NCBI RefSeq assembly: GCF_025998175.1
Contig: NZ_AP026695.1
Location: forward strand, 1,118,760-1,182,759
Origin: Nitrosopumilus zosterae
Lineage (GTDB): Archaea > Thermoproteota > Nitrososphaeria > Nitrososphaerales > Nitrosopumilaceae
Reading direction: 5' to 3'
DNA: 64,000 nt
Shown: in pieces, positions 1 through 64,000 of the stretch
How the letters are laid out: every line of letters starts with the position of its first letter
Numbering within the stretch: the stretch's first letter is position 1
Made by a program: the position numbers and the translations under genes
Notes under the pieces: model-generated
Seen by the model: only the letters and a program-made list of their open reading frames with translations
What the model was told of the DNA's origin: nothing
Databases searched by the model: none

Positions 1-625
1 CTTCAAGTTCGTCAATCCTTTTTTTTATTTCACCCATTTTTGCAAGTGCAATTTCCAGTCTTCTATCTGCCTCATCAAGTTGTTTTACAGACTCTGTCTT
101 TTTTTCATCAAAATATGATAAACCAATTAAATCTTCAATGGTTTTCCTTTTTTCTTCTGATGTAAATTCAGAAATTCTGGTGACTGTTCCTTGTTGAACA
201 GCATTTAGTTGACCCAATCCAGCATTTGCCATATCCAGTAAATCAAGAATGTGACTTCGGTTTGTTTTCTTTTTATTAAGATAGTAGGTATTTTCTCCAC
301 TTTCATCCATTTCTCGGGTGATCTCAACCTGATCTGAATCAACCGGAATTTTTCGGTCGGTGTTATCAAAATGCACACTAGATCTGGCCATTTTTGGTCC
401 ACGACGATTTCCCTCAATATCATGAATTAAAGATCGTAATTTATCAACCCTCATTACTTTGGGCTTGTTTTCACCCATTGCAAAAATTATGGCATCCAAA
501 ATGTTGCTTTTACCAGAACCGTTTGGGCCAGAGATAGACACAAGTCCAGGTTCAAATTGAACAGTAGTATTCTTAAATCCAAATGATTTGAAACCAAAGA
601 TCTCGACTTTTTTTACATGAACCAA
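1..625 (-). CDS. smc: Chromosome segregation protein SMC, N-terminal part (runs off the left edge)
   Basis: SMC ATPases form the core of condensin-like complexes that compact and separate chromosomes. The reading frame starts at a TTG (625; a second TTG lies at 631) and reads VHVKKVEIFGFKSFGFKN, the usual start of archaeal SMC. The Walker A motif GPNGSGKSN lies near residues 33-41, followed by the N-terminal ATPase lobe (VQQGTVTRISEFTSEEKRK) and, at the window edge, the start of the first coiled coil (ADRRLEIALAKMGEIKKRIDELE). The remaining coiled coil, hinge and C-terminal lobe lie outside the window. The family assignment is firm; which of the two TTG codons is used is not settled. Confidence 0.95.
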   Translation of the reverse strand, partial: MVHVKKVEIFGFKSFGFKNTTVQFEPGLVSISGPNGSGKSNILDAIIFAMGENKPKVMRVDKLRSLIHDIEGNRRGPKMARSSVHFDNTDRKIPVDSDQVEITREMDESGENTYYLNKKKTNRSHILDLLDMANAGLGQLNAVQQGTVTRISEFTSEEKRKTIEDLIGLSYFDEKKTESVKQLDEADRRLEIALAKMGEIKKRIDELE

Positions 626-853
626 TGACAATAATCTTGTATTGCGTAGGATAATCGATGGTTAACAAGTTTAGTTGACATAATTGAGCAATTTTTCTTG
701 TTTTGTTATCATATTTTTCGTAATGGTACAGATCCAGGGTATTCATAATTAAAATACAATGAAACTAGGAAAATGACAAATTGTTTTGAGCACATTACAA
801 AGTCAAAAACCAAGATCAGGCACAAAAAGGATATGTTTTAAATTAAAAGTGGT

Positions 854-889
854 TTCAGGCTTAATCGAGTTTCCCCTTGAACGCCTGAA
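854..889. other. Hairpin in the smc upstream region
   Basis: TTCAGGC (854-860) pairs with GCCTGAA (883-889). Inside it TCGAG (865-869) pairs with CTTGA (876-880, one G-U pair), leaving a six-base loop (TTTCCC on the plus strand, GGGAAA on the minus strand). It could be part of a small RNA or of a leader transcribed towards smc. There is no clear T-run to call it a terminator. The pairing is seen; its function is unknown. Confidence 0.4.
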
Positions 890-1000
890 GCACACAAACG
901 ATAGGACGGTGATAAATTATCTACAACAAAATGGGAGATAACATCTTGTATGTATAGTAAAAACAGACAGAACTGTTCAAAAGGAATTTTATCTTTACCG

Positions 1001-1020
1001 TATAGATTGTTTGAAACAAA
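1001..1020 (+). repeat. 20-base direct repeat, copy 1
   Basis: TATAGATTGTTTGAAACAAA, identical to the copy at 1127-1146. The core TTGTTT-G-AAACAA is an inverted repeat around a single base, as in many dimeric-regulator operators. Read on the minus strand the copy ends in CAATCTATA, which resembles a TATA element. Confidence 0.7.
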
Positions 1021-1095
1021 TCATATCAACGGAGTTGTGATAAATCCTACGACTGAGCCGACCATGAATAGGAAGAGATTTTTTGGAAACACCAT
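1021..1095 (-). CDS. Possible 24-residue membrane peptide
   Basis: A minus-strand ATG at 1095 opens a 24-residue frame ending at a TGA at 1021-1023. It is almost entirely hydrophobic (VFPKNLFLFMVGSVVGFI) and would make one membrane segment. GGCAGGTG precedes the start at a ribosome-binding-site distance, and a repeat copy with a TATA-like sequence (CTATATTTTTT, read on the minus strand) lies about 32 bases upstream. The frame ends exactly at the edge of the other repeat copy. This is suggestive only; a peptide this short can occur by chance. Confidence 0.3.
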   Translation of the reverse strand: MVFPKNLFLFMVGSVVGFITTPLI

Positions 1096-1126
1096 GTTTC
1101 ACCTGCCCTTAAATTGGAATAAAAAA

Positions 1127-1146
1127 TATAGATTGTTTGAAACAAA
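1127..1146 (+). repeat. 20-base direct repeat, copy 2
   Basis: Second identical copy of TATAGATTGTTTGAAACAAA, 126 bases from the first. Its near-palindromic core suggests a protein-binding site. On the minus strand it would sit just upstream of the possible mini-gene at 1021-1095. Confidence 0.7.
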
Positions 1147-1239
1147 CAGATCATTTTTGTAAGGAATAAAGCATTATCAAAATTTTTCAAATTCAGTGAC
1201 AAGTCACCTATAATTACCGATGGGAAGATTCAAAAATTA

Positions 1240-1974
1240 ATGGTAAAATTAGGATTAATTCAGACTACATCGTACGAATCTAATCAGAAAGGAATAGCAC
1301 AAGTTTCAAAGACTATTAAAAAATTAGGTCAAAAAGAGACAAAAATAGTATGCCTACCAGAACAATGGCTAAAGAACAACATTATCAAGGATTTCGATTC
1401 AGAGTTTTTAGAATTTAAGAAAATCGCAAGAGACTTTTCAATGACTATTATTCCAGGAGCGTTTTATGAGATTAGAAAAAACACCTCAATAATTGCTCCA
1501 GTTATTGGTCCCGAGGGCGAATTTATAGGAAGGCAAGAAAAAATTCATCCTTTTGATTATGAGCGCGATAGCGTGAAACCTGGGAATGAGGCTAAAATTT
1601 TTAAAACATCTTGTAAGTTCGGAATAATTATTTGCTATGACATGGTATTTCCCAACGTTGCAAATGTTCTTGCAAAAAAGGGAGCTCAAGTATTATTTTC
1701 TCCAAGCAGAATTGTTCGAAGAGGGATCGCACCTTGGGAAATGTATGTTCAGGTCAGAGCGCTAGAAAATAGAATCCCAATTTTAGCTGCAAATGTGGAG
1801 AATCAAAGGTTTGGAGGAAACAGCATCATTGTGGATTTAACAGAAGATAATAAAGTAGTCACAACAAAAATCATTAAATTAAAAGGAGCAAGTGAAAAAA
1901 GCAAAGAATTCATTCTTGAAAAATATGAGAAAAGTAGAAAAAGCAGATTTGCAGATTCAAATAAATTTCAATAA
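1240..1974 (+). CDS. Carbon-nitrogen hydrolase (nitrilase superfamily amidase)
   Basis: A 244-residue cytoplasmic enzyme expected to hydrolyse a C-N bond in an amide or carbamoyl compound; the substrate cannot be read from sequence. The Glu-Lys-Cys triad of the family is in place: Glu41 (CLPEQW), Lys101 (GRQEKIHPFDYERD) and Cys132 (FGIIICYDMVFP). The later VRALENRIPILAANV segment is also typical. Its length fits the single-domain members of the family. The ATG start follows a short inverted repeat (1196-1207). The gene ends one base before the stop codon of the convergent inositol-phosphate synthase gene. Confidence 0.9.
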   Translation: MVKLGLIQTTSYESNQKGIAQVSKTIKKLGQKETKIVCLPEQWLKNNIIKDFDSEFLEFKKIARDFSMTIIPGAFYEIRKNTSIIAPVIGPEGEFIGRQEKIHPFDYERDSVKPGNEAKIFKTSCKFGIIICYDMVFPNVANVLAKKGAQVLFSPSRIVRRGIAPWEMYVQVRALENRIPILAANVENQRFGGNSIIVDLTEDNKVVTTKIIKLKGASEKSKEFILEKYEKSRKSRFADSNKFQ

Positions 1975-3069
1975 TTAATTACCGGCAACAAACTTTTCAC
2001 ATTCAGCTTTTGCTTTTACATCAGAAGTTTGTTCTATTGGATGTTTCATCAGATAAGCACTAGCAGGTTTAATTGGACCGCCAACACCCCTATCAAGAGC
2101 AATCCTTGCCAATCGAATTGCATCAATTACAATCCCTGCAGAGTTTGCTTTGTCATCAACCTCTAAACGAACTTCCATGTTATAAGGAATGTTTGCCCAT
2201 TGGCGACCTTCAATTCTCATAAACATCAATTTGGTATTTCCTAAGAAAGGAATAAAATCAGAAGGACCGACGTAGATTTGATCATCATCTAGTCTGTCTT
2301 TAAGCTGGCTTTGAACACTTTCTGTTTTAGAAATTCTCTTGGAAGCTAATCGATCTTGTTCTTTCATGTTTAGAAAATCAGTGTTACCGCCCACATTGAT
2401 TTGGTAGGTTTTTTCGATTTTAGTTCCTCTATCACTACATAATTTTGCTAACGTTCTATGTACAATAGTTGCACCAACCTGTCCTTTGATATCATCACCA
2501 ATGCAAGGAATGTTTTTTTCTTCAAACTTTTTGGCCCATTTCTCATCAGATGCGATAAATGATGGAATGCAATTAACAAAAGCAGTGCCAGTATCAAGAC
2601 AGATTTGAGCCCAAAATTCAGTTACTTTGTCTGAGCCAACAGGCAGATAAGATACAATAATTTCAACACCAGTATCTTTTATTATTTTTTTTACTTCATC
2701 AGCAATTTGTTCAGGAGTTTTGTCACTTTGAATAGGTTTAATTCTATTTTCCACCCATAACCCTACACCATCCAAAATTGGGCTTTCATGAACTTTAGCG
2801 TCGGTTTTTGGCATTTCGTCTCTAGGAATCCAATCAACCATGTTCGGATATTCGTAAATTGCCTCATTGAGTAATTTGCCAACTTTGTTTTCCCCAACAT
2901 CAAATCCGCAAACAAAGTCAATGTCATGTATCCCATATCCTGCTAATTTATCGTGAATGATTCCTGTAACTTCTTGAGAGGGGTTTCTACGGTAATATTC
3001 TATACCTTGAATTAATCCAGCAAAACAATTACCAATACCTACCAAACCAACTTTAATCCTATCAGCCAT
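1975..3069 (-). CDS. ino1: Inositol-3-phosphate synthase
   Basis: Converts glucose 6-phosphate to 1L-myo-inositol 1-phosphate with NAD, the first step towards inositol phospholipids or inositol-based solutes. The 364-residue protein has the short archaeal/actinobacterial form. It has an N-terminal Rossmann motif (VGLVGIGNCFAGLIQG), the conserved segments YLPVGSD and NCIPSFIAS, GDDIKGQVGATIVHR, and the family signature GGNTDFLNM followed by K-rich catalytic segments. The gene is monocistronic and faces the amidase gene tail to tail. The assignment is firm. Confidence 0.95.
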   Translation of the reverse strand: MADRIKVGLVGIGNCFAGLIQGIEYYRRNPSQEVTGIIHDKLAGYGIHDIDFVCGFDVGENKVGKLLNEAIYEYPNMVDWIPRDEMPKTDAKVHESPILDGVGLWVENRIKPIQSDKTPEQIADEVKKIIKDTGVEIIVSYLPVGSDKVTEFWAQICLDTGTAFVNCIPSFIASDEKWAKKFEEKNIPCIGDDIKGQVGATIVHRTLAKLCSDRGTKIEKTYQINVGGNTDFLNMKEQDRLASKRISKTESVQSQLKDRLDDDQIYVGPSDFIPFLGNTKLMFMRIEGRQWANIPYNMEVRLEVDDKANSAGIVIDAIRLARIALDRGVGGPIKPASAYLMKHPIEQTSDVKAKAECEKFVAGN

Positions 3070-3171
3070 TTGAAGACTGGTGTTATTGGACTTGTTTAAA
3101 GTTTTCTTAGAGCATACAGAAAATGTTTCAGTTAAGGCAGAATTTTATACTCGCCATCGACGAATAAAATC

Positions 3172-4113
3172 ATGATAGAACCTGGACGTCCGGTTAAAGA
3201 CATTGAAATTGATTCAGACACATCAATAGAAAATATTTTTGAAGAGTTGTCTCAATCAGGAGGATTTGAATCAGTAAATCTTTCAGACGGATTAGAGATT
3301 TTAACTGAGATGATTTCAGATAAACAATGTCTAAGATTTGTTTCATTTGTAGGAGCTGTTGTTTCAACTGGATTAAGAGGAATAATCAAAAATATGATCA
3401 AGAACAAATGGTTCGATGTTGCAATTACCACTTGTGGTGCATTAGATCATGATATTGCAAGGCATTTTTCACACTACAAAGAAGGTTCATTTACAATGGA
3501 CGATATGGAATTGTCAAACCAAAATATTCACAGATTAGGAAATGTACTTGTTCCAATGGACAGTTATGGTCCACTTATTGAAGAAAAGATGCAGGGATTT
3601 TTAGAAGAAGAATATCAAAAGGGAGTCAAAGAGATGACCACTGCAGAAATTTGTAAAATGATCGGAAAGCATCTTGGAGAAGATTCATTTCTTTATTGGG
3701 CACACAAAAACAATGTAAGCGTAGTAGTTCCTGGAATTATGGATGGAGCAGTAGGCAGCCAAATTTGGCTTTTTGCACAAAAACATAGTGATTTTAAACT
3801 AAACATGACAGGTGATGCAGATTTACTTTCAGGATTCATTTTCAAAGCTGAAAAATCAGGCGCATTTATGATTGGAGGAGGAATTTCTAAACATCATACA
3901 TTGTGGTGGAATCAATATAGAGAAGGATTAGATTATGCATTTTACATTACAACTGCACAAGAATTTGATGGAAGTCTTAGTGGTGCACTAGTAAGAGAAG
4001 CAATCTCATGGGGAAAAGTCACACAAAAAGCTAGACAGTCAACGCTACATGCAGAAGTTACAACAATTCTGCCGTTTATTTATGCGGCACTAATTAAAAA
4101 ATTACAAAAATAG
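3172..4113 (+). CDS. dys: Deoxyhypusine synthase
   Basis: Transfers the aminobutyl group of spermidine to one lysine of aIF5A, the first step of hypusine formation. The 313-residue protein has the NAD-binding family pattern (FVGAVVSTGLRGII, TTCGALDHDIARH, VVPGIMDGAVGSQ). The catalytic lysine Lys240 sits in the glycine-rich GGGISKHH motif, followed by the conserved WWNQ. It is divergently arranged with ino1, and the PAC2 gene follows after about 50 bases. aIF5A itself is not in the window. Confidence 0.95.
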   Translation: MIEPGRPVKDIEIDSDTSIENIFEELSQSGGFESVNLSDGLEILTEMISDKQCLRFVSFVGAVVSTGLRGIIKNMIKNKWFDVAITTCGALDHDIARHFSHYKEGSFTMDDMELSNQNIHRLGNVLVPMDSYGPLIEEKMQGFLEEEYQKGVKEMTTAEICKMIGKHLGEDSFLYWAHKNNVSVVVPGIMDGAVGSQIWLFAQKHSDFKLNMTGDADLLSGFIFKAEKSGAFMIGGGISKHHTLWWNQYREGLDYAFYITTAQEFDGSLSGALVREAISWGKVTQKARQSTLHAEVTTILPFIYAALIKKLQK

Positions 4114-4162
4114 ATCACAAGTTAGACAAAAGATATTATCTGATTAGGACAAACAGAAACCA

Positions 4163-4876
4163 TTGCTTCCTGAAATAAAAATTAGAGAGATCATACCAAT
4201 AAATCTAGAAGGAGGATACCTTATTGATGGGTTCCCATCTGTCGGGTTTAGTAGTGCAATAGCTTCGGAATCAATGATAAACACATCAAATTTTGAATTA
4301 GCAGGCACAATAGATTCAGAAAGTTTTCCACCAATCAGCATAATAAAAAATAAAATTCCAAATTTTCCAACCAGAATTTTTGTAAATGAAAGTTTGAAAG
4401 TTGGGATATTTTTATCGTATTTCACTCTTGAGGAATCTCTGCACAGAGTTACTGCTAATGCAATGTTAGAGTGGGCAAAAAAACACAAAATTGAATTAAT
4501 TGTAAGCAGTGTTGCAATAAAAAATCCAAAAGGGAATGAAGAGATGATTGGAATTGGGAGCACAGAATCGGCCAGAGAGAAAATCAAAGATGCAGGTTTG
4601 AAAGTATTAGAACACGGAACAGTTCCAGGGATTCCAGGAATCTTGTTAAATGAAGGAAGTATGAAAAAACAAGATGTCATTGTAATAATTTTTCACACTG
4701 ATGGACAAGGCCCAGACTTTAAATCAAGTGCAAATCTTTGCTTGGCAATGTCAAAATTAATTCCCGGAGCTTCATGCAATATTCCATCATTGCAAAAAGA
4801 AGCAGAAAAAGCAGAGGAAATGATTAAAGAGGCACAAGAAGAATCGAAACATCTGAAAGATTACATGTACAGATAA
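4163..4876 (+). CDS. PAC2 family protein (proteasome assembly chaperone-like)
   Basis: A 237-residue protein of the PAC2/PbaA-PbaB family, whose studied members assist assembly of the 20S proteasome or bind its core. The fold is suggested by an N-terminal GGYLIDGFPSVGFSSAIA, a central cytoplasmic alpha/beta region, and the family motif HGTVPGIPGILLNEG. It ends in a Glu/Lys-rich helix (KEAEKAEEMIKEAQEESK). The start is a TTG (LPEIKIREIIPI). A second, divergent PAC2 protein is at 60794-61519, so the two may form a hetero-complex. That pairing is inference. Confidence 0.85.
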   Translation: MLPEIKIREIIPINLEGGYLIDGFPSVGFSSAIASESMINTSNFELAGTIDSESFPPISIIKNKIPNFPTRIFVNESLKVGIFLSYFTLEESLHRVTANAMLEWAKKHKIELIVSSVAIKNPKGNEEMIGIGSTESAREKIKDAGLKVLEHGTVPGIPGILLNEGSMKKQDVIVIIFHTDGQGPDFKSSANLCLAMSKLIPGASCNIPSLQKEAEKAEEMIKEAQEESKHLKDYMYR

Positions 4877-4926
4877 AAATTCAATTATGTTTATTTTGTT
4901 ATCCATATGATTGCAATTACAAGAGA

Positions 4927-5547
4927 ATGGAACAGTTTTTTGAATTTGCACTATCAGTAATTGTCATTTCAGCATCAGGAGTAATGGCACCAGGTCCACT
5001 TTTTGCAGCCAATGTATCTTATGGATTAAGAGAAGGTGCAAGATCAGGAATCAAGATGGCAGTTGGTCACACAATTGTTGAATTTCCGCTAATTGTTTTA
5101 TTGGGAGTTGGAGTATTCTCATTTGAGATTTTTCCAGAATTTAGAACAATAATCTCTATTTTAGGTGCCATCACGCTTTTTGTGTTTGCAATTATTCAGA
5201 TTAAGACAGTTTTTACAAGAAAAGAAATTGCAAAAATAAAAACAAAACAAGGACCGTTAATCACAGGGATTTTACTTAGTGCATTAAATCCATTTTTTAT
5301 TATTTGGTGGTTTACAATCGGTTTCAAATTAATATCAGATGCAATGTTGATATGGGCATTTGCAGGAATTCTCATTTTATTTGCATTGCATATTTGGATG
5401 GATTTTGCATGGCTTGGGGCGATTTCATTTTTTACATCAAAGAGTTCAAAAATTTTATCGAACCGAAATTACAAAATGCTAATGATTAGCCTAAGTGCAG
5501 CATTAATTTATTTTGGAATATCTTTTTTATCAGATATAGTATTTTAA
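4927..5547 (+). CDS. LysE family membrane exporter
   Basis: A 206-residue integral membrane protein with about six hydrophobic helices. It begins with the LysE/RhtB signature region (SGVMAPGPLFAANVSYGLREGARSG; substrate entry loop with Gly and Pro). Members export amino acids or related small compounds; the substrate here is unknown. The segment LSALNPFFIIWW matches the second conserved motif of the family. The gene ends four bases into the stop region of the convergent small gene at 5544. Confidence 0.85.
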   Translation: MEQFFEFALSVIVISASGVMAPGPLFAANVSYGLREGARSGIKMAVGHTIVEFPLIVLLGVGVFSFEIFPEFRTIISILGAITLFVFAIIQIKTVFTRKEIAKIKTKQGPLITGILLSALNPFFIIWWFTIGFKLISDAMLIWAFAGILILFALHIWMDFAWLGAISFFTSKSSKILSNRNYKMLMISLSAALIYFGISFLSDIVF

Positions 5548-5801
5548 CCACAATCTAAAATTTCAATTTTAGGTTCACATGAATCATTAAAAAGATTAAT
5601 CTTTTCAACAATCATTTCACATATTTCAGGATCTAGAGATTTTTCAAATGTGTTAATTTCATTTAAAATTTGCATGTGTTTAATACCACAGGAATTGCCA
5701 GATAAACTAAAAAGCACCATCATAAATAAAATTATGAACAAGATTAGAATGATCTTTTTTAAACTAATTTTTTGAAATATCAATTTCCATAGTGGAAACA
5801 T
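5544..5801 (-). CDS. Small single-pass membrane or exported protein, unknown function
   Basis: About 85 residues: a short positively charged N-terminus, one strong hydrophobic segment ([17 protein letters not shown]), and a C-terminal domain of about 50 residues with four cysteines (NSCGIKH, PEICEMI, DSCEPKI, ILDCG) that could form disulfides outside the membrane. The start is uncertain: ATG at 5801 is used here. An upstream ATG at 5816 and a TTG at 5783 are also possible, and all overlap the 3' end of the Alba gene, so the two are probably co-transcribed. I do not recognise the family. Confidence 0.6.
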
Positions 5802-6468
5802 TACGTTGTTTTCCATCTTGAGAAGTAAGTGAATCAGATGAAATTCGTACGTCACTAATCACATAGCCTACTGAATCCATTCTTTTTACAATCATTTGGG
5901 ATACATCAACAGCTTGAGTTATTCTTTTTCCTCTAGCCTTAATTGTCACAGTAGGTCTTGTAGAAAGTTGAGTTAAAGTTGCTGAAACATATGTCATGAT
6001 AGGTTTGGTGCCAACAAAAATTACATCTCGTTCTTCTGGCGGATGATGTGTTTCAGAAGTTTTGTGTTGTGGTTCAGGTTCTGGTGCAGATAGTTGTGGT
6101 TCAGGTTCTGGTGCAGATAGTTGTGGTTCAGGTTCTGGTGCAGATAGTTGTGGTTCAGGTTCTGGTGCAGATAGTTGTGGTTCAGGTTCTGGTGCAGATA
6201 GTTGTGGTTCAGGTTCTGGTGTTGGTTCAGGTTCTGGTGCAGATAGTTGTGGTTCAGGTTCTGGTGTTGGTTCAGGTTCTGGTGTTGGTTCAGGTTCTGG
6301 TGTTGGTTCAGGTTCTGGTGTTGGTTCAGGTTCTGGTGTTGGTTCAGGTTCTGGTGTTGGTTCAGGTTCTGGTGTTGGTTCAGGTTCTGGTGTTGGTTCA
6401 GATTTAGTTCTGGTGTCGAATTCAGATAAAATGTCTTCTGCATCTTTTGATTTTTTAGAGTTGCTCAA
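5764..6468 (-). CDS. Alba chromatin protein with a long Pro-Glu repeat tail
   Basis: The C-terminal ~90 residues match the Alba DNA/RNA-binding fold: [21 protein letters not shown] (the GTKP lysine corresponds to the DNA-contacting Lys of Sso10b), [15 protein letters not shown], and [18 protein letters not shown]. Alba dimers coat archaeal DNA and RNA. The unusual part is the N-terminal ~135 residues: a short Ser/Lys/Asp-rich head followed by about nine TPEPEP units and six QLSAPEPEP units. This gives a stiff, strongly acidic, proline-rich tail instead of the usual ~90-residue single domain. The repeat is in frame throughout, so the protein is probably made as written. Confidence 0.85.
6068..6400 (-). 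repeat. In-frame tandem repeat (18- and 27-base units) in the Alba gene
   Basis: Two related unit lengths alternate in one block: about nine 18-base units coding TPEPEP and six 27-base units coding QLSAPEPEP. The units are nearly identical at the DNA level, which points to recent expansion by slippage or unequal recombination, and copy number probably varies between strains. All unit lengths are multiples of three. Confidence 0.9.
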
Positions 6469-6508
6469 TTTTGAATTCCTGTTATATGAAAACTTTCTCC
6501 GGCGTTTA

Positions 6509-6757
6509 TTAATTTTTCAGGTTTTGCCCATCAAGATAGTCTTCAAGTATTTTTTCTAATTGATCTTCGTTACTAGCCTTTCTTATTTTTTCAACCAAAT
6601 CCTCATGTTCAATTTCATAGCAGTTTAACACGTCTTGAGAATCTTTGAAAACCAGCATTGCCTTATTTTTAAAAATACAATGATATAGTTTTTCTTTTTC
6701 CATTTTTTCGGGTTTTAGATTAATGCCATTTTCATCAGCAGAGACGGGGTAATCCAT
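6509..6757 (-). CDS. Small acidic protein, unknown function
   Basis: An 82-residue soluble protein starting [11 protein letters not shown], with no signal peptide. A beta-rich first half ([17 protein letters not shown]) is followed by an acidic helical second half ([24 protein letters not shown]). Codon use and length look genuine. It lies between the Alba gene and dinB, possibly in one transcript with Alba (40-base gap). I do not recognise the family. Confidence 0.65.
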
Positions 6758-6830
6758 AAAAATTATGAAACATAATCAGTATTTAGATGAATGCACAATA
6801 TAGTAATAATCAGAACAATATCTAAAAGCA

Positions 6831-7925
6831 TTGGAAACAAGAGTGGTTTTCCACATAGATTTTGATTATTTTTATGCTCAATGTGAAGAGACACGATCAC
6901 CCGAATTAAAAACAAAACCAGTTTGTGTTTGTGTTTTTTCAGACAGAGGAGGAGACAGTGGTGCAATAGCTACAGCAAATTATGCTGCAAGAAAATATGG
7001 AGTTAAATCAGGAATGCCGATTTCGTTTGCAAAAAAAAGACTGGAAGGTAGAAATGATGCAGTATTTCTGCCGGTAGATTTTGATTTCTATTCAGAAATT
7101 TCTGAAAAAGCAATGAAGATTATGAAATTCAATGCAGATATCTTTGAATATGTTGGAAGAGATGAGGCCTACTTGGACGTAACAAAAAGAGTGGAAGGAG
7201 ATTTTAAGAAAGCAAGTCATCTTGCGCAACAAATTAAAAATTCCATTCGAGAAAAAATTAAACTTAGTTGCTCAATAGGAATTTCATCCAACAAGTTGAT
7301 TTCAAAAATTGCATCAGATTATCGAAAACCAGATGGTCTTACAGTTGTAACTCCAGACAACATGAATGAGTTTTTAAATCCTTTAAAAATCAGAGTAATT
7401 CCAGGAATAGGGAAAAAAACTGAAGAAAGATTCAGTGAAATGGGTTTGGAAACGATACAAGACTTGAAAAAACTAGATGTTTTTACATTGAATAAAGAAT
7501 TTGGAAGAAAGAATGGTGCTTACATCTACAATGCAGTAAGAGGAACGTATAACGAACCAGTCAAAGAAAGAGAAGCAAGCATACAGTACAGTAAAATTTC
7601 AACATTAAAAAAAGACTCAAAAGATTATCAATTTCTATCTGAAAACATTATCGATTTATGCAAAGAGGTACACGGCATACTATTGAAAAATAATCGAATG
7701 TTCAAATCAGTAGGAATTCATCTAATTCAATCAGATTTATCAAGTAAATCAAGATCAAGAATGTTGAAAAATCCAACTTCAAGTCTTGAAGAATTGCAAA
7801 AAAATGCTGACCAATTACTAAGAGAAGCATTAGAAAACCAAACCATCACAATCAGAAGATTAGGTGTGAAAGTTACCGAGCTTTCAGAAGTCCAAGGACA
7901 AAGCAGCATTACAAATTATTTTTAA
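6831..7925 (+). CDS. dinB: DNA polymerase IV (Y-family translesion polymerase)
   Basis: Copies damaged templates with low fidelity. The 364-residue protein has the Y-family palm motifs: FHIDFDYFYAQCEE (first metal-binding Asp and the steric-gate region), YVGRDEAYLDVT (catalytic Asp-Glu) and SIGISSNKLISKIASD. These are followed by helix-hairpin-helix RVIPGIGKKTEERF in the thumb and a little-finger domain. The C-terminus QSSITNYF is a clear PCNA-interacting (PIP) box. It is close in length to Sulfolobus Dpo4. The gene is monocistronic. Confidence 0.95.
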   Translation: METRVVFHIDFDYFYAQCEETRSPELKTKPVCVCVFSDRGGDSGAIATANYAARKYGVKSGMPISFAKKRLEGRNDAVFLPVDFDFYSEISEKAMKIMKFNADIFEYVGRDEAYLDVTKRVEGDFKKASHLAQQIKNSIREKIKLSCSIGISSNKLISKIASDYRKPDGLTVVTPDNMNEFLNPLKIRVIPGIGKKTEERFSEMGLETIQDLKKLDVFTLNKEFGRKNGAYIYNAVRGTYNEPVKEREASIQYSKISTLKKDSKDYQFLSENIIDLCKEVHGILLKNNRMFKSVGIHLIQSDLSSKSRSRMLKNPTSSLEELQKNADQLLREALENQTITIRRLGVKVTELSEVQGQSSITNYF

Positions 7926-7934
7926 ATAGAGATA

Positions 7935-8852
7935 TTATTGTTCACGTTTCTTCATACGTCTGGATTCTATCAAAATTACTACAAGTATGAATGCAAACAG
8001 CCACGGTAAAAACATGATCTCACCTGCAATTTTGTGATATTCCTCCCAGGCCACAGGATCTGTTGTTACTTTAAGGGCATACCAAGATAAAGAAAAGATT
8101 CGAATCAGATTGACTGTGATTGTGCCTATAATACCTAAAACAAAATACATAGCTTTTCGATGTCTTGGAATGTTCAGTTTTAACATGAAGGCACCAATTA
8201 CCAAGGAGAAAATAATAATACTGTGAACTCCGGCAGATGGCCAAAATACCTGAAGTGCCATTGAACCATGCTCCCCACGCAAAAACATCACATTATCTTT
8301 GGCAATGGCAGTTCCAAGATCAAGCATTGTAATAACCCACACATTAGTTTGAACAAAATATGGGACAACATATTGTAAAGGCCCCAAAGTATCATATGGA
8401 AAAAATGCATCAAGCGAAAGAATTAGCGCAGTACCAGTTAGGAAAATAGGTCCAGCAGGAGCGATTCTAATCCATCTCTTGCCAAAGAAAATAGTCAATG
8501 CTACAACAACAAAAATTGCCATAATTACAAAGTCCCACATCCATGTCCAAGAATAAATTAATTGTACATCAAACTGTTCTGCAGATTCAATAATGTAATC
8601 TCTTAAACCATACTCCAACGAAATCAGATATGCAATAGTCAGAAATGCCAAAGGAATTACTGAAAAAAGTCGTTTTTTAGAGATGACAATTTTCAGTCCA
8701 ATTAATTCGGCCACTATGAAAACAAGTGCAAAGAAATAACCTCCTCTGCCTTCATTCCAACTCCAAGCGATAGAATCAGGGAAGGCAATCATTGAAAAAA
8801 TGATAGGTCCAGATATTATGAAAATTCCAAAAATAATATTCCAGTTCTGCAT
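7935..8852 (-). CDS. Exosortase/archaeosortase family transpeptidase-like membrane protein with Ser in the Cys position
   Basis: A 305-residue protein with about eight hydrophobic segments. The family's active-site order Cys...Arg...His can be followed: WPSAGVHSIIIFS aligns with the canonical xCSGxxS region but has Ser206 where Cys is expected. NLIRIF supplies Arg251, and EYHKIAGEI supplies His273. Known archaeosortases cut and anchor exported proteins at C-terminal sorting signals. The Arg and His are kept, so the protein may still be active as a Ser-type enzyme; that is inference. The 5' side has a small ORF and an oxidoreductase pair on the same strand. Confidence 0.8.
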   Translation of the reverse strand: MQNWNIIFGIFIISGPIIFSMIAFPDSIAWSWNEGRGGYFFALVFIVAELIGLKIVISKKRLFSVIPLAFLTIAYLISLEYGLRDYIIESAEQFDVQLIYSWTWMWDFVIMAIFVVVALTIFFGKRWIRIAPAGPIFLTGTALILSLDAFFPYDTLGPLQYVVPYFVQTNVWVITMLDLGTAIAKDNVMFLRGEHGSMALQVFWPSAGVHSIIIFSLVIGAFMLKLNIPRHRKAMYFVLGIIGTITVNLIRIFSLSWYALKVTTDPVAWEEYHKIAGEIMFLPWLFAFILVVILIESRRMKKREQ

Positions 8853-8936
8853 TAGTTAAACCTAAAAAATGGTAAATAAATAGCTCAACTTTGAGGATTT
8901 TGAAAAATCACTCTTTAATTAAAATTCAAAAAAACA

Positions 8937-9044
8937 CTAATCTTCGTAATCCTCTATTTCATCTGACTCAGGATCTCTTCTACTGGGCCTAATTGGGACA
9001 TAAATGAACGTCATATAATCAATTGAGAGTCCTACAACATACAT
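8937..9044 (-). CDS. Possible 35-residue protein
   Basis: The frame runs from ATG 9044 to TAG 8937-8939. The first half is hydrophobic (YVVGLSIDYMTFIYVPI) and the last 15 residues are very acidic (DPESDEIEDYED). It sits between the sortase-like gene and the CSC membrane-protein gene on the same strand. The ordered amphipathic layout is more protein-like than a chance frame, but there is no further support. Confidence 0.35.
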   Translation of the reverse strand: MYVVGLSIDYMTFIYVPIRPSRRDPESDEIEDYED

Positions 9045-9090
9045 TTCAAGGTTGTAAAAATTTGCCTAATTGGTAATTTCTGATGCATCA

Positions 9091-9573
9091 TTATCGAGTA
9101 TTGAGAGCACATTCAATTTTAAGAGATTTTACAGTAGTAAAATAAGTGACAGTCAGAATAACAATTGCAATAATTCGAATTGGAACATCATAATTTGTTA
9201 GAAAGGCAGTTGCTGTTGCACCTACAGAACCAAAAGTCGAGATTATTGCAAAGCCTATCGGGCCACAACTACACGCACCAGCAATAGCGCCAACAATGGA
9301 TCCAATAATACCCCCACCCATTTTTTGTTTTGAACTTTTTAGAATGTTTATTCTAAAAATATTCATCGGAATAACCAGTCCAGATAGTGCAGAAAGCATT
9401 AAAATCAATACAAATCCCAATTCAGTCCCAACAGGTAAATGACTTATGATGTAAGGTTCTAAGAAAATGTATTCAGACAGAATCAGTAAACCAATTACCA
9501 TAAAAACGAAAATAACAGATGCCAATAAGACATATTTGAAATTTGAGAATACAAGTTTGGTAGTTTGGATCAT
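9091..9573 (-). CDS. Four-helix membrane protein with a CSCGP motif, partner of DsbA-like protein
   Basis: A 160-residue protein with four or five membrane helices. Helices 3-4 carry the sequence GAIAGACSCGPIGFAII, in which a CxC-Gly-Pro pair lies in or beside the membrane. Its ATG lies directly after the stop codon of the DsbA-like gene (no gap), so the two are co-transcribed. A membrane partner with a redox-active cysteine pair next to a thiol oxidoreductase suggests electron or thiol transfer across the membrane, as with DsbB or VKOR, but the fold is not recognisably either. Function is inference. Confidence 0.65.
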   Translation of the reverse strand: MIQTTKLVFSNFKYVLLASVIFVFMVIGLLILSEYIFLEPYIISHLPVGTELGFVLILMLSALSGLVIPMNIFRINILKSSKQKMGGGIIGSIVGAIAGACSCGPIGFAIISTFGSVGATATAFLTNYDVPIRIIAIVILTVTYFTTVKSLKIECALNTR

Positions 9574-10233
9574 TTAGATCATAGGATCCAGAATTTGTTT
9601 AAAGACAGAAAATGGTTGTGCACCACTGATTTGTTGTTGTCCGTCAGGACCTACAATAAAGAATCCAGGAGTTCCTTTAACACCATGATCTTTTGCTTGC
9701 TGTATATTATACTGAACACGTTTTGAATATTTTCCTGAATCAAGACAACTATCAAAGAGATCCATATCAAGACCCAAACTAAATGCAAATGCTTTTAGTC
9801 TTTCAGCATTTGCCCAACCACCATCAATTTTTGGTTCTTGTGAATTGTAAAGAAGATCATGATAATCCCAATACTTTCCTTGATCTTCAGCACAGTATGA
9901 CGCTTGAGCTGCTTTTGGAGAATCACTTCCCAAAAAAGCTAAATCAACAAAAACCAAATTTACTTTTCCTGTTTCAATATAATCACGTGTTATTGCAGGT
10001 TTTGTGTTATGAAACCAATTATAACATTGGTGGCACTGGTAATCACCAAATTCAACAATTGTGATTGGAGCAGAAGGATCTCCTAAAATTGCAGAGCCCA
10101 TAGCAGTAGAGATGGTACCATGCATTCTACCCACATCAAGATTCACAGTTTCTGCAGGTAATGAAGAGGCAGATACTGTTATACCAACAATAATCGCTGC
10201 AACTAATCCTAAAATTACAGCTTTTTTACGCAT
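9574..10233 (-). CDS. DsbA family thiol:disulfide oxidoreductase (exported)
   Basis: The 219-residue protein begins with a signal sequence or membrane anchor (KKAVILGLVAAIIVGITVSASS), followed by a thioredoxin fold with an inserted helical domain. The active site is CHQC (Cys67/Cys70 in EFGDYQCHQCYNW), and the cis-Pro loop is VKGTPGFFIVGPDG. The family forms or rearranges disulfides in proteins outside the membrane. It forms an operon with the downstream CSC membrane protein, which could re-oxidise it. Several exported proteins in the window contain cysteine pairs. Confidence 0.9.
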   Translation of the reverse strand: MRKKAVILGLVAAIIVGITVSASSLPAETVNLDVGRMHGTISTAMGSAILGDPSAPITIVEFGDYQCHQCYNWFHNTKPAITRDYIETGKVNLVFVDLAFLGSDSPKAAQASYCAEDQGKYWDYHDLLYNSQEPKIDGGWANAERLKAFAFSLGLDMDLFDSCLDSGKYSKRVQYNIQQAKDHGVKGTPGFFIVGPDGQQQISGAQPFSVFKQILDPMI

Positions 10234-10265
10234 GTTTCAAAACATATGGAATTGGTTAAAAAAAC

Positions 10266-10463
10266 TTATTCCAAATTACGTGATGATTTTCGTTTGAACA
10301 GATTTAGGAATTTTGCAATAATAGTATCAATGGGACAAATCTCACAGGAAACAAGTGATGAGTGACTATCAAGATGCTTTTCAAATTTTTCTCGAGATTT
10401 AAAAACAAGATTACATTTTTCGCAATAGACTTTATTCACATTGTTCTTCGATGGCGTATTCAT
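10266..10463 (-). CDS. Small C2H2 zinc-finger protein
   Basis: About 65 residues from ATG 10463 (MNTPSKNN). One C2H2 finger is clear: YCEKCNLVFKSREKFEKHLDSH (Cys-x2-Cys, His-x3/4-His spacing). A second Cys pair (VSCEICPID) and a basic tail (FKRKSSRNLE) follow. Such small single-finger proteins are common in ammonia-oxidising archaea and may bind nucleic acid; no target is known. It lies just upstream of the DsbA-like gene on the same strand and could be co-transcribed with it (32-base gap). Confidence 0.7.
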   Translation of the reverse strand: MNTPSKNNVNKVYCEKCNLVFKSREKFEKHLDSHSSLVSCEICPIDTIIAKFLNLFKRKSSRNLE

Positions 10464-10785
10464 AAATTTTTTTGTGGAACTGATGCTTATAAAGATCCTG
10501 TTGAGAATCAAATATGATTAAAATTCTTTGATGACGATTACAGGATTTTCGTAGTGACATTAGAAGTTTGATAGTTATAGTTTAAGATACTGTGTAAAAC
10601 CCACCACACAATTATAATTTATCATATTTTTGGAAAAAAATTAAAGATGGAATAATGAGAACAGATTCAAAACATAAGTTGCACAAAGTCAGATTTCAGA
10701 ATACCAAAAACGTTTTCCGCATTATAATGTCTCATTGCCTCAAGAGATACCAATGAAGAATTTGGGTTTCAGGATTTTTAACAAA
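10464..10785. other. Intergenic region without a convincing gene
   Basis: About 320 AT-rich bases between two minus-strand zinc-finger genes. I see short frames (the longest about 33 codons on the plus strand from 10655), no tRNA-like fold and no convincing C/D-box pattern. It should contain the promoter of the gene ending at 10266. Confidence 0.5.
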
Positions 10786-11154
10786 TTAGAGATAATGAAT
10801 TCTCATATGAACATTTAGTTCAACTTGATATTTTGTCACAAATCCACAATGTGTACAAGAAAATAGTTCAGATTGATCGACAGGTTCTCGTTCTATCACC
10901 CTACCTGAAATAGAAGTGATGTTAATTTTTTCATTATTTGAAACTACTGCAAAGTTTTTTCCTTCATCTATTGAATCCAAGTATTCTTTAATAGCAGAAA
11001 TAACTAAAGTGATGTCAAGAGTTTCGTCATCATTAAAAGTAGAGAGTGTAAATTGGTGTTGTTTGATAGTAGGAATGGCAGCTACCTTATCTGCAACATA
11101 AACAAGCAAATCGTTTTTTATAGATGAAACATCTTTGCAGTCAATAGTAAGCAT
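10786..11154 (-). CDS. C-terminal C2H2 zinc-finger protein
   Basis: About 122 residues from ATG 11154 (MLTIDCKDVSS); an ATG seven codons upstream (11175) is the alternative. The first ~95 residues form an alpha/beta domain I do not recognise (LLVYVADKVAAIP, ITLVISAIKEYLDSI). The C-terminus is a classic C2H2 finger (FSCTHCGFVTKYQVELNVHMRIH). A zinc finger fused to an unknown domain suggests a nucleic-acid or protein-binding regulator. It is the second zinc-finger gene in 1 kb. Confidence 0.7.
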   Translation of the reverse strand: MLTIDCKDVSSIKNDLLVYVADKVAAIPTIKQHQFTLSTFNDDETLDITLVISAIKEYLDSIDEGKNFAVVSNNEKINITSISGRVIEREPVDQSELFSCTHCGFVTKYQVELNVHMRIHYL

Positions 11155-11237
11155 GTATTTTAATGAATTTATCAATATTTTAGTTTAACAATAATTTGAA
11201 AATGATTATTATGGTTTGATATTGTGAATTTGAATAG

Positions 11238-11624
11238 ATGAGAGATTCAGAAACATTTGGGGTTGAAAAAGGCCACGGGAAAGAGATTGTATCATGGTTA
11301 AACAACCAGGCAAAAATTCAAGGGGTAAAACTTGAAGCTAGATTGTACGGGTATGATATTTCGACTAAAAATTTTGGTGATTTTGAGTTGTTTTCATGGA
11401 TTGGAGATGTCCAAATTGCAAGAAAAATGATCATAAAAGCAAGTAAACGATTCAAGGTAAAAGTAATCGAAGGAGGATACAAACCAAAAGAAAAATTACT
11501 CAGATTAAAAAAATTTGATTTTGCCAAAGTCAAAAAGGGAGACAAGACAATAGGATTATTAGAATTTGCATCATCAAGATTTGGAAATAACCAATGGGAG
11601 ATTCAAAATGAAGAACGTCATTAA
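11238..11624 (+). CDS. Conserved-looking basic protein, unknown function
   Basis: A 128-residue soluble, Lys-rich protein starting MRDSETFGVEKGHG. It alternates short strands and helices (KLEARLYGYDI, FELFSWIGDVQIARKMIIKASKRFKVKVIEGGY), with no membrane segment or recognisable motif. It lies 27 bases upstream of the dehydrogenase gene and is probably co-transcribed with it. I cannot name a function. Confidence 0.6.
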   Translation: MRDSETFGVEKGHGKEIVSWLNNQAKIQGVKLEARLYGYDISTKNFGDFELFSWIGDVQIARKMIIKASKRFKVKVIEGGYKPKEKLLRLKKFDFAKVKKGDKTIGLLEFASSRFGNNQWEIQNEERH

Positions 11625-11651
11625 AATAATAATCAAGAGAGTCGAAAAAAT

Positions 11652-12536
11652 ATGAAAAAAATAGGGATCATAGGATTAGGAATGCTAGGAAATGCTGTTG
11701 CACTGCATTTGTTAGATGCAGGATTTGATGTCACAGTATACAATAGGACAAAAGAAAAAACAATTCAAGTTAAAGAAAAAGGAGGAAAAGTTGCATCATC
11801 ACCAAAAGAAACTGCTGAAAATACAGAGCTTGTCATAATAGTAGTTAAAGATGCAAATGCAGTAAAGCAAGTATCATTTGGAAACAAGGGGATCATAGAA
11901 TGCAAAAATGAAAAATTGATTGTTGCAGATATGAGTACAATTGAACCGTCAGAATCAAAAAATATCTCAAAAAAATTTCAAGAGCACAATATTCAGAAAC
12001 TGGATATTCCAGTAATGGGGGGACCAAATGTAGCTATTACAGGAGAACTAGTCATGATGGCATCAGGAGATAAAACCGCTTTTGATAATTGTAAAGATGT
12101 TCTAGAAAAAATTGCAAACAAAGTATTTTTCTTAGGAGGAAGCGGGGTAGCACATTCAGTTAAACTTGCCATGAACCTACAAATAACTATGCTTGCGCTG
12201 GCACTATCTGAAGGAATCACTCTTATGAAGAGTGCAGATGTGGATCCAAAAATATTTCTTGAAATTTTAAACTCCACATATTTTAAAACTGGCATGAGTG
12301 AAAAAAAAGCATACAAAATGATAGACGGGGAATATACCGCAACATTTACTCTTTCAAACCTGAAAAAAGACATCAGCACTATTACAAAAATGGCCAAATC
12401 CTTAGGAATAAAACTCCCAATGATAGAAAAAGCAGAGGAAGTGTATGACGACGCCCTAAAAGAGGGATTGGGGGAGATAGACTATACAGGAATAATAGAG
12501 CACATCAAAAGAATTAATGATTCCAAACAAAAATAA
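11652..12536 (+). CDS. NAD(P)-dependent 3-hydroxyisobutyrate dehydrogenase family oxidoreductase
   Basis: A 294-residue beta-hydroxyacid dehydrogenase. It has the N-terminal dinucleotide-binding motif IGIIGLGMLGNAVALHL, then substrate-binding signature LDIPVMGGPNVAITGEL. The catalytic lysine lies in GSGVAHSVKLAMNLQ, followed by the helical C-terminal dimerisation domain. Family members oxidise 3-hydroxyisobutyrate, tartronate semialdehyde, 6-phosphogluconate-like or succinic-semialdehyde substrates; the true substrate cannot be read from sequence. An SDR gene follows after 55 bases. Confidence 0.88.
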   Translation: MKKIGIIGLGMLGNAVALHLLDAGFDVTVYNRTKEKTIQVKEKGGKVASSPKETAENTELVIIVVKDANAVKQVSFGNKGIIECKNEKLIVADMSTIEPSESKNISKKFQEHNIQKLDIPVMGGPNVAITGELVMMASGDKTAFDNCKDVLEKIANKVFFLGGSGVAHSVKLAMNLQITMLALALSEGITLMKSADVDPKIFLEILNSTYFKTGMSEKKAYKMIDGEYTATFTLSNLKKDISTITKMAKSLGIKLPMIEKAEEVYDDALKEGLGEIDYTGIIEHIKRINDSKQK

Positions 12537-12591
12537 TTGTACGAATATAATTAAACAAAAATTCTATAAGTTATGAGTTCCTTGTGCTAGT

Positions 12592-13353
12592 ATGAGATTA
12601 AGTGATAAAGTCGCCATAGTAACAGGTGCATCAAGTGACATAGGCAAAGGAATTGCTAAAAGATTTTCAGAAGAAGGAGCAAAAGTAGTCATGGTTGCAA
12701 GAAACCTAGAGGGGTTGGAAAATGCAAGAAAAGAGATAGGAAATGAAGAGTCAACAGCATCAGTCACGTGTGATTTGACAGATGAATCACAAGTATTACA
12801 AGCAGTAAATCAAATCATGGATACGTATGGGAAAATAGACATTTTAGTAAATAATGCAGGAGCAATCAATGATCCAGTACATTTTCACGAAATGAAAGAT
12901 GCAGAAATTAAAAAACTCATAGATGTTAACTTGTTAGGAGTCTTTCACATGACAAAAGCGGTGCTTTCAAAAATGTCAGATGTAAAAAGCGGTGCAATTG
13001 TAAACATTGGCTCCATTTCAAGTGAAAGAGCAATTCCAAGAGTACATTTGGCAGTATATTCAGCAACTAAAGCAGCAATTTCCATGTTTACAAAATCAAT
13101 CGCAGTTGAATATGCAAGAAGAAACATCAGATGTAATTGCGTCAATCCGGGAATTATCAATTCAGGAATGATTAAACCATATCTAGATGATCCTCAAGCA
13201 AGAAAAGTTCTTGAAGAAAGATTACCGCTTGCAAGAGTCGGTGAACCTGCAGATGTTGCAAATGCAGCACTGTATTTAGCATCAGATGAGGCAAATTGGG
13301 TGACTGGAACTATCTTAAATGTAGATGGCGGCAAGACAGCTTCAGAAGGATAA
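12592..13353 (+). CDS. Short-chain dehydrogenase/reductase (FabG-like)
   Basis: A 253-residue SDR. It has the cofactor motif [13 protein letters not shown] (TGxxxxGxG form), the NNAG strand motif, the catalytic Ser (NIGSISSE) and the YxxxK pair (YSATKAA), then the PG motif ([11 protein letters not shown]). The C-terminal [10 protein letters not shown] is typical of 3-oxoacyl-ACP reductase-like enzymes. Many archaea lack a type II fatty-acid pathway, so another beta-keto or alcohol substrate is likely. Its last codons overlap by 12 bases the end of the convergent DUF99 gene. Confidence 0.88.
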
Positions 13354-13923
13354 TCCTTTTTCAAACAATGTTTTTGCCAGTAATTGCGATACACGAATAG
13401 GTTCTGGGATAGAACCATCCAATGTCAAATCATCAAGAAGATGTCGGACATCATTTAGTGAACAGCCCTCTCTCCGAACAAAAACATCATGACATGTATG
13501 CAAAGTAATCTTTTCTCTTTTACCCAATTTATCATATTCAGAAAGTTTAGATTCAAATGAATTTGGAAAATGTTGTTTAATGGCACTAGATATTCCCATA
13601 GAGTCATTATATGAAATTCCAATTATAGGAATTGTTAGAGAATCAAACAATTGTTTTATGTCTATAATATTATACATTGAGACTATCAAACCAGATATCA
13701 GAACATAGCTAACATCAGGTCTCGCAAGTTCACCATACATCTTCAAGATGGAATCTGTAGCATCATCACCACCTATTGTAGCACTCCCAAATACAAAATC
13801 ATCAATAATGAAATCTCGCCTCATTACAATTCCAGACAAAATAGATTTTGAAGAATTTGGTCCAAAGCTTTCAGCAATAGCAAGGCCTCTTAATCCCTTT
13901 TTTTCAAGATGAAGAGATCTCAT
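13342..13923 (-). CDS. DUF99 family protein
   Basis: A 193-residue protein of the archaeal DUF99 family, thought to share the endonuclease V/RNase H-like fold. Features are RGLAIAESFG at the N-terminus, a central region VSYVLISGLIVSMYNIIDI (the 'G-x-x-x-x-x-x-N-i-i-D' pattern), and IPIIGISYND. No enzymatic role is established. The upstream 41-codon membrane ORF overlaps its start by 20 bases, and its 3' end overlaps the SDR gene by 12 bases. Confidence 0.8.
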   Translation of the reverse strand: MRSLHLEKKGLRGLAIAESFGPNSSKSILSGIVMRRDFIIDDFVFGSATIGGDDATDSILKMYGELARPDVSYVLISGLIVSMYNIIDIKQLFDSLTIPIIGISYNDSMGISSAIKQHFPNSFESKLSEYDKLGKREKITLHTCHDVFVRREGCSLNDVRHLLDDLTLDGSIPEPIRVSQLLAKTLFEKGLSF

Positions 13924-14029
13924 TTTTCTTTGCCCTCAAGTATGCTCTATAGCTTAATCCCGTAATGGTCATGATTATACCAGTAATTACAGACCACACA
14001 ACGAAAGATGAGATTTGAGATTCGTCCAT
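13904..14029 (-). CDS. 41-residue single-pass membrane protein
   Basis: The frame from ATG 14029 to TGA 13904 reads MDESQISSFVVWSVITGI, then a continued hydrophobic stretch to TITGLSY and a basic tail (RAYLRAKKNE). A negatively charged N-terminus, one helix of about 20 residues and a positive C-terminus are the layout of a real small membrane protein. It overlaps the start of the DUF99 gene by 20 bases in another frame, which suggests translational coupling. Function unknown. Confidence 0.5.
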   Translation of the reverse strand: MDESQISSFVVWSVITGIIMTITGLSYRAYLRAKKNEISSS

Positions 14030-14118
14030 AAATCATTAGGAATTTGTAAACATCTAAAGTTTCGGTTAGGAACAAGAATGTCAAATTCAATTTTGCCTGA
14101 AACATCTAAATAGATTTA

Positions 14119-14343
14119 ATGCAAGTGAAATTTATGCCTGAATTTATTTGCCCTGACTGCGGGAAACGACTATTTCATGAGAATGAAACAACGCTGAAAA
14201 TCGAGGAAACAATTCATTCAAAATTCTGCAGGAAAACCGAAGGAGAAACACATAGTTTTATGCATCGAGATCCAGCACATATGCAAACTTTTGATTCAGA
14301 AAGAGAAAACGATACATCAGGCACGCCAGTATTAAAGAAATAA
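14119..14343 (+). CDS. Small zinc-ribbon-like protein
   Basis: 74 residues from ATG 14119, or 69 if the ATG at 14134 is used (MPEFICPDCGKRLFHE). A CPDCGK knuckle and a later Cys plus several His (SKFCRKTEGETHSFMHRDPAH) could bind a metal. The C-terminus is polar and disordered-looking. It precedes the flavoprotein gene by 52 bases. Function unknown. Confidence 0.6.
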   Translation: MQVKFMPEFICPDCGKRLFHENETTLKIEETIHSKFCRKTEGETHSFMHRDPAHMQTFDSERENDTSGTPVLKK

Positions 14344-14395
14344 TTTCAAAAAAATACCTCAAAATTATATCCTAGGCATTACTGACGGAGTCTAG

Positions 14396-15610
14396 TTGTC
14401 AGAGGAGTATCATTATGATTTAGTGGTAGTAGGAGGAGGCCCAGCAGGTTCATCAGCAGCATATGAAGCTGCAAGAAATGGAATTAGGGTAGCCATGCTA
14501 GAAAAAGAAAATTCAATAGCAGAAACAGTTAGAACAAGTGGTGTAACATGGATTCAAAACATCAAAGAATTTGGAATTCCAGATGATTGCTATAATCCAA
14601 TAAAAAATTTCTCATTTTGTTCACCAAATAATGAAGTTACAATTAGTGATTCAGTTCCACGAGCTGCTGTGCTAGATGTGAGAAAAACATACAGATGGTT
14701 AGCTCAAGAAGCAAAACAGTCAGGCGCAGATATTTTTGTCAAAATCAATGTGAACAATGTAATTAAAGATGAAATGGGAGACATTATAGGAGTAAGCGGA
14801 GTTGGTCCAAATGGCAAGATCACGTTTCATTCCAAAGCAGTGATAGATGCAAGTGGATTTCCTTCAGTTGTTGTCAAAGCAATGGGATTTGCTACTCAAT
14901 GGAAAAGATTTGGAGCAGGAGCTGAATACGAGGTAAAAGTGGAAAATATTGATTCAGATACATGGTGGCTAATGGTGGGTCAGCAGTATTCACCTGCAGG
15001 ATATGCATGGATTTTTCCTCTAGGAAACAACATTGTAAGAATTGGAGTGGGTGTTGGAAAACCAGAATCAAATGTAGATCCAACTCAAAAACTAAAAGAA
15101 TTAATGGATTCAAAGTTAGGACCCATTAAAAAACTGGGAAAAATATCACCAATTGAGTTTCATTACGGGTTGATTCCAAATGACGGATTATCAAGAAAGA
15201 CAGTGTTTAATAATTTAATTTTAGTTGGAGACTCTGCAGGACAGGCAAATCCATTGGTTCTTGAGGGAATTAGATATGCCATAAAATTCGGCAGAGTTGC
15301 AGGAAAAGTGGCATCAGATGCCATTAAAGCAGGAAACACAGATGAAAATTCTTTAAAAGCCTATGAAGAAAATTGGAAAAAAGAAATCGAATCTAAGATC
15401 AATTCTGCAGGAAAAGTACAGGATAGATGGATTGGGTTATCCGATGAGGAATGGGATAAAGAGTTAGATATTATTAAAGAATTAAAACCTGAAGAGTTCA
15501 TCGATTTTATAAAAGCAGAATTTGGATTATCAAACATGATAAAACTTGCAACACACCATCCAAAACTTGCAGTAAGACAGCTCTTTAATTTAGTTAAAGG
15601 GAAAAAATAA
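14396..15610 (+). CDS. Geranylgeranyl reductase family flavoprotein
   Basis: A 404-residue FAD enzyme of the geranylgeranyl/digeranylgeranylglycerophospholipid reductase family, which saturates isoprenoid chains of archaeal lipids. It has the FAD-binding motif DLVVVGGGPAGSSAAYEAA, a second FAD motif LVGDSAGQANPLVLEGIRYA, and the family's substrate-pocket region (YSPAGYAWIFPLGNNIVRIGVG). The TTG start (SEEYHYDLV) is chosen because the FAD motif begins only ~10 residues in. It could also act on quinones or carotenoid-like substrates, so the exact reaction is open. Confidence 0.85.
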   Translation: MSEEYHYDLVVVGGGPAGSSAAYEAARNGIRVAMLEKENSIAETVRTSGVTWIQNIKEFGIPDDCYNPIKNFSFCSPNNEVTISDSVPRAAVLDVRKTYRWLAQEAKQSGADIFVKINVNNVIKDEMGDIIGVSGVGPNGKITFHSKAVIDASGFPSVVVKAMGFATQWKRFGAGAEYEVKVENIDSDTWWLMVGQQYSPAGYAWIFPLGNNIVRIGVGVGKPESNVDPTQKLKELMDSKLGPIKKLGKISPIEFHYGLIPNDGLSRKTVFNNLILVGDSAGQANPLVLEGIRYAIKFGRVAGKVASDAIKAGNTDENSLKAYEENWKKEIESKINSAGKVQDRWIGLSDEEWDKELDIIKELKPEEFIDFIKAEFGLSNMIKLATHHPKLAVRQLFNLVKGKK

Positions 15611-18568
15611 TCATTTCACATTAAAAAAATCAGTTACTCGCGTATCATGATATTCTAATTGAATGACATGCAGACCAGAGTCAAATGGTTTTGATATTAC
15701 TTCTGAAAATAATCCTGAAGAATTATCTTTAAGAGGAATCTCCTCTATCAAATTCCCCCTCTGATCAAAAATGTCAACAAAGATATCTTCTCTAAATGCA
15801 ATTGTCTTCTGAACAGCACCAGATATTATCAGTTTGTCATTATCATAAGAAGCTTCAATCACTGCGGTACGGGAACGAATGGGAAGGTATCTTTCAATGA
15901 TCATTTTTAATTCATCAATGTTTTCATCTACACTTTGAGCATTCTTATCAGTAAACCCAGACTTTATTTCATTAATTACAGAGGAGAATCTAGAATTACT
16001 AGCAAAATCGTCACCGCCAAATTTTTCTGCAAATGACTCTAGTTCTTCAAATTCACGTGCTAATTCAACCATATTCAAATCAGTTTCACTATATTCAAAA
16101 TCAAATTCTTCTTCAACATGAACAATTTGAGTAGCCTTAGAATCCTGATATTGTAACATTACAACATACAGACCAGGATCGGTTGGGGCAACCCATTGAG
16201 TGAAAAAATCACCTTGCTTGGTATCAGTAAATTTCAAGCTACTATGAGTACTTCCATCCATATTGAAAACAGTAACGTAAAGATTTTCACGCCTATCAAA
16301 AATAGATTTTTCCGTAGCACCCTTTAGAATCCAAATATCTTTCTCTGCGTCAAATGAAATATCATATATTATTTTTGGGCTTTTGAGAACCAGATATTCG
16401 CTAAGATAATCACCAATTTCTGAAATTTTGGATTCTGCATCGACAAAGTTTGCAATATCAATTAATTCATTAGCATCAGTCATCATTTGATCATACTCAT
16501 CAACGTATGCAGAAAATTCACTGTTGTAGAAGGTTGACACCATGTTTGAAAAAGTGTTGAGTTTTTTACGGAATTCAATACGCTTTATCTCATCTGCAGT
16601 GTATCCAACATCAGACCCCAGAGGATCATTTGCATAAGCTTGTGAAACATCGGTCCATTCACCAAATAATTCTCTCACTAACGTATCAGCTTGATCAAGA
16701 TCATTTTTAATCACAAGATCCCTGACGTCGTCTATTTTCTCATTGAATTTTTCAGTGAATTGAATATAGTTTGGTAAAAAGCGATTCTTAGTTAAGCTGA
16801 GTTCAACCAAGTTTTCAAGAGATTTTGCACGTTGTAAAATATCACTAGCACGTACTTTGAATGCATCTTTATCATAAGAATCTAAATCGGATTTGATCTG
16901 AGGTGCTTTTTCACTTACCCAAGTTAGCAAAACTTCAATCCTATCAATTCTGGTTATTGAGGGATTTCCAGATTCCATTTGTTTAGCAGTATCTAAAATT
17001 TTAAGAGCATTATCAATCAAAAAGAGATTTTCATAATCAGCATGCAACTCAGCCTTTTCTTTCATGGCCTTGTATTGGAATTCTAAAACAATCAATGGGT
17101 TTCGTTTTTCTCGGAGTTCAGTCATCGATTGATCAAATTCAGAAACAATATCTAAAATCTCATCAGGCGATTTAGCAGTTTCCACTCGCTCTAAAAGTAA
17201 TTTCCAATCAGAGACAAGACTAGAATCAATACCGCTTGATTGTGAAATCTCCACGCTCTTGTTAATTCTTGAAGAAATATCTATAATCTGAACCATCTGT
17301 TTTATGACATATTCAGAATCCAAGATACTTTGAACGGATGTAGCAAGTGCAAGATCTGTTTCCAAATCCTCCCAGTCAGGCATAATCAGATTAGCAAGTT
17401 CACTGTTTTCTTCAGAATCGCTTGAGATAAATCTCTCAACAGTATCTAATTCCCTCAATAGAATTGCGGCCTGATGTAATTCCGAAACACGTGTTTTAGA
17501 ATCAAGTAGATCTTCAATAGACTCTTTTTCCATTAATGAAGGTTTTAGCAATTCCCAATCATTTTGAATTAATCTGTAAAGATCACTTTCTTTTCTAGAT
17601 ACAACATCAAGATACCTGGATTTTGAAAGAATGTCAATTAGTTCATTTAATTCTTCAGAATAAATTGGAGCGGTCCCCCTAGCAAAAATAAAGCCAACTT
17701 CATTTTTCACAGGCTTGCTCATCACAGTATCAGACTTTGTCATCAAATTAAGCAATGTCTCTTCTAATTCATCAAATGTAGGAGTTCTTTGATTAGTTGC
17801 CTTTTCAGGATTAACGTTTCTGATGTCAACAAAAGCATCAGTTAGTAAATCAATTGCCTTTGTTTTATCGCCAATATGATAATAAAATATTGCAGAATAA
17901 ATTGTTCTGTCAATAGACTTTGTAAGTTCAAAAGATATTTTATCATCATCAAATAACTTTTGTACAGAATCAAGTGAAGAAGATATCGCAGACCTAATTA
18001 AAGGATCAACCTCAAGAATCAAATCATTCACAAAAAACTCACTCCATAAATCAACATACGTGGTTTCCAAGTCAGACAGATCATTTGATGTTTGATTTGA
18101 TATAGGGGATGGAATATCAAACAGTGTTCCAATTAACAGACCTTGATCTTTTACCAAGTTTTGTGCAAGAGAAAGTTTTTCTTCATTGTTGGGTTCAGAA
18201 AAAACAGATGAAGATACAGTAAATGTCGTAGATTTTGAATAATCACCATAAAATAATTTTATTTCATATTCACCAGAAAGCCCACAAATTCTTCCTTTTA
18301 ATGGAATAACATCTGTGATGAAAACTCCATTGGATAAGGGCATTAATTGTTGAATTTGACACAAGTCACCTTCAGGATTAAAAATTTGCATTATTAGGAA
18401 AGAATCATCAGTAATGCTTGCAATTTGTCCATAAATGAAAAGAGGTTCACCACGGCTATAACTTCCAAAATCATCAAGAATTGTAATCCTGTCAGGACTT
18501 TGAGCTGATGCATACACGGGCATCAATAAAATAACAATTAGGCTCAGAATTACCGGAATTTTCCCCAT
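15611..18568 (-). CDS. Large exported coiled-coil protein with Ig-like end domains
   Basis: 985 residues. A signal peptide (KIPVILSLIVILLMPVYASA/Q) is followed by a beta domain (RITILDDFGSYSRGEPLFIYG), then about 600 acidic, mainly helical residues. The C-terminus carries two related beta-sandwich units: ENLYVTVFNMDGST...GLYVVMLQY near residue 790 and EDIFVDIFDQRGNL...GLHVIQLEY near 940. Their shared 'F/YxxRExxxVxVFDxxG...' layout suggests duplication. No C-terminal anchor is seen. It is probably a cell-surface or periplasmic-space protein; its role is unknown. Confidence 0.75.
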   Translation of the reverse strand: MGKIPVILSLIVILLMPVYASAQSPDRITILDDFGSYSRGEPLFIYGQIASITDDSFLIMQIFNPEGDLCQIQQLMPLSNGVFITDVIPLKGRICGLSGEYEIKLFYGDYSKSTTFTVSSSVFSEPNNEEKLSLAQNLVKDQGLLIGTLFDIPSPISNQTSNDLSDLETTYVDLWSEFFVNDLILEVDPLIRSAISSSLDSVQKLFDDDKISFELTKSIDRTIYSAIFYYHIGDKTKAIDLLTDAFVDIRNVNPEKATNQRTPTFDELEETLLNLMTKSDTVMSKPVKNEVGFIFARGTAPIYSEELNELIDILSKSRYLDVVSRKESDLYRLIQNDWELLKPSLMEKESIEDLLDSKTRVSELHQAAILLRELDTVERFISSDSEENSELANLIMPDWEDLETDLALATSVQSILDSEYVIKQMVQIIDISSRINKSVEISQSSGIDSSLVSDWKLLLERVETAKSPDEILDIVSEFDQSMTELREKRNPLIVLEFQYKAMKEKAELHADYENLFLIDNALKILDTAKQMESGNPSITRIDRIEVLLTWVSEKAPQIKSDLDSYDKDAFKVRASDILQRAKSLENLVELSLTKNRFLPNYIQFTEKFNEKIDDVRDLVIKNDLDQADTLVRELFGEWTDVSQAYANDPLGSDVGYTADEIKRIEFRKKLNTFSNMVSTFYNSEFSAYVDEYDQMMTDANELIDIANFVDAESKISEIGDYLSEYLVLKSPKIIYDISFDAEKDIWILKGATEKSIFDRRENLYVTVFNMDGSTHSSLKFTDTKQGDFFTQWVAPTDPGLYVVMLQYQDSKATQIVHVEEEFDFEYSETDLNMVELAREFEELESFAEKFGGDDFASNSRFSSVINEIKSGFTDKNAQSVDENIDELKMIIERYLPIRSRTAVIEASYDNDKLIISGAVQKTIAFREDIFVDIFDQRGNLIEEIPLKDNSSGLFSEVISKPFDSGLHVIQLEYHDTRVTDFFNVK

Positions 18569-18645
18569 AGAATTAAAAACCTACGTTAATCATACTTAAA
18601 ACTTAAGTAGCTATGATATGTGAAATTTTTTAATATTTGATTTTA

Positions 18646-18861
18646 TCAAGCCATGGCAACTACCATTTGATAGTTGCCAGACTTGATTTTTGGCACAGCG
18701 TTGGCATGGTTGATAATTTGCGACATACAAATTGAATGAAATTGCACCTGTGTGCAAAAGGCACAATCTTTACAAATCATACTATTAGGCATCAAACATT
18801 GAGAGCATTTTGAATACTCGTATAATTTTCCACCACATTTTCTGCATGATTCATCGGGCAA
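18646..18861 (-). CDS. Cysteine-rich zinc-binding small protein
   Basis: 71 residues with three Cys-x2-Cys pairs in a row (CRKCGGKL, CSQCLMP, CKDCAFC) and another Cys near a His (FHSICMSQ). This is typical of small double zinc-ribbon proteins. Its C-terminal part is hydrophobic but too short to be sure of a membrane segment. It is a single gene, divergent from the methyltransferase. Function unknown. Confidence 0.6.
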   Translation of the reverse strand: MPDESCRKCGGKLYEYSKCSQCLMPNSMICKDCAFCTQVQFHSICMSQIINHANAVPKIKSGNYQMVVAMA

Positions 18862-18947
18862 TTTCTTTCAAACTGATTTAATGCAAATAAAATATAAGCA
18901 ACACGTAGAAGTTGTTCATATCAATTATCAGTGAAACGAAGATTATA

Positions 18948-19625
18948 ATGGAAATAAAAAAACAAAAAAGTATGGACAAAGTTAGAAAGACATTTGACGA
19001 ATGGGCTCAAAATGGACGAGCAGAATTAATGGAAATAGAACATGGAAAGAATGTTGTAAAATTTTTGCAAACAATATCATTTGATAAACCATTTACATTT
19101 CTAGATGTCGGTTGTGGAAACGGATGGGTGGTTAGAAAAATAGTAAAAGAAAAAAACTGTAAAAAGGCAGTAGGCATAGATAAAAGTAAAAAAATGATCA
19201 TTCAAGCTACACGAAAAAAAGAAAACAACAAAGAAGAATACATTCACACAGATATTGAAACAATGAATAACAGAAGAAAATTTGATTTTATCTTTTCGAT
19301 GGAGTCTCTTTATTATGCAAATTCAATGGAATTAGCACTGGAAAAAATATTCAAACTACTAAAACCAGGTGGGAAATTTTTTTGTGGAACTGACTTTTAT
19401 TCAGACAACAAGGCCACTGCCAAATGGGCAAAAATTATGAAAATACAGATGCACCTACATTCAAAAAAAGAATGGAAAGAATTTTTTAAAAACACCGGCT
19501 TCATTGTAAAAACAAAGCAAATCAAAGATTTGAGAAATACAAAAAAATGGAAGCGAGAATTTGGCACATTATTCATCATAGGCACAAAGCCTAAAAGGCA
19601 ATATTCAAATTCAATCAAGAAATAG
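18948..19625 (+). CDS. Class I SAM-dependent methyltransferase
   Basis: About 225 residues from ATG 18948 (MEIKKQKSMDKVRKTF); a TTG at 18912 or ATG at 18972 are alternatives. SAM-binding motif I is FLDVGCGNGWVVRKI, motif II VGIDKSKKMI, and motif post-II FDFIFSMESLYYA, followed by LLKPGGKFFCGTDFY. These fit the Methyltransf_11/25 group of small-molecule methylases. The substrate is unknown. The RNase P RNA begins nine bases after the stop codon on the same strand, so the two may share a transcript. Confidence 0.85.
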   Translation: MEIKKQKSMDKVRKTFDEWAQNGRAELMEIEHGKNVVKFLQTISFDKPFTFLDVGCGNGWVVRKIVKEKNCKKAVGIDKSKKMIIQATRKKENNKEEYIHTDIETMNNRRKFDFIFSMESLYYANSMELALEKIFKLLKPGGKFFCGTDFYSDNKATAKWAKIMKIQMHLHSKKEWKEFFKNTGFIVKTKQIKDLRNTKKWKREFGTLFIIGTKPKRQYSNSIKK

Positions 19626-19633
19626 AATTATCA

Positions 19634-19915
19634 TGTGAGCTGGAGCACGACACGCTGCTACGGCAGAGGAAACTCCTCCCTCCATACAGGAAATGTGATC
19701 TGGAGATAGATAATCAGAGATGATTGGCAACGGAGCAGAAAAAAATCCAATATGGCGCACTATGATGGCAAAACCTGAGGTTTCCATAAAAGGAATGAAA
19801 AAAGCCGCCCCACATGGAGCAAGGCCAAACAGAACTTTAAGTTCCTGTACTAGGTTCAGGTAGGCTGCAAAGCGAAATATCGTGAAAACAGAAGGAGGGT
19901 TACTCCCAGCACACA
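19634..19915 (+). ncRNA. rnpB: RNase P RNA
   Basis: The catalytic RNA that trims the 5' ends of tRNA precursors. Helix P1 is formed by TGTGAGCTGG (19634-19643) and CCAGCACACA (19906-19915) with one mismatch. The conserved core is visible: GAGGAAACTCCTCCC near 19666 (CR-I/P4 strand), the ACAGAA element near 19824, and ACAGAAGGAGGGTTACTCCC near the 3' end (CR-V/P4 partner; CCCTCC pairs with GGAGGG). The size, about 282 bases, fits archaeal RNase P RNA. A T-rich stretch (TAATTTTTTAATTTT) follows and is the probable terminator. There is no separate obvious promoter after the methyltransferase gene. Confidence 0.9.
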
Positions 19916-19933
19916 TAATTTTTTAATTTTAAA
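19916..19933 (+). terminator. T-rich terminator after RNase P RNA
   Basis: The run TAATTTTTTAATTTTAA directly follows helix P1. Archaeal RNA polymerase stops at such T-tracts without needing a hairpin. The position is inferred from composition only. Confidence 0.5.
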
Positions 19934-19937
19934 AATA

Positions 19938-21296
19938 TTAACTCATTGAGCGAACTTGCTCTTTGCAAATCTCTGCATTACACTTGCATGATGCATCACA
20001 CAAACATGAACCGTGCATCTCACAATCACACTCAGAACCCATCTCAGCAGATGCTGCACATCCACAGGCTGCCTCTTCAGTAGAAGATGCTTGTGGTGGT
20101 GGACTTTGTTGTTGTGCATTATCATAAACGCTTCGGGTTTTCTGGTAATCAGTTTCATCCTTCAACTGTGCTTCACCTCGATTTGTTTGATAACCACCAG
20201 AGGATGCACTAGTTTGATAACCAACTAATCTGGTTGGATCAATTCCTTGTTGTCCAACTTTTTCATTTTTAAGAGATCTGTTACTTACAATGAAAAATGC
20301 AATTCCTGCAATTGCTGCCATTCCTGCCATTCCGTAAACTATCATAATTGGAAAGTCACCAGTAGAAGTTGTTGCATATCCCTCTGGAGGTTTTGGTGTA
20401 ACACCTGCAATTTCAAGACCATCCAATACATCCAAAGCTCCAAAACCTATTGTAGCCAAGTTTGCTTGGTCGGCAGATTGGACACTTCTAACTGAATACT
20501 TTTGATCAGCAACAACATCAGCTGTAAAGACTCTTTCAACCTGTCTTCCTTCCCTAATGCTGCTTTCTCCCATTGTCCAACTTGACACTACAAAACCAGC
20601 TATTTCTTCATCCAATCCAAATGTTCCAGCATCTACATTGATTCCAGTTGGATCAAACAAAAAGTGCCAATTTGTAAGTGGTTGCTCTAAAATAAAATCA
20701 GCGTTAATAATGGGTCTATGTAAAACTTGGTCAGCTTCAGTTCCAGCAAATACAGCATATACTTCAGGTTCTTTATCCCTTAACAGGTTAATTGGAATAT
20801 TGATTTCTACTCCATCGATATTGACTTCGTCATTAACAGTCATTCCTCTCCAACCTAGGTCAACCAAAGTTCTTTGGGCATCTTTTGTGATTACATAATC
20901 AGACAGTGTACCTTCCAAGAGAACTTTATAATCAATTGATGTATTGATGGCTCTTCCTTTGAGTAAGAATTCATAGGATACATTCAAATCGGAAACTTTT
21001 GCGTGGCTTCCATCATTAGAAAGTTTTTGATTTAATTTTGCCATTAATTCCTGAACGCCAGGATTTGATGAGTCTGCAGAACCTGAAACCGTCCATTCTT
21101 TTCCTTGTAATTCATCAAAGAGATTTCCACCGTTTGGATATTCAATGAAGACGGTTTTGAGATAATGCATTGAAAATGGTGAAGAATCTGAATTAGGATT
21201 AATTCTAGCATCTAATTGTGCAGCCCAAGCAGTACTGCCAGTTCCAACAACAACAAGTATTGCAAGCAAAACTGTTAAGGGTACAGCTTTAGACAC
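19938..21296 (-). CDS. Exported membrane-anchored protein with a metallothionein-like Cys-rich tail
   Basis: About 452 residues from GTG 21296 (a TTG at 21311 is the alternative). The signal peptide is SKAVPLTVLLAILVVVG...AWAAQ. An extracellular beta-rich domain of ~290 residues follows, with conserved-looking DPTGINVDAGTFGLDEEIAGF, then one membrane helix (FPIMIVYGMAGMAAIAGIAF). A ~110-residue cytoplasmic tail follows. The tail ends in nine cysteines within 35 residues, arranged as four CxC pairs (CGC, CDC, CLC, CKC) plus one Cys and one His, which suggests metal binding. The combination of outside sensor-like domain and metal-binding tail is unusual. Function unknown. Confidence 0.75.
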   Translation of the reverse strand: MSKAVPLTVLLAILVVVGTGSTAWAAQLDARINPNSDSSPFSMHYLKTVFIEYPNGGNLFDELQGKEWTVSGSADSSNPGVQELMAKLNQKLSNDGSHAKVSDLNVSYEFLLKGRAINTSIDYKVLLEGTLSDYVITKDAQRTLVDLGWRGMTVNDEVNIDGVEINIPINLLRDKEPEVYAVFAGTEADQVLHRPIINADFILEQPLTNWHFLFDPTGINVDAGTFGLDEEIAGFVVSSWTMGESSIREGRQVERVFTADVVADQKYSVRSVQSADQANLATIGFGALDVLDGLEIAGVTPKPPEGYATTSTGDFPIMIVYGMAGMAAIAGIAFFIVSNRSLKNEKVGQQGIDPTRLVGYQTSASSGGYQTNRGEAQLKDETDYQKTRSVYDNAQQQSPPPQASSTEEAACGCAASAEMGSECDCEMHGSCLCDASCKCNAEICKEQVRSMS

Positions 21297-21412
21297 GAGT
21301 GAAATCCACAAAATAACAGTAATAAACTTATCTTAAGATTGTTGATCGGTATTTTTTTGAAAAAGTAATATGGAGTAATTTAGGTAAACCACATAATCTA
21401 GGGGAAAATGGT

Positions 21413-22333
21413 ATGATCACAGTATTAGCAGGAGGAACAGGTTCGGTCAAGTTGGTAAGAGGATTAGTTGCTCAAGAATCCAAAGTCAACGTAATTAGTA
21501 ATGTAGGTGACAATTATTGGCTTTATGGACTCTATGTTTGTCCAGATATTGATACAATTGTTTACGGCTTGGCAGATTTACTTGATCAAGAAAGAGGTTG
21601 GGGAATGAAAAAAGACACATTCAACTTTTTGCGTCAAATGGAAGTATTTGGAGAAGAAACATGGTTTAGAGTAGGAGACAGAGATGCCGCAACACATTTG
21701 ATTAGAACTAACATGTTAAAGAACGGAAAAAATCTCAGTGATATCACTAAATGGATGTGTGAGAAATTTGCAGTGAGTGCAAATATCATTCCAGTAACAG
21801 ATAACAGTATTGAAACCAGAATTACTACAGATAAAGGAGAACTACATTTACAGGAATATTGGGTTAAACATAGAGGTAAAGATCCTGTTTTAGGAATTCA
21901 ATACATTGGCGCAGACAAAGCACGTCCAAATCCTGAAGCAGTTAATGCAATACATGATGCAGACATGGTAATTTTAGCACCAGGGAATCCTTTAACATCG
22001 ATTGGCCCAATGCTTCAGATAAAAGGCATTAGAAAGGAACTCTCAAAAATTAAGAAAAAAGTTGTGGCAGTTAGTCCGTTAATTGGAGATGATGCGGTAA
22101 GCGGACCAGCAGCAAAATACATGCAAGCAGCTGGAATTGAATCAAATGCTTATGGATTAGCAAAGATGTATTCAGATGTGTGTTCTAACATTATCATAGA
22201 CAGTAAAGATAGACTCCTAACAAAAAAAATTCAGAGTTTAGATATGAGAGTGTTTGAAACAAAAATCACCATGAAAAATAAATTAGCTGAAGACGCATTA
22301 GCGAATTTTATTTTAAAACAAGTACACGTTTAA
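21413..22333 (+). CDS. cofD: 2-phospho-L-lactate transferase (F420 biosynthesis)
   Basis: Joins the phospholactate-type side chain to FO, giving F420-0. The 306-residue protein starts ITVLAGGTGSVKLVRGL, the typical CofD glycine-rich start. It also shows VISNVGDNYWLYGLYVCPDIDTI, WFRVGDRDAATHL and the motif LAPGNPLTSIGPML. cofC follows one base after the stop codon, so the two form an operon. The FO synthase genes cofG and cofH are 28 kb away at 49980-52405. Confidence 0.95.
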   Translation: MITVLAGGTGSVKLVRGLVAQESKVNVISNVGDNYWLYGLYVCPDIDTIVYGLADLLDQERGWGMKKDTFNFLRQMEVFGEETWFRVGDRDAATHLIRTNMLKNGKNLSDITKWMCEKFAVSANIIPVTDNSIETRITTDKGELHLQEYWVKHRGKDPVLGIQYIGADKARPNPEAVNAIHDADMVILAPGNPLTSIGPMLQIKGIRKELSKIKKKVVAVSPLIGDDAVSGPAAKYMQAAGIESNAYGLAKMYSDVCSNIIIDSKDRLLTKKIQSLDMRVFETKITMKNKLAEDALANFILKQVHV

Positions 22334-22334
22334 T

Positions 22335-22973
22335 TTGAAAATTGCAGCAATTATTCCTGTAAAGACTTTCACCAAAGCAAAGACACGTTTAGATTTATCA
22401 CCAGAGAAAATAGATAATTTATGTAAAATAATGCTAGAAGAGATTTTACATACAATATCAATTTCACCTCAAATTGATAAAACAATCATAGTAACAAAAG
22501 AAGAAAAAGCAATAGAGATTGGAAAAAAATTTAATGCGGTGATATTAGTAGATGAAAAAGAAGAAAGTGTCAATAGCGCAGTTGCACTTGCAGACAAATA
22601 TCTTTTAGAGAACAACTATGATGCATCTATCGTTTTCCCACAAGACATACCATACATCAAAACTCAAGATATTGATTTTATGTTAAATTACAAAGCACCG
22701 CCAAATTTTGCGATAATTATTCCATCAAGAAGATTTGATGGCACAAATGCCCTTATGAGAATGCCAATAGATCTCATGGAAACTCATTACGATGAAGACA
22801 GTTACAAAATCCACATGAATACGGCCAAAAAACACACTCTTAATGTTGCAATGGTTTTTGTAAAGAGAATCATGTGGGATGTAGACAATATTGAAGATCT
22901 GAAATTTCTACTAGAGCAAAACGAAAAGCCACAAATCGCAGAAAAAATTAAAAAAATTCTAGAGATCAATTAA
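22335..22973 (+). CDS. cofC: 2-phospho-L-lactate guanylyltransferase (F420 biosynthesis)
   Basis: Activates 2-phospholactate (or phosphoenolpyruvate, in some organisms) with GTP to supply the CofD substrate. The 212-residue nucleotidyltransferase-like protein begins at TTG with KIAAIIPVKTFTKAKTRLD, the CofC signature. It has the acidic metal-binding segment (ASIVFPQDIPY), SRRFDGTNALMRMP, and the C-terminal WDVDNIEDL. It is tightly linked behind cofD (one-base gap). Confidence 0.93.
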   Translation: MKIAAIIPVKTFTKAKTRLDLSPEKIDNLCKIMLEEILHTISISPQIDKTIIVTKEEKAIEIGKKFNAVILVDEKEESVNSAVALADKYLLENNYDASIVFPQDIPYIKTQDIDFMLNYKAPPNFAIIIPSRRFDGTNALMRMPIDLMETHYDEDSYKIHMNTAKKHTLNVAMVFVKRIMWDVDNIEDLKFLLEQNEKPQIAEKIKKILEIN

Positions 22974-22995
22974 ATCAAAACCACAGATAGGATCA

Positions 22996-23085
22996 ATGGA
23001 GGAAGAGAGAGAGATCATCAACAAACTTATAAACAATAAATTAGAAAATGTTAAATATCATCATAAAAAGTTTTGGGAGATATAA
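22996..23085 (+). CDS. Possible 29-residue leader ORF before tfb
   Basis: The frame from ATG 22996 to TAA 23085 gives a very charged peptide (MEEEREIINKLINNKLENVK). It ends two bases before the ATG of tfb, so it could be co-translated with tfb. It may also be a chance frame in the short cofC-tfb gap. It is listed because of the tight spacing only. Confidence 0.3.
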   Translation: MEEEREIINKLINNKLENVKYHHKKFWEI

Positions 23086-23087
23086 AA

Positions 23088-23996
23088 ATGGTTAAAAAAT
23101 TAAATCCAAAGGACAGATGTCCAAGATGTGGACAGGGTACAGTAGTCACAGACGCTAATACAGGAGAAAATTTTTGTGGAAAATGTGGATTTGTAATTAC
23201 AGATAAAGTTGAAGAGTCTGGACCAGAATGGAGATCATTTTCAAATGAAGGTGAAAACAAAAGCAGGGCAGGAGTTCCAACATCACTTGCAATGCATGAT
23301 ATGGGATTAGCGACAGTAATCAACCCACAGAATAGAGATGCAACAGGAAAGCCACTCACAGCGTCAATGAAAAGTACAATCGAGAGACTAAGAACCTGGG
23401 ATAGTAGAAGTCAAGTTCATGAACCAGTAGATAGAAATTTCAGACAGGCATTTAGTGAATTAGACAGATTAAAAGACAAACTTGCAGTAGGAGACGCAGT
23501 TATTGAAAAAGCAGCTTATATCTATAGAAAAGCATTAGAAAAAGGACTAGTACGTGGACGTTCCATTTCAGCTTTAATTGCATCAGCACTATATGCAGCA
23601 TGTAGAGACACAGAAACTCCTAGAACGTTAAAAGACATAGGACAGGCAAGCAACATCAAGCGAAAAGACATTGCAAGATGCTATCGTCTTTTGCTAAGAG
23701 AATTAAATCTGAAAATGCCGGTAGTGGATCCTGTAAAATGCATTTCAAGAATTGCAAGTAAAGCAGGATTATCAGAAAAAACAAAAAGAAAAGCGACAAA
23801 AATTTTACAGACTGCAGAAGAAAATAAAATTTCGGCAGGTAAAGATCCGATGGGGTTGGCAGCTGCTGCACTTTATGTCGCATGTGTCACAAATGGAGAA
23901 AACAAGACTCAACGAGATGTTGCAGAAGCTGCAGGTGTAACAGAAGTCACAATTAGAAATAGATACAAAGGATTGAAAATAGCGTTAAATCTCTAG
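23088..23996 (+). CDS. tfb: Transcription initiation factor TFB
   Basis: The TFIIB homologue that binds TBP-DNA and recruits RNA polymerase. About 302 residues from ATG 23088 (MVKKLNPKDRCPRCG); a TTG 15 bases upstream is in frame but less likely. The N-terminal zinc ribbon is CPRCG...CGKCGFVI, then the B-finger region (SGPEWRSFSNEG). Two cyclin-like repeats follow (SALIASALYAACRDTETPRTLKDI and AAAALYVACVTNGENKTQRDVAEAAGVTEVTIRNRY). Its end overlaps the convergent CPBP gene by 12 bases. TBP is at 45665. Confidence 0.97.
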   Translation: MVKKLNPKDRCPRCGQGTVVTDANTGENFCGKCGFVITDKVEESGPEWRSFSNEGENKSRAGVPTSLAMHDMGLATVINPQNRDATGKPLTASMKSTIERLRTWDSRSQVHEPVDRNFRQAFSELDRLKDKLAVGDAVIEKAAYIYRKALEKGLVRGRSISALIASALYAACRDTETPRTLKDIGQASNIKRKDIARCYRLLLRELNLKMPVVDPVKCISRIASKAGLSEKTKRKATKILQTAEENKISAGKDPMGLAAAALYVACVTNGENKTQRDVAEAAGVTEVTIRNRYKGLKIALNL

Positions 23997-24974
23997 AGCA
24001 GATTCTTTTTTTGAATGAAATCTATTCACAAATAAAATTGATGTAGAAATTATTCCCGATATTAACAAAAGCATTTCCAATGAAGACATCAGTGAATGAG
24101 AAAATGCTTCTTCAACAGATATGAAATTTAATTGAGAAATGAAATTAGCATAGGAGAAAATAAAATAATTCATCGCCCAATGGATTAAGAGTGAAGCCAC
24201 GAATCCATATCTCAAGTATACCCACCCTAAAATAATTCCACTAGCAGCAGCTTGGGCAAACTTTCCTTCACTCCAAGATTCTGCAAACGCAATATGTGCG
24301 AAACCAAAGAATACACCTACAAAGACAATCAGCAAAATTGCTTTTTTATTGTCGTGAAGATGTAATGAACTGGGAGTCCACAAACATTTGACGAAATATC
24401 GTAGTGAAGATTTATGAGAGTATAAGACAAACAATGGGATTCCTATCAAAATTAGACGAAATCCAAATTCTTCAACAAAAGGTGCAAGGCTAACATAAAA
24501 AAACTGAATCAGATCATTGTCGTCTAGTGGAGGTACAGTTACAATTCCAAATGCCTCTTGAATAAAATTAATCAATGCGGAGATTAAAATTAAAATTGAA
24601 AACCATTTTGTAATTCCAATCATGTAATTAGACGTAGTGTTGAATTTGCCAAAAGAGATGATTGATGAAATGGATTTCAGAAACCCATCTTTTGGACCAA
24701 AAATTGCGATGGCAAACAATATTGCATAAAAAGTCCATAAAACAGCAAATACATCCCCAATACTAACATCAAGAGGAAATTGATACAACTCTGTGCCTTC
24801 AAAAAGTGTCAAATGGGTAAGAGGGTATTCATGATTGATATCCCCACCAATATCACTTTCAAAAACAATGTAAATACCGATGGGAAACGATACAAGCAAC
24901 AAGCCAAGAATGACTGATTGTAATGCCGTGAATGGAATTCCAAGGAATTGAAGAATTCTATTTGAATTTTGCAA
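23985..24974 (-). CDS. CPBP family intramembrane metalloprotease
   Basis: A 329-residue protein with about eight membrane helices. The CAAX-protease/bacteriocin-processing (CPBP, ABI) motifs are present: EEFGFR (Glu168, Glu169, Arg173), a His in FGFAH (His227) and a late HWAMNY (His265). These residues bind the catalytic metal in relatives. Members cleave prenylated or membrane peptides; the substrate is unknown. A non-conserved domain of ~90 residues lies before the protease core. The next gene (SUI1) is on the same strand, five bases away. Confidence 0.85.
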   Translation of the reverse strand: MQNSNRILQFLGIPFTALQSVILGLLLVSFPIGIYIVFESDIGGDINHEYPLTHLTLFEGTELYQFPLDVSIGDVFAVLWTFYAILFAIAIFGPKDGFLKSISSIISFGKFNTTSNYMIGITKWFSILILISALINFIQEAFGIVTVPPLDDNDLIQFFYVSLAPFVEEFGFRLILIGIPLFVLYSHKSSLRYFVKCLWTPSSLHLHDNKKAILLIVFVGVFFGFAHIAFAESWSEGKFAQAAASGIILGWVYLRYGFVASLLIHWAMNYFIFSYANFISQLNFISVEEAFSHSLMSSLEMLLLISGIISTSILFVNRFHSKKESALEI

Positions 24975-24979
24975 TGTAT

Positions 24980-25288
24980 CTAATGTAATTCTATTGTATC
25001 TGCAGCAAATCCCAAATTAATCAAAGTGTCTTTGATAGTATCTCGATGATCACCTTGTAAGAAAATATATCCTTCTTTGGCAGTTCCACCACAAGCATAT
25101 TTGTTTTTGAGTTCTTTGGCAACAGTTTCTAAATTATTTAATTTTGGATCTAACCCCTCAATCATCGTGCCTTTTTTCTTAAATCTTCTAGTTTCTAATC
25201 TAATTATAATTTTAGTGCTATCTTTGGCCAGTTCACCGCATGCACACAAATCTTCTGGTAGACCACAAGTATTACAAATTACTGCCAT
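24980..25288 (-). CDS. SUI1/eIF1-type translation factor
   Basis: A 102-residue protein with a short N-terminal zinc knuckle (CNTCGLPEDLCACGE) and the SUI1 domain: IIIRLETRRFKKKGTMIEGL (the basic RRxxKK loop), LKNKYACGGTAKEGYIFLQGDHRD, and a C-terminal helix ending IELH. In archaea aIF1 binds the small ribosomal subunit and helps select the start codon. The spacing to the downstream CPBP gene suggests one transcript. Confidence 0.93.
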   Translation of the reverse strand: MAVICNTCGLPEDLCACGELAKDSTKIIIRLETRRFKKKGTMIEGLDPKLNNLETVAKELKNKYACGGTAKEGYIFLQGDHRDTIKDTLINLGFAADTIELH

Positions 25289-25392
25289 TCGTTCGAAATA
25301 AATTCAATTATACGCACTATTAAGCCTTGTTTGGTTAATTCTTACAAAATGAAAACAAGCGGATTTTTTAGACAGGGAATCAAAGATAAATT

Positions 25393-25722
25393 ATGCCAGA
25401 AGATCTTACAAAAAAAGCTGCTGAAATGCTTCTAAACGGAGCAACATTACTTGGAGAGCCTTGTCCATATTGTTCAGGAGTCAGAGTTATGAAAGAAGGG
25501 CATGCATTATGCGTTAGTTGTGGACGTGAGCCAGAAAAAAAAGAGATCATGACAGAAGCTCCGCAACACCCAAAATCAAGATTAGAAGAAACTTTAGAAG
25601 AAAAGATAGAACTACTATCAAAAGAACTCGAAGAGGAAAAAAATCATGATAAACAACAAAGTATTCTAAAATCAATTAATTCAGTGCTAGAAACATTGGG
25701 AAAAATTAGAGAAAAACAATAA
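25393..25722 (+). CDS. Sjogren's syndrome/scleroderma autoantigen 1-like zinc-ribbon protein
   Basis: 109 residues. The N-terminal domain (LTKKAAEMLLNGATLLGEPCPYC...GHALCVSCGRE) is the ZNRD2/p27 autoantigen fold with two CxxC pairs for zinc. The second half is a helical Glu/Lys-rich tail (LEEKIELLSKELEEEKNH). The family is widespread in archaea and its role is unclear. It is divergent from the SUI1 gene and precedes the Sec61-beta gene by about 34 bases. Confidence 0.88.
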   Translation: MPEDLTKKAAEMLLNGATLLGEPCPYCSGVRVMKEGHALCVSCGREPEKKEIMTEAPQHPKSRLEETLEEKIELLSKELEEEKNHDKQQSILKSINSVLETLGKIREKQ

Positions 25723-25756
25723 AGTATTTATGTAAAAATCCGTGACTCGAGGTATA

Positions 25757-25927
25757 ATGAGTAGCAACAAGAAAAAATCAGCACCGCTTCCAGCATCAAG
25801 TGGTGGTCTCATGCGATTCTTCGAAGATGAGACAAAGGGATTCAAAATAGATCCAAAAATAGTAGTATCAGTTCCAATTGGCTTAATTGTAGTTTCATGG
25901 GCAATTGATCTTTTCCTAGCTTCGTGA
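25757..25927 (+). CDS. secG: Preprotein translocase Sec61-beta subunit
   Basis: 56 residues from ATG 25757 (MSSNKKKSAPLPASSGGL). This is a basic, Pro/Ser-rich head with the conserved G-G-L-M-R-F-F segment, followed by one C-terminal membrane helix (VVSVPIGLIVVSWAIDLFL). This is the tail-anchored beta subunit of the archaeal Sec channel. The DUF2070 gene starts seven bases after the stop. An upstream in-frame ATG at 25742 would add five residues. Confidence 0.93.
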   Translation: MSSNKKKSAPLPASSGGLMRFFEDETKGFKIDPKIVVSVPIGLIVVSWAIDLFLAS

Positions 25928-25934
25928 AAAAACA

Positions 25935-27683
25935 ATGGAACAAGATCCAGACGATGTTTCAAATATACACAGTAGATTCTCGCTTACTCTAGTTAATCCA
26001 TCATCACATTATTTTTCATTAGTAGTATCACTAATAGTATCTTCAGTGATGGTTCTTGCAACATATTTTGGTTATTTGACCAATGTAAGTTTTGAACAAA
26101 ATTGGTATAGACTACCACTTGTTTTAGGAGTTCTATTTATAACACAATTACTAGATACAAGATTTTCCAAGAAGAAAGAACTTTCAAAATCACTACATTC
26201 ATCTCTTTTTGGAAATATGTTATGGACAGTTACAATTTTGATGGGAATACTATCAAGCATAGTATTATCAAAAGAAATAGAATTATTTTTCATAGTTTTC
26301 GGAGTGTTACTTTTTGCCAGTTTTAGAATAGGAATTTACACTACAACTCTTGGAGCAAGTCTCAAAAAAGCTTGGGCAATTTGTTTTATTCAACCATTAG
26401 CAATGTATTTGGTATTAATTCCGCAAGATATGTGGTTTTCAATACTTTCTGAACCTATAGGATTAGCATATGGAATATCATTTATGATAATAGCAAGCAT
26501 ATGGTCAGTTCTCACTGACAGAGCAGGAAGACCAGGAATGGAAAGTACACATAAAACAATTCAGGCATATCTTGCATCACAAGGAAACGATTTTGAGGAT
26601 GCTGAAGAATTAATGGAACAGCGATCAAATGAAACTAAAGTTACTACATCACAGTTAAGACTATCATCGCCTAATGGAGAAACAGAATTTCGAATGGTAT
26701 TGCCAGAAATTCATCCAGGACCATATCATCCAGTAGGTGGAAGCAATATTCCATACCTTATTTACAAAAATTTATCCTCATCAGCAATGGTGATGCACAG
26801 TATTTCAGATCACTCATTGAATCTACCATCAAGAAATGAAGTTGAAAATTATCTGAAAAAAATACAAGACAGTAAAATCAAAGAAGAGGGGCTACAGTGT
26901 ACAGAACCAGTTACAGTACAAATAAACAAAGCCAGAGTAATAGGTTTACTTTTTGGAAATAATCCACTCTTGTTTTTGTCATTGTCGCCTCACGGTATGG
27001 AAGACATCCCTAGTTATATGAAAACAGAAATAGAACAATATGCAAAGAATCGAAATTATTCAAGAACAATGATTGTAGATTGTCATAATGCAATGGGGGA
27101 AGAGATTTCAAAAGAAGATGGTGAAGATATGTTAAAAGCTGCAAAATCTTGCCTGGACACTCTAATTACAAAAGAAAACTATCCAATAGAATTCGGTTAT
27201 GCTAATTCAGATGATATGGATGTATGGACAGAGGATTTGGGAATGGGTGGCTTGGGAATTGTTTGCCTAGTAATAAACAACAAAAAATATTTTCTCGGGT
27301 GGGCAGATGCAAACAATATGGAAAATGGAGTAAGAGAGAAAATCATAGATAATTTTTCAAAATTAGATTATAATTTGTTAGAAATCTGCACGTCAGATAC
27401 CCATTATGCTCCAGTAAAAGCTAGAAACAGAAATGGCTATTATCAATTGGGTTTGATTACAAGCGCAGATAAGCTTTCAAAGTGGTTTTTGGAAATTGCT
27501 AGAAATGCAGAATCAGATACAAAATCTGCAAAATTTGAAATTTTAGAAAATGAGGCAAGCGTGAAAGTCATGGGGCATGAAATATACGAAGATTATTCAA
27601 AAGCACTAGACAATTCGTTGAAAATCACGAAAGCATTTGTCATTGGCGGAGTGTTGTTTTTCATAACTAGTCTGTTTCTATAG
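25935..27683 (+). CDS. DUF2070 family membrane protein
   Basis: 582 residues. The first ~195 residues contain six to seven hydrophobic helices. A large soluble region follows (residues ~200-560) with the DUF2070 features SPNGETEFRMVLPEIHPGPYHPVGGSNIPYLI, HGMEDIPSY and DCHNAMGEE, and conserved His/Asp residues (HPGPYHP, SDTHYAP) that look like a metal site. One C-terminal helix (FVIGGVLFFITSLF) ends it. The family is archaeal and its function is unknown. It is co-transcribed with Sec61-beta. Its last 17 bases overlap the convergent nuclease gene. Confidence 0.85.
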   Translation: MEQDPDDVSNIHSRFSLTLVNPSSHYFSLVVSLIVSSVMVLATYFGYLTNVSFEQNWYRLPLVLGVLFITQLLDTRFSKKKELSKSLHSSLFGNMLWTVTILMGILSSIVLSKEIELFFIVFGVLLFASFRIGIYTTTLGASLKKAWAICFIQPLAMYLVLIPQDMWFSILSEPIGLAYGISFMIIASIWSVLTDRAGRPGMESTHKTIQAYLASQGNDFEDAEELMEQRSNETKVTTSQLRLSSPNGETEFRMVLPEIHPGPYHPVGGSNIPYLIYKNLSSSAMVMHSISDHSLNLPSRNEVENYLKKIQDSKIKEEGLQCTEPVTVQINKARVIGLLFGNNPLLFLSLSPHGMEDIPSYMKTEIEQYAKNRNYSRTMIVDCHNAMGEEISKEDGEDMLKAAKSCLDTLITKENYPIEFGYANSDDMDVWTEDLGMGGLGIVCLVINNKKYFLGWADANNMENGVREKIIDNFSKLDYNLLEICTSDTHYAPVKARNRNGYYQLGLITSADKLSKWFLEIARNAESDTKSAKFEILENEASVKVMGHEIYEDYSKALDNSLKITKAFVIGGVLFFITSLFL

Positions 27684-28320
27684 TTTTCATTTGATCAATA
27701 TTCCCATAAAATTCATCAATAAATGAAGTGAGTTGGAAGATTGGAACGATAGGAACATTTTCAATAAAATTAACCTTGTCTTGATATAATGTTACTATTA
27801 CAGGCACTGCCATTCCACCAGGGGTTTTTTCAACATAGTGTTTTGTCCTCTCAATTTGTTTTTTAACTGCGGTTTTTAATGCAGATGAACTATATCGCTT
27901 CCAATGCTTGCAATCAATTAAAATTGCAATACCTAATCGAATACCAATTACATCAATTTCCATACGGGGTTTTGTAAGAATCATATTTTTAATCACTGCA
28001 AAATTTTTTGATGATAAAATTTCTCCAGTTAAACCCTCAAAATCTTTCCAATCAAGAGAAATTGAAATTTCATCAATAGGATAACCATTTTCAAGCAATG
28101 CAACTGCAATTTTTAATTTATCACCACCATCAAAATAATAATTATCATTTTGTTTTGTACCAATTCCATTTTTGACGAATTCTTCAAGAATTATTTCAGA
28201 ATCAACAAAATTAATTTTTGTAACAGCAGAAAAATCCTCAACGGACACACCACCTTGAATAATTCCATTTAATCCAATTATCATCTTAGGATGAATTTTC
28301 AACTCCATTTTTTGGCTCAT
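27667..28320 (-). CDS. Restriction-endonuclease-like (PD-(D/E)XK) protein
   Basis: 217 residues. An N-terminal helical part resembles a winged-helix domain (VEDFSAVTKINFVDSEIILEEFVKNG). The C-terminal part has a PD-(D/E)XK core: EID at residues 121-123, then the DCK motif at 136-138 (GIAILIDCKHW). This pattern is seen in Mrr-type restriction and DNA-repair nucleases. It lies alone in the genome here, without a methylase, so a repair role is as likely as restriction. Its 3' end overlaps DUF2070. Confidence 0.75.
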   Translation of the reverse strand: MSQKMELKIHPKMIIGLNGIIQGGVSVEDFSAVTKINFVDSEIILEEFVKNGIGTKQNDNYYFDGGDKLKIAVALLENGYPIDEISISLDWKDFEGLTGEILSSKNFAVIKNMILTKPRMEIDVIGIRLGIAILIDCKHWKRYSSSALKTAVKKQIERTKHYVEKTPGGMAVPVIVTLYQDKVNFIENVPIVPIFQLTSFIDEFYGNIDQMKTIETD

Positions 28321-28402
28321 GGGTAGATATAGGTTTTAAGAATACTGTTAATTGTAAGTAATTATGATATAGATTTTATTACAAGCTTTGCAATGTAAGA
28401 AT

Positions 28403-30868
28403 ATGAAAAAATTGCTAGTAATTCTACTAGCTCTTTCAATTGCAACCTTGACGTACAATGAATCATTTGCAGAAAAAAATACGTTTTTTGATTCAGTTAA
28501 ATTTATTCAATATATGGATGAAAACACAGCATTAGAGGAAGTAAGAAATGGAAATCTAGACATGTATTATTATAGAATTTCATCAGACAGATTAGAAAAC
28601 CTTCAATCAAGAGAAGGGTTACAGGTTTTTGATTCTACAGGAGGATCATACAGTATTCTTGTAAACCCTGCAGAATCTGAAAAATTCAATCCTTTTTCAA
28701 ATAGAGAAATCAGGTTTGCCCTAAATTATTTGGTAGACAGAAAATTAATCGTCAATGAATTGATGGGAGGGTATGGCTCACCCATCATTTCGTACTATAG
28801 CCCATCAGATCCAGAATATCTTACTATAATCAAACAACTAGAGTCATTTAATTTCAAATACAACCCCACATTAGCAGACGAGATAATCACTAGGGAATTA
28901 AACAAAAAAGGAGCAATTAAGATAGATGGAAAATGGGAATTTGCAAACACCCCAATAGAAACTACAATTTTCATCAGAAGTGATGATCCTGTAAGAAAAT
29001 CTATTGGAGAGATATTATCAGGAGAACTAGAAAGAATGGGATTTACAGTCAAAAAAGATTTTGGAGATCTTAACAAAGCATTTGTTATAGTGTACGGTTC
29101 AAATCCTTCGGATTTGAAATGGAATTTATACACTGAGGGATGGGTGCGTTCTGCATTTGTAAAATATGATTCAGTAGGATTAGGTCAAATGTACTCTCCA
29201 TGGTTTTCAAATATGCCGGGGTTTAATGACCCAACATATTGGAATTACAAGAACGAGAAATTAGATATGCTGACTCAGAAAATTTACACTGGAGATTTTG
29301 ATTCATCAGAAAAAAGATCAGAGTTAATTCAAGAAGCTGTTGTTGAAGGAATTAATGAATCAGTTAGAGTTTTTTTGGCAAGTAAAATTGATCAATATGT
29401 TACAAATGAGAAAATTAACGGAGTAGTAAATGATTTTGGTGCAGGGATTCCAAGCAGATTCACACCAATTAATGCAAGAGGGGATGGTGAGGAGTTAGTT
29501 ATTGGTGTCAAGCAAATCTATCAAGGGGCGTGGAATCCAATAATGGGATTAACTGATAGTTATAGTAGACAGATTTGGGGAATAATTTCAGATCCTGGAA
29601 CATTCAAACACCCATTTACTGGCGAAACAATTCCAGTTAGAGCAGATTGGGAGATTGAAACCTCCGGGCCAGATGATAAAATAAAGATTCCTAATGAATC
29701 AATAATGTGGAATCCTGCATTGCAGAAATGGATGAACGTAGAACCAAACACGCTTGCAACAAGCAAAGTTACATTCGATTTTGAATTTAGTGACTGGCAC
29801 AATGGACAAAAAATGGATATGAATGATATTTTGTACTCATTGTATTTTACAATAGAATGGGGAACACAGACGGATAAGAATGATAAAACTTTTGATACCG
29901 AATTTACACCAAGAGCTGCTCAAAGTATCCAGACAATCAAGGGGATAAATCCAATTGATGAAGACACAGTGGAAGTCTATGTAGATTATTGGCATTTTGA
30001 TGAAGGAGAAATTGCAGAATGGTCATTGCTATGGAGTTCAATACCATGGGAAATTTCGGTTGCTATGGAAAAAGCAGTGATTGATGGTAAAGCATCATTT
30101 TCAAGATCTGGTGCAACTAGCAAAAATGTTAACTGGTTGTCATTAATTATTCCAAATGATGCAAACACCATTAAAAATTATTTACAAGAATTCAAAGATA
30201 CAAACTATATCCCAGAATCTCTAAAAGAGAATAAAAGGAATTCAGAGTATTTTCAAAACAGATACGATGCATCAATTAAATGGATTGAAACTAATAATCA
30301 TGCAGTAATTAGCAATGGACCATTTTATTTAAAATCATACTCTCCGGAATCAAGAACAATTACAGTTAAAGAATTCAAAGATGGTTCATATCCATTTAAA
30401 ATTGGGAAATGGGAGCAGTTTGAAAAACCAAAATTTCCACAAATAAAGAAAATAGATATGAAAGATATTTTTCAAAGAGGAAACGAAATAAATTTCGTGG
30501 TTGAGACAGAAAATTCAGATGGAATACTTTACTTTTTAACAAACAGTGAAGGAGATATGATATCATCAAAGACATTCAAATTAGATAAAAACAGTATTTC
30601 TATTAACATACCTCCTGAAATTACAAATGAGTTGGGAATTGGATCAAACAACATCAAAATATTTGCAATTTCAAATTCGGTTTTAAAACCAGATTTTTAT
30701 GAATCAAGTTTTATGATAACCAAAGATAAAGTAGAATTACCAAAAAGTGCAGATACAAATATTGATGTTTCAGAAAACAAGACAGATCTTTGGTATTGGA
30801 TTATTCCATTAATATCAGTGATTGGAATCATAACCATCATAAAGAAAAGACATCATTCCAGACCATAA
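28403..30868 (+). CDS. Membrane-anchored ABC-type solute-binding protein (family 5, peptide/nickel type)
   Basis: About 821 residues from ATG 28403. The signal peptide (KKLLVILLALSIATLTYNESFA) is followed by an SBP_bac_5-like fold: ALNYLVDRKLIVNELMGGYGSPI, FKYNPTLADEIITRELNKKG, YTEGWVRSAFVKYDS. After about residue 380 comes a second half with DMNDILYSLYFTIEW. The C-terminus has one membrane helix and a basic end (WYWIIPLISVIGIITIIKKRHH), so the protein is held on the outer face of the membrane. No permease or ATPase genes lie next to it. The protein is much longer than the ~550 residues typical of the family. Confidence 0.82.
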   Translation: MKKLLVILLALSIATLTYNESFAEKNTFFDSVKFIQYMDENTALEEVRNGNLDMYYYRISSDRLENLQSREGLQVFDSTGGSYSILVNPAESEKFNPFSNREIRFALNYLVDRKLIVNELMGGYGSPIISYYSPSDPEYLTIIKQLESFNFKYNPTLADEIITRELNKKGAIKIDGKWEFANTPIETTIFIRSDDPVRKSIGEILSGELERMGFTVKKDFGDLNKAFVIVYGSNPSDLKWNLYTEGWVRSAFVKYDSVGLGQMYSPWFSNMPGFNDPTYWNYKNEKLDMLTQKIYTGDFDSSEKRSELIQEAVVEGINESVRVFLASKIDQYVTNEKINGVVNDFGAGIPSRFTPINARGDGEELVIGVKQIYQGAWNPIMGLTDSYSRQIWGIISDPGTFKHPFTGETIPVRADWEIETSGPDDKIKIPNESIMWNPALQKWMNVEPNTLATSKVTFDFEFSDWHNGQKMDMNDILYSLYFTIEWGTQTDKNDKTFDTEFTPRAAQSIQTIKGINPIDEDTVEVYVDYWHFDEGEIAEWSLLWSSIPWEISVAMEKAVIDGKASFSRSGATSKNVNWLSLIIPNDANTIKNYLQEFKDTNYIPESLKENKRNSEYFQNRYDASIKWIETNNHAVISNGPFYLKSYSPESRTITVKEFKDGSYPFKIGKWEQFEKPKFPQIKKIDMKDIFQRGNEINFVVETENSDGILYFLTNSEGDMISSKTFKLDKNSISINIPPEITNELGIGSNNIKIFAISNSVLKPDFYESSFMITKDKVELPKSADTNIDVSENKTDLWYWIIPLISVIGIITIIKKRHHSRP

Positions 30869-31344
30869 TCTTTGAGAATCAATTGGATTTGTTGTTCATT
30901 TTCAAGTCGGGCGTATTCTTCAAAGAGGTTTTGGTTGAGTTCATAAAATGTATGCCCCCATTTGAATTTGTCAAGCAGTTCCAAACCTTGTTCCTTAAAT
31001 CCGAGAATTATCAATGTTGCAGACAGAGCTTCAACGGTAGTGAGTTTATTTAGTTTTGAATAGTTAACGGGGTTTCCAGCAAGCAGAGGAGGGAGTTTTC
31101 TCTTTATACCGTTGAATTTTTTTGAGAAGGCATGTTCTGCAAGATTCCAAGAGCAATCAATGCCAACAATCGAATTAATCAAAAACTTATCTTTAGGAAG
31201 CAAAGTTTTTTCAGAAAAAGGATCCAGTACTAATCCTTTGGCCCCTATTTTTGTTATATTTTGAGCAAGTCCAAATTTCACCATTTTAGCAGCTGTGCAT
31301 TTTTTAGGATCATCTTGATAAAACATCAAAACTTGTAACTTCAT
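30853..31344 (-). CDS. tsr3: Tsr3 family rRNA aminocarboxypropyltransferase
   Basis: 163 residues. The protein follows the Tsr3 (DUF367) pattern: DPKKCTAAKMVKFGLA, KGLVLDPFSEKTLLPKD, IVGIDCSWNLAE, LPPLLAGNPVNYSKLNKLTTVEALSATLIILGF. In eukaryotes and archaea the enzyme adds an aminocarboxypropyl group from SAM to a small-subunit rRNA pseudouridine. It is slightly shorter at the N-terminus than most. Its 3' end overlaps the convergent solute-binding protein gene by 16 bases. Confidence 0.9.
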   Translation of the reverse strand: MKLQVLMFYQDDPKKCTAAKMVKFGLAQNITKIGAKGLVLDPFSEKTLLPKDKFLINSIVGIDCSWNLAEHAFSKKFNGIKRKLPPLLAGNPVNYSKLNKLTTVEALSATLIILGFKEQGLELLDKFKWGHTFYELNQNLFEEYARLENEQQIQLILKDYGLE

Positions 31345-31378
31345 TTTGATTAATGGTAAAACGTAGAGTATTTTGAAT

Positions 31379-34300
31379 TTACTCTAGTGTTTTGTATGTT
31401 ATTTTGTAGTAGAATCGCGAAGCTTGATCATCTTTGATAATTTCCACATCCCAATTAGCGTCAGATAAGAATCCATCAGCAGATTCAGGCAAAATACTAA
31501 ATTTTTCTAATCGTACATCAGGACCGCTATATCGTACATTTAGAACAGTTCCATCAACTTCCACCACATCATAGATTTGTCCAGGTTTTCGAGTAGATTC
31601 ACTAACTAGACATTCAGTATCAGGACCAATTATACAAATTCCAGTACCAGTGGAAACTTTGATGTTAACACTTGATTCATCACCTCTAGTCGGAGTTATC
31701 AAAGAACCAGAAAAGACTCGAGGTGCAATAGTTACATCGTTAACAATTTTTTCGGAAGTAAAAACAGAAATCATATTTTCAGCAACTCTATTTTCTTTCT
31801 CAATTATTGTGTCTACTTTTGGAATTTTTGGTTTTTCAATTACATTGAATTTGATGGATTTTGCTTCAAAATCTGCATCAACCAATGCTTCGTATGAACC
31901 AATTGCAGAGGCATCTGAAGGGATTGTAAAGTGATAGGTAAAAGAGCCCGATGAACTAGGACGAATTGTAGTTACAGGTCCAGAATTTTTACCACAAATA
32001 AAAGATCCACATGTTATCTCGTTACCTGTTTTTTTAGCAACACTGACTTCAAACTTTTCTAGATAAATTAGCTTGTTTGGTTTTCCAGTAATAACTACAA
32101 CATCTCCAGGATAATATTCAGATTTATCAGTAGATAGTAAAAGAGACAATGGAGCATCAATACCGAATGCAAAATCATTTACTACTGTAAATGTTGAACT
32201 GGCAATGGCATTTCCATAAAGGGCTTTTACTGTGTAACTTCCCTCGCGAAAAACGGTTGCGGGCAAGTCAAATAGGCTTGAAAAGTCACCGCCTTGTGTT
32301 GGGTAAACGGATGATTCATGGATTTGTTTATATGGAAAAGTGCCATCAAGAACTTTTATTAAGATTCGCTCAGGTACCACAAGGCCTTGATCACCCTGAA
32401 CCCTTTTGATAATATTTCCAGTGACCTTTAGTTTTTCACCTGTTTTGTATAGGGATTTTTCAGTTGTTACAAAAACAGGAGTTTTTGACAGAGAGTCATT
32501 TTGAGGATCAGGTGAGACTTTGAAAAAGAGACTCTTACTTTCTGAAGATGTAGATATTTTGATTTTATATATTCCAAAATTGGATTTTGTTACATCTCTT
32601 TCTTTGACATCAGTTTTTAGATTTTGAGTTTTTTCAGCGATGGGAATTTTCCAGTCAAATGTGAATCGCTGTTCATGTACAGTTGCACCTAAATCAGTTC
32701 TAGTTCCATCAGGTCTGGTAATTGTTATAACTACAGAACGATCACCAGTTGGAGGAAGAATTCCTGTAAGATGTACTGTTTCACCTAATCCATATACTTC
32801 TTTATCAAGAGAAATGATAGCACCACTTTTCAAATCAAGGGAATTGGCAATTTCAAAACTATTAGTTGCCAATAGTCCCTCATATTGAGCTTTAACGACA
32901 TATTTACCTTCAGAGAAAATCAGTTTGTTCAGATCAATAGTTACGGTAAAAATTCCTGATGATTCAGGAATGGCAGTAAAGTCATAATCAATTGAAACAC
33001 CGCGGGTAGAAAGGTTCCCAGTATTGGCAGAACCAGTAATTTGTAACGGTTTTCCATCTTCTGTTAGAATTGTGACTTTAACAGGAGCAGTTTCGAAACT
33101 TGCTCTGGAAACGGTATTAGCTATCTGACCAGTGATAATGAGTTTTTTGTCGGCTCCAAAATCATATAGAGGTTTATCAGTAAAGACGGTAAGAGGAACG
33201 TTTGATTTAACATATGTTGAAGGATCTTTTACCACTTGGATGAATTTGGTTGCAGAACCAATATCTTTGTTGACATTTATAGAATAACCGCCTAATCGCG
33301 AATCACTTTGCGGAATTTTAAATGAATATTGGAATTTACTGTCTCCATCTAATCGTACTACATCAAGGATTTTTAATGTGGATCCACCACCGGTAGTACC
33401 TCCTAATGAAAGATTCTTTGTCTGAACAATTTCTAAATTAAATGAATCTACCCATTTATCATTTAACCTTCCAGTAATAGTAACAGTTTCTCCTAATCCA
33501 TAAACTTCCTTGTCAGTCCAAAGAGAAATTAATTTATCTTCTTTTACATCTTTGATTACTTCAAAAGTCACTAATGCGGATTTGTCAAAATATTCAGCAT
33601 ATACCTCGTATGTACCATAGACTGGACTTACAGTTGTTAAGAATAAACTAGTTGAAAATTTATCCTTTGTCGGATACAAATTGCCACTTGAGACAACTTT
33701 GCCATGAGGATCTTTCACAGTTACTTTCATTCCTTCAAACGGAATGGTTTCTGAAGTAAGACCAGTTATTGAAACCAGTTGTCCTGGAATGTATTGAGAT
33801 TTATCAGTAATTATACTAAGAGAAGAATCTCCTTTTGTTTTTTGTTCCGCCAATTCATAGCCAACTAAGAAATTAGTTTTTGCAGTTGAACCTGCATATG
33901 AAACTGATACTGTATATTCCCCTTCATTAATTCCCAGAACCTGATGTAAGTTTAGAGAAGTTTTGTAATTGAGATTTAAATCAGGATACAAAGTAAGAGA
34001 TTGCGAATAATCAGGCCCAGAAATATTTACTTTGATTGGTTCCGATTGGAAAAAGGGTTTAACAATAAAAACTTCTTCAGATACGCTACCCTTTATTGTT
34101 GCAGTTTGACCAAACAGGTATGATGATTTATCAGTAGATAGAGTGACCGTAATTTCATCTGAATCTTGAGTCTCTACAAGCTTACCATTTGAAGAACCTG
34201 CAGTGGATGTTACAAATTTCCAATCATCAGAACTATCAGAGTCATAACCATCATAGATTCTCTGCCAAGATTTAAAATCATTTTGAATATCAGCAAGTAA

Positions 34301-34666
34301 GGGAGTTTTGTCAATCACAACCCCATTTTTATCTAGTAGTTCAACTGATTCATTTGAATCAGTAAACCAAACACTTTGATAAGAATAGGTCAAGAATTGT
34401 CCAGGTTGAATTATAGTTCCGCTAGGAATAGTCATAGTTTTTTTAAGAACAGTAGTTGATGCAACTTTCCAACCACTCAAGTCAACATTAGAATTAGTAG
34501 GATTGTAAAGTTCTACCCATTCAGATACAGATATCGCATCGTTTCCAGGAGGATTGATATCAACTTCATTTATCACCACATGCTCAGAATTTGTTTGAGC
34601 ATATACGGGAACAACAAGTGCAACAAGTAAGAACAAAGATAATACTAAAAACAGATTGCTTTTCAT
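31379..34666 (-). CDS. Giant exported protein: lamin-tail domain plus seven Ig-like repeats
   Basis: 1095 residues. The signal peptide (LFLVLSLFLLVALVVPVYA/Q) is followed by a lamin-tail (LTD) domain (VINEVDINPPGND...EWVELYNPTNSNVDLSGWKVAS). About seven A2M/Ig-like repeats follow, each opening with a motif such as TDKEVYGLGETVTITG, LDKEVYGLGETVHLTG, TEKSLYKTGEKLKVTG or TDKSEYYPGDVVVITG. They are spaced about 100-125 residues apart. The last ~150 residues form a separate beta region. There is no C-terminal anchor. It is probably a surface or cell-cell structural/adhesion protein; LTD domains in prokaryotes often sit on exported proteins. Confidence 0.8.
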   Translation of the reverse strand: MKSNLFLVLSLFLLVALVVPVYAQTNSEHVVINEVDINPPGNDAISVSEWVELYNPTNSNVDLSGWKVASTTVLKKTMTIPSGTIIQPGQFLTYSYQSVWFTDSNESVELLDKNGVVIDKTPLLADIQNDFKSWQRIYDGYDSDSSDDWKFVTSTAGSSNGKLVETQDSDEITVTLSTDKSSYLFGQTATIKGSVSEEVFIVKPFFQSEPIKVNISGPDYSQSLTLYPDLNLNYKTSLNLHQVLGINEGEYTVSVSYAGSTAKTNFLVGYELAEQKTKGDSSLSIITDKSQYIPGQLVSITGLTSETIPFEGMKVTVKDPHGKVVSSGNLYPTKDKFSTSLFLTTVSPVYGTYEVYAEYFDKSALVTFEVIKDVKEDKLISLWTDKEVYGLGETVTITGRLNDKWVDSFNLEIVQTKNLSLGGTTGGGSTLKILDVVRLDGDSKFQYSFKIPQSDSRLGGYSINVNKDIGSATKFIQVVKDPSTYVKSNVPLTVFTDKPLYDFGADKKLIITGQIANTVSRASFETAPVKVTILTEDGKPLQITGSANTGNLSTRGVSIDYDFTAIPESSGIFTVTIDLNKLIFSEGKYVVKAQYEGLLATNSFEIANSLDLKSGAIISLDKEVYGLGETVHLTGILPPTGDRSVVITITRPDGTRTDLGATVHEQRFTFDWKIPIAEKTQNLKTDVKERDVTKSNFGIYKIKISTSSESKSLFFKVSPDPQNDSLSKTPVFVTTEKSLYKTGEKLKVTGNIIKRVQGDQGLVVPERILIKVLDGTFPYKQIHESSVYPTQGGDFSSLFDLPATVFREGSYTVKALYGNAIASSTFTVVNDFAFGIDAPLSLLLSTDKSEYYPGDVVVITGKPNKLIYLEKFEVSVAKKTGNEITCGSFICGKNSGPVTTIRPSSSGSFTYHFTIPSDASAIGSYEALVDADFEAKSIKFNVIEKPKIPKVDTIIEKENRVAENMISVFTSEKIVNDVTIAPRVFSGSLITPTRGDESSVNIKVSTGTGICIIGPDTECLVSESTRKPGQIYDVVEVDGTVLNVRYSGPDVRLEKFSILPESADGFLSDANWDVEIIKDDQASRFYYKITYKTLE

Positions 34667-34803
34667 GGTTTTCTCCTGATTTGATTGATTATAGCACTCT
34701 TTTTAGAATGAAATTGAGGAAAAGTTGAGCTTGTTGTTAAAGTCATATATCTTAAAAACACGAAAAATTTTACGATTTTTCTCTATTAAGGCATACGTAG
34801 GAA

Positions 34804-35061
34804 TTATTCTTTAGAATAGTCACAATTCGGACATTTTTTATTAAAAATACGTGAACCGCATTCCAAACAAATGCCCTCCCCAACATCTTTTTGGATTGAT
34901 TGCCTTTTTTTTCCCACATATACCTTGATTCCAAAATACATGACTATTACAATTAGAGCAGCATAAACTGGCGCCATAAATGGGATCAGGCCAATCATAA
35001 AAAGCAGGAATCCTGCAATTAGCAAAATGTCGCGTCTTTCAAATTTCAATAAAAATAACAC
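34804..35061 (-). CDS. Small two-helix membrane protein with a zinc ribbon
   Basis: 85 residues. Two adjacent membrane helices (LLIAGFLLFMIGLIPF and AALIVIVMYFGIKVYV) are followed by a linker and a C-terminal zinc ribbon (CLECGSRIFNKKCPNCDYSKE; two CxxC pairs). Membrane-tethered ribbons of this type are frequent in archaea and usually of unknown role. It is separated from the LTD protein gene by 137 bases. Confidence 0.65.
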   Translation of the reverse strand: MLFLLKFERRDILLIAGFLLFMIGLIPFMAPVYAALIVIVMYFGIKVYVGKKRQSIQKDVGEGICLECGSRIFNKKCPNCDYSKE

Positions 35062-35187
35062 CTAAAAGAATTCATAAAAATATGCCGGAGCTCAGAGCCA
35101 TTAGTTTACTTCATATCAAAGTCAATTCTCTAACTCTTCCTCATTGCTCGGCAAGTAGATTAGTTATTAATTTGATAATAAGATAAT

Positions 35188-35264
35188 GGTGGGATTGGAG
35201 TGATTTGAACACTCGATCTCTGCGTCCCAAACGCAGAATCATACCAAGCTAGACCACAATCCCA
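35188..35264 (-). tRNA. tRNA-Pro (anticodon TGG), CCA encoded
   Basis: Read on the minus strand: acceptor stem GGGATTG (35264-35258) with CAATCCC, discriminator A, then an encoded CCA (35190-35188). The anticodon arm is CTGCG-TTTGGGA-CGCAG with TGG, and the T arm is GAGTG-TTCAAAT-CACTC. No intron is needed to fold it. Length is 74 bases without CCA. It is the only tRNA I find in the window. Confidence 0.96.
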
Positions 35265-35388
35265 GTAAATCGTAAAAGTTGCCCAATTTAAGCTTGACAG
35301 ATAAACGATTCGTAAGTAAAATTCCTCTATTAAATAAAATAGATATGAAGAATTTTTGAATAAAGAAAAATAAGAAAAAAGTTGGGTT

Positions 35389-36300
35389 TTATGTGAAAGT
35401 CAGTTCCAACTGAGGAATATTATCTTGTGTCTCTCGTGCCGCAATGTTGATTCTACCCGAAGAGTCTTCATCGCTTTTCATGATAATCCAGCCATAGTTT
35501 GGAGTACCATCAAGATATGCCAAGATATCTTCAGTAACATCAAACTCTATCCATTTGCCAGACATATCATTTGAGATAACTACTGTGTCAGCAACTGTGG
35601 CCTTAAAACTTCCACCATTCCAATTTTCACAGTTATCTTCAGAGGAGCAATTCCATGTAACACCTTTTTGGGTTCCAATGAAATTTCCAAATGGAGCATT
35701 AGAGCCAATTCCTTCTTGCCATGGTTCAGTTAAACTGCGAACAGTAACTGATTGTCCCTCTTGCCATTGGCCATCATTATCCACTACAAAGATTTTCAGT
35801 TTTGCAGAATCCAATGTTTTATCACCTAGTGCAGTTCCCAATTGTATTTCATCAAAACCAATGAGTGCACGATTGGTAGTAGGACCAGTGCCCATTATTC
35901 GTAGAACTTTATTGGAACCTTCATTTGATGTTTGTAATCCTTCTCTAACAAAACTATCTTTTGAAGAGAAAAGGATTGCAGAATTTTCGGTGAATTGAAT
36001 GTCAGAAACAGAAGTTTTTACAGCTCTAAATGCCGAGAAGCTATCAGTATTTGTTCCAATCATTTGTGAATCAAATCCTTGGTTCTGTTGAATAAATAGA
36101 CCAGTTGGAAATGATGCAGAGGATGGATCAAAGCATAATCCGGTATTGCAAAGCATTTCGTAGTTTTTATCAGAAAGTAGAGATGATGTAAATCCGTCAC
36201 CTAACATAAAAAAAGTCATGCCAGAAAAGGCTACACCAGCAATTACCATCACACTTAGAAGTTTAATTCCAGAATGTTCAGTTGTCGTTAATGTTGTCAT
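35389..36300 (-). CDS. Membrane-anchored DNRLRE domain protein
   Basis: 303 residues. One N-terminal membrane helix (LLSVMVIAGVAFSGMTFFMLG) leads to an extracytoplasmic part. A CNTGLC pair occurs near residue 52. The C-terminal ~200 residues fit the DNRLRE beta domain: DSFVREG...NKVLRIMGTGPTTNRALIGFDEI...SAKLKIFVVDNDGQW...VTVRSLTEPWQEG...WIEFDVTEDILAYLDG...NYGWIIMKSDEDSSG. These domains are found on surface proteins, and the name comes from a short conserved peptide. A CSSEDNC loop suggests a disulfide. It precedes the subtilisin gene by 140 bases but is transcribed in the same direction downstream of it. Confidence 0.8.
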   Translation of the reverse strand: MTTLTTTEHSGIKLLSVMVIAGVAFSGMTFFMLGDGFTSSLLSDKNYEMLCNTGLCFDPSSASFPTGLFIQQNQGFDSQMIGTNTDSFSAFRAVKTSVSDIQFTENSAILFSSKDSFVREGLQTSNEGSNKVLRIMGTGPTTNRALIGFDEIQLGTALGDKTLDSAKLKIFVVDNDGQWQEGQSVTVRSLTEPWQEGIGSNAPFGNFIGTQKGVTWNCSSEDNCENWNGGSFKATVADTVVISNDMSGKWIEFDVTEDILAYLDGTPNYGWIIMKSDEDSSGRINIAARETQDNIPQLELTFT

Positions 36301-36439
36301 TACTATATCATATCAGATCGTGTTAGTATAGACTTGTTTGTAATCAGATTACACACATTTCAGAGGACATAAAACCATTCTAAAAATTACAAGTTATGAA
36401 ATAATTATATTTCAATTAAAATTAATTGTGAAGTTCTAA

Positions 36440-38908
36440 CTAGTTTATAATAAACGCTGCATCAATTGAGCCAAATCCATACTCATTGGGATTGTTTCCG
36501 TGTGAATTTGGAATTGCGTTTCGCTCGATGTTATGTAATAGTTGTTCAGGGGACAAGTCAGGATTTGCATCAATCATTAGTGCTGCAATGCCTGCAACAT
36601 GAGGAGTAGTGGCTGATGTTCCATAAAACAAGTTACCACCATACGCAATTGTAGTTACACCGTTTGGTCCCACCACACTTGGAACTAATAGTCCATTATT
36701 TGTAGGCCCATGGGAACTAAATGATTCCAAGGTTCCATCAACATTATTTACTGCACCAACTACAATTACACCTTTGGCATCAGATGGAACCACAACACTT
36801 CCTGAAGATATAGGGTATTCAATGCTGTTATTCACTGAGAATAATTCCAAGGAAGAATGAGTTGGTACATCTGAAAGAGATTTAAATTCACCTACGGATG
36901 ATATTCCTATGGCATATATTCCTGCCATTTTTGGCATAAAGAAGATACTTTCAATTTTTTGAGAGTCTTTGGTTTGGGTGTTTGCAGAATAGTCTACAAT
37001 TTGTCCTAATGGATCAACTAGTACCAGATCAAAGTCAGATGAATCTCCAAGTCCATCATTCCAGTTTAGATAGAGCATGATTGGTACGTGGTCATTAAGT
37101 TGAGACTCAGATACTGTAATTGAGAGGCCCTCATCATCTTCTGCAAATTCGTGCCATGTATTAAGATCACCATCAGAGAATGTTCCTTCCCAGTGTTTTT
37201 CTGCAAAGTTACCAGATGGCACAATTACTGTAATTCCATGAGATATTGCTTCTTCGACTTTCTTAGTAATATGACTAGAACCGTCAGTTGGGAGATTAGG
37301 CCATCCTGCAGCCATTGCAATTACATCCACATTATTTGCAATAGCCTCATCAATTGCACGACCAAACTCTACATCAGTATTCATCTCATAGAGATGTAAC
37401 TCAGCGTTTGGTGCAACATCAGAAATAATTTCGGCTACTGCGGTTCCGTGACTAGTAGTTTCTCCTTGGGCTATAGTTTGAGAAATCATAGAGTTCTCAA
37501 AGGAGTTTCTAAAGGATTTAAAATCTACTATTTTATCGGAAATTTTTGGATTATCGGTATCAAATATCATATCAAGTACTGCAACTTGGACATCTTTTCC
37601 AGTAATTCCTGAATTGTGTACAATGTCGGCATTAATAGTGAACACACCCTCTGAAATTGGATAAGTGTAATCGGATTTTGTAACGGAATCGGACGTATCG
37701 CTGCTTAATTGAACAAGGTTTGCATATTTTACATCACCTATTGTTTTGACAACAATATCAGAGTTGAGGAAGGGGGATTTTACTGTCTCAAATGAATCTC
37801 TAGTGAAATCAGATAGGTTGGTGGTTGCTCTAGTCTTTGTAACATCCATCATAGAGTTTATTCTTGGGATATTTTGTATATCAGTGGTAATTTGGACTAA
37901 ATTGTCTCCTTGTATTTCAATATCAGATAGACTTTGAATTTTCTCAATAGTTTCAGGATCTGTATTTGATAATTCTAAAACAATTCTTGTTTTGCCGTTT
38001 TGTGAATCAATTCCAAATTTCCATGCATCTTCATCAGGATTTTCACTTTGGAGTAGTTTTCGTACTTGCTTGTCTGTTTTCTTTACCAACAATCCAGGAG
38101 TCTTTTCATTCTGTATTTCAGAAGATACTTCTTTGACTTTATCTTCGATGTTATCTGCCTCTATGGTCAATCCAGGATTTGCATCCAAAATCTTTTCAAA
38201 ATATTCTAATTTTACTTTTTGAGTATCTTTGATTAGTTGTAATTCAATTTTTGCAAGTTCTGCGCGGTATTTGGCATCAGGGGATTTTCCTTTGTATTGC
38301 TTATCAAGATCCTTTGTAGCCATCATTGATATGACTTTATTTACTAGATGTCCTTTTTGAGATTCCTTTTGAGCATCACTGACTTTGTGTTCAGTTTTGT
38401 CTAATGAGGGATCTGATTGAAATGATTCTTCAATAATTTCATCTACTGCTTGAATGATTGCATCTTCAATTAATTTATCATTGCCAAATGTGTTTGCAGT
38501 GAGTTTTTCTGCCTTTTCAATTGCGTCATCTACTGCCTTTTGAGCTTGCTTTTCTGCCTTTTCAATTGCCTTTTGTGCTTTGTCAGCTGCCTTCTGTTCA
38601 TTGGAATTATTGTTGCCGTTTCCACCGCCATTGCCGTTTCCACCGCCATTGCCGTTTCCACCGCCATTGCCGTTTCCACCGCCATTGCCGTTTCCACCGC
38701 CATTGCCGTTTCCACCGCCATTGCCGTTTCCACCGCCATTGCCGTTTCCACCGCCATTGCCGTTTCCACCGCCATTGCCGTTTCCACCGCCATTGCCGTT
38801 TCCAGGATCTGCAAATACAGGAGTCGAACCTGCAAAACTCCATGTTAAGAGTAGAATTGACAAAGATAAGAATAGAATTCTAGAACGTGTACTAGGTTGA
38901 GTCTTCAA
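36440..38908 (-). CDS. Exported subtilisin-like serine protease (S8) with a Gly-Asn repeat
   Basis: 822 residues. A signal sequence (ILFLSLSILLLTWSFAGSTPVFA) is followed by about ten GNGNGG units (residues 36-99). A Lys/Glu/Ala-rich helical propeptide-like region (100-350) comes next. The catalytic domain holds Asp446 (VQVAVLDMIFD), His487 (TTSHGTAVAEI) and Ser765 (GTSATTPHVAG), with the oxyanion-region in a fully formed S8 context. An inserted beta domain (residues ~580-700) lies between His and Ser. No membrane anchor is seen at the C-terminus. It may process other surface proteins. Confidence 0.9.
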   Translation of the reverse strand: MKTQPSTRSRILFLSLSILLLTWSFAGSTPVFADPGNGNGGGNGNGGGNGNGGGNGNGGGNGNGGGNGNGGGNGNGGGNGNGGGNGNGGGNGNGGGNGNNNSNEQKAADKAQKAIEKAEKQAQKAVDDAIEKAEKLTANTFGNDKLIEDAIIQAVDEIIEESFQSDPSLDKTEHKVSDAQKESQKGHLVNKVISMMATKDLDKQYKGKSPDAKYRAELAKIELQLIKDTQKVKLEYFEKILDANPGLTIEADNIEDKVKEVSSEIQNEKTPGLLVKKTDKQVRKLLQSENPDEDAWKFGIDSQNGKTRIVLELSNTDPETIEKIQSLSDIEIQGDNLVQITTDIQNIPRINSMMDVTKTRATTNLSDFTRDSFETVKSPFLNSDIVVKTIGDVKYANLVQLSSDTSDSVTKSDYTYPISEGVFTINADIVHNSGITGKDVQVAVLDMIFDTDNPKISDKIVDFKSFRNSFENSMISQTIAQGETTSHGTAVAEIISDVAPNAELHLYEMNTDVEFGRAIDEAIANNVDVIAMAAGWPNLPTDGSSHITKKVEEAISHGITVIVPSGNFAEKHWEGTFSDGDLNTWHEFAEDDEGLSITVSESQLNDHVPIMLYLNWNDGLGDSSDFDLVLVDPLGQIVDYSANTQTKDSQKIESIFFMPKMAGIYAIGISSVGEFKSLSDVPTHSSLELFSVNNSIEYPISSGSVVVPSDAKGVIVVGAVNNVDGTLESFSSHGPTNNGLLVPSVVGPNGVTTIAYGGNLFYGTSATTPHVAGIAALMIDANPDLSPEQLLHNIERNAIPNSHGNNPNEYGFGSIDAAFIIN
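38615..38804 (-). repeat. 18-base tandem repeat coding GNGNGG
   Basis: Ten perfect or near-perfect 18-base units followed by a partial copy, all in frame inside the subtilisin gene. They encode a flexible Gly/Asn linker directly after the signal peptide. The near identity suggests recent expansion, so length probably varies between strains. Confidence 0.9.
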
Positions 38909-38998
38909 TGTAGATATTATAAGAATAGAATAGATAATGAACTTCTGTCTGTAATGCCATTACAAACATTTTCGGGAATTCCAGAATAAGCTAAGACA

Positions 38999-40540
38999 TT
39001 ACTTAGTTGCGATGTGCCCTTCCTTTAGTTTTGCATACTCTTTTTTTATTGGAATTTGATGATTTCGAGAATTTTTTGGTAATAAGATAGAGAATGTGGT
39101 AGGATTGTTCCTTACAGAGATTTTACCTTCATGTGCCTCCACAATACTCTGACAACTAGATAATCCCAGACCAGTACCAGTTTGTTTGGTAGTAAATAGT
39201 GGTTCGAATATTTTATCAATTTCACCCTCAGGAATTCCCTTTCCGGAATCTTCAATTTCAATCAACACATCATCATCATTTTCAACAATTCTAAATGCTA
39301 TTTGGCCATCATTATTTATTGCATAACATGCGTTATTAATCAAATTAGTGAAAATAATTTCAAGTTTATACGGATCACATAAAATTACAGCATCATTTTC
39401 TGGAAGAATAATTTTTACGCCATAAGGAATTTTTATATTTTTTATTGTTGATTTGAGAATGCTCAAGAGGGATTGTTTTTCACGTTTTAATTCAGTGACA
39501 TTAACAAAATCTAAAACATCATCTGTTTGATGAGTTATTCTTTCAACAGCTCTTCCTATTCTTTCGAAATTTTTAATCATGCCGTCATCAAGAGTATTTT
39601 TCGTTTTAATTTCAATAATTTCAAAACTATTTTTGATTACTGATAGCGGGTTTCGGATATCATGTGCAAAACGAGTTGCCAAACTGCCAATAGAGGACAA
39701 TCGCTCTTTCTCAACTATTTTCTTATGTAATTCTGCAAGATCTTTTGACATTATGTTGACATCTTTACCTAGTTCCGAAATCTCATCATTTCCTTTTACA
39801 GGATACATGACGTAATCCCCTTTCGCAATAGAATGTGTAACTTGTCGAATTTTATTTAGAGGGTTAGATATGGATCTTAAAATTAAAAATCGAATTATTA
39901 ATGCAGTCAAGACAAACATGTTTAATGCGACCACAATGCTCCAAGTTACTTCAGACACAAGAGAGTCAATGTATATTTGTCTTTGATCAATGTTTCCTGA
40001 AGTTAATGTAATAGCACGATCGATTTCGGCATTCATTGCATCAAATGAAGAATCAAAATCTTTGTTCAAATTTAGAATCGTAATTCCCGAAATACCGGAT
40101 GTTTTTGTTTGAATCATTTTGTTTGAAACAAATAACATTTCATTCCATTTTTCTGCCAATTCTTCAGTATGATTAATTTCATCAGGATAATTTTTTGACA
40201 TAATATTAGAATATTTTGAAAATGCATCATTAAACAGAGATTTTGCTTGCTCAATCCTATAGAAATTAATTTCAAGTATCTCTTCTAATTCACGATACTC
40301 ATTCTCTTGTACATTTCTAGTCTCGTCTTCAATCAACACAATTTCCATAGTGATAGCAGACAATTGAGTTGATGCATAACGCATGTTCTTTAAAGTGTCC
40401 AATATAGGAAGGGTTTCACTATTAATGCTTGAAAATGTATCTTGTAGCTGTTTTGTATTCATTATAGAAACAAAGGAGATCATGCCAACAAGTGCAAACA
40501 AAACTATAATTTCTAGTACCAATTTGGTCCTAATCTTCAT
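38999..40540 (-). CDS. Membrane sensor histidine kinase with HAMP domain
   Basis: 513 residues. TM1 is at residues ~7-25, with an extracytoplasmic all-helical sensor (~30-195, four-helix-bundle type) and TM2 at ~200-222. A HAMP linker (~222-272) is followed by the HisKA helix with the phospho-acceptor His293 (LATRFAHDIRNPLSVIK). The ATPase domain has NLINNACYAI, DSGKGIPEGEIDKIFEPLFTTK and GTGLGLSSCQSIVEAHEG. Its divergent neighbour encodes a regulator with a receiver domain, so the two probably form a two-component pair. Confidence 0.9.
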   Translation of the reverse strand: MKIRTKLVLEIIVLFALVGMISFVSIMNTKQLQDTFSSINSETLPILDTLKNMRYASTQLSAITMEIVLIEDETRNVQENEYRELEEILEINFYRIEQAKSLFNDAFSKYSNIMSKNYPDEINHTEELAEKWNEMLFVSNKMIQTKTSGISGITILNLNKDFDSSFDAMNAEIDRAITLTSGNIDQRQIYIDSLVSEVTWSIVVALNMFVLTALIIRFLILRSISNPLNKIRQVTHSIAKGDYVMYPVKGNDEISELGKDVNIMSKDLAELHKKIVEKERLSSIGSLATRFAHDIRNPLSVIKNSFEIIEIKTKNTLDDGMIKNFERIGRAVERITHQTDDVLDFVNVTELKREKQSLLSILKSTIKNIKIPYGVKIILPENDAVILCDPYKLEIIFTNLINNACYAINNDGQIAFRIVENDDDVLIEIEDSGKGIPEGEIDKIFEPLFTTKQTGTGLGLSSCQSIVEAHEGKISVRNNPTTFSILLPKNSRNHQIPIKKEYAKLKEGHIATK

Positions 40541-40572
40541 GAGATTAATGCCTGATTTTAAAAACTAAAGAG

Positions 40573-40593
40573 TAGCTTGTCAAAAGTAAGCTA
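40573..40593. promoter_or_regulatory. Inverted repeat between the kinase and regulator genes
   Basis: TAGCTT (40573-40578) and AAGCTA (40588-40593) are perfect inverted arms with a nine-base spacer. The site is 33 bases before the kinase start. A TGTAAA pair at 40666-40671 and 40675-40680 lies nearer the regulator gene. Either could be a binding site for the adjacent TrmB-like regulator; this is inference from position. Confidence 0.4.
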
Positions 40594-40721
40594 TCATCAC
40601 AGAATAACTTCATCACAGATATCATATTTCTAGTCACCATTTTTTGGAAATGTACATAAATTGTTTGTAAATATTGTAAACACATCTAATGATATAGCAA
40701 AAAAGATGTAAAATTCATCAT

Positions 40722-41936
40722 ATGCAAGTTCAAGATATCTCCCTAGAAGAGGAACTTAATCAAAAAGAAGAGCGGGATGAAATATCAATTCTTCGCGATT
40801 TTGGATTAGAGGAAGATGAAGCACAGACATATGTGGGATTAGCTCAATTAGGCTCAGTCAAAGCAAGTGAGATTAGTGCATTTACAAAAATCGATAGGGT
40901 GAGAACCTATAAAATTTTAGAGAATTTAAAAAATTTAGGATTTGCAACGTCCACACTATCATCACCTATCAAATTTTCAGCTAATGATCCAGAAATGATT
41001 CTCAAGGATATTATTTTAAAACAAAAACAAAAAGTAGAACATTTGGAAAAAAACAGTTCGCAGTTCTTAAAAATTTTATCACGTCTGAAACTACATGAAC
41101 CACAAATTGGATTACCAAAATTAACCATTGTTTCTAATAGAAACAACATATATGATCAGATGACAAAAATAATTGAAGAGACAAAAGACAGATTGTACAT
41201 CGTAGTGACACTTTCAGATATAATTCGAATGTATTACACTTCAATTCCAGAGGCAATAAAAAAAGCAACTAAACAAAATACAAAAATCAAATTGATGACA
41301 GGTCCGGAATTATCAACAAAATTAGAATACATTCAAAGATTGGGAATAAATAAATTTAGAATTGTCACTCTTCCCTCACCAGGACGATTACTATGTAGTA
41401 AAGCCCAGGTATTAATGTCAGGAAATACATCATCGCAAGTAAATAAAAATACCAATGAAGAATCAGTAATGGTCACAAATTCAAATGATATAATCAAAAA
41501 CATGCAAAGTTTGTGTGAATTTCTATGGGAATCAGGTGAGGATGTTTCTATAGAAGACAATAGCAAAAAAGAAAAGAAACATGAAAAAGAATCAACAATA
41601 CTTGTAGTAGATGATGATCCAGATGCAGTAAATATTTTTGCAGATTATTTGGAAATTAAGGGAGTATCCACTGTAGAAACATGCACCGATGGAAAAAAAG
41701 CAATAGAGGCATTTAAGAAAATACGTCCAGACGCAGTATTTTTAGATATCATGATGCCTGATTTTGATGGATTTTATGTTCTAGAACAAATTCGCAAGAT
41801 AGATCCCAAAGCCAAAATAATCATGGTTACAGCAGATAAATCCTCGGCCACAAATAAAAAACTACACAAAGTAAAACCAACAGATGTAATCTACAAACCA
41901 TATGACATAGAACAAATAACAAGATGTTTGAAATGA
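40722..41936 (+). CDS. Response regulator with N-terminal TrmB-type DNA-binding domain and C-terminal receiver domain
   Basis: 404 residues. Residues ~20-110 are a TrmB-family winged helix (DFGLEEDEAQTYVGLAQLGSVKASEI...IDRVRTYKILENL) with a following coiled helix (LKQKQKVEHLEKN). Residues ~125-270 correspond to the TrmB effector region (LTIVSNRNNIYDQMTKIIEETKDRLYIVV). A Lys/Glu-rich linker leads to a receiver domain (STILVVDDDPDAVNIFADYL). The phospho-acceptor is Asp342 (RPDAVFLDIMMPDFDG), and the conserved Thr and Lys are IIMVTAD and IYKPYD. TrmB proteins usually sense sugars directly; here output appears tied to phosphorelay. The next gene starts within its stop codon (ATGA). Confidence 0.88.
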   Translation: MQVQDISLEEELNQKEERDEISILRDFGLEEDEAQTYVGLAQLGSVKASEISAFTKIDRVRTYKILENLKNLGFATSTLSSPIKFSANDPEMILKDIILKQKQKVEHLEKNSSQFLKILSRLKLHEPQIGLPKLTIVSNRNNIYDQMTKIIEETKDRLYIVVTLSDIIRMYYTSIPEAIKKATKQNTKIKLMTGPELSTKLEYIQRLGINKFRIVTLPSPGRLLCSKAQVLMSGNTSSQVNKNTNEESVMVTNSNDIIKNMQSLCEFLWESGEDVSIEDNSKKEKKHEKESTILVVDDDPDAVNIFADYLEIKGVSTVETCTDGKKAIEAFKKIRPDAVFLDIMMPDFDGFYVLEQIRKIDPKAKIIMVTADKSSATNKKLHKVKPTDVIYKPYDIEQITRCLK

Positions 41937-43057
41937 AGAATCAAAAAATTCTTATCTCATCTTTAGTAGTCATGTTACTTTTTACGTTAGTTATTACTCC
42001 AATACATGGACAAACAACTGGTGAAGGTTTTTCTTGGCAGGTAATTTATCTTTCAGACAAAACAGGATGTAATGTGTCTGAAGATCGTAAAGTTAAAGAT
42101 ATTTCTGGAATTATTGACAAATATTTTTCAATGTATAAAATCAACAACCAGAGATTTGGAACTACATGTTTGTACTCGGGAGAATATTTTGAAAACTCAT
42201 TTTCAGACAATGTTGATTTGAATATTCTAGTTTTTGATGAAAGAATCGGACAAAAATTATTTCAAAAATATGGATATAATGGATTATACGCACATTTTGG
42301 TTCAGACAGAATGAATAACCATGTAATCATGATCACCATTCCACCACAATTTAGTTCTGCGTACGATAATGTTGAATTTCCTTGGTCATTATCTGAAAAA
42401 TTATCCCAATTCATTTTATCGTATTATGGATACAATTCAGAGTCAATAACAAGAATGTTGGATTTTAAATCAGATTATGATGCATGTGTTAAGAGAGTTG
42501 TAGCAGATGAATGTGATAAAATGATTTCAATAATTCGTTCAGATATTTCAGGAGAAGGTTATTCGGTGTTGTCTCCGGTAAAAGAAATAGTTAATCAGAA
42601 ATCATTAAAATACTTACCAGATGATCTATATTCTTCACAAGTAGTAAAAGACATACTACGGAATATCACTAATTGGTGGATAAAAGGAGTAATCGATGAT
42701 CAAATGTATTTAGAGTTAGTTCAACAAATTGTGGATGTGCCAATAAAAAACAACAATGAAATTAAAACTACTCAATTATTGATTTCAAATGGATTTGTAA
42801 TTGTGAGTGAGGAAAAAAACAACTCAATTAAACAAAAGGATGACAAAATAAAAATTATTCAGGAAGATGATGAATTTTATACAGTTCTTAATTATGTGCC
42901 ATTTGATGCAAATAAAATGGAATTGGAACCAGAAACTTCAGAAATTCCAATTTGGTTTAAAAATCGTGCATTAATTTGGCAAGATGGAAAACTTGTGGAT
43001 AAAATATTTTTTGATGGATTAACAGCACTAATACAAAACGGCTTTATTGAAAATTAA
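41933..43057 (+). CDS. Exported protein coupled to the TrmB-REC regulator, unknown function
   Basis: About 374 residues. The ATG at 41933 shares ATGA with the stop codon of the regulator gene. The signal peptide is KILISSLVVMLLFTLVITPIHGQ. The mature protein is mixed alpha/beta with a Cys pair (TGCNVSED, TTCLYSG) and a later pair (YDACVKRVVADECDK). Its middle part (FPWSLSEKLSQFILSYYGY) recalls the helix of surface zincins but lacks an HExxH metal motif. Translational coupling with the regulator suggests it takes part in, or is sensed by, the same pathway. Confidence 0.7.
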   Translation: MKNQKILISSLVVMLLFTLVITPIHGQTTGEGFSWQVIYLSDKTGCNVSEDRKVKDISGIIDKYFSMYKINNQRFGTTCLYSGEYFENSFSDNVDLNILVFDERIGQKLFQKYGYNGLYAHFGSDRMNNHVIMITIPPQFSSAYDNVEFPWSLSEKLSQFILSYYGYNSESITRMLDFKSDYDACVKRVVADECDKMISIIRSDISGEGYSVLSPVKEIVNQKSLKYLPDDLYSSQVVKDILRNITNWWIKGVIDDQMYLELVQQIVDVPIKNNNEIKTTQLLISNGFVIVSEEKNNSIKQKDDKIKIIQEDDEFYTVLNYVPFDANKMELEPETSEIPIWFKNRALIWQDGKLVDKIFFDGLTALIQNGFIEN

Positions 43058-43185
43058 TTTTGAGATATACCAAACAATCAGAAAACAAATCTGTTCATTA
43101 AAATGGATCATTTTTTTAAAACCTTGTTCTCATGTTGGTTTCCATATAGATATGTGATCAAGATAATCATTTTAAAGGCAATCCA

Positions 43186-44094
43186 ATGAGCAAAAATGTG
43201 CAACTAGAAGATTATCTCAAAGCAGGAAAAATTGCAGCAGAAGTAAGAGAGAAGGTCAGGATAAAAGACTGGATTGGAAAATCAGTGTATGAAATTTGTG
43301 AAGAAGTTGAAGGAGAGATCAAAAAAAGAGGAGCAAAATGTGCATTTCCAGTAAATGCCAGTATTAATGAAATTGCAGCTCATTACACAGCAGAACCAAA
43401 TGATCCAATAACAATCAAAGATACAGATATGGTAAAAATTGATCTTGGTGCTCAAATTAACGGATACATTGCAGATACAGCAGTAACTGTTTGCTATGAT
43501 GCACAGTTTGACGGGCTAGTGCAAGCTGCAGAGGAAGCATTAGGTAATGCGATGTCCATGATAAAAGCAGGAGTAAAAGCAAGTGATATTGGACGAACTA
43601 TTGAGACTACAATAAAACAAAGAGGCTACAAGCCAATAGCTAATCTCAGTGGTCATTCTTTAGAGCAGTACACAATACATGCAGGAAAATCCATTCCAAA
43701 TATTTGGTCAATTGGAGGATTTTCACTTTCAGAAAATTCGGCATATGCTTGTGAGCCATTTGTAACAACTGAACAAGGAGGAGGATTCGTCAGGAATGGA
43801 CAAATAAAAAATATTTTTGCCATTAATTCACGAAAGAAAACGAAAGACGCAGAGGCAGATAGACTACTTGATTTTATCTGGAAGAATTTTAACATGCTAC
43901 CATTTGCATTGAGATGGATAACGAAAGAATGGGAAGAAAAGCAAGCAAGAGAATTACTGAATGTTTTGATTAAAAAGAAAGCAGTTCAAGCATATCCAAT
44001 TCTGATCGAAGTAAATGAGCAACGAGTTGCTCAAGCAGAACACACATTCATCCCATTAGAAGACGGCGTCACAGTAACAACAAGAGCTCTATGA
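43186..44094 (+). CDS. map: Methionine aminopeptidase, type II
   Basis: Removes the initiator methionine from new proteins. The 302-residue protein has the pita-bread fold: FPVNASINEIAAHYTAEPNDP (His79-like ligand region), VKIDLGAQINGYIADTAVTV (two Asp metal ligands), and NLSGHSLEQYTIHAGKSIPN with the His ligand. An EPF segment (YACEPFVTTEQGG) contributes a Glu ligand, and the last Glu lies in AQAEHTF. The ~60-residue insertion of type II enzymes is present. A 37-residue zinc-ribbon gene follows after 11 bases. Confidence 0.95.
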   Translation: MSKNVQLEDYLKAGKIAAEVREKVRIKDWIGKSVYEICEEVEGEIKKRGAKCAFPVNASINEIAAHYTAEPNDPITIKDTDMVKIDLGAQINGYIADTAVTVCYDAQFDGLVQAAEEALGNAMSMIKAGVKASDIGRTIETTIKQRGYKPIANLSGHSLEQYTIHAGKSIPNIWSIGGFSLSENSAYACEPFVTTEQGGGFVRNGQIKNIFAINSRKKTKDAEADRLLDFIWKNFNMLPFALRWITKEWEEKQARELLNVLIKKKAVQAYPILIEVNEQRVAQAEHTFIPLEDGVTVTTRAL

Positions 44095-44105
44095 ACATAT
44101 AAAAA

Positions 44106-44219
44106 ATGAGTGAAGAAGTAAGACCATGTCCCAAATGTGGCAGATTTTTGTTTAAAGAACAAGGAGAGACAACAACGTGGTTTTGTCCGTCTTGTAATTT
44201 AAAATTCAGAACTGAATAA
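44106..44219 (+). CDS. 37-residue zinc-ribbon protein
   Basis: The frame from ATG 44106 to TAA 44219 reads MSEEVRPCPKCGRFLFKEQ...TTWFCPSCNLKFRTE. It has two Cys-x2-Cys pairs, 18 residues apart, the minimal zinc ribbon. It lies 11 bases downstream of map on the same strand. Despite its length, the complete paired motif makes a real gene very likely. Function unknown; such ribbons often bind RNA or ribosomes. Confidence 0.75.
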   Translation: MSEEVRPCPKCGRFLFKEQGETTTWFCPSCNLKFRTE

Positions 44220-44224
44220 CGGAA

Positions 44225-44407
44225 TTATTGCTCCAGAGTTTCACCAAAAATTTTCTCAATTAAACACATTTCACCACACGAATCACATTTTGAACACTCA
44301 GCAAATAAGACATCACCATCAGAGAACTTCCTTTTTCTTTGCATTCCACAATTTGAGCATTTTTCAACAGTATAGTCCAAAGTGATTTTTTTCTTTGAGA
44401 ACATCAT
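44225..44407 (-). CDS. Small double-CxxC zinc protein
   Basis: 60 residues. A basic start (MFSKKKITLDYTV) is followed by CSNCGMQRKRK and CSKCDSCGEMC, giving two or three metal-binding pairs. Its ATG overlaps the stop codon of the DUF1512 gene (ATGA at 44404-44407), so it is translationally coupled to it. A second in-frame ATG three bases on is an alternative start. Function unknown. Confidence 0.7.
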   Translation of the reverse strand: MMFSKKKITLDYTVEKCSNCGMQRKRKFSDGDVLFAECSKCDSCGEMCLIEKIFGETLEQ

Positions 44408-45534
44408 TGCGGTACACCAACAGTATTTCCCACACCAATTATGACTATAGATTGTCCCTCCATAGTATTTTCTTGAATCATTTCATGAACTTGTGAGCAC
44501 ACATCATCTGCTTTGTATGCAATGTCTTTGGTCATAAGTGTAATTGCCTCTTTAACTGATTGCTTGACAACTATAGAAAATATAGGAATGTTTTTGGATG
44601 TAGCGATTGCTTCAATTTCAAATTTTTCGATTCCCATTCCACCAATTGCAGCCCCAAATCCTTGTGCCACGGATGCAGAATCTTCACCCTCCATTTTTAA
44701 TGCAGCATCTATCATAATAATTGCATCAATTTTATTTTCAGAAATGATTTTTTCCAAACCGTCAGCAGGTCTTCCAACTGTAGAACCAGGACCTTCAGCC
44801 TTTAAGAGAAATAATTTCCTTCCATTAAATTCAGATTTTGCTAGAACAGTTTGAAATGCAACTGTCTCTTTTTGATGTTTTAACATCATCATTCCAACAA
44901 CCATCGGACCAATTCCATCACCCACAGGTTGTCCTTTTTTAAATACGGGAATTGCTTCTTTCATGGCCTCAGATTGTTCCATTATAAAAGGAAGAATCAT
45001 CTGCAAAGGCAAAATTAATGGATAGTTGTTTTGTTTTTTTGCAGTAAGATACATGTGATTAATAACTTTGTAAATCATTTGTAATGAAGATGCAATTTCA
45101 AGTAAAGTTTGAACTCGAGTCAATTCAATATCATTCATCTGAGGAGAAATCGACCTTACATGTTCCCTAGTGTAATCTTCTCTAGACCTTACAATATGTC
45201 GTACTTTGTCTACAATTCCATTAGGATCCATATCAACAGGCATAATTGTAAAATAATCAATGAAGCGGTCAATTTTTGTAGTTGGATCATCTACAGGCTT
45301 CAAGGTTATCTTTACATAATTAATTAATTCATCTCTAGATTCTTTTCTAAAACCATCAAGTTTAGCAATTCCTTTTTTGATTTCACCTGATGTGACATAG
45401 AGTTGAATGCGTTGGCCATAAAACACAAAAAAGAAAATAGGTAGAATCCAAATTAACATCATGAGAGGGTTTGTGTCATCACCCATTGCAAAAATCTGAT
45501 CAAAATCAAAACTTGTAAAATTCACTAAACTCAT
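44404..45534 (-). CDS. DUF1512 family protein
   Basis: 376 residues. One N-terminal membrane helix (PLMMLIWILPIFFFVFYG) is followed by a large cytoplasmic domain with glycine-rich stretches (GDGIGPMVVGMMML, KAEGPGSTVGRPADGLEKII, AQGFGAAIGGMGIEKFEIEAIA). The ending is VIIGVGNTVGVPQ. This matches the archaeal DUF1512 family. Function is not established. The gene is divergent from tbp and coupled to the small zinc protein downstream. Confidence 0.85.
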   Translation of the reverse strand: MSLVNFTSFDFDQIFAMGDDTNPLMMLIWILPIFFFVFYGQRIQLYVTSGEIKKGIAKLDGFRKESRDELINYVKITLKPVDDPTTKIDRFIDYFTIMPVDMDPNGIVDKVRHIVRSREDYTREHVRSISPQMNDIELTRVQTLLEIASSLQMIYKVINHMYLTAKKQNNYPLILPLQMILPFIMEQSEAMKEAIPVFKKGQPVGDGIGPMVVGMMMLKHQKETVAFQTVLAKSEFNGRKLFLLKAEGPGSTVGRPADGLEKIISENKIDAIIMIDAALKMEGEDSASVAQGFGAAIGGMGIEKFEIEAIATSKNIPIFSIVVKQSVKEAITLMTKDIAYKADDVCSQVHEMIQENTMEGQSIVIIGVGNTVGVPQ

Positions 45535-45630
45535 CGATCTTCAAATCTAAATTAAATGATTCGTCCTATGACCAAAAGACATACCAAAATCAGAAAAAAA
45601 TGGGTGTAGAGGCAAAAAAATTGGCGAGTG

Positions 45631-45640
45631 CTTTTATTAT
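45631..45640 (+). promoter_or_regulatory. TATA box of the tbp gene
   Basis: CTTTTATTAT lies about 30 bases before the tbp ATG (45665). In archaea transcription begins about 25 bases after the TATA centre, so the mRNA should start only a few bases before the ATG, that is, it would be nearly leaderless. Confidence 0.6.
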
Positions 45641-45664
45641 AGTTCAAATACAAAAAACCTGAAT

Positions 45665-46225
45665 ATGCCACAAACAAAACCAATTGTAAGCGTGGAAAAC
45701 GTTGTAGCCTCAGCTTCTGTAGACCAGAAGATGGACTTGAATGAGATCACTAAAACATTTCCAGATGTAGAATATCACCCTGATCAATTTCCAGGACTAG
45801 TTTTTAGATTAAAGACACCAAAGACGGCTACATTGATTTTCACTTCAGGCAAAATGGTATGTACTGGTTCCAAATCTGAAGAGATGGCGAGAAAGGCAGT
45901 AAAGACAGTTGTGCAAAAACTTCGAAAAGGCGGAATTAAAGTAAAAAAAGATGCAACTGTACAAATTCAAAATATTGTAGCATCTATTAATCTAGGTGGA
46001 AAAATTCATTTGGAGCAAGCAGCAAGAACATTGCCTAGAAGCATGTACGAACCTGAGCAATTTCCAGGACTTATTCACAGAATGTTAGATCCAAAGACAG
46101 TGATTTTGTTATTTTCATCAGGAAAGCTTGTCTGCACAGGAGCTAAACAAGAACCAGACGTTTACAGATCAGTTAACAACTTGCACGCATTACTAGAAGA
46201 AAAAAACCTAATGATTTATGATTAA
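45665..46225 (+). CDS. tbp: TATA-box-binding protein TBP
   Basis: General transcription factor that bends the promoter and recruits TFB. The 186-residue protein is the usual two-fold repeated saddle: SVENVVASASVDQKMDLNEIT...QFPGLVFRLKTPKTATLIFTSGKMVCTGSKS, then VQIQNIVASINLGGKIHLEQAA...QFPGLIHRMLDPKTVILLFSSGKLVCTGAKQ. The DNA-contacting residues of both halves are conserved. It is divergent from the DUF1512 gene. Confidence 0.98.
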   Translation: MPQTKPIVSVENVVASASVDQKMDLNEITKTFPDVEYHPDQFPGLVFRLKTPKTATLIFTSGKMVCTGSKSEEMARKAVKTVVQKLRKGGIKVKKDATVQIQNIVASINLGGKIHLEQAARTLPRSMYEPEQFPGLIHRMLDPKTVILLFSSGKLVCTGAKQEPDVYRSVNNLHALLEEKNLMIYD

Positions 46226-46389
46226 TCATAAATCAAATCTATTTTCATTAATTTCTATAATTTACTTATAAGTATAATTGTCATCATACAAATTTTGAAA
46301 CAAGAAGATATGATGCTGAAAAAGTGTCTTAAAGGGCATATTTTAAAAATACAGATGAAAGAAACGAAACAGACTAGATTTTAAAAAAA

Positions 46390-46719
46390 TTATTTTATAG
46401 AACTGCCAAGAGGAACATCTTCATTTACTGTTAGCCAAAAGGGTTTATCATCAACATCAGCTGCCAATAACATTGCATTTGATTCAACACCTGCCATTTT
46501 TTTTGGTTCTAGATTTGCAATGACAATCACAGTTTTTCCAACAAGATCTTCAGGTTGATAATATTGTGCCCCACCAATTATCACATCCCGTTTATCATCA
46601 TTTCCCAAATCAATTAAACCTTTGATAATTTTTGATTTACCTTCAATAGGTTCTGTTGCAAGAATTTTTGCAACTCTAATGTCTAGCTTTGCAAAGTCGT
46701 CATATGACACATTGGACAT
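46390..46719 (-). CDS. tRNA-binding domain protein (methionyl-tRNA synthetase beta subunit type)
   Basis: About 109 residues from ATG 46719 (MSNVSYDDFAKLDIRVAKI); an ATG three codons upstream is also possible. The OB-fold tRNA-binding domain is clear: LDIRVAKILATEPIEG, KIIKGLIDLG, VIIGGAQYYQPEDLVGKTVIVIANLEPKKMAGVESNAMLLAA. This is the stand-alone form of the MetRS C-terminal domain (also found in EMAP/Arc1p). It binds tRNA in trans, probably aiding MetRS. The 71-residue gene lies 30 bases upstream on the same strand. Confidence 0.9.
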   Translation of the reverse strand: MSNVSYDDFAKLDIRVAKILATEPIEGKSKIIKGLIDLGNDDKRDVIIGGAQYYQPEDLVGKTVIVIANLEPKKMAGVESNAMLLAADVDDKPFWLTVNEDVPLGSSIK

Positions 46720-46757
46720 ATCACTCACTTATTCTTCCTGTTAAAATAAATTCGCAT

Positions 46758-46973
46758 TTACTGTAGATCTTTTTTATTGATTCCACTAGTTTCAATTTCA
46801 TATCTTAATGCAGCAGGAAGATCCATGTACTTTTTGTTAACCATTTCAATTATTTGATCTTCGGGGACATTAACTTTTTTTAATAATTTTCCACGTTGAT
46901 GAGCATAAGCATTTTTCCAAAAACCAGCACCGTCCAACGTTTCAATTTTTGGCATGTATTTTGTGGGTTTCAT
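46758..46973 (-). CDS. Small protein, unknown function, upstream of the tRNA-binding protein
   Basis: 71 residues (or 65 from the ATG at 46955). It is charged and mainly helical: MPKIETLDGAGFWKNAYAHQRGKLLKKVNVPEDQIIEMVNKK is its first half. There is no membrane segment or known motif. It is probably co-transcribed with the tRNA-binding protein. A branched RNA fold lies 20 bases upstream of its start (46993-47071) and could belong to its leader. Confidence 0.6.
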   Translation of the reverse strand: MKPTKYMPKIETLDGAGFWKNAYAHQRGKLLKKVNVPEDQIIEMVNKKYMDLPAALRYEIETSGINKKDLQ

Positions 46974-46992
46974 ATTTTTTCAAATTTTAAGT

Positions 46993-47071
46993 GACTGTGA
47001 CGGAAGAATGGCAAACGCCATTGGAACTGGAGTTACTGTTCCGGATTTTAGGCATGTTGCCCATCACAGTC
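46993..47071. ncRNA. Candidate structured RNA with a four-way junction
   Basis: GACTGTGA (46993-47000) pairs perfectly with TCACAGTC (47064-47071) and closes a domain with three inner hairpins. These are AATGGC-AAAC-GCCATT (47007-47022), GGAAC...GTTCC (47023-47027/47038-47042) and GGCA-TGT-TGCC (47051-47061). A competing helix CGGAA/TTCCG (47001-47005/47039-47043) excludes the second hairpin, as in a switch. Either strand fits a promoter: a TATA-like CATATTTTTTC before the plus strand, or TTAAATATATTAG (47093-47105) before the minus strand. On the minus strand it would be the leader of the 71-residue gene. It is not a tRNA (no T arm). I know no named family it fits. Confidence 0.5.
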
Positions 47072-47092
47072 TATTTGCAATGCAGTTGGAAT

Positions 47093-47104
47093 CTAATATA
47101 TTTA
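47093..47104 (+). promoter_or_regulatory. TATA box of the SRPBCC gene (and, reversed, of the RNA candidate)
   Basis: CTAATATATTTA lies about 30 bases before ATG 47128, consistent with a leaderless mRNA. The element is nearly symmetric, so it could also serve transcription in the other direction, which would start close to 47071, the base of the structured RNA. Confidence 0.5.
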
Positions 47105-47127
47105 ATGCGGAAGAATTGACTTTGCAC

Positions 47128-47544
47128 ATGGCTACAATTGAGGTAGAAGTTGAAATTAATTCCACAGTAGACAAAGTTTGGGAGATAGTATCAGATATTG
47201 ACAATGAACCCAGATTTTGGAAGGGAACAAAAGGAGTCAAAAATCTATCAAAGGAAGGGAACATAATCAAAAGAGAGATTACCATTGCATTTAGAGATCA
47301 AAAATGCCTGCAAGAAGTAAAACTAGAACCTAAAAATAGAATTGAAGCCAAGTTCACTAAAGGAATCATTAATGGCGAAAAAATTGTACTCATCATTCCA
47401 AATGGAGAGAATACCATACTAAAAACAATCTGGGACATAAAATTAACTGGAATGATGGGGATGTTTACAGGTATGATTAAAAACCACATCAAAAGTGGAA
47501 CCGAACAAGCCATGCGCAGTATCAAAGAAGAAATCGAGAGATAG
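47128..47544 (+). CDS. SRPBCC (START-like) family protein
   Basis: 138 residues from ATG 47128 (MATIEVEVEINSTVDKVWEIVSDIDN). The start of the SRPBCC fold is typical (first strand, then two short helices), followed by WKGTKGVKNLSKEGN and a long C-terminal helix (KNHIKSGTEQAMRSIKEEIE) covering a hydrophobic pocket. The family binds lipids, polyketides or other hydrophobic ligands. The frame is open upstream to 46954, but that stretch contains the RNA candidate and a TATA box. The glycosyltransferase gene starts four bases after the stop. Confidence 0.82.
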   Translation: MATIEVEVEINSTVDKVWEIVSDIDNEPRFWKGTKGVKNLSKEGNIIKREITIAFRDQKCLQEVKLEPKNRIEAKFTKGIINGEKIVLIIPNGENTILKTIWDIKLTGMMGMFTGMIKNHIKSGTEQAMRSIKEEIER

Positions 47545-47548
47545 TTTT

Positions 47549-48757
47549 ATGGAGTTAATATTAGATATTTTCAATTACACTTTAACTGCAATTTTAATTG
47601 GGATTTGTGGAGCATGGGTTTTTCTAATTAAATCAATGGTAGATTCGTTTAGGTTTACACCATATCTAGATAAATTTGAAAATACATCAAAAACCAATCC
47701 CAAAGTATCAGTGATTCTTCCAGCAAGAAATGAAGAAGAATTTATCAGTAAATGTTTAGACTCGTTAATTGATCAAGATTATAAAAATTATGAAATCATA
47801 GTAATTGACGATTCATCAGAAGACAACACACAAAAAATTATTTACAAATATGCAGAAAAACATTCCAAAGTAATTCCAATAATTGCAAGACCCAAACCAG
47901 ATGGTTGGATGGGGAAAAATTGGGCATGTATGGAGGGATATAAGAAAGCAAGTGGAGAACTATTATTATTTACCGATGCAGATACAAAACATTCCCAAAA
48001 TGTAATATCGCTTGCTGTAGGACACTTAGTTTCATTTAATTTAGATGCGTTATCTGCAATTCCCAAAATGATGACATTTGATTTTTGGACAAAGGTCACA
48101 TTGCCAATGATTTCAACATTTTTACACAGTAGATTTTCTGCATTAAATGTCAACAATCCTGCCAAAAAAACAGGCTATTTTTTTGGTAGTTTTTTTATTT
48201 TGAAAAAAAAGACATATGAAAATGTAGGAATGCACGAAGGAGTAAAACATGAGATTATTGAAGACGGGGCATTAGGAAAAAAAGTCAAAGAGGCAGGACA
48301 TAAAATGAAAATGGTGAGAGGAGATCATCTAATTGACGCAGTTTGGGCAAGAGACAAAAGCACATTGTGGAATGCACTAAAAAGATTAATGATTCCACTA
48401 TACCTTCAAAATGCAAAAATCGCTATAGGAATTTTTTTTGCGGTGGCATTTTTGTTATTTGTACCATTTCCAATATTTGCAGTATCATTGTCTATTCCTA
48501 TAGAGGAGATATCTTCAAAAATACTTTGTATTTCAGCTGCGGCGGCATCATCACTGATCTATATAGGAGCAATTATTGAGACAAAAATGGGACTACATCT
48601 CAGATTAATTCATGCATTATTTGCACCACTCGGCAGTTTAGTGGTGGTTTTAGGATTTCTAAGTGGCTTACTGCAAGCAAAGAGAAACGAATCAGTGATG
48701 TGGAGAGGGAGGAGTTATTCCATGAAAGACCACACTCAAAATTCTATCAGCGTATAG
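47549..48757 (+). CDS. Family 2 glycosyltransferase, membrane-bound
   Basis: 402 residues from ATG 47549 (MELILDIFNYTLTAILIGICG). An N-terminal membrane helix is followed by a GT-A domain: VSVILPARNEEEFISKCLDSLIDQDYKNYEIIVIDDSSEDNT, the DAD metal-binding motif (LLFTDADTKHSQN), and later IIEDGALGKKVKEAGHKMKMVRGDH. Two or more C-terminal helices end it. The layout matches hopanoid/carotenoid- or lipid-glycosylating GT2 enzymes. It follows the hydrophobic-ligand SRPBCC gene directly, so a shared lipid role is possible. Confidence 0.87.
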   Translation: MELILDIFNYTLTAILIGICGAWVFLIKSMVDSFRFTPYLDKFENTSKTNPKVSVILPARNEEEFISKCLDSLIDQDYKNYEIIVIDDSSEDNTQKIIYKYAEKHSKVIPIIARPKPDGWMGKNWACMEGYKKASGELLLFTDADTKHSQNVISLAVGHLVSFNLDALSAIPKMMTFDFWTKVTLPMISTFLHSRFSALNVNNPAKKTGYFFGSFFILKKKTYENVGMHEGVKHEIIEDGALGKKVKEAGHKMKMVRGDHLIDAVWARDKSTLWNALKRLMIPLYLQNAKIAIGIFFAVAFLLFVPFPIFAVSLSIPIEEISSKILCISAAAASSLIYIGAIIETKMGLHLRLIHALFAPLGSLVVVLGFLSGLLQAKRNESVMWRGRSYSMKDHTQNSISV

Positions 48758-48794
48758 TAATCCTTTTAGATAGAAAACAGAAAACCAAGAACCT

Positions 48795-49937
48795 ATGGAC
48801 AAATCAGGAATAATTGTAGGTGCTTCGGTGGGGGCAGCAATTGTTCTAGTATTATTTGCCGTGTTATTCATTTCATCACCAGAATCAATAAAGCCTGAAA
48901 TCATAGTTAGTAATGGCCATTCATCAAGTACAGTGGGCGAAGTAACTTCTATTTATTCAAAAAAATTATCATTAATTGAAATTTTTGAAAAATCAGAACC
49001 AGGAGTTGTACGAGTTAACGTTCAAAGAAGTGAAACTGCTGATATTGCAAATGGCGTAGGATCAGGATTTGTTTTTGACAAAATAGGACACATAATTACA
49101 AATGCGCATGTTGTAAAGGATGCAAACAAAGTAACTATAACATTTCTTGATGGAAGATCATACAATGCAGAAATTATAGGATCAGACGAGTTTACAGATA
49201 TTGCAGTAGTTAAAGTTAATGCAGATTTAGAACTTTTACATCCGTTGTCACTTGGAGATTCATCAAATCTCAAAGTAGGAGAACAAATAGCTGCAATTGG
49301 AAATCCATTTGGATTGTCAGGATCTATGACATCAGGAATTGTAAGTCAATTAGGACGATTACTTCCATCAGGTAACGGATATTCAATTCCAGATGTCATT
49401 CAGACAGACGCAGCAATTAACCCAGGAAATTCTGGTGGACCATTGATAAATATGCACGGAGGGATTGTCGGAATAAACACTGCCATCCAATCAGCCACAG
49501 GTGAATTTACAGGAGTAGGGTTTGCAATACCATCACAGACGGTCGCAAAAATTGTACCCATCCTAATAGAAAAAGGAGAATACAAGCATCCATGGATAGG
49601 GATTTCAGGCAGAGATATTGATCCAGATTTGGCCAAAGTTTTAGAATTAAAAGATGCAGTTGGATTTTTAGTTGTCACAGTAGTAGAAGATAGTCCTGCA
49701 TCAAAAGCAGGATTGATTGGTTCGGATAAAACAATCGAGACAGATGGAATAAGTTATGCAGTTGGAGGAGATATAATTTTAGCAGTAGATGGAAAAGAAG
49801 TTAGAAAAATTGACGATATTTTGATTCATCTTCAGCGAGCAAAAACTATCGGAGATGAAATGGTTTTAGATATTTTGAGAGATGGAAGAACAACAAATGT
49901 CACAGTGATTCTAGAACAAAGACCCAATGGAAATTAA
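48795..49937 (+). CDS. HtrA/DegP-type serine protease with PDZ domain
   Basis: 380 residues. One N-terminal helix (IIVGASVGAAIVLVLFAVLFI) anchors the protein with its protease domain outside. The triad is His105 (ITNAHVVKDA), Asp135 (EFTDIAVVK) and Ser213 (INPGNSGGPL). A single C-terminal PDZ domain follows (WIGISGRDIDPDLAKVLELKDAVGFLVVTVVEDSPASKAGLIG). HtrA proteins degrade or refold damaged exported proteins. It is a separate transcription unit after the glycosyltransferase gene. Confidence 0.93.
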   Translation: MDKSGIIVGASVGAAIVLVLFAVLFISSPESIKPEIIVSNGHSSSTVGEVTSIYSKKLSLIEIFEKSEPGVVRVNVQRSETADIANGVGSGFVFDKIGHIITNAHVVKDANKVTITFLDGRSYNAEIIGSDEFTDIAVVKVNADLELLHPLSLGDSSNLKVGEQIAAIGNPFGLSGSMTSGIVSQLGRLLPSGNGYSIPDVIQTDAAINPGNSGGPLINMHGGIVGINTAIQSATGEFTGVGFAIPSQTVAKIVPILIEKGEYKHPWIGISGRDIDPDLAKVLELKDAVGFLVVTVVEDSPASKAGLIGSDKTIETDGISYAVGGDIILAVDGKEVRKIDDILIHLQRAKTIGDEMVLDILRDGRTTNVTVILEQRPNGN

Positions 49938-49979
49938 AATAACACAAGCATAAATACTTCTAATCAAGAATGGATTCTG

Positions 49980-51149
49980 TTGAACAAGCTTGTCTTAAAC
50001 TCCGAGAGTTTAAACAAAGTTTTAGAGAACAAAACAATATCTCGTGAAGATATTTTTGAGATTTATCAAAATTCTCTAAAAGATCCTACTGAACTTTTTT
50101 CAGTATCTCAAAATCTAAGAGAAAAATTCAAAAAAAATACAGTTACATTTTCTAAAAAAGCATTTTTTAATATCATCAATTTATGTAAGGACACTTGCTC
50201 ATATTGTACATACAAAGCAGAGCCAGGAGAAGAAAAATTATCTTTAATGTCAAAACAACAAATTCTGGAATTATTGCAACTTGCAAAAAAATACAGGTGT
50301 GTTGAAACACTTTTTGTTACAGGTGAGCAACCAGAACAAAGATACCAAGAAGCACGCGAGTGGTTAAAAGAGAACGGATTCAAATCAACTGTAGAATATC
50401 TCATTCATTCATCAGAATTAGCATTAGAGATAGGACTATTTCCACATACTAATGCAGGCAATCTAAATTATGAAGAAATGAAAGAATTGAAAAAAACAAA
50501 TGTGTCAATGGGAGTTATGCTTGAAAATGTCAGTGAAAGACTAACAGAGAGAGGAATGCCACATTATTTGGCAGCAAGTAAAAAACCAAAAGCAAGATTA
50601 CAGGTATTAGAAAATTCTGGAAAAATTGGAATTCCAATAACTACAGGAATTCTTGTAGGGATAGGAGAGACAATTGGCGAGGTAATTGATTCAATTTTAG
50701 CAATAAGAGAACTTCACAGCAAATATGGAAACATACAAGAAGTAATTTTACAAAATTTTCAACCAAAACCAGACACGGTTATGAAAAACAAACCATCAGC
50801 TGATGAGAGATATTTTAAAACAATTGTGGCACTATCAAGAATAATAATGCCTGAAATGAACATACAGATTCCTCCAAATTTATCACCCAAATCATATCAA
50901 AGTTTCTTGTCCGCTGGGATAAATGATTGGGGAGGCATATCTCCACTTACTCCTGATTTTGTAAATCCAGAATTTGCATGGCCAGAAATTAACAAAGTAA
51001 GCAAAGAGTCCAAAGATGCAGGATTTGATTTAAAATGCAGATTCCCAGTATATCCAGAATTTTTCTCTTTTATTAGCAAAGAGTTAAGAGATAAGATGGC
51101 AGTAATTGAAAATGAAGAAGGATTGGTAAAAGAGGAATATTGGAGATGA
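49980..51149 (+). CDS. cofG: FO synthase subunit 1 (radical SAM)
   Basis: With CofH forms 7,8-didemethyl-8-hydroxy-5-deazariboflavin (FO), the chromophore of F420. 389 residues from TTG 49980. The radical-SAM cluster is CKDTCSYC (Cys69, Cys73, Cys76), followed by TLFVTGEQPEQRYQEAREWL, GMLENVSERL, and PFxxxPE-like NIQIPPNLSPK. The cofH start codon overlaps its stop (ATGA at 51146-51149), so the two are translationally coupled. Confidence 0.95.
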   Translation: MNKLVLNSESLNKVLENKTISREDIFEIYQNSLKDPTELFSVSQNLREKFKKNTVTFSKKAFFNIINLCKDTCSYCTYKAEPGEEKLSLMSKQQILELLQLAKKYRCVETLFVTGEQPEQRYQEAREWLKENGFKSTVEYLIHSSELALEIGLFPHTNAGNLNYEEMKELKKTNVSMGVMLENVSERLTERGMPHYLAASKKPKARLQVLENSGKIGIPITTGILVGIGETIGEVIDSILAIRELHSKYGNIQEVILQNFQPKPDTVMKNKPSADERYFKTIVALSRIIMPEMNIQIPPNLSPKSYQSFLSAGINDWGGISPLTPDFVNPEFAWPEINKVSKESKDAGFDLKCRFPVYPEFFSFISKELRDKMAVIENEEGLVKEEYWR

Positions 51150-52405
51150 CAATCAACATAGACGCATTATTAAAAAATGCAGATCCACTCATTTCTGAAA
51201 TCTTAAACAATGCATTATCAGACAAAGAAATTTCTGCTCAAGATGGATTAGAGTTATACAAATCAACCGGAGTTGATTTTCATTTAGTGGGATTAGTTGC
51301 AGATGAAATTAGAAGAAGAAGAGTCGGGAATATTGTATCTTATGTAGTAAATAGAAATATCAATTTTACAAATGTGTGCATAAAACAATGTGGGTTTTGT
51401 GCGTTTAGCAGAGATTTTAGAGAAGAGGAGGGATATTTTCTACCAACAGAAGAGATTGTACGGAGGGCAATGGAGGCACGTCAATTAGGAGCAACTGAAG
51501 TATGCATTCAAGCAGGACTGCCCCCAGATATGAAAGGAGATCTTTATGAGAGTATTTGCAGGGAGATCAAAAAAGAGATTCCAGATATACATATTCATGG
51601 ATTTTCACCTGAAGAGATCCTATACGGAGCATCAAGATCTGAGATTTCAATTGAGGAATTTCTAAAAAGAATGAAGGAAGCAGGAGTAGATACACTTCCA
51701 GGAACATCAGCAGAAATTCTTGATCAAAAACTACGAGACCAGATTTCTCCAGGAAGAATAAGCGTAGAGAATTGGGAAAAAGTAATCAAATATGCTCACA
51801 AAATTGGGATCAATACTACATCAACTATGATGTTTGGACATTTAGAAACACTAGAACAAAGAGTGGCACATATAGTAAAATTAAGAGACATACAAAAAGA
51901 GACAGGAGGATTTACTGAATTTGTACCTCTAAATTTTATTCATACTGAAGCCCCCATGTACAAACATCAATTACATGAAGGAATAAGACGAGGAGGAAGT
52001 GGAAATGATGTCTTACTAACACATGCTGTTGCAAGAATCATGTTAAACAATTCAATTAACAATATCCAAATGTCATGGGTTAAAGAAGGGCAAAAAATGT
52101 CACAGTTATTGCTAATGTGGGGAGCCAATGATTTTGGTGGAACTCTGATTAACGAAAGTATTTCAACATCAGCAGGCTCAGAACATGGACAATTACTAAA
52201 ACCAAAAGAAATTAGAAGAAGGATTAAAGAGATTGGAAGAATACCTGCTGAGAGGAACACAAATTATAAGATTCTAAAAAAGTTTGATGCAGAAGAGGAG
52301 GTAGATGAAAAACTAGATAGAATTTTAGATACATCCCAATTTGGATCATATGTAGAATTGATAAAAATTAACAAATTCAAATACAAAAACCCTAGAGCGA
52401 AGTAA
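51146..52405 (+). CDS. cofH: FO synthase subunit 2 (radical SAM)
   Basis: 419 residues from ATG 51146 (MTINIDALLKNADPLISEIL). The radical-SAM cysteines are CIKQCGFC (Cys78, Cys82, Cys85), then FLPTEEIVRRAMEARQLGATEVCIQAGLPPD and HGFSPEEILYGASRS. The C-terminal region has the substrate segment GANDFGGTLINESISTSAGS typical of CofH/MqnE relatives. The pmbA gene begins with the base after its stop codon. Confidence 0.95.
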   Translation: MTINIDALLKNADPLISEILNNALSDKEISAQDGLELYKSTGVDFHLVGLVADEIRRRRVGNIVSYVVNRNINFTNVCIKQCGFCAFSRDFREEEGYFLPTEEIVRRAMEARQLGATEVCIQAGLPPDMKGDLYESICREIKKEIPDIHIHGFSPEEILYGASRSEISIEEFLKRMKEAGVDTLPGTSAEILDQKLRDQISPGRISVENWEKVIKYAHKIGINTTSTMMFGHLETLEQRVAHIVKLRDIQKETGGFTEFVPLNFIHTEAPMYKHQLHEGIRRGGSGNDVLLTHAVARIMLNNSINNIQMSWVKEGQKMSQLLLMWGANDFGGTLINESISTSAGSEHGQLLKPKEIRRRIKEIGRIPAERNTNYKILKKFDAEEEVDEKLDRILDTSQFGSYVELIKINKFKYKNPRAK

Positions 52406-53764
52406 ATGTCTGCCTTAGAAGAGGCATTAAATCATTCAAAGAATGTTGGAGTTGACGAATGTGAAATAGTTGTTTTGAAAAAAAAGATCACAACTGTGCG
52501 AATTACTGATTCAGAGATTGCCGAAACCAAACAAAGCTTTGAGGAAAGTTATGGCATTAGATTAATCCACAATAAGAGAATTGCTTCAATTCAAATTACA
52601 AATCAGCAAAAAATTAAAGATGTTATTAATGATTCGTTAAAGACTCTACACAGTGTAAAGCCACGAGAATTTTGGCGTGGACTACCATCCAAAATAAAGT
52701 CACAAAAACTAGACGGAACATATGACGAAAACCTAGCAAATATTTCAGGATCTCAAGCTATGGATATAGCAGAATCTATGATTAATGCAACTAATAGCTA
52801 CAAAATAAACACAATTACAGGCTCACTGAATATCGTTTCAGATGATTTTGAGCTTGAAAATTCAAATGGGTTAAAACTCAGAGAAAAGTCTACATATATC
52901 TCAGGAATAATTAATGCAGAATCAGAATCAGGTACATTACCAGTATCAGGAATTGGACATGATAGTTGTAGGACATTATCAAATTTTTCAACAGAACAAA
53001 TAGGAGATGATGCAAAAAATATGTGCCTAGAATCAATAAATCCACAAAAAATTGATTCAGATACATATTCCATAATTTTTGAGCCATATTCTGTTGGGGA
53101 ATTGTTATCATTTGTGATTGCATCAAACTTTAATTTTAAAACATTCGCAGAAAAGAAAAGTTGTTTCTCAAATGATTTTGAAAAAGAAATTGCAGTAAAA
53201 CAATTTAGTTTAATTGATGATCCACATATTTCAGAAGGCATAGGAACAAAATCGGTTGACGATGAAGGGGTTAAAACCCAAAAACAAAGTTTGATAGCAA
53301 ATGGAATTTTCAAAAATACGTTTTCAAATCTTTACGATAGTTACAAAGAAGGAAAACAATCTTCAGGAAATGCATTACGTTTAGGATCTCCAATGGGTAG
53401 AAGCTCAGAACCAATTCCAATTTCAGCACCACATAATCTAAAAATTAATCCAGGAAAGAGCACACAAGAAAACATGATAAAAGACACAAAACACGGATTA
53501 TTAATTGGAAGGCTATGGTACACATATGCAGTAAATCCAATCAAAGGAGATTTTTCATGTACTGCAAGAAGCGGAATAAAAATTATTGAGAATGGTGAAA
53601 TCAAAGGTCCTGGAAAATCAGTCAGAATAATTCACAATCTTGTAAATATGTTAAAAAATATTTCAGAAATTGGAAATAATCAAAAAAACATAATTCAGTG
53701 GGCATCACTTCCATCAATTGCACCATCAATAAAAGCAGAAAAAATTTCGGTAAAATCAATCTAA
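52406..53764 (+). CDS. pmbA: TldD/PmbA family metalloprotease-like protein
   Basis: 452 residues. The PmbA/TldE-type fold is suggested by VTTVRITDSEIAETKQSFEESYGIRLI at the start. Later come GTLPVSGIGHDSCRTLS and IIFEPYSVGELLSFVIASNFNFKTFAEKKS. The C-terminal part shows KQSSGNALRLG and TYAVNPIKGDFSCTARSGIKIIENGEIKGPGK. No HExxxH zinc motif is seen, which fits PmbA/TldE rather than TldD. The partner TldD is not in the window. It abuts cofH and is probably in the same operon, although no F420 role is known for the family. Confidence 0.85.
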   Translation: MSALEEALNHSKNVGVDECEIVVLKKKITTVRITDSEIAETKQSFEESYGIRLIHNKRIASIQITNQQKIKDVINDSLKTLHSVKPREFWRGLPSKIKSQKLDGTYDENLANISGSQAMDIAESMINATNSYKINTITGSLNIVSDDFELENSNGLKLREKSTYISGIINAESESGTLPVSGIGHDSCRTLSNFSTEQIGDDAKNMCLESINPQKIDSDTYSIIFEPYSVGELLSFVIASNFNFKTFAEKKSCFSNDFEKEIAVKQFSLIDDPHISEGIGTKSVDDEGVKTQKQSLIANGIFKNTFSNLYDSYKEGKQSSGNALRLGSPMGRSSEPIPISAPHNLKINPGKSTQENMIKDTKHGLLIGRLWYTYAVNPIKGDFSCTARSGIKIIENGEIKGPGKSVRIIHNLVNMLKNISEIGNNQKNIIQWASLPSIAPSIKAEKISVKSI

Positions 53765-53776
53765 TTTAGGCCTAAA

Positions 53777-54712
53777 TTAATTGAAAAATGTAAAAATCAA
53801 ATATACCACATAGCCTAGTGCAAGGCAAGCACCCATAACACGATTAATAATTCCAGTTTTAAGTGCAATTAACAATGAAATACTAAAGATGATCATGATG
53901 GCATAATCAATGAAGACATCGGGTGCGACCATTACACCTCCAAGCGCCGCACCAACACCCATGATCATTAAGATGTTGTAGATATTACTTCCAATAATAT
54001 TTCCAACACCAATATCGCCATGTCCTTTTCTAATTGCAATAATGGATGTAATTAATTCCGGAAGAGACGTTCCAATTGCAATCACAGTTAGTCCTATGAT
54101 TTTTTCAGATAATCCAAACTCTTGGGCTAAAATTACGGCATTATCAACAGTAAGAATTGCGCCAAAATACAAAATAACAACACCTATCCCAATTAATCCA
54201 AAAGATTTCAGATATACATTATTTTTACTTTCTTCAACATTTTCCTTGCTTTCTTCTCGGTGTTTCATTGCATCTTTGAATGTATAATATCCATAAACAC
54301 CCAATCCTACAAGTAATAAAATTCCATCATATATAGAAAGTTCACCATCAATTGAAATCAAAATCAAAAGAAAAGAAACACCTAGCATTATTGGAATTTC
54401 TTTACGTAAAACAGATTTACTTACGGCAAGTGGAACAAGAATTGCTGCAATTCCTATAACCATTCCAACATTTGCAATGTTACTTCCAACAATATTTCCC
54501 AAAATTATAGCACTGTGTTCTCCAGCTGCTGCAACACTTGCTGCAAGCTCCGGCGTAGAGGTACCATATGCTACAATAGTCATTCCAATTACAAGATTAC
54601 TTATTCTAAATTTTCGGGCGATTGTAACACCGCCACTAACTAACCAATTACCACCAAAACACAGCATAGCTAATCCGACTATAGTCAGCACTGCATTGAT
54701 TACTATTTCCAC
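53777..54712 (-). CDS. Calcium/sodium:cation antiporter (CaCA superfamily)
   Basis: 311 residues with about ten hydrophobic helices in two inverted halves. Each half has the alpha-repeat signature: GTSTPELAASV...GNIVGSNIANVGMVIG and GTSLPELITSI...GNIIGSNIYNILMIMG. A charged loop (FKDAMKHREESKENVEESKNN) joins the halves. Members exchange Ca2+ or other divalent ions for Na+ or H+. It faces pmbA tail to tail with a 12-base gap. Confidence 0.93.
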   Translation of the reverse strand: MEIVINAVLTIVGLAMLCFGGNWLVSGGVTIARKFRISNLVIGMTIVAYGTSTPELAASVAAAGEHSAIILGNIVGSNIANVGMVIGIAAILVPLAVSKSVLRKEIPIMLGVSFLLILISIDGELSIYDGILLLVGLGVYGYYTFKDAMKHREESKENVEESKNNVYLKSFGLIGIGVVILYFGAILTVDNAVILAQEFGLSEKIIGLTVIAIGTSLPELITSIIAIRKGHGDIGVGNIIGSNIYNILMIMGVGAALGGVMVAPDVFIDYAIMIIFSISLLIALKTGIINRVMGACLALGYVVYLIFTFFN

Positions 54713-54840
54713 AACGAAGTTTCCAGATAGAGGGGTTTAAAGTGAATGATTTACTATAATTTCACAATTCAAACAATTCAAGCTAATTTTGCCAAGTCAT
54801 TACAGGCACATAATAATCTAAAAGTTCTCTAAATCAGATA

Positions 54841-55215
54841 CTAGACAGAATATTTCTCGGAACCAAGTGCTGAATGAATATAATCAATTATCTTCAGATA
54901 ATCTGCCCTTGGTTCTGTACTAACCATAAATAATTCATTAGAGTTAATTGGAACACTGATCATTGTGACTTTTTCATATTCAGTAATTGAAGATGTTTCA
55001 TGACCAATCTTGTATGCCAGATTCGTATATAGTTCTCTTTTTTGTAATGCATAATGAATTGACATTTTAACTTCATCATCACTTAACATTCCATCAATAC
55101 TTTCTTTGTGGCCTCCAGCAACAAGCTCACCTTTACTATTTGCAATACCTGCAAACCTAATTTGTGAATCTAAAGCAAGTACTTTTTTCGATAATTCATC
55201 GTAATTAATTGCCAA
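54841..55215 (-). CDS. Small Roadblock/LC7-like protein downstream of amt
   Basis: 124 residues with an alpha-beta layout: LSKKVLALDSQIRFAGIANSKGELVAGGHK at the start, a central helix (SDDEVKMSIHYALQKRELYTNL), and late strands (VTMISVPINSNELFMVST). This resembles the profilin-like Roadblock/LC7 or GAF-like fold. It starts 18 bases after the end of the amt gene on the same strand, so it is almost certainly co-transcribed with the ammonium transporter. I cannot name a function; a signalling role is inferred from context only. Confidence 0.7.
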   Translation of the reverse strand: MAINYDELSKKVLALDSQIRFAGIANSKGELVAGGHKESIDGMLSDDEVKMSIHYALQKRELYTNLAYKIGHETSSITEYEKVTMISVPINSNELFMVSTEPRADYLKIIDYIHSALGSEKYSV

Positions 55216-55233
55216 AACATTACACCAAAAAAT

Positions 55234-56541
55234 CTACTTTTTTCGGAATATTTCATCCTTTTCCTGTAATTCTTCAGTAAAGGTATCCATATCCAGCATG
55301 AATTCCTCCTCATCAGAATAGGCAGATTCTGCGTGTTCACTAATATCAAGTCCTACGTCTTCGACTTCAGGCGAAACCCTAATTCCAATCAGATGCTTCA
55401 TCACTTGCAGAATTATCCAAGTTCCACCAAAGCCCATTGCGGCTGCAACGCCAACACCTACTGCTTGAATCCACAATTGATCAGGATTGCCAAATAACAA
55501 TCCATCAACACCGCCAGGATTAATTACAGTACTGGCAAAGATTCCGATAGAAAGCGCACCTACAATTCCGGCAACACCGTGAACAGAACTTACATCAAGT
55601 GCATCATCAATCTTTAGTTTTTCTTTGAATAGTACAACTCCTGAATAGGAAATTACACCAATTGCAATACCAATAACAAAGGCATGTTCTGCACTTACAA
55701 AGCCAGATGCAGGAGTAATTCCAGCAAGACCTGCAATTGCACCGTTAATTGTTGCAACAACAGAAGGTTTCCCTGTTCTTACCCAAGAAAGCCCAGCCCA
55801 AATCAAAGCAGAAACTGAAGAAGCCATGTGAGTAACAATTACAGTATTTCCTGCAACTCCGCCAGAAGCTGACAATGCACTTCCTGCATTAAAGCCAAAC
55901 CATCCAAGCCATAACAACGAAGAACCAAGAACTGCAAGTGGAATACTATGAGGAATCATTATAGCAGGACCATAATGTCTTCTTTTTCCAAGCACAATTG
56001 CTGCAGCAAGGGCTGCCATTCCAACACTTGTGTGAATTACTATACCACCTGCAAAATCAACTACACCTAATTGGGATAGCCAACCTCCTCCCCAAACCCA
56101 GTGAACCAGAGGATAGTAAATCAGCATAGACCATGCAGCGATAAATATGATAAATGAGCTGAACTTCATTCTTTCAGCAATTGTTCCTGTAAGTAATAAC
56201 GGAGTAATTGCCGCAAACATCAATTGGAACTTTACAAACAAGACACCTGGAATGGTTGGAGCATACTGTTCTAATGGACCATCAGATGGAACACCTTTGA
56301 GAAATACCCAATCCATATTTCCAACTAGTCCCATTGTAGAGTCACCAAAAGATAAACTAAATCCAAATACGAACCACATGACACTCAATAATGCCAAACC
56401 AAAAAAGATCTGCATGAAAATTGATGCTGCGTTCTTTTTTCTTAAAAGTCCAGATTCAAAAAGACCCAATGCAGGGATCATCAAAAGTACAAGACTTCCA
56501 GCTACTAGCATCCACGCTGTATCCCCAGAATCAAGTACCAT
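55234..56541 (-). CDS. amt: Ammonium transporter
   Basis: 435 residues with eleven membrane helices and the Amt/MEP/Rh signature features: AWMLVAGSLVLLMIPALGLFESGLLRKKN, FGLALLSVMWFVFGFSLSFGD, and DFAGGIVIHTSVGMAALAA (first pore His). Later SSVHGVAGIVGALSIGIFA gives the second His. The 50-residue acidic cytoplasmic tail (SAYSDEEEFMLDMDTFTEE) is longer than usual and could be a contact site for P-II protein. It supplies ammonia for oxidation and assimilation. It is divergent from the P-II gene. Confidence 0.96.
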   Translation of the reverse strand: MVLDSGDTAWMLVAGSLVLLMIPALGLFESGLLRKKNAASIFMQIFFGLALLSVMWFVFGFSLSFGDSTMGLVGNMDWVFLKGVPSDGPLEQYAPTIPGVLFVKFQLMFAAITPLLLTGTIAERMKFSSFIIFIAAWSMLIYYPLVHWVWGGGWLSQLGVVDFAGGIVIHTSVGMAALAAAIVLGKRRHYGPAIMIPHSIPLAVLGSSLLWLGWFGFNAGSALSASGGVAGNTVIVTHMASSVSALIWAGLSWVRTGKPSVVATINGAIAGLAGITPASGFVSAEHAFVIGIAIGVISYSGVVLFKEKLKIDDALDVSSVHGVAGIVGALSIGIFASTVINPGGVDGLLFGNPDQLWIQAVGVGVAAAMGFGGTWIILQVMKHLIGIRVSPEVEDVGLDISEHAESAYSDEEEFMLDMDTFTEELQEKDEIFRKK

Positions 56542-56658
56542 TAGTGAAAAAAATTAATTCAAAACTAATAACAATGTCTGAGATTGATTATCATATGTAT
56601 ATCATTTGACCATCAAAATCAGAAATTATATTTGTGTAATAGACAATAGAATAACCAA

Positions 56659-56988
56659 ATGCTCAAAATCGAAGTCATACTTGGCGAAAATGACGTAATG
56701 GCAATAAGCGAAGGATTAAAGAAAATAGGAATTGGAGGCCTCACAGTATCCAAAGTTAGAGGAAGAGGAAAGAGGCCAGGACCTGAAATTCACGCATCAA
56801 AAGGCAGCGAGATCTTTACGCCTCAGTTCAATGACAAATATAGAATTGAAGCAATTATTGCAGATGCTAGGGAAGACGAAATTATAGGAATTATCAAAGA
56901 GAATGGAAGAGTTGGAAAAATATTTGTATCTCAGATCTTACGTGCAGTAGACATTGCCACAGGTGATGAAGGAGAATCGACAATTTAG
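56659..56988 (+). CDS. glnK: P-II family nitrogen regulatory protein
   Basis: 109 residues. The P-II trimer fold is clear: EVILGENDVMAISEGLKKIGIGGLTVSKVRGRGKRPGP (strand, helix, T-loop base) and GRVGKIFVSQILRAVDIATGDEGES (B-loop and C-loop). The T-loop (HASKGSEIFTPQFNDK) lacks the tyrosine that is uridylylated in enterobacteria, so control by ligand binding (ATP/ADP/2-oxoglutarate) is expected. It is divergent from amt. A TATA-like AATTATATTTG lies about 30-40 bases before the ATG. Confidence 0.95.
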   Translation: MLKIEVILGENDVMAISEGLKKIGIGGLTVSKVRGRGKRPGPEIHASKGSEIFTPQFNDKYRIEAIIADAREDEIIGIIKENGRVGKIFVSQILRAVDIATGDEGESTI

Positions 56989-56995
56989 AATCACC

Positions 56996-57124
56996 ATGAA
57001 TTTGCGCAAAAGTAAATTATTTCACAGAGAAAAGATGCAGCCATTCCAGCGTAAAGATTACCTTAAAGTTGCAGTTATGTGTGGAATTATCGTCGCACCA
57101 TTGCTTGTTGGTTTATTTTTATGA
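56996..57124 (+). CDS. 42-residue single-pass membrane protein downstream of glnK
   Basis: Begins with a basic head (MNLRKSKLFHREKMQPFQRK) and ends in one hydrophobic helix (VAVMCGIIVAPLLVGLFL). Its ATG is seven bases after the glnK stop codon, and its TGA stop overlaps the ATG of the next tiny gene (ATGA at 57121-57124). The coupling of two membrane microproteins behind a P-II gene argues that both are real. Function unknown; a role in the Amt/P-II complex is a guess from location. Confidence 0.6.
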   Translation: MNLRKSKLFHREKMQPFQRKDYLKVAVMCGIIVAPLLVGLFL

Positions 57125-57213
57125 AACTCTCAAAAATATCCATTGCAAAATTAATTCTTGCAGGGGTGGGTATGACGTTGGTAGGATTAGCTCTATTTGG
57201 ACCTTATATCTAA
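57121..57213 (+). CDS. 30-residue membrane protein, coupled to the preceding gene
   Basis: The frame from ATG 57121 to TAA 57213 (MKLSKISIAKLILAGVGM, then TLVGLALFGPYI) is one transmembrane helix with a basic start and a Pro-Tyr-Ile end. It shares ATGA with the upstream microprotein gene. Its last four bases overlap the end of the convergent P-II-like gene. Confidence 0.55.
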   Translation: MKLSKISIAKLILAGVGMTLVGLALFGPYI

Positions 57214-57791
57214 AAATCACCAAAAGTATTTTCATAAATAACCGTAGGATTCTTTAATTGTTTTTCCATAATAGGAAGTGATTTTACAATGCAGTAATTT
57301 ACGAAATCACTAAATGATTTTATTCGATAATCATCTCTGAGTTTTTCTTTGTTTACTTCATACACTATTTGCAATTTATGTAAAGTGAATTTCTGTAATG
57401 GAACAAATCTACTACGTTTAGGTATTGGTGCAGATTTTGTTTTTTCTTCTGCAAAAATTTCTAAATCTTGTTTTGCGTCAAGTGTTTCCATGTCCACGAC
57501 TTCTTCCATTTCAGAGACAAAGATTTTCCCACCATGATCTGATGTAAGACCAGAATTTTTTGAAATCATTTCTACAACTTTTCTTGCCTCCTTGTCTGGC
57601 ACTACAATCTCAATTTTTGCCAAAGGTATTGATTTTATTCCAGTAGAACCAATGCGAGAACCTTTTGCTTCATCATAAATATCACTGTCATCTAAATTTC
57701 GTTTGTCAATTACAAATGTTCCAAGAACATTCAGATTTGTCTTAATAGTAGTGAAAGTTTTTCGCTTGATTATAGCTTCTATCTTTTTCAC
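57210..57791 (-). CDS. P-II-like paralogue with an extra C-terminal domain
   Basis: 193 residues. Residues 1-~100 follow the P-II pattern (KKIEAIIKRKTFTTIKTNL; LAKIEIVVPDKEARKVVEMI; GGKIFVSEMEEVVDMETLD) but the T-loop is replaced by a different acidic loop (NLDDSDIYDEAKGSRIGS). Residues ~118-193 are an additional basic domain (KRSRFVPLQKFTLHKLQIVYEVNKEKLRDDY, then IKSFSDFVNYCIVKSLPIM). Its strand-helix-helix spacing resembles a ribbon-helix-helix DNA-binding unit. That would make it a P-II-type sensor fused to a regulator; this domain call is inference. Confidence 0.7.
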   Translation of the reverse strand: MKKIEAIIKRKTFTTIKTNLNVLGTFVIDKRNLDDSDIYDEAKGSRIGSTGIKSIPLAKIEIVVPDKEARKVVEMISKNSGLTSDHGGKIFVSEMEEVVDMETLDAKQDLEIFAEEKTKSAPIPKRSRFVPLQKFTLHKLQIVYEVNKEKLRDDYRIKSFSDFVNYCIVKSLPIMEKQLKNPTVIYENTFGDF

Positions 57792-57950
57792 AAATAATTT
57801 TCAAAAAAGGGGCTATTTATGAGAAATGGTCTTTATCAACATCAAAAAATGGATCGTGATAAATTAAAGAAGGAAACAGGCACGAATAAGGTGTAAAAAA
57901 ACCAGCTAGAAAGACAAGCAAAGCTCAAGTTAAAGACTAATAAGGTAATG

Positions 57951-57967
57951 TACCGTACAATACGGTA
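57951..57967. promoter_or_regulatory. Perfect inverted repeat on the start codon of the winged-helix gene
   Basis: TACCGTA-CAA-TACGGTA: seven-base arms around a three-base spacer. The last base is the A of the ATG (57967). If the mRNA is leaderless, this palindrome covers the transcription start, an ideal place for a repressor. The obvious candidate to bind it is the winged-helix protein it precedes (autorepression, inference). Confidence 0.65.
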
Positions 57968-58314
57968 TGATGCGAGCAAGACTAACATATGTACCACTAG
58001 AAGTGGCAGACCAATTCGGGGATTTTATCATACAAAGAGACGAACAAGTTCTCGATGCAGTAAAAGCAAGAACACGAGATTTCAGTACACTGTCTTTGAT
58101 AAAGTTGCTATATCAATTAAGAGGAAACCCTATGACATTTTCTGATTTGTATTCAAAGTCAAAAATCAGAATGAAAAAGTCATTTCTGAACTACCTACAT
58201 CTGTGTGTAGATTACAACTTTATTAAAAAAGAAGCAGTTGGTTCAAACATGATCTATACAATTACAGACAAGGGGCGAACCATGTTGAATCTGTTTATGC
58301 AGAAAAGCAATTAA
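57967..58314 (+). CDS. Winged-helix transcriptional regulator
   Basis: 115 residues (ATG 57967; a second ATG follows immediately at 57970). The winged-helix part is TLSLIKLLYQLRGNPMTFSDLYSKSKIRMKKSFLNYLHLCVDYNFIKKEAVGSN with the wing at MIYTITDKGRTML. It is one of the small single-domain regulators common in archaea. It lies between the P-II-like gene and glnA and may control nitrogen genes, but the effector is not visible. The operator-like palindrome on its start suggests self-control. Confidence 0.8.
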   Translation: MMRARLTYVPLEVADQFGDFIIQRDEQVLDAVKARTRDFSTLSLIKLLYQLRGNPMTFSDLYSKSKIRMKKSFLNYLHLCVDYNFIKKEAVGSNMIYTITDKGRTMLNLFMQKSN

Positions 58315-58337
58315 ATTTAATTTTTGGATGAATTTAA

Positions 58338-59783
58338 TCAAGCATCTGCATACATTGAAACTTCCCAAGCTGTAGGAGTTTGGGCAAACGCAGTGTATTC
58401 TTTGTATTTTATCTCAGAATATGCATCAAGAAAATCTTTTGTAAAAACATCTTCTAAGAAATTCGAATCACTGTTTAGAGAATCAAGTGCATCCTTCAAT
58501 GAAACAGGCAAAGTTCCAATTTTGTATTCTCGTTTCTTTTCGGCAGAAAGTTTGTATACATTTTCTTCAATAGGATTTCCAGGATCAATTTTATTTTTTA
58601 TTCCATCCAATCCAGCTAGTAGTAATGCGGCTTCTAACAGATAAATATTTGCAGTTGGATCAGGTACACGATATTCTAGTCTCTTGCTTTTTTCTTGATT
58701 TCTATTATACATTGGAACTCTAATTGCAGCAGATCTATTTCCTAACCCCCAGCAAACATTTACAGGTGCTTCAAAACCGGGAACAAGACGTTTGTAAGAA
58801 TTTGTGGTAGGATTTGAAATTGCACACAAAGCTGAAGCATGGTTTAAAATCCCACCAATATAGTATCTTCCAGTTTGACTCATTTGTGCCTCTTCATCAT
58901 CTTTATCATACATCACATTCGTTTTTCCATTCCACAGACTTTGATGAGTATGCATTGCTGAAGCATTATCACCAAAAATTGGCTTTGGCATAAAAGTTGC
59001 AACTTTATTTTTTCTTTTAGCTTTAACTTTCACCAAATTTTTAACTGCAATTACATTATCTGCCATTGCAATCATCTCATCATATACTAAATTGATTTCA
59101 CATTGACCCGAAGTCGCAACTTCGTGATGTTCTGCTTCTATTTTTATTCCAAAGTAATTATACAGATCATCACAGATATCTTTTCGAAATCCCTCAAGTG
59201 TGTCCTTAGGTTGTGATGGATAGTATCCTTCTTTGAGATCTATGGCCGTACTGACATTGCCTTTAGCCCAAGGAGATTCTTTTGATTCAATAGAATATCC
59301 TGAACCACCATACGAATGCGTCGCAGCATAGGGGGAAGGATAAACATTGATAGTATCAAATACAAAAAACTCTATTTCAGGACCCCAATTGGTATGAGTT
59401 AAACCAAAATCAGACAGTTTTTCAGATGCTTTATTGGCAATTCCTCTAGAATCACGATTATATCTAGACTCTTTGTTCGAATTGCCATCATACAAATCAC
59501 AGAATATTCGTGCATTTTTCCGATTACCAGGATCATAATCATTTGGGAGAATTTTAAATGACGATGGATCAGGTAATAAAATCATATCAGAATGATTTAC
59601 AGATTTGAATCCAACAATTGAACTTGCATCGAGTTTTTCAAGACCATTTACAAAACTATCTTTATCAATTGCATAGCTTGGCATTCCCACATTATGAAGT
59701 TCACCAAAAATATCTACAAACCAAAAATCAATAAATGAAATTTTTTCATCTTGTATAGTTTGTAGAACTTGATCGGCATTCAA
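58338..59783 (-). CDS. glnA: Glutamine synthetase, type I
   Basis: Makes glutamine from glutamate, ammonia and ATP, the entry of assimilated ammonia into metabolism. 481 residues. The beta-grasp N-terminus (DFWFVDIFGELHNVGMPSYAI) is followed by the catalytic domain with EIEFFVFD, the metal ligand segment GQCEINLVYDEM, and FGDNASAMHTHQSLWNGKTN. The ATP/glutamate segment is APVNVCWGLGNRSAAIRVP. The sequence runs to EYTAFAQTPTAWEVSMYADA. It is the longer (~480-residue) class of type I. It is convergent with the winged-helix gene. Confidence 0.96.
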   Translation of the reverse strand: MNADQVLQTIQDEKISFIDFWFVDIFGELHNVGMPSYAIDKDSFVNGLEKLDASSIVGFKSVNHSDMILLPDPSSFKILPNDYDPGNRKNARIFCDLYDGNSNKESRYNRDSRGIANKASEKLSDFGLTHTNWGPEIEFFVFDTINVYPSPYAATHSYGGSGYSIESKESPWAKGNVSTAIDLKEGYYPSQPKDTLEGFRKDICDDLYNYFGIKIEAEHHEVATSGQCEINLVYDEMIAMADNVIAVKNLVKVKAKRKNKVATFMPKPIFGDNASAMHTHQSLWNGKTNVMYDKDDEEAQMSQTGRYYIGGILNHASALCAISNPTTNSYKRLVPGFEAPVNVCWGLGNRSAAIRVPMYNRNQEKSKRLEYRVPDPTANIYLLEAALLLAGLDGIKNKIDPGNPIEENVYKLSAEKKREYKIGTLPVSLKDALDSLNSDSNFLEDVFTKDFLDAYSEIKYKEYTAFAQTPTAWEVSMYADA

Positions 59784-59994
59784 TGTTTAAGGTTAATTTA
59801 TCAAATTACTAATATTGTTTAGTAAGATAGATTTGTCAAGATAGTCAGGTTAATTCTCAATCAAATAATTTTCAAACAATATATAGACACATAATAAGTA
59901 AAAACAAAAAACAATTGGATTTAAAAAAATTTAGTGTTTAACAACTTTTTTTGTTAATAATATATTTCAAATAAGAAAATCACAAAATCATAGT

Positions 59995-60186
59995 GTGACT
60001 CAATCAGAATATGATCAAAAAGATCTAAATAATTACGAGAAATTACAAAATGAATATAAAAAATTGCTTACCGAATATGATGAACTAAAATCAGATAACC
60101 CCCAAAATACAGAATTGGATGAGAAGGTAAAAGAACTTACTGAAAAACATAAAGAAATTCAAGATTTGTCATCCAAATTATTTTAA
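59995..60186 (+). CDS. Small coiled-coil protein
   Basis: 63 residues from a GTG start. Almost the entire sequence is a heptad-like charged helix (LNNYEKLQNEYKKLLTEYDELKSDN, then ELDEKVKELTEKHKEIQDLSSKL). A TATA-like ATAATATATTTC lies about 30 bases upstream, so the mRNA is probably leaderless. It is likely to be a dimerising or chaperone-like microprotein of prefoldin size or smaller. Function unknown. Confidence 0.6.
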   Translation: MTQSEYDQKDLNNYEKLQNEYKKLLTEYDELKSDNPQNTELDEKVKELTEKHKEIQDLSSKLF

Positions 60187-60361
60187 GAATTGAACAGTAG
60201 TTACTATTAGTGCAAGTAGCAAATAACACATTCTTGGGTGTCAGACATATTCGTATTAAATTACAGTTAACAGGACTAATATTAATTCAGAAGGATATAC
60301 TTATACCATTTAATTCATAATAGTCATTTTTGAATTTTAATGATTACAGATAGACACAAAA

Positions 60362-60664
60362 TCATAATTTTTCGCATGTGCCACCGGCTTTTTTCCAGCT
60401 TTTTCCGCCTTCATTTCGACATTGTGTTTTAGTAACTTTTCTTAAGATTACTCCTTTGCAGTTTTCTTCAGCATAACATGTTCCACGAGGAATTTTAGAA
60501 TTGGTTTTTTTATGAATAACCGATTTTTTGTTAGAAACTTTTGTTTTGACTCTGCCTATTGAGAGAGTAGGTAATTTTTTAACAATTTTCTTACGTTTTG
60601 AAATTAAAGGTTTCTTTATTTTTGGAGTCTTGGGTTTTTTAATTACAGGTTTACGTATTGACAC
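60362..60664 (-). CDS. Lys/Pro-rich protein with a C-terminal four-cysteine domain
   Basis: 100 residues. The first ~55 residues are extremely basic and proline-rich (VIKKPKTPKIKKPLISKRKK, then IVKKLPTLSIGRVKTK), resembling a histone-type nucleic-acid-binding tail. The last ~40 carry four cysteines (GTCYAEENCKGVILRKVTKTQCRNEGG...GGTCEKL) and could bind metal or form disulfides. The combination suggests a nucleic-acid-binding protein with a small folded cap. I do not recognise the family. Confidence 0.6.
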   Translation of the reverse strand: MSIRKPVIKKPKTPKIKKPLISKRKKIVKKLPTLSIGRVKTKVSNKKSVIHKKTNSKIPRGTCYAEENCKGVILRKVTKTQCRNEGGKSWKKAGGTCEKL

Positions 60665-60793
60665 TGAATCATTATGATCCCATAAGATATTAAATTTTAG
60701 AGAAAATTTTTGATCTTATAAAAACTGTCAAACAGATTCTATAAGAAACAAATATTGACAAAAGTAATTAGACAGAACAAATCGACGTAAACA

Positions 60794-61519
60794 GTGCAGA
60801 AAGAATTTCCAGAAGCCGAAATCTTTGAGATAAAGAAAATAGAATTAAACAGTCCAATAATTTTTGCAGGATTTGTAGGTGCAGGTCTAGTAGGACCTCT
60901 TGCAATAAACCACATCATTGAGAAACTGAAAATGCAACAAATAGCAGTAATGAGATCAAAATATCTTCCACCATCAACAGTTTTCATGAGAGGGAGACTA
61001 CGGCATCCATTTAGATTTTATGCAAATCCAGAGGGAACAATATGTGCGATAATTTGTGAAATAACATTGAGAATGGAAGGGTTGTATTCACTAGTAGGAG
61101 AAATTTTAGATTGGGCAGAAGAGAAAGGCTCAAAAGAAATTGTAATTTTAGACGGGGTTGCAAGTATAGGACATGATGACAAAGCATATTGTGCAGCTGA
61201 AGAAGATTTGGTACGAACCATGGCAGAAAAAGACATCAGTATGATCCCACAGGGATTTATCACAGGAATTCCAGGAGGGATATTAAACGAATGCTTGGTA
61301 AGGGAAATCCAAGGACTAACATTATTAGCAAAAGCAAACAAAGTGGCGCCTGATTCAGGAGCAGCCGCCACCCTGATTGAAGCACTGAATAGATTCTATG
61401 ATTTGAACATTGACACAAAACAACTAGAAGATGAGAAAGATAGATTCCACTCAGAATTTAGTGAGTTATCTCAGAAATATGTAGAGCATAGAGAAGAGAT
61501 AGCTGGAATGTATATGTGA
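60794..61519 (+). CDS. PAC2 family protein (second copy)
   Basis: 241 residues from a GTG start (QKEFPEAEIFEIKKIELNSP). PAC2 features: IIFAGFVGAGLVGPLAINHII, a segment VIYP-like ICAIICEITLRMEGLYSLVGEIL, and GFITGIPGGILNE (cf. GIPGILLNE in the protein at 4163). The C-terminal coiled helix is DEKDRFHSEFSELSQKY. The two PAC2 proteins are diverged and may form the hetero-dimeric proteasome chaperone known in other archaea. Confidence 0.85.
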   Translation: MQKEFPEAEIFEIKKIELNSPIIFAGFVGAGLVGPLAINHIIEKLKMQQIAVMRSKYLPPSTVFMRGRLRHPFRFYANPEGTICAIICEITLRMEGLYSLVGEILDWAEEKGSKEIVILDGVASIGHDDKAYCAAEEDLVRTMAEKDISMIPQGFITGIPGGILNECLVREIQGLTLLAKANKVAPDSGAAATLIEALNRFYDLNIDTKQLEDEKDRFHSEFSELSQKYVEHREEIAGMYM

Positions 61520-61568
61520 TCGAAACAGCAGGCAAATTCTTTTATTCATAGCAAATACGCATCAAATT

Positions 61569-62591
61569 ATGGTGTTAACCTACAAAAAAGCAGGAGTGGA
61601 CATTTCTAAAATCAAACAAAGTCAACAAGCAATTGGTAAATTAATTGCATCAACTCATAAACTTCAGAAAAAAGCAAAGATAGCACATGGTTTTGGCCAT
61701 TATGCAGGAATTGTTGAGATCCCCGGAGGAAAACTTTTGGCAACACACACAGATGGTGTTGGAACCAAAGTAATTATTGCAAACATGATGAAAAAATACA
61801 ACACAATAGGAATTGATTGTGTCGCAATGAATGTTAATGATGTTATCTGCATTGGTGCAACACCTATCTCATTTGTAGACTATATCGCTGCAAACAAAAA
61901 TGATGCAACAATATTCAAAAAAATTGTCGAGGGATTAGTGACGGGTGCAAAAAAATCTTCAATGCCGATTGTCGGAGGAGAGACTGCAATTATGCCAGAT
62001 GTGATTGATGGGAAAGGATTTGCATTTGATTTAGCAGGGATGGTAGTAGGATTAGTAGATAAAAAAGATTTGGTGCTTGGAAATAAAATAAACGTAGGGG
62101 ATGTGATTGTGGGTGCAAATAGTACAGGAATTCATTCAAACGGATATTCGCTTGCAAGAAAAGCAATTTTAGGAAAATATTCTATAAAAGATAAAGTAAA
62201 AGGAATAGGAACAATAGGTAATGCATTATTAGCGCCTACCGAAATATATACAAATCCAGTACTAGAAATAATTCAAAAATGTAAAGTCAATGGTTTGGCC
62301 CACATTACAGGAGGAGCATTTACCAAGCTATTACGCCTCAAGAAAATTGGATATGAGATTGAGTCCCTACCAAAAATTCCACCAATCATGGGATTAGTTG
62401 AAGAACAAGGGGTAAAGCTCGAAGAAATGTATAAGACGTTTAACATGGGAGTAGGATTCTGTGTTATTGCACCAAAAGAACAGGCAGTGCGAATTAAATC
62501 AATATTCAAGAAACACAAGATACAAAGTCAGGAAATAGGAAAGATTATTCCCAAGAAAGGTGTTTTTGTAAACTCGATAAAAATTGCTTAA
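61569..62591 (+). CDS. purM: Phosphoribosylformylglycinamidine cyclo-ligase
   Basis: ATP-dependent ring closure to aminoimidazole ribonucleotide, step five of purine synthesis. 340 residues of the PurM/ThiL superfamily: LLATHTDGVGTKVIIANMM, DCVAMNVNDVICIGATPISFVDYIA, VGGETAIMPDVI, NSTGIHSNGYSLARKAIL, AHITGGAFTKLLRL. It starts 49 bases after the PAC2 gene; no other pur genes lie nearby. Confidence 0.96.
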   Translation: MVLTYKKAGVDISKIKQSQQAIGKLIASTHKLQKKAKIAHGFGHYAGIVEIPGGKLLATHTDGVGTKVIIANMMKKYNTIGIDCVAMNVNDVICIGATPISFVDYIAANKNDATIFKKIVEGLVTGAKKSSMPIVGGETAIMPDVIDGKGFAFDLAGMVVGLVDKKDLVLGNKINVGDVIVGANSTGIHSNGYSLARKAILGKYSIKDKVKGIGTIGNALLAPTEIYTNPVLEIIQKCKVNGLAHITGGAFTKLLRLKKIGYEIESLPKIPPIMGLVEEQGVKLEEMYKTFNMGVGFCVIAPKEQAVRIKSIFKKHKIQSQEIGKIIPKKGVFVNSIKIA

Positions 62592-62751
62592 TTTAACATT
62601 CAAACGTCGTTTTTGTTGATTTAATTTCTTAGAGGAATTATTTTTGAGATGATTAATACGCCATACAAGTGTGAAATATAATTTTGCGTTACAAAGGCTT
62701 CTTACAGCTAAAGAATGTTGAGTAAAATCGATCAAATAATAAAAATCAAAT

Positions 62752-63690
62752 TTAGATTTTTGATTTAGAATAAGCTCGAAATAAACGTGCCGTGTCTTGA
62801 CCATCAATGACACCATAATAGATCATTTTATTTTCTTTATTGGACTTATTCTCAGCCAAACTTTTCATCATGTCAAGAATACTATGATCAATTTGAGCAT
62901 CATACATAACAAAAAATGCCTGTGAAGGACTTTTGAACAATCTAGAGATTTGATCACCATGCTTGCCCATCTTTTTAATTGTTAAAGTGGGAGGAGTGCC
63001 AGCACCCTTTAAAGCAAAAGAAGTATTAATTCGCTTACCATTAATTTTAAGTCGCGTGGTATTGATATCATTTATCTCACCACCCCAATCAACAAATTTC
63101 CCATCTTCTTTAGTTATCGCCTTCAATAATTGTTTGATATCTTCTTCAGGAATTCTTTTTGTTTTAATTGAGCCAATTTTTTTAACTTTTGAAAAAGAAT
63201 CTATATCATCAACAGTTAATTCTTTTGGAATATGTTTATTATTTTTTAAATTCACAGTTACAGTGATATTCCCATTACCAGATGACAATTCACTAGGAAC
63301 ATTAAATTGTTTTTTATGTACACGCTGAATGATAATAGTTTTATATTTTTTATAGAAGGGGATTTTCCCATAAGCAATTCTCTTATTTTTTTCAGTTTGT
63401 TCTATTACACCTCCAGAAACAAGAGAATTACCGACTTCAAGTACTCTTTTTAAACTTTTTAATCCAGTTTCATTTTGAATATGATCTTGAGTTTTCACAG
63501 GTGATTTATGGAAATAAATTGATTCGAAAACTTTCAAACGGTCTTGAGAACGACCAATTACATTCACAGCATGGGTGATCATTTTTTCTTTATTAGCTGC
63601 TTCATCAATCACGGATACAGGTAATTTAATCACCTCCTTTTGATTTATTTTTTCTTGTTGGAAATTTTTTTCTAATTCCACTAGAATCAA
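62752..63690 (-). CDS. Winged-helix protein with a possible nuclease-like C-terminal domain
   Basis: 312 residues if the TTG at 63690 is used; a GTG at 63612 would give 286. A perfect ribosome-binding motif (AAAGGAGGTGATT, 63625-63637) lies between them and favours a start near 63612, although the spacing is long. Residues ~35-110 look like a winged helix (RLKVFESIYFHKSPVKTQDHIQ). The C-terminal ~140 residues have DWGGEIND, a strand with FALKG (a possible D/E-x-K pair), KKMGKHGDQISRLF and YYGVIDGQDTARLFRAY. I have seen this pattern in bacterial proteins of unknown function but cannot name it. It is coupled to the upstream HTH gene. Confidence 0.65.
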   Translation of the reverse strand: MILVELEKNFQQEKINQKEVIKLPVSVIDEAANKEKMITHAVNVIGRSQDRLKVFESIYFHKSPVKTQDHIQNETGLKSLKRVLEVGNSLVSGGVIEQTEKNKRIAYGKIPFYKKYKTIIIQRVHKKQFNVPSELSSGNGNITVTVNLKNNKHIPKELTVDDIDSFSKVKKIGSIKTKRIPEEDIKQLLKAITKEDGKFVDWGGEINDINTTRLKINGKRINTSFALKGAGTPPTLTIKKMGKHGDQISRLFKSPSQAFFVMYDAQIDHSILDMMKSLAENKSNKENKMIYYGVIDGQDTARLFRAYSKSKI

Positions 63691-63802
63691 CTCCTAAACA
63701 AGTAGCAATCTCACTTGATGTTGCCCCAGATTTAATCAATAAAAGAATCAACAGATTTTTTATAGATTCAAGTTCAGTTTGTTTATTTTTTTCATTACTC
63801 AT
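63626..63802 (-). CDS. 58-residue helix-turn-helix protein
   Basis: The frame from ATG 63802 to TAA 63626 has a helix (ELESIKNLLILLLIKSG) followed by a helix-turn-helix (ATSSEIATCLGVDSSGIRKKF) and a basic tail (TRKNKSKGGD). It is similar in layout to the protein encoded just upstream (QPSEIADCLGKTANNVRVAV). Its ATG shares ATGA with the stop codon of that gene, and its own stop is followed by the winged-helix/nuclease-like gene frame, so all three are translationally coupled. Confidence 0.75.
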   Translation of the reverse strand: MSNEKNKQTELESIKNLLILLLIKSGATSSEIATCLGVDSSGIRKKFPTRKNKSKGGD

Positions 63803-63996
63803 TGTTCCTTAACCTCTTTTTGAGTAGATTTTTTTTTAATTCCATGAACCGCGACACGAACATTATTTGCTGTTTTTCCTAAACAATCAGCAATTTCAGA
63901 TGGCTGCATACCCATTTCATGAAGAATTTTTACTTGTTCTTGAAATTGTCTACCTTTTACAACATCTAATGCAAGTAATTTAGAAATAATTTTCAA
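63799..63996 (-). CDS. Sigma-region-4-like helix-turn-helix protein (may continue past the right edge)
   Basis: 65 residues from TTG 63996, but the frame is open to the end of the window, so the true start may lie outside. The helix-turn-helix (FQEQVKILHEMGMQPSEIADCLGKTANNVRVAVHGI) resembles the DNA-recognition helices of sigma-factor region 4 or a transposase/phage HTH. A basic tail ends KKKSTQKEVKEQ. The overlap with the next gene is ATGA at 63799-63802. Confidence 0.7.
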   Translation of the reverse strand: MKIISKLLALDVVKGRQFQEQVKILHEMGMQPSEIADCLGKTANNVRVAVHGIKKKSTQKEVKEQ

Positions 63997-64000
63997 GCGA

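Follow-up and report, generated by a model that had tools for sequence, protein, structure and literature searches.

The locus and its genes

Within the window, that is, the whole 64,000-nucleotide stretch of Nitrosopumilus zosterae DNA that was analyzed, a real RNA lies among protein-coding genes (Table 1). In the main group of genomes, the order is a divergent SRPBCC gene, the RNA, a gene for a protein of 71 amino acids and a tRNA-binding gene. The product of the tRNA-binding gene carries the Pfam domain tRNA_bind and is of the MetRS C-terminal type, and the product of the small gene (65-71 amino acids) matches no Pfam or NCBIfam entry. Past the 3′ end of the RNA, the first possible ATG (46973) follows after 19 nt, in agreement with the original prediction that the RNA would end about 20 bases before a two-gene unit, and the conserved start of the 71-amino-acid gene, MPKIE (46955), after 37 nt.

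Table 1. Coordinates in the window of the RNA, its structural elements and the neighboring signals (A3, a MAFFT alignment fitted to no structure).
Feature	Coordinates	Strand	Sequence or position	Support
RNA	46993..47071	-	5′ end at 47071; 79 nt	conservation, fold z, covariation
Promoter box, TATA-type	47089..47103	-	AAATATATTAGATTC, 18-32 nt upstream of RNA	
P1 5′ strand	47062..47071	-	GACUGUGAUG	8/10 pairs with two-sided changes on A3
P1 3′ strand	46993..47002	-	CGUCACAGUC	covariation on A3
P2 5′ strand	47051..47061	-	GGCAA-c-AUGCC, one bulged base	6/10 P2 pairs with two-sided changes (A3)
P2 3′ strand	47010..47019	-	GGCGUUUGCC	covariation
A-rich internal loop	47043..47050	-	UAAAAUCC; partner side 47020-47022	nearly invariant
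P3 5′ strand	47038..47042	-	GGAAC	4/5 pairs with two-sided changes (A3)
P3 3′ strand	47023..47027	-	GUUCC	covariation on A3
Apical loop	47028..47037	-	AGUAACUCCA	contains UAACUCC
One-sided 7-nt bulge	47003..47009	-	AUUCUUC, between P2 and P1	
Probable TATA box of leaderless 71-aa gene	46983..46990	-	TTAAAATT, just 3′ of RNA	
Conserved 65-71-aa gene	46758-46955	-	between RNA and tRNA-binding gene in main group	

The promoter box AAATATATTAGATTC occurs once in its own genome, even with one mismatch permitted. Across 98 loci, the motif TATTRGA ends at a near-fixed distance upstream of the RNA, 20 nt in 67 of them and 13-21 nt in 93. An archaeal TATA box at this position would start transcription at about 47071-47074; a minus-strand box that would place the start at the closing stem had been predicted, and it is indeed present, at the right distance, and conserved. 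The box stays with the RNA even where the DNA on its far side differs, as at L006, L012, L017 and L041, where other DNA separates it from the SRPBCC gene or no SRPBCC gene is found nearby. Its conservation extends well beyond a plain TATA element, into a downstream GATTC part, and may point to a promoter of unusual strength or to a regulator of its own. The second box, TTAAAATT, lies about 30 nt upstream of the conserved start of the 71-amino-acid gene, is conserved in the genus alignment, and is probably the TATA box of that gene. There is no strong T-run 3′ of the RNA (the longest run within +1 to +25 is at most three T in 91 of 98 loci), which makes read-through possible in the main group.

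Distribution among genomes

Among 60 genomes of the same genus, a 116-base query recovered the RNA in 53, always as a single copy, and it gave no match in 40 genomes from other families of the order. A covariance model (R1), searched against 400 genomes of the order, finds it in 138, again at one copy per genome. These matches fall into 11 genera, all in the Nitrosopumilaceae, the family to which the window itself belongs. The best E-values reach 1e-25, and even the most divergent genera remain clear at 44-60 bits. A second covariance model (R2), built on 29 diverse sequences, added no further family among 400 genomes of the class, and with laxer filters gave nothing better than E > 1 in 31 selected genomes, such that neither R1 across the order nor R2 across the class reveals a homolog beyond the family. 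A pattern scan of named genomes places the RNA in Nitrosopumilus, Nitrosarchaeum, Candidatus Nitrosomarinus and Candidatus Nitrosomaritimum, and also in Ca. Nitrosopumilus salaria and limneticus, in CSP1-1 and in casp-thauma3. The scan also returned a few chance matches in bacteria, which the covariance model did not confirm, and spread by viruses was rejected since none of four pattern matches in viral contigs fits the model. A mobile repeat is likewise ruled out by the single copy in the window's own genome.

The RNA sequence is conserved, while its flanks can be aligned among close relatives only. The RNA is kept in most genera of the family and is cleanly missing in others, including entire genera that have complete genomes, and is thus not universally required. 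Lengths among relatives range from 73 to 83 nt.

Strand and conserved fold

We infer that the RNA is transcribed from the minus strand, from 47071 down to 46993. The minus-strand sequence folds at -30.1 kcal/mol, compared to -16.1 ± 2.9 for shuffled sequences (z -4.8, none of 200 as good), and the plus-strand sequence at -28.4 (z -3.1). The strand is fixed by the wobble pairs: in variable pairs of the rod described below, reading on the minus strand gives 96 G·U cells and 10 A·C cells, a ratio that is reversed on the plus strand. This asymmetry, together with the promoter spacing, rules out an RNA on the plus strand, where the original prediction had considered a stand-alone RNA; the stand-alone character holds, but on the opposite strand.

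Comparison among relatives points to an unbranched rod as the conserved structure, running from P1 (10 bp) through a 7-nt bulge, P2 (10 bp) and an A-rich internal loop to P3 (5 bp) and a 10-nt apical loop. RNAalifold already prefers an unbranched fold with 25 sequences. In a hand alignment of 61 distinct RNAs, made on the rod and therefore with counts biased towards it, 1471 of 1523 rod cells are paired (97%) and 18 of 25 rod pairs show two-sided changes. On A3, 92% of rod cells are paired, 90 cells carry a two-sided change against a shuffled mean of 25, and 18 pairs have two-sided changes where shuffles give 10.7 ± 1.6. Rod covariation on A3 is 0.416; shuffling lowers it to 0.192, and sliding the partners to 0.054-0.104. 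Among 2926 column pairs, ranked by an APC-corrected G-test without a phylogenetic null, rod pairs take ranks 1, 2, 3, 7, 8, 9, 10, 13, 16, 18, 22 and 24. Among the single-stranded elements, UAACUCC in the apical loop is identical in all 61 distinct sequences and the A, C and U at three positions of the AUUCUUC bulge are invariant in the same 61; the internal loop UAAAAUCC is cut to about 4 nt in two genera.

The original prediction had instead drawn a branched RNA with a closing stem of eight base pairs, three inner hairpins and a competing helix. All of these elements are present in the sequence. The closing stem is 10 bp long rather than eight, since a U·G/U-A pair and a covarying G-C/C-G pair follow. 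For the window's own sequence, the branched fold comes to -30.1 kcal/mol and the rod to -28.8, a margin of 1.3 kcal/mol, so that a reader of this single sequence would pick the former, and in this thermodynamic sense two folds do compete. Among the 61 relatives, however, only the rod is kept. The two arms drawn as separate hairpins pair with each other in the rod, and the supposed alternative helix is in effect P2. For the AAUGGC-GUUU-GCCAUU hairpin, 81% of cells are paired, one pair is two-sided and just 13 of the 61 sequences have it complete, whereas P2 is 96% paired with six two-sided pairs and is intact or has at most one broken pair in 57 of 61. The small GGC..GCC hairpin hardly varies and is little informative. 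By base-pair probability, 40 of the 61 sequences prefer the rod. Relatives keep the RNA, but the compensating changes follow the rod, and the branched four-helix structure is rejected by covariation.

Variable neighbors and alternative explanations

In most genomes, a same-strand gene begins within 40 nt 3′ of the RNA, which counts against a stand-alone RNA, although which gene this is varies. The 71-amino-acid gene was not found in g33, g34, g28 or L060. In g33 and L060, the tRNA-binding gene comes next, whereas g35, g36 and g42 have none of the SRPBCC, 71-amino-acid, tRNA-binding or TBP genes near the RNA. At L099, the next gene is the TBP gene, in convergent orientation, and at L107 an opposite-strand, convergent gene ends 5 nt past the RNA. 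Conversely, g28 and g34 have the SRPBCC and tRNA-binding genes in the same neighborhood with neither RNA nor promoter between them, the RNA-less gap in g34 being about 95 bp. The variable neighbors, together with RNA-less sites that keep the flanking genes, mark the RNA gene as an independent unit. Some individual loci are unusual. In one g35 genome (L119:1997-2646), a same-strand 23S rRNA gene precedes the RNA by about 148 nt and the usual promoter box is missing; the RNA may share a transcript with the rRNA there, or the contig may be mis-joined. At L044 (G026:C117), the RNA sits amid transposase-like fragments and a tRNA, with its usual neighbors absent. Two g33 loci carry tRNA genes of about 100 bases close to the RNA (L094:2440-2537 and L120:1253-1352), which, given their length, probably contain introns.

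This context bears on whether the RNA could be a cis-acting leader, a riboswitch or protein-sensing element of the unit formed by the 71-amino-acid and tRNA-binding genes, with the two folds as its switch states. Its position just upstream of the first of these genes (27-37 nt in the main group) or of the matched part of the second (31-45 nt in g33 and L060) would suit a leader, as would the lack of a clear terminator and the two folds within 1.3 kcal/mol in the window sequence. The branched state, however, is not conserved, and the TATA-like box of the 71-amino-acid gene separates that gene from the RNA. In g35, g36, g42 and L099/L103, a different same-strand gene or none comes next, the neighbor is convergent at L107 and L099, and in g28 and g34 the tRNA-binding gene is present although the RNA is not. 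This comparison does not support the original prediction of a riboswitch or translation-linked leader, in that downstream genes vary by genus and are convergent in some; a riboswitch was rejected given the changing neighbors and the RNA-less sites, and a cis-acting leader of any kind is improbable. Another alternative is that the fold is incidental to protein coding, either in a short conserved coding region or in an extension of the divergent SRPBCC gene; in its favor is a plus-strand frame that spans this part of the window. The length of the RNA varies from 73 to 83 nt, which shifts every frame, changes track the helices on both sides, and the SRPBCC gene is about 1 kb off or not found nearby in several RNA-bearing genomes. 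Coding is refuted by these indels, which are not multiples of three, and we give it practically no credence.

Comparison with known RNA classes

As originally predicted, this is an undescribed structured RNA and not a tRNA, SRP RNA or RNase P RNA. Rfam 15 gives no family above threshold, and nothing relevant on this stretch of the window even at E ≤ 10; nine relatives searched at E ≤ 5 likewise give no relevant match. ARAGORN and Rfam find only a tRNA-Pro in the window and no tRNA at 46993-47071, and an unbranched rod without a cloverleaf excludes that class. SRP RNA and archaeal RNase P RNA (19635-19914, strand +, 187 bits) are stable structured RNAs of the same genome, present separately and distinct from this one. 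A modification-guide RNA of the H/ACA or C/D type in some unusual form would be compatible with the size, the stand-alone gene and the conserved internal loops, but is very improbable, as no Rfam guide family matches. A C/D box sRNA was rejected because there is no D box and the C-like GUGAUGG is lost in g35, and an H/ACA sRNA because the bulge is one-sided, no unpaired ACA follows the stem and no convincing rRNA complement was found, with both GGAGUUA and GGAUUUUA absent from 16S and 23S rRNA.

Trans-acting sRNAs are known in archaea, such as sRNA154 and sRNA162 of Methanosarcina mazei. These share with the RNA a stand-alone intergenic gene, small size, structure and a conserved exposed loop, although they come from a different phylum and an Rfam search shows no relation in sequence or structure. 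According to a review of archaeal sRNAs, not a single thaumarchaeote had been surveyed for such RNAs as of 2012 (PMC3432209). Orphan trans-acting RNA candidates reported elsewhere were supported in the same way, by intergenic position, covariation and varying neighbors, and the main text of that paper makes no mention of Nitrosopumilus or Cenarchaeum (PMC2864571). The open-access papers on thaumarchaeal non-coding RNA that were searched contain no description of this RNA.

Candidate function

The explanation that we consider likely is a stand-alone, trans-acting small RNA gene of about 80 nt with its own minus-strand TATA-type promoter. Comparison of the sequences shows that the RNA is conserved, lies on the minus strand behind a promoter, has a rod structure and is independent of its neighbors; we infer that it is also expressed and acts in trans. 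Transcription from this promoter would yield the ∼80-nt RNA, and the rod would expose three conserved single-stranded elements: the UAACUCC loop, the UAAAAUCC internal loop and the AUUCUUC bulge. The pyrimidine-rich apical loop is then predicted to pair with purine-rich, GGAGUUA-like mRNA sites and so alter translation or stability, a mechanism that we offer tentatively. Bacterial sRNAs with C-rich loops, such as FsrA and RsaE, pair with Shine-Dalgarno sequences. The likeness lies in an invariant pyrimidine-rich loop at a hairpin tip that could pair with purine-rich sites; there is no homology, many mRNAs of these archaea are leaderless, and for the Nitrosopumilaceae RNA no conserved target was found. 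In its own genome, TGGAGTTA occurs 78 times compared to 44 for the reversed control. One copy falls on the start codon of the neighboring glycosyltransferase gene, 480 nt from the RNA; although the window shows this match, just three of 93 relatives retain it, and it was rejected as a target. Among 30 of the 78 sites that were inspected, one other is near a start codon. No convincing complementarity of the RNA to rRNA, SRP RNA or RNase P RNA was found.

About equally likely, as the other of two sub-mechanisms within the trans-acting explanation, the loops may serve as a protein-binding platform. The RNA would then be the structural component of a small ribonucleoprotein, either a housekeeping scaffold or a decoy for an RNA-binding protein, and not an antisense regulator. 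Invariant sequence in all three single-stranded elements, the near-invariant promoter, the single copy and the lack of a found target are consistent with such a role, as is the position about 148 nt downstream of a 23S rRNA gene in one g35 genome. Its absence from whole genera with complete genomes argues against it, and inspection by eye revealed neither a kink-turn nor another known protein motif. A bolder proposal, which we consider rather unlikely, is a ribonucleoprotein core or RNA-based control system that is specific to the Nitrosopumilaceae and unlike any known, with UAACUCC as its active or binding site.

Implications

The RNA represents a new family of a known general kind, that of stand-alone structured small RNAs. 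Nitrosopumilaceae are ammonia-oxidizing archaea, among the most abundant archaea in seawater and responsible for much of marine nitrification, and no described regulatory RNA of the family was found in the open-access papers searched. The single copy, the near-invariant loop and promoter, and the patchy presence among genera make the RNA a ready experimental target, and cultures of Nitrosopumilus would allow tests of its transcript, its partner protein and its targets. For the transcript, remapping existing RNA-seq data with the gene annotated would suffice, and the R1 and R2 models provide a tool for annotating the RNA in Nitrosopumilaceae genomes.
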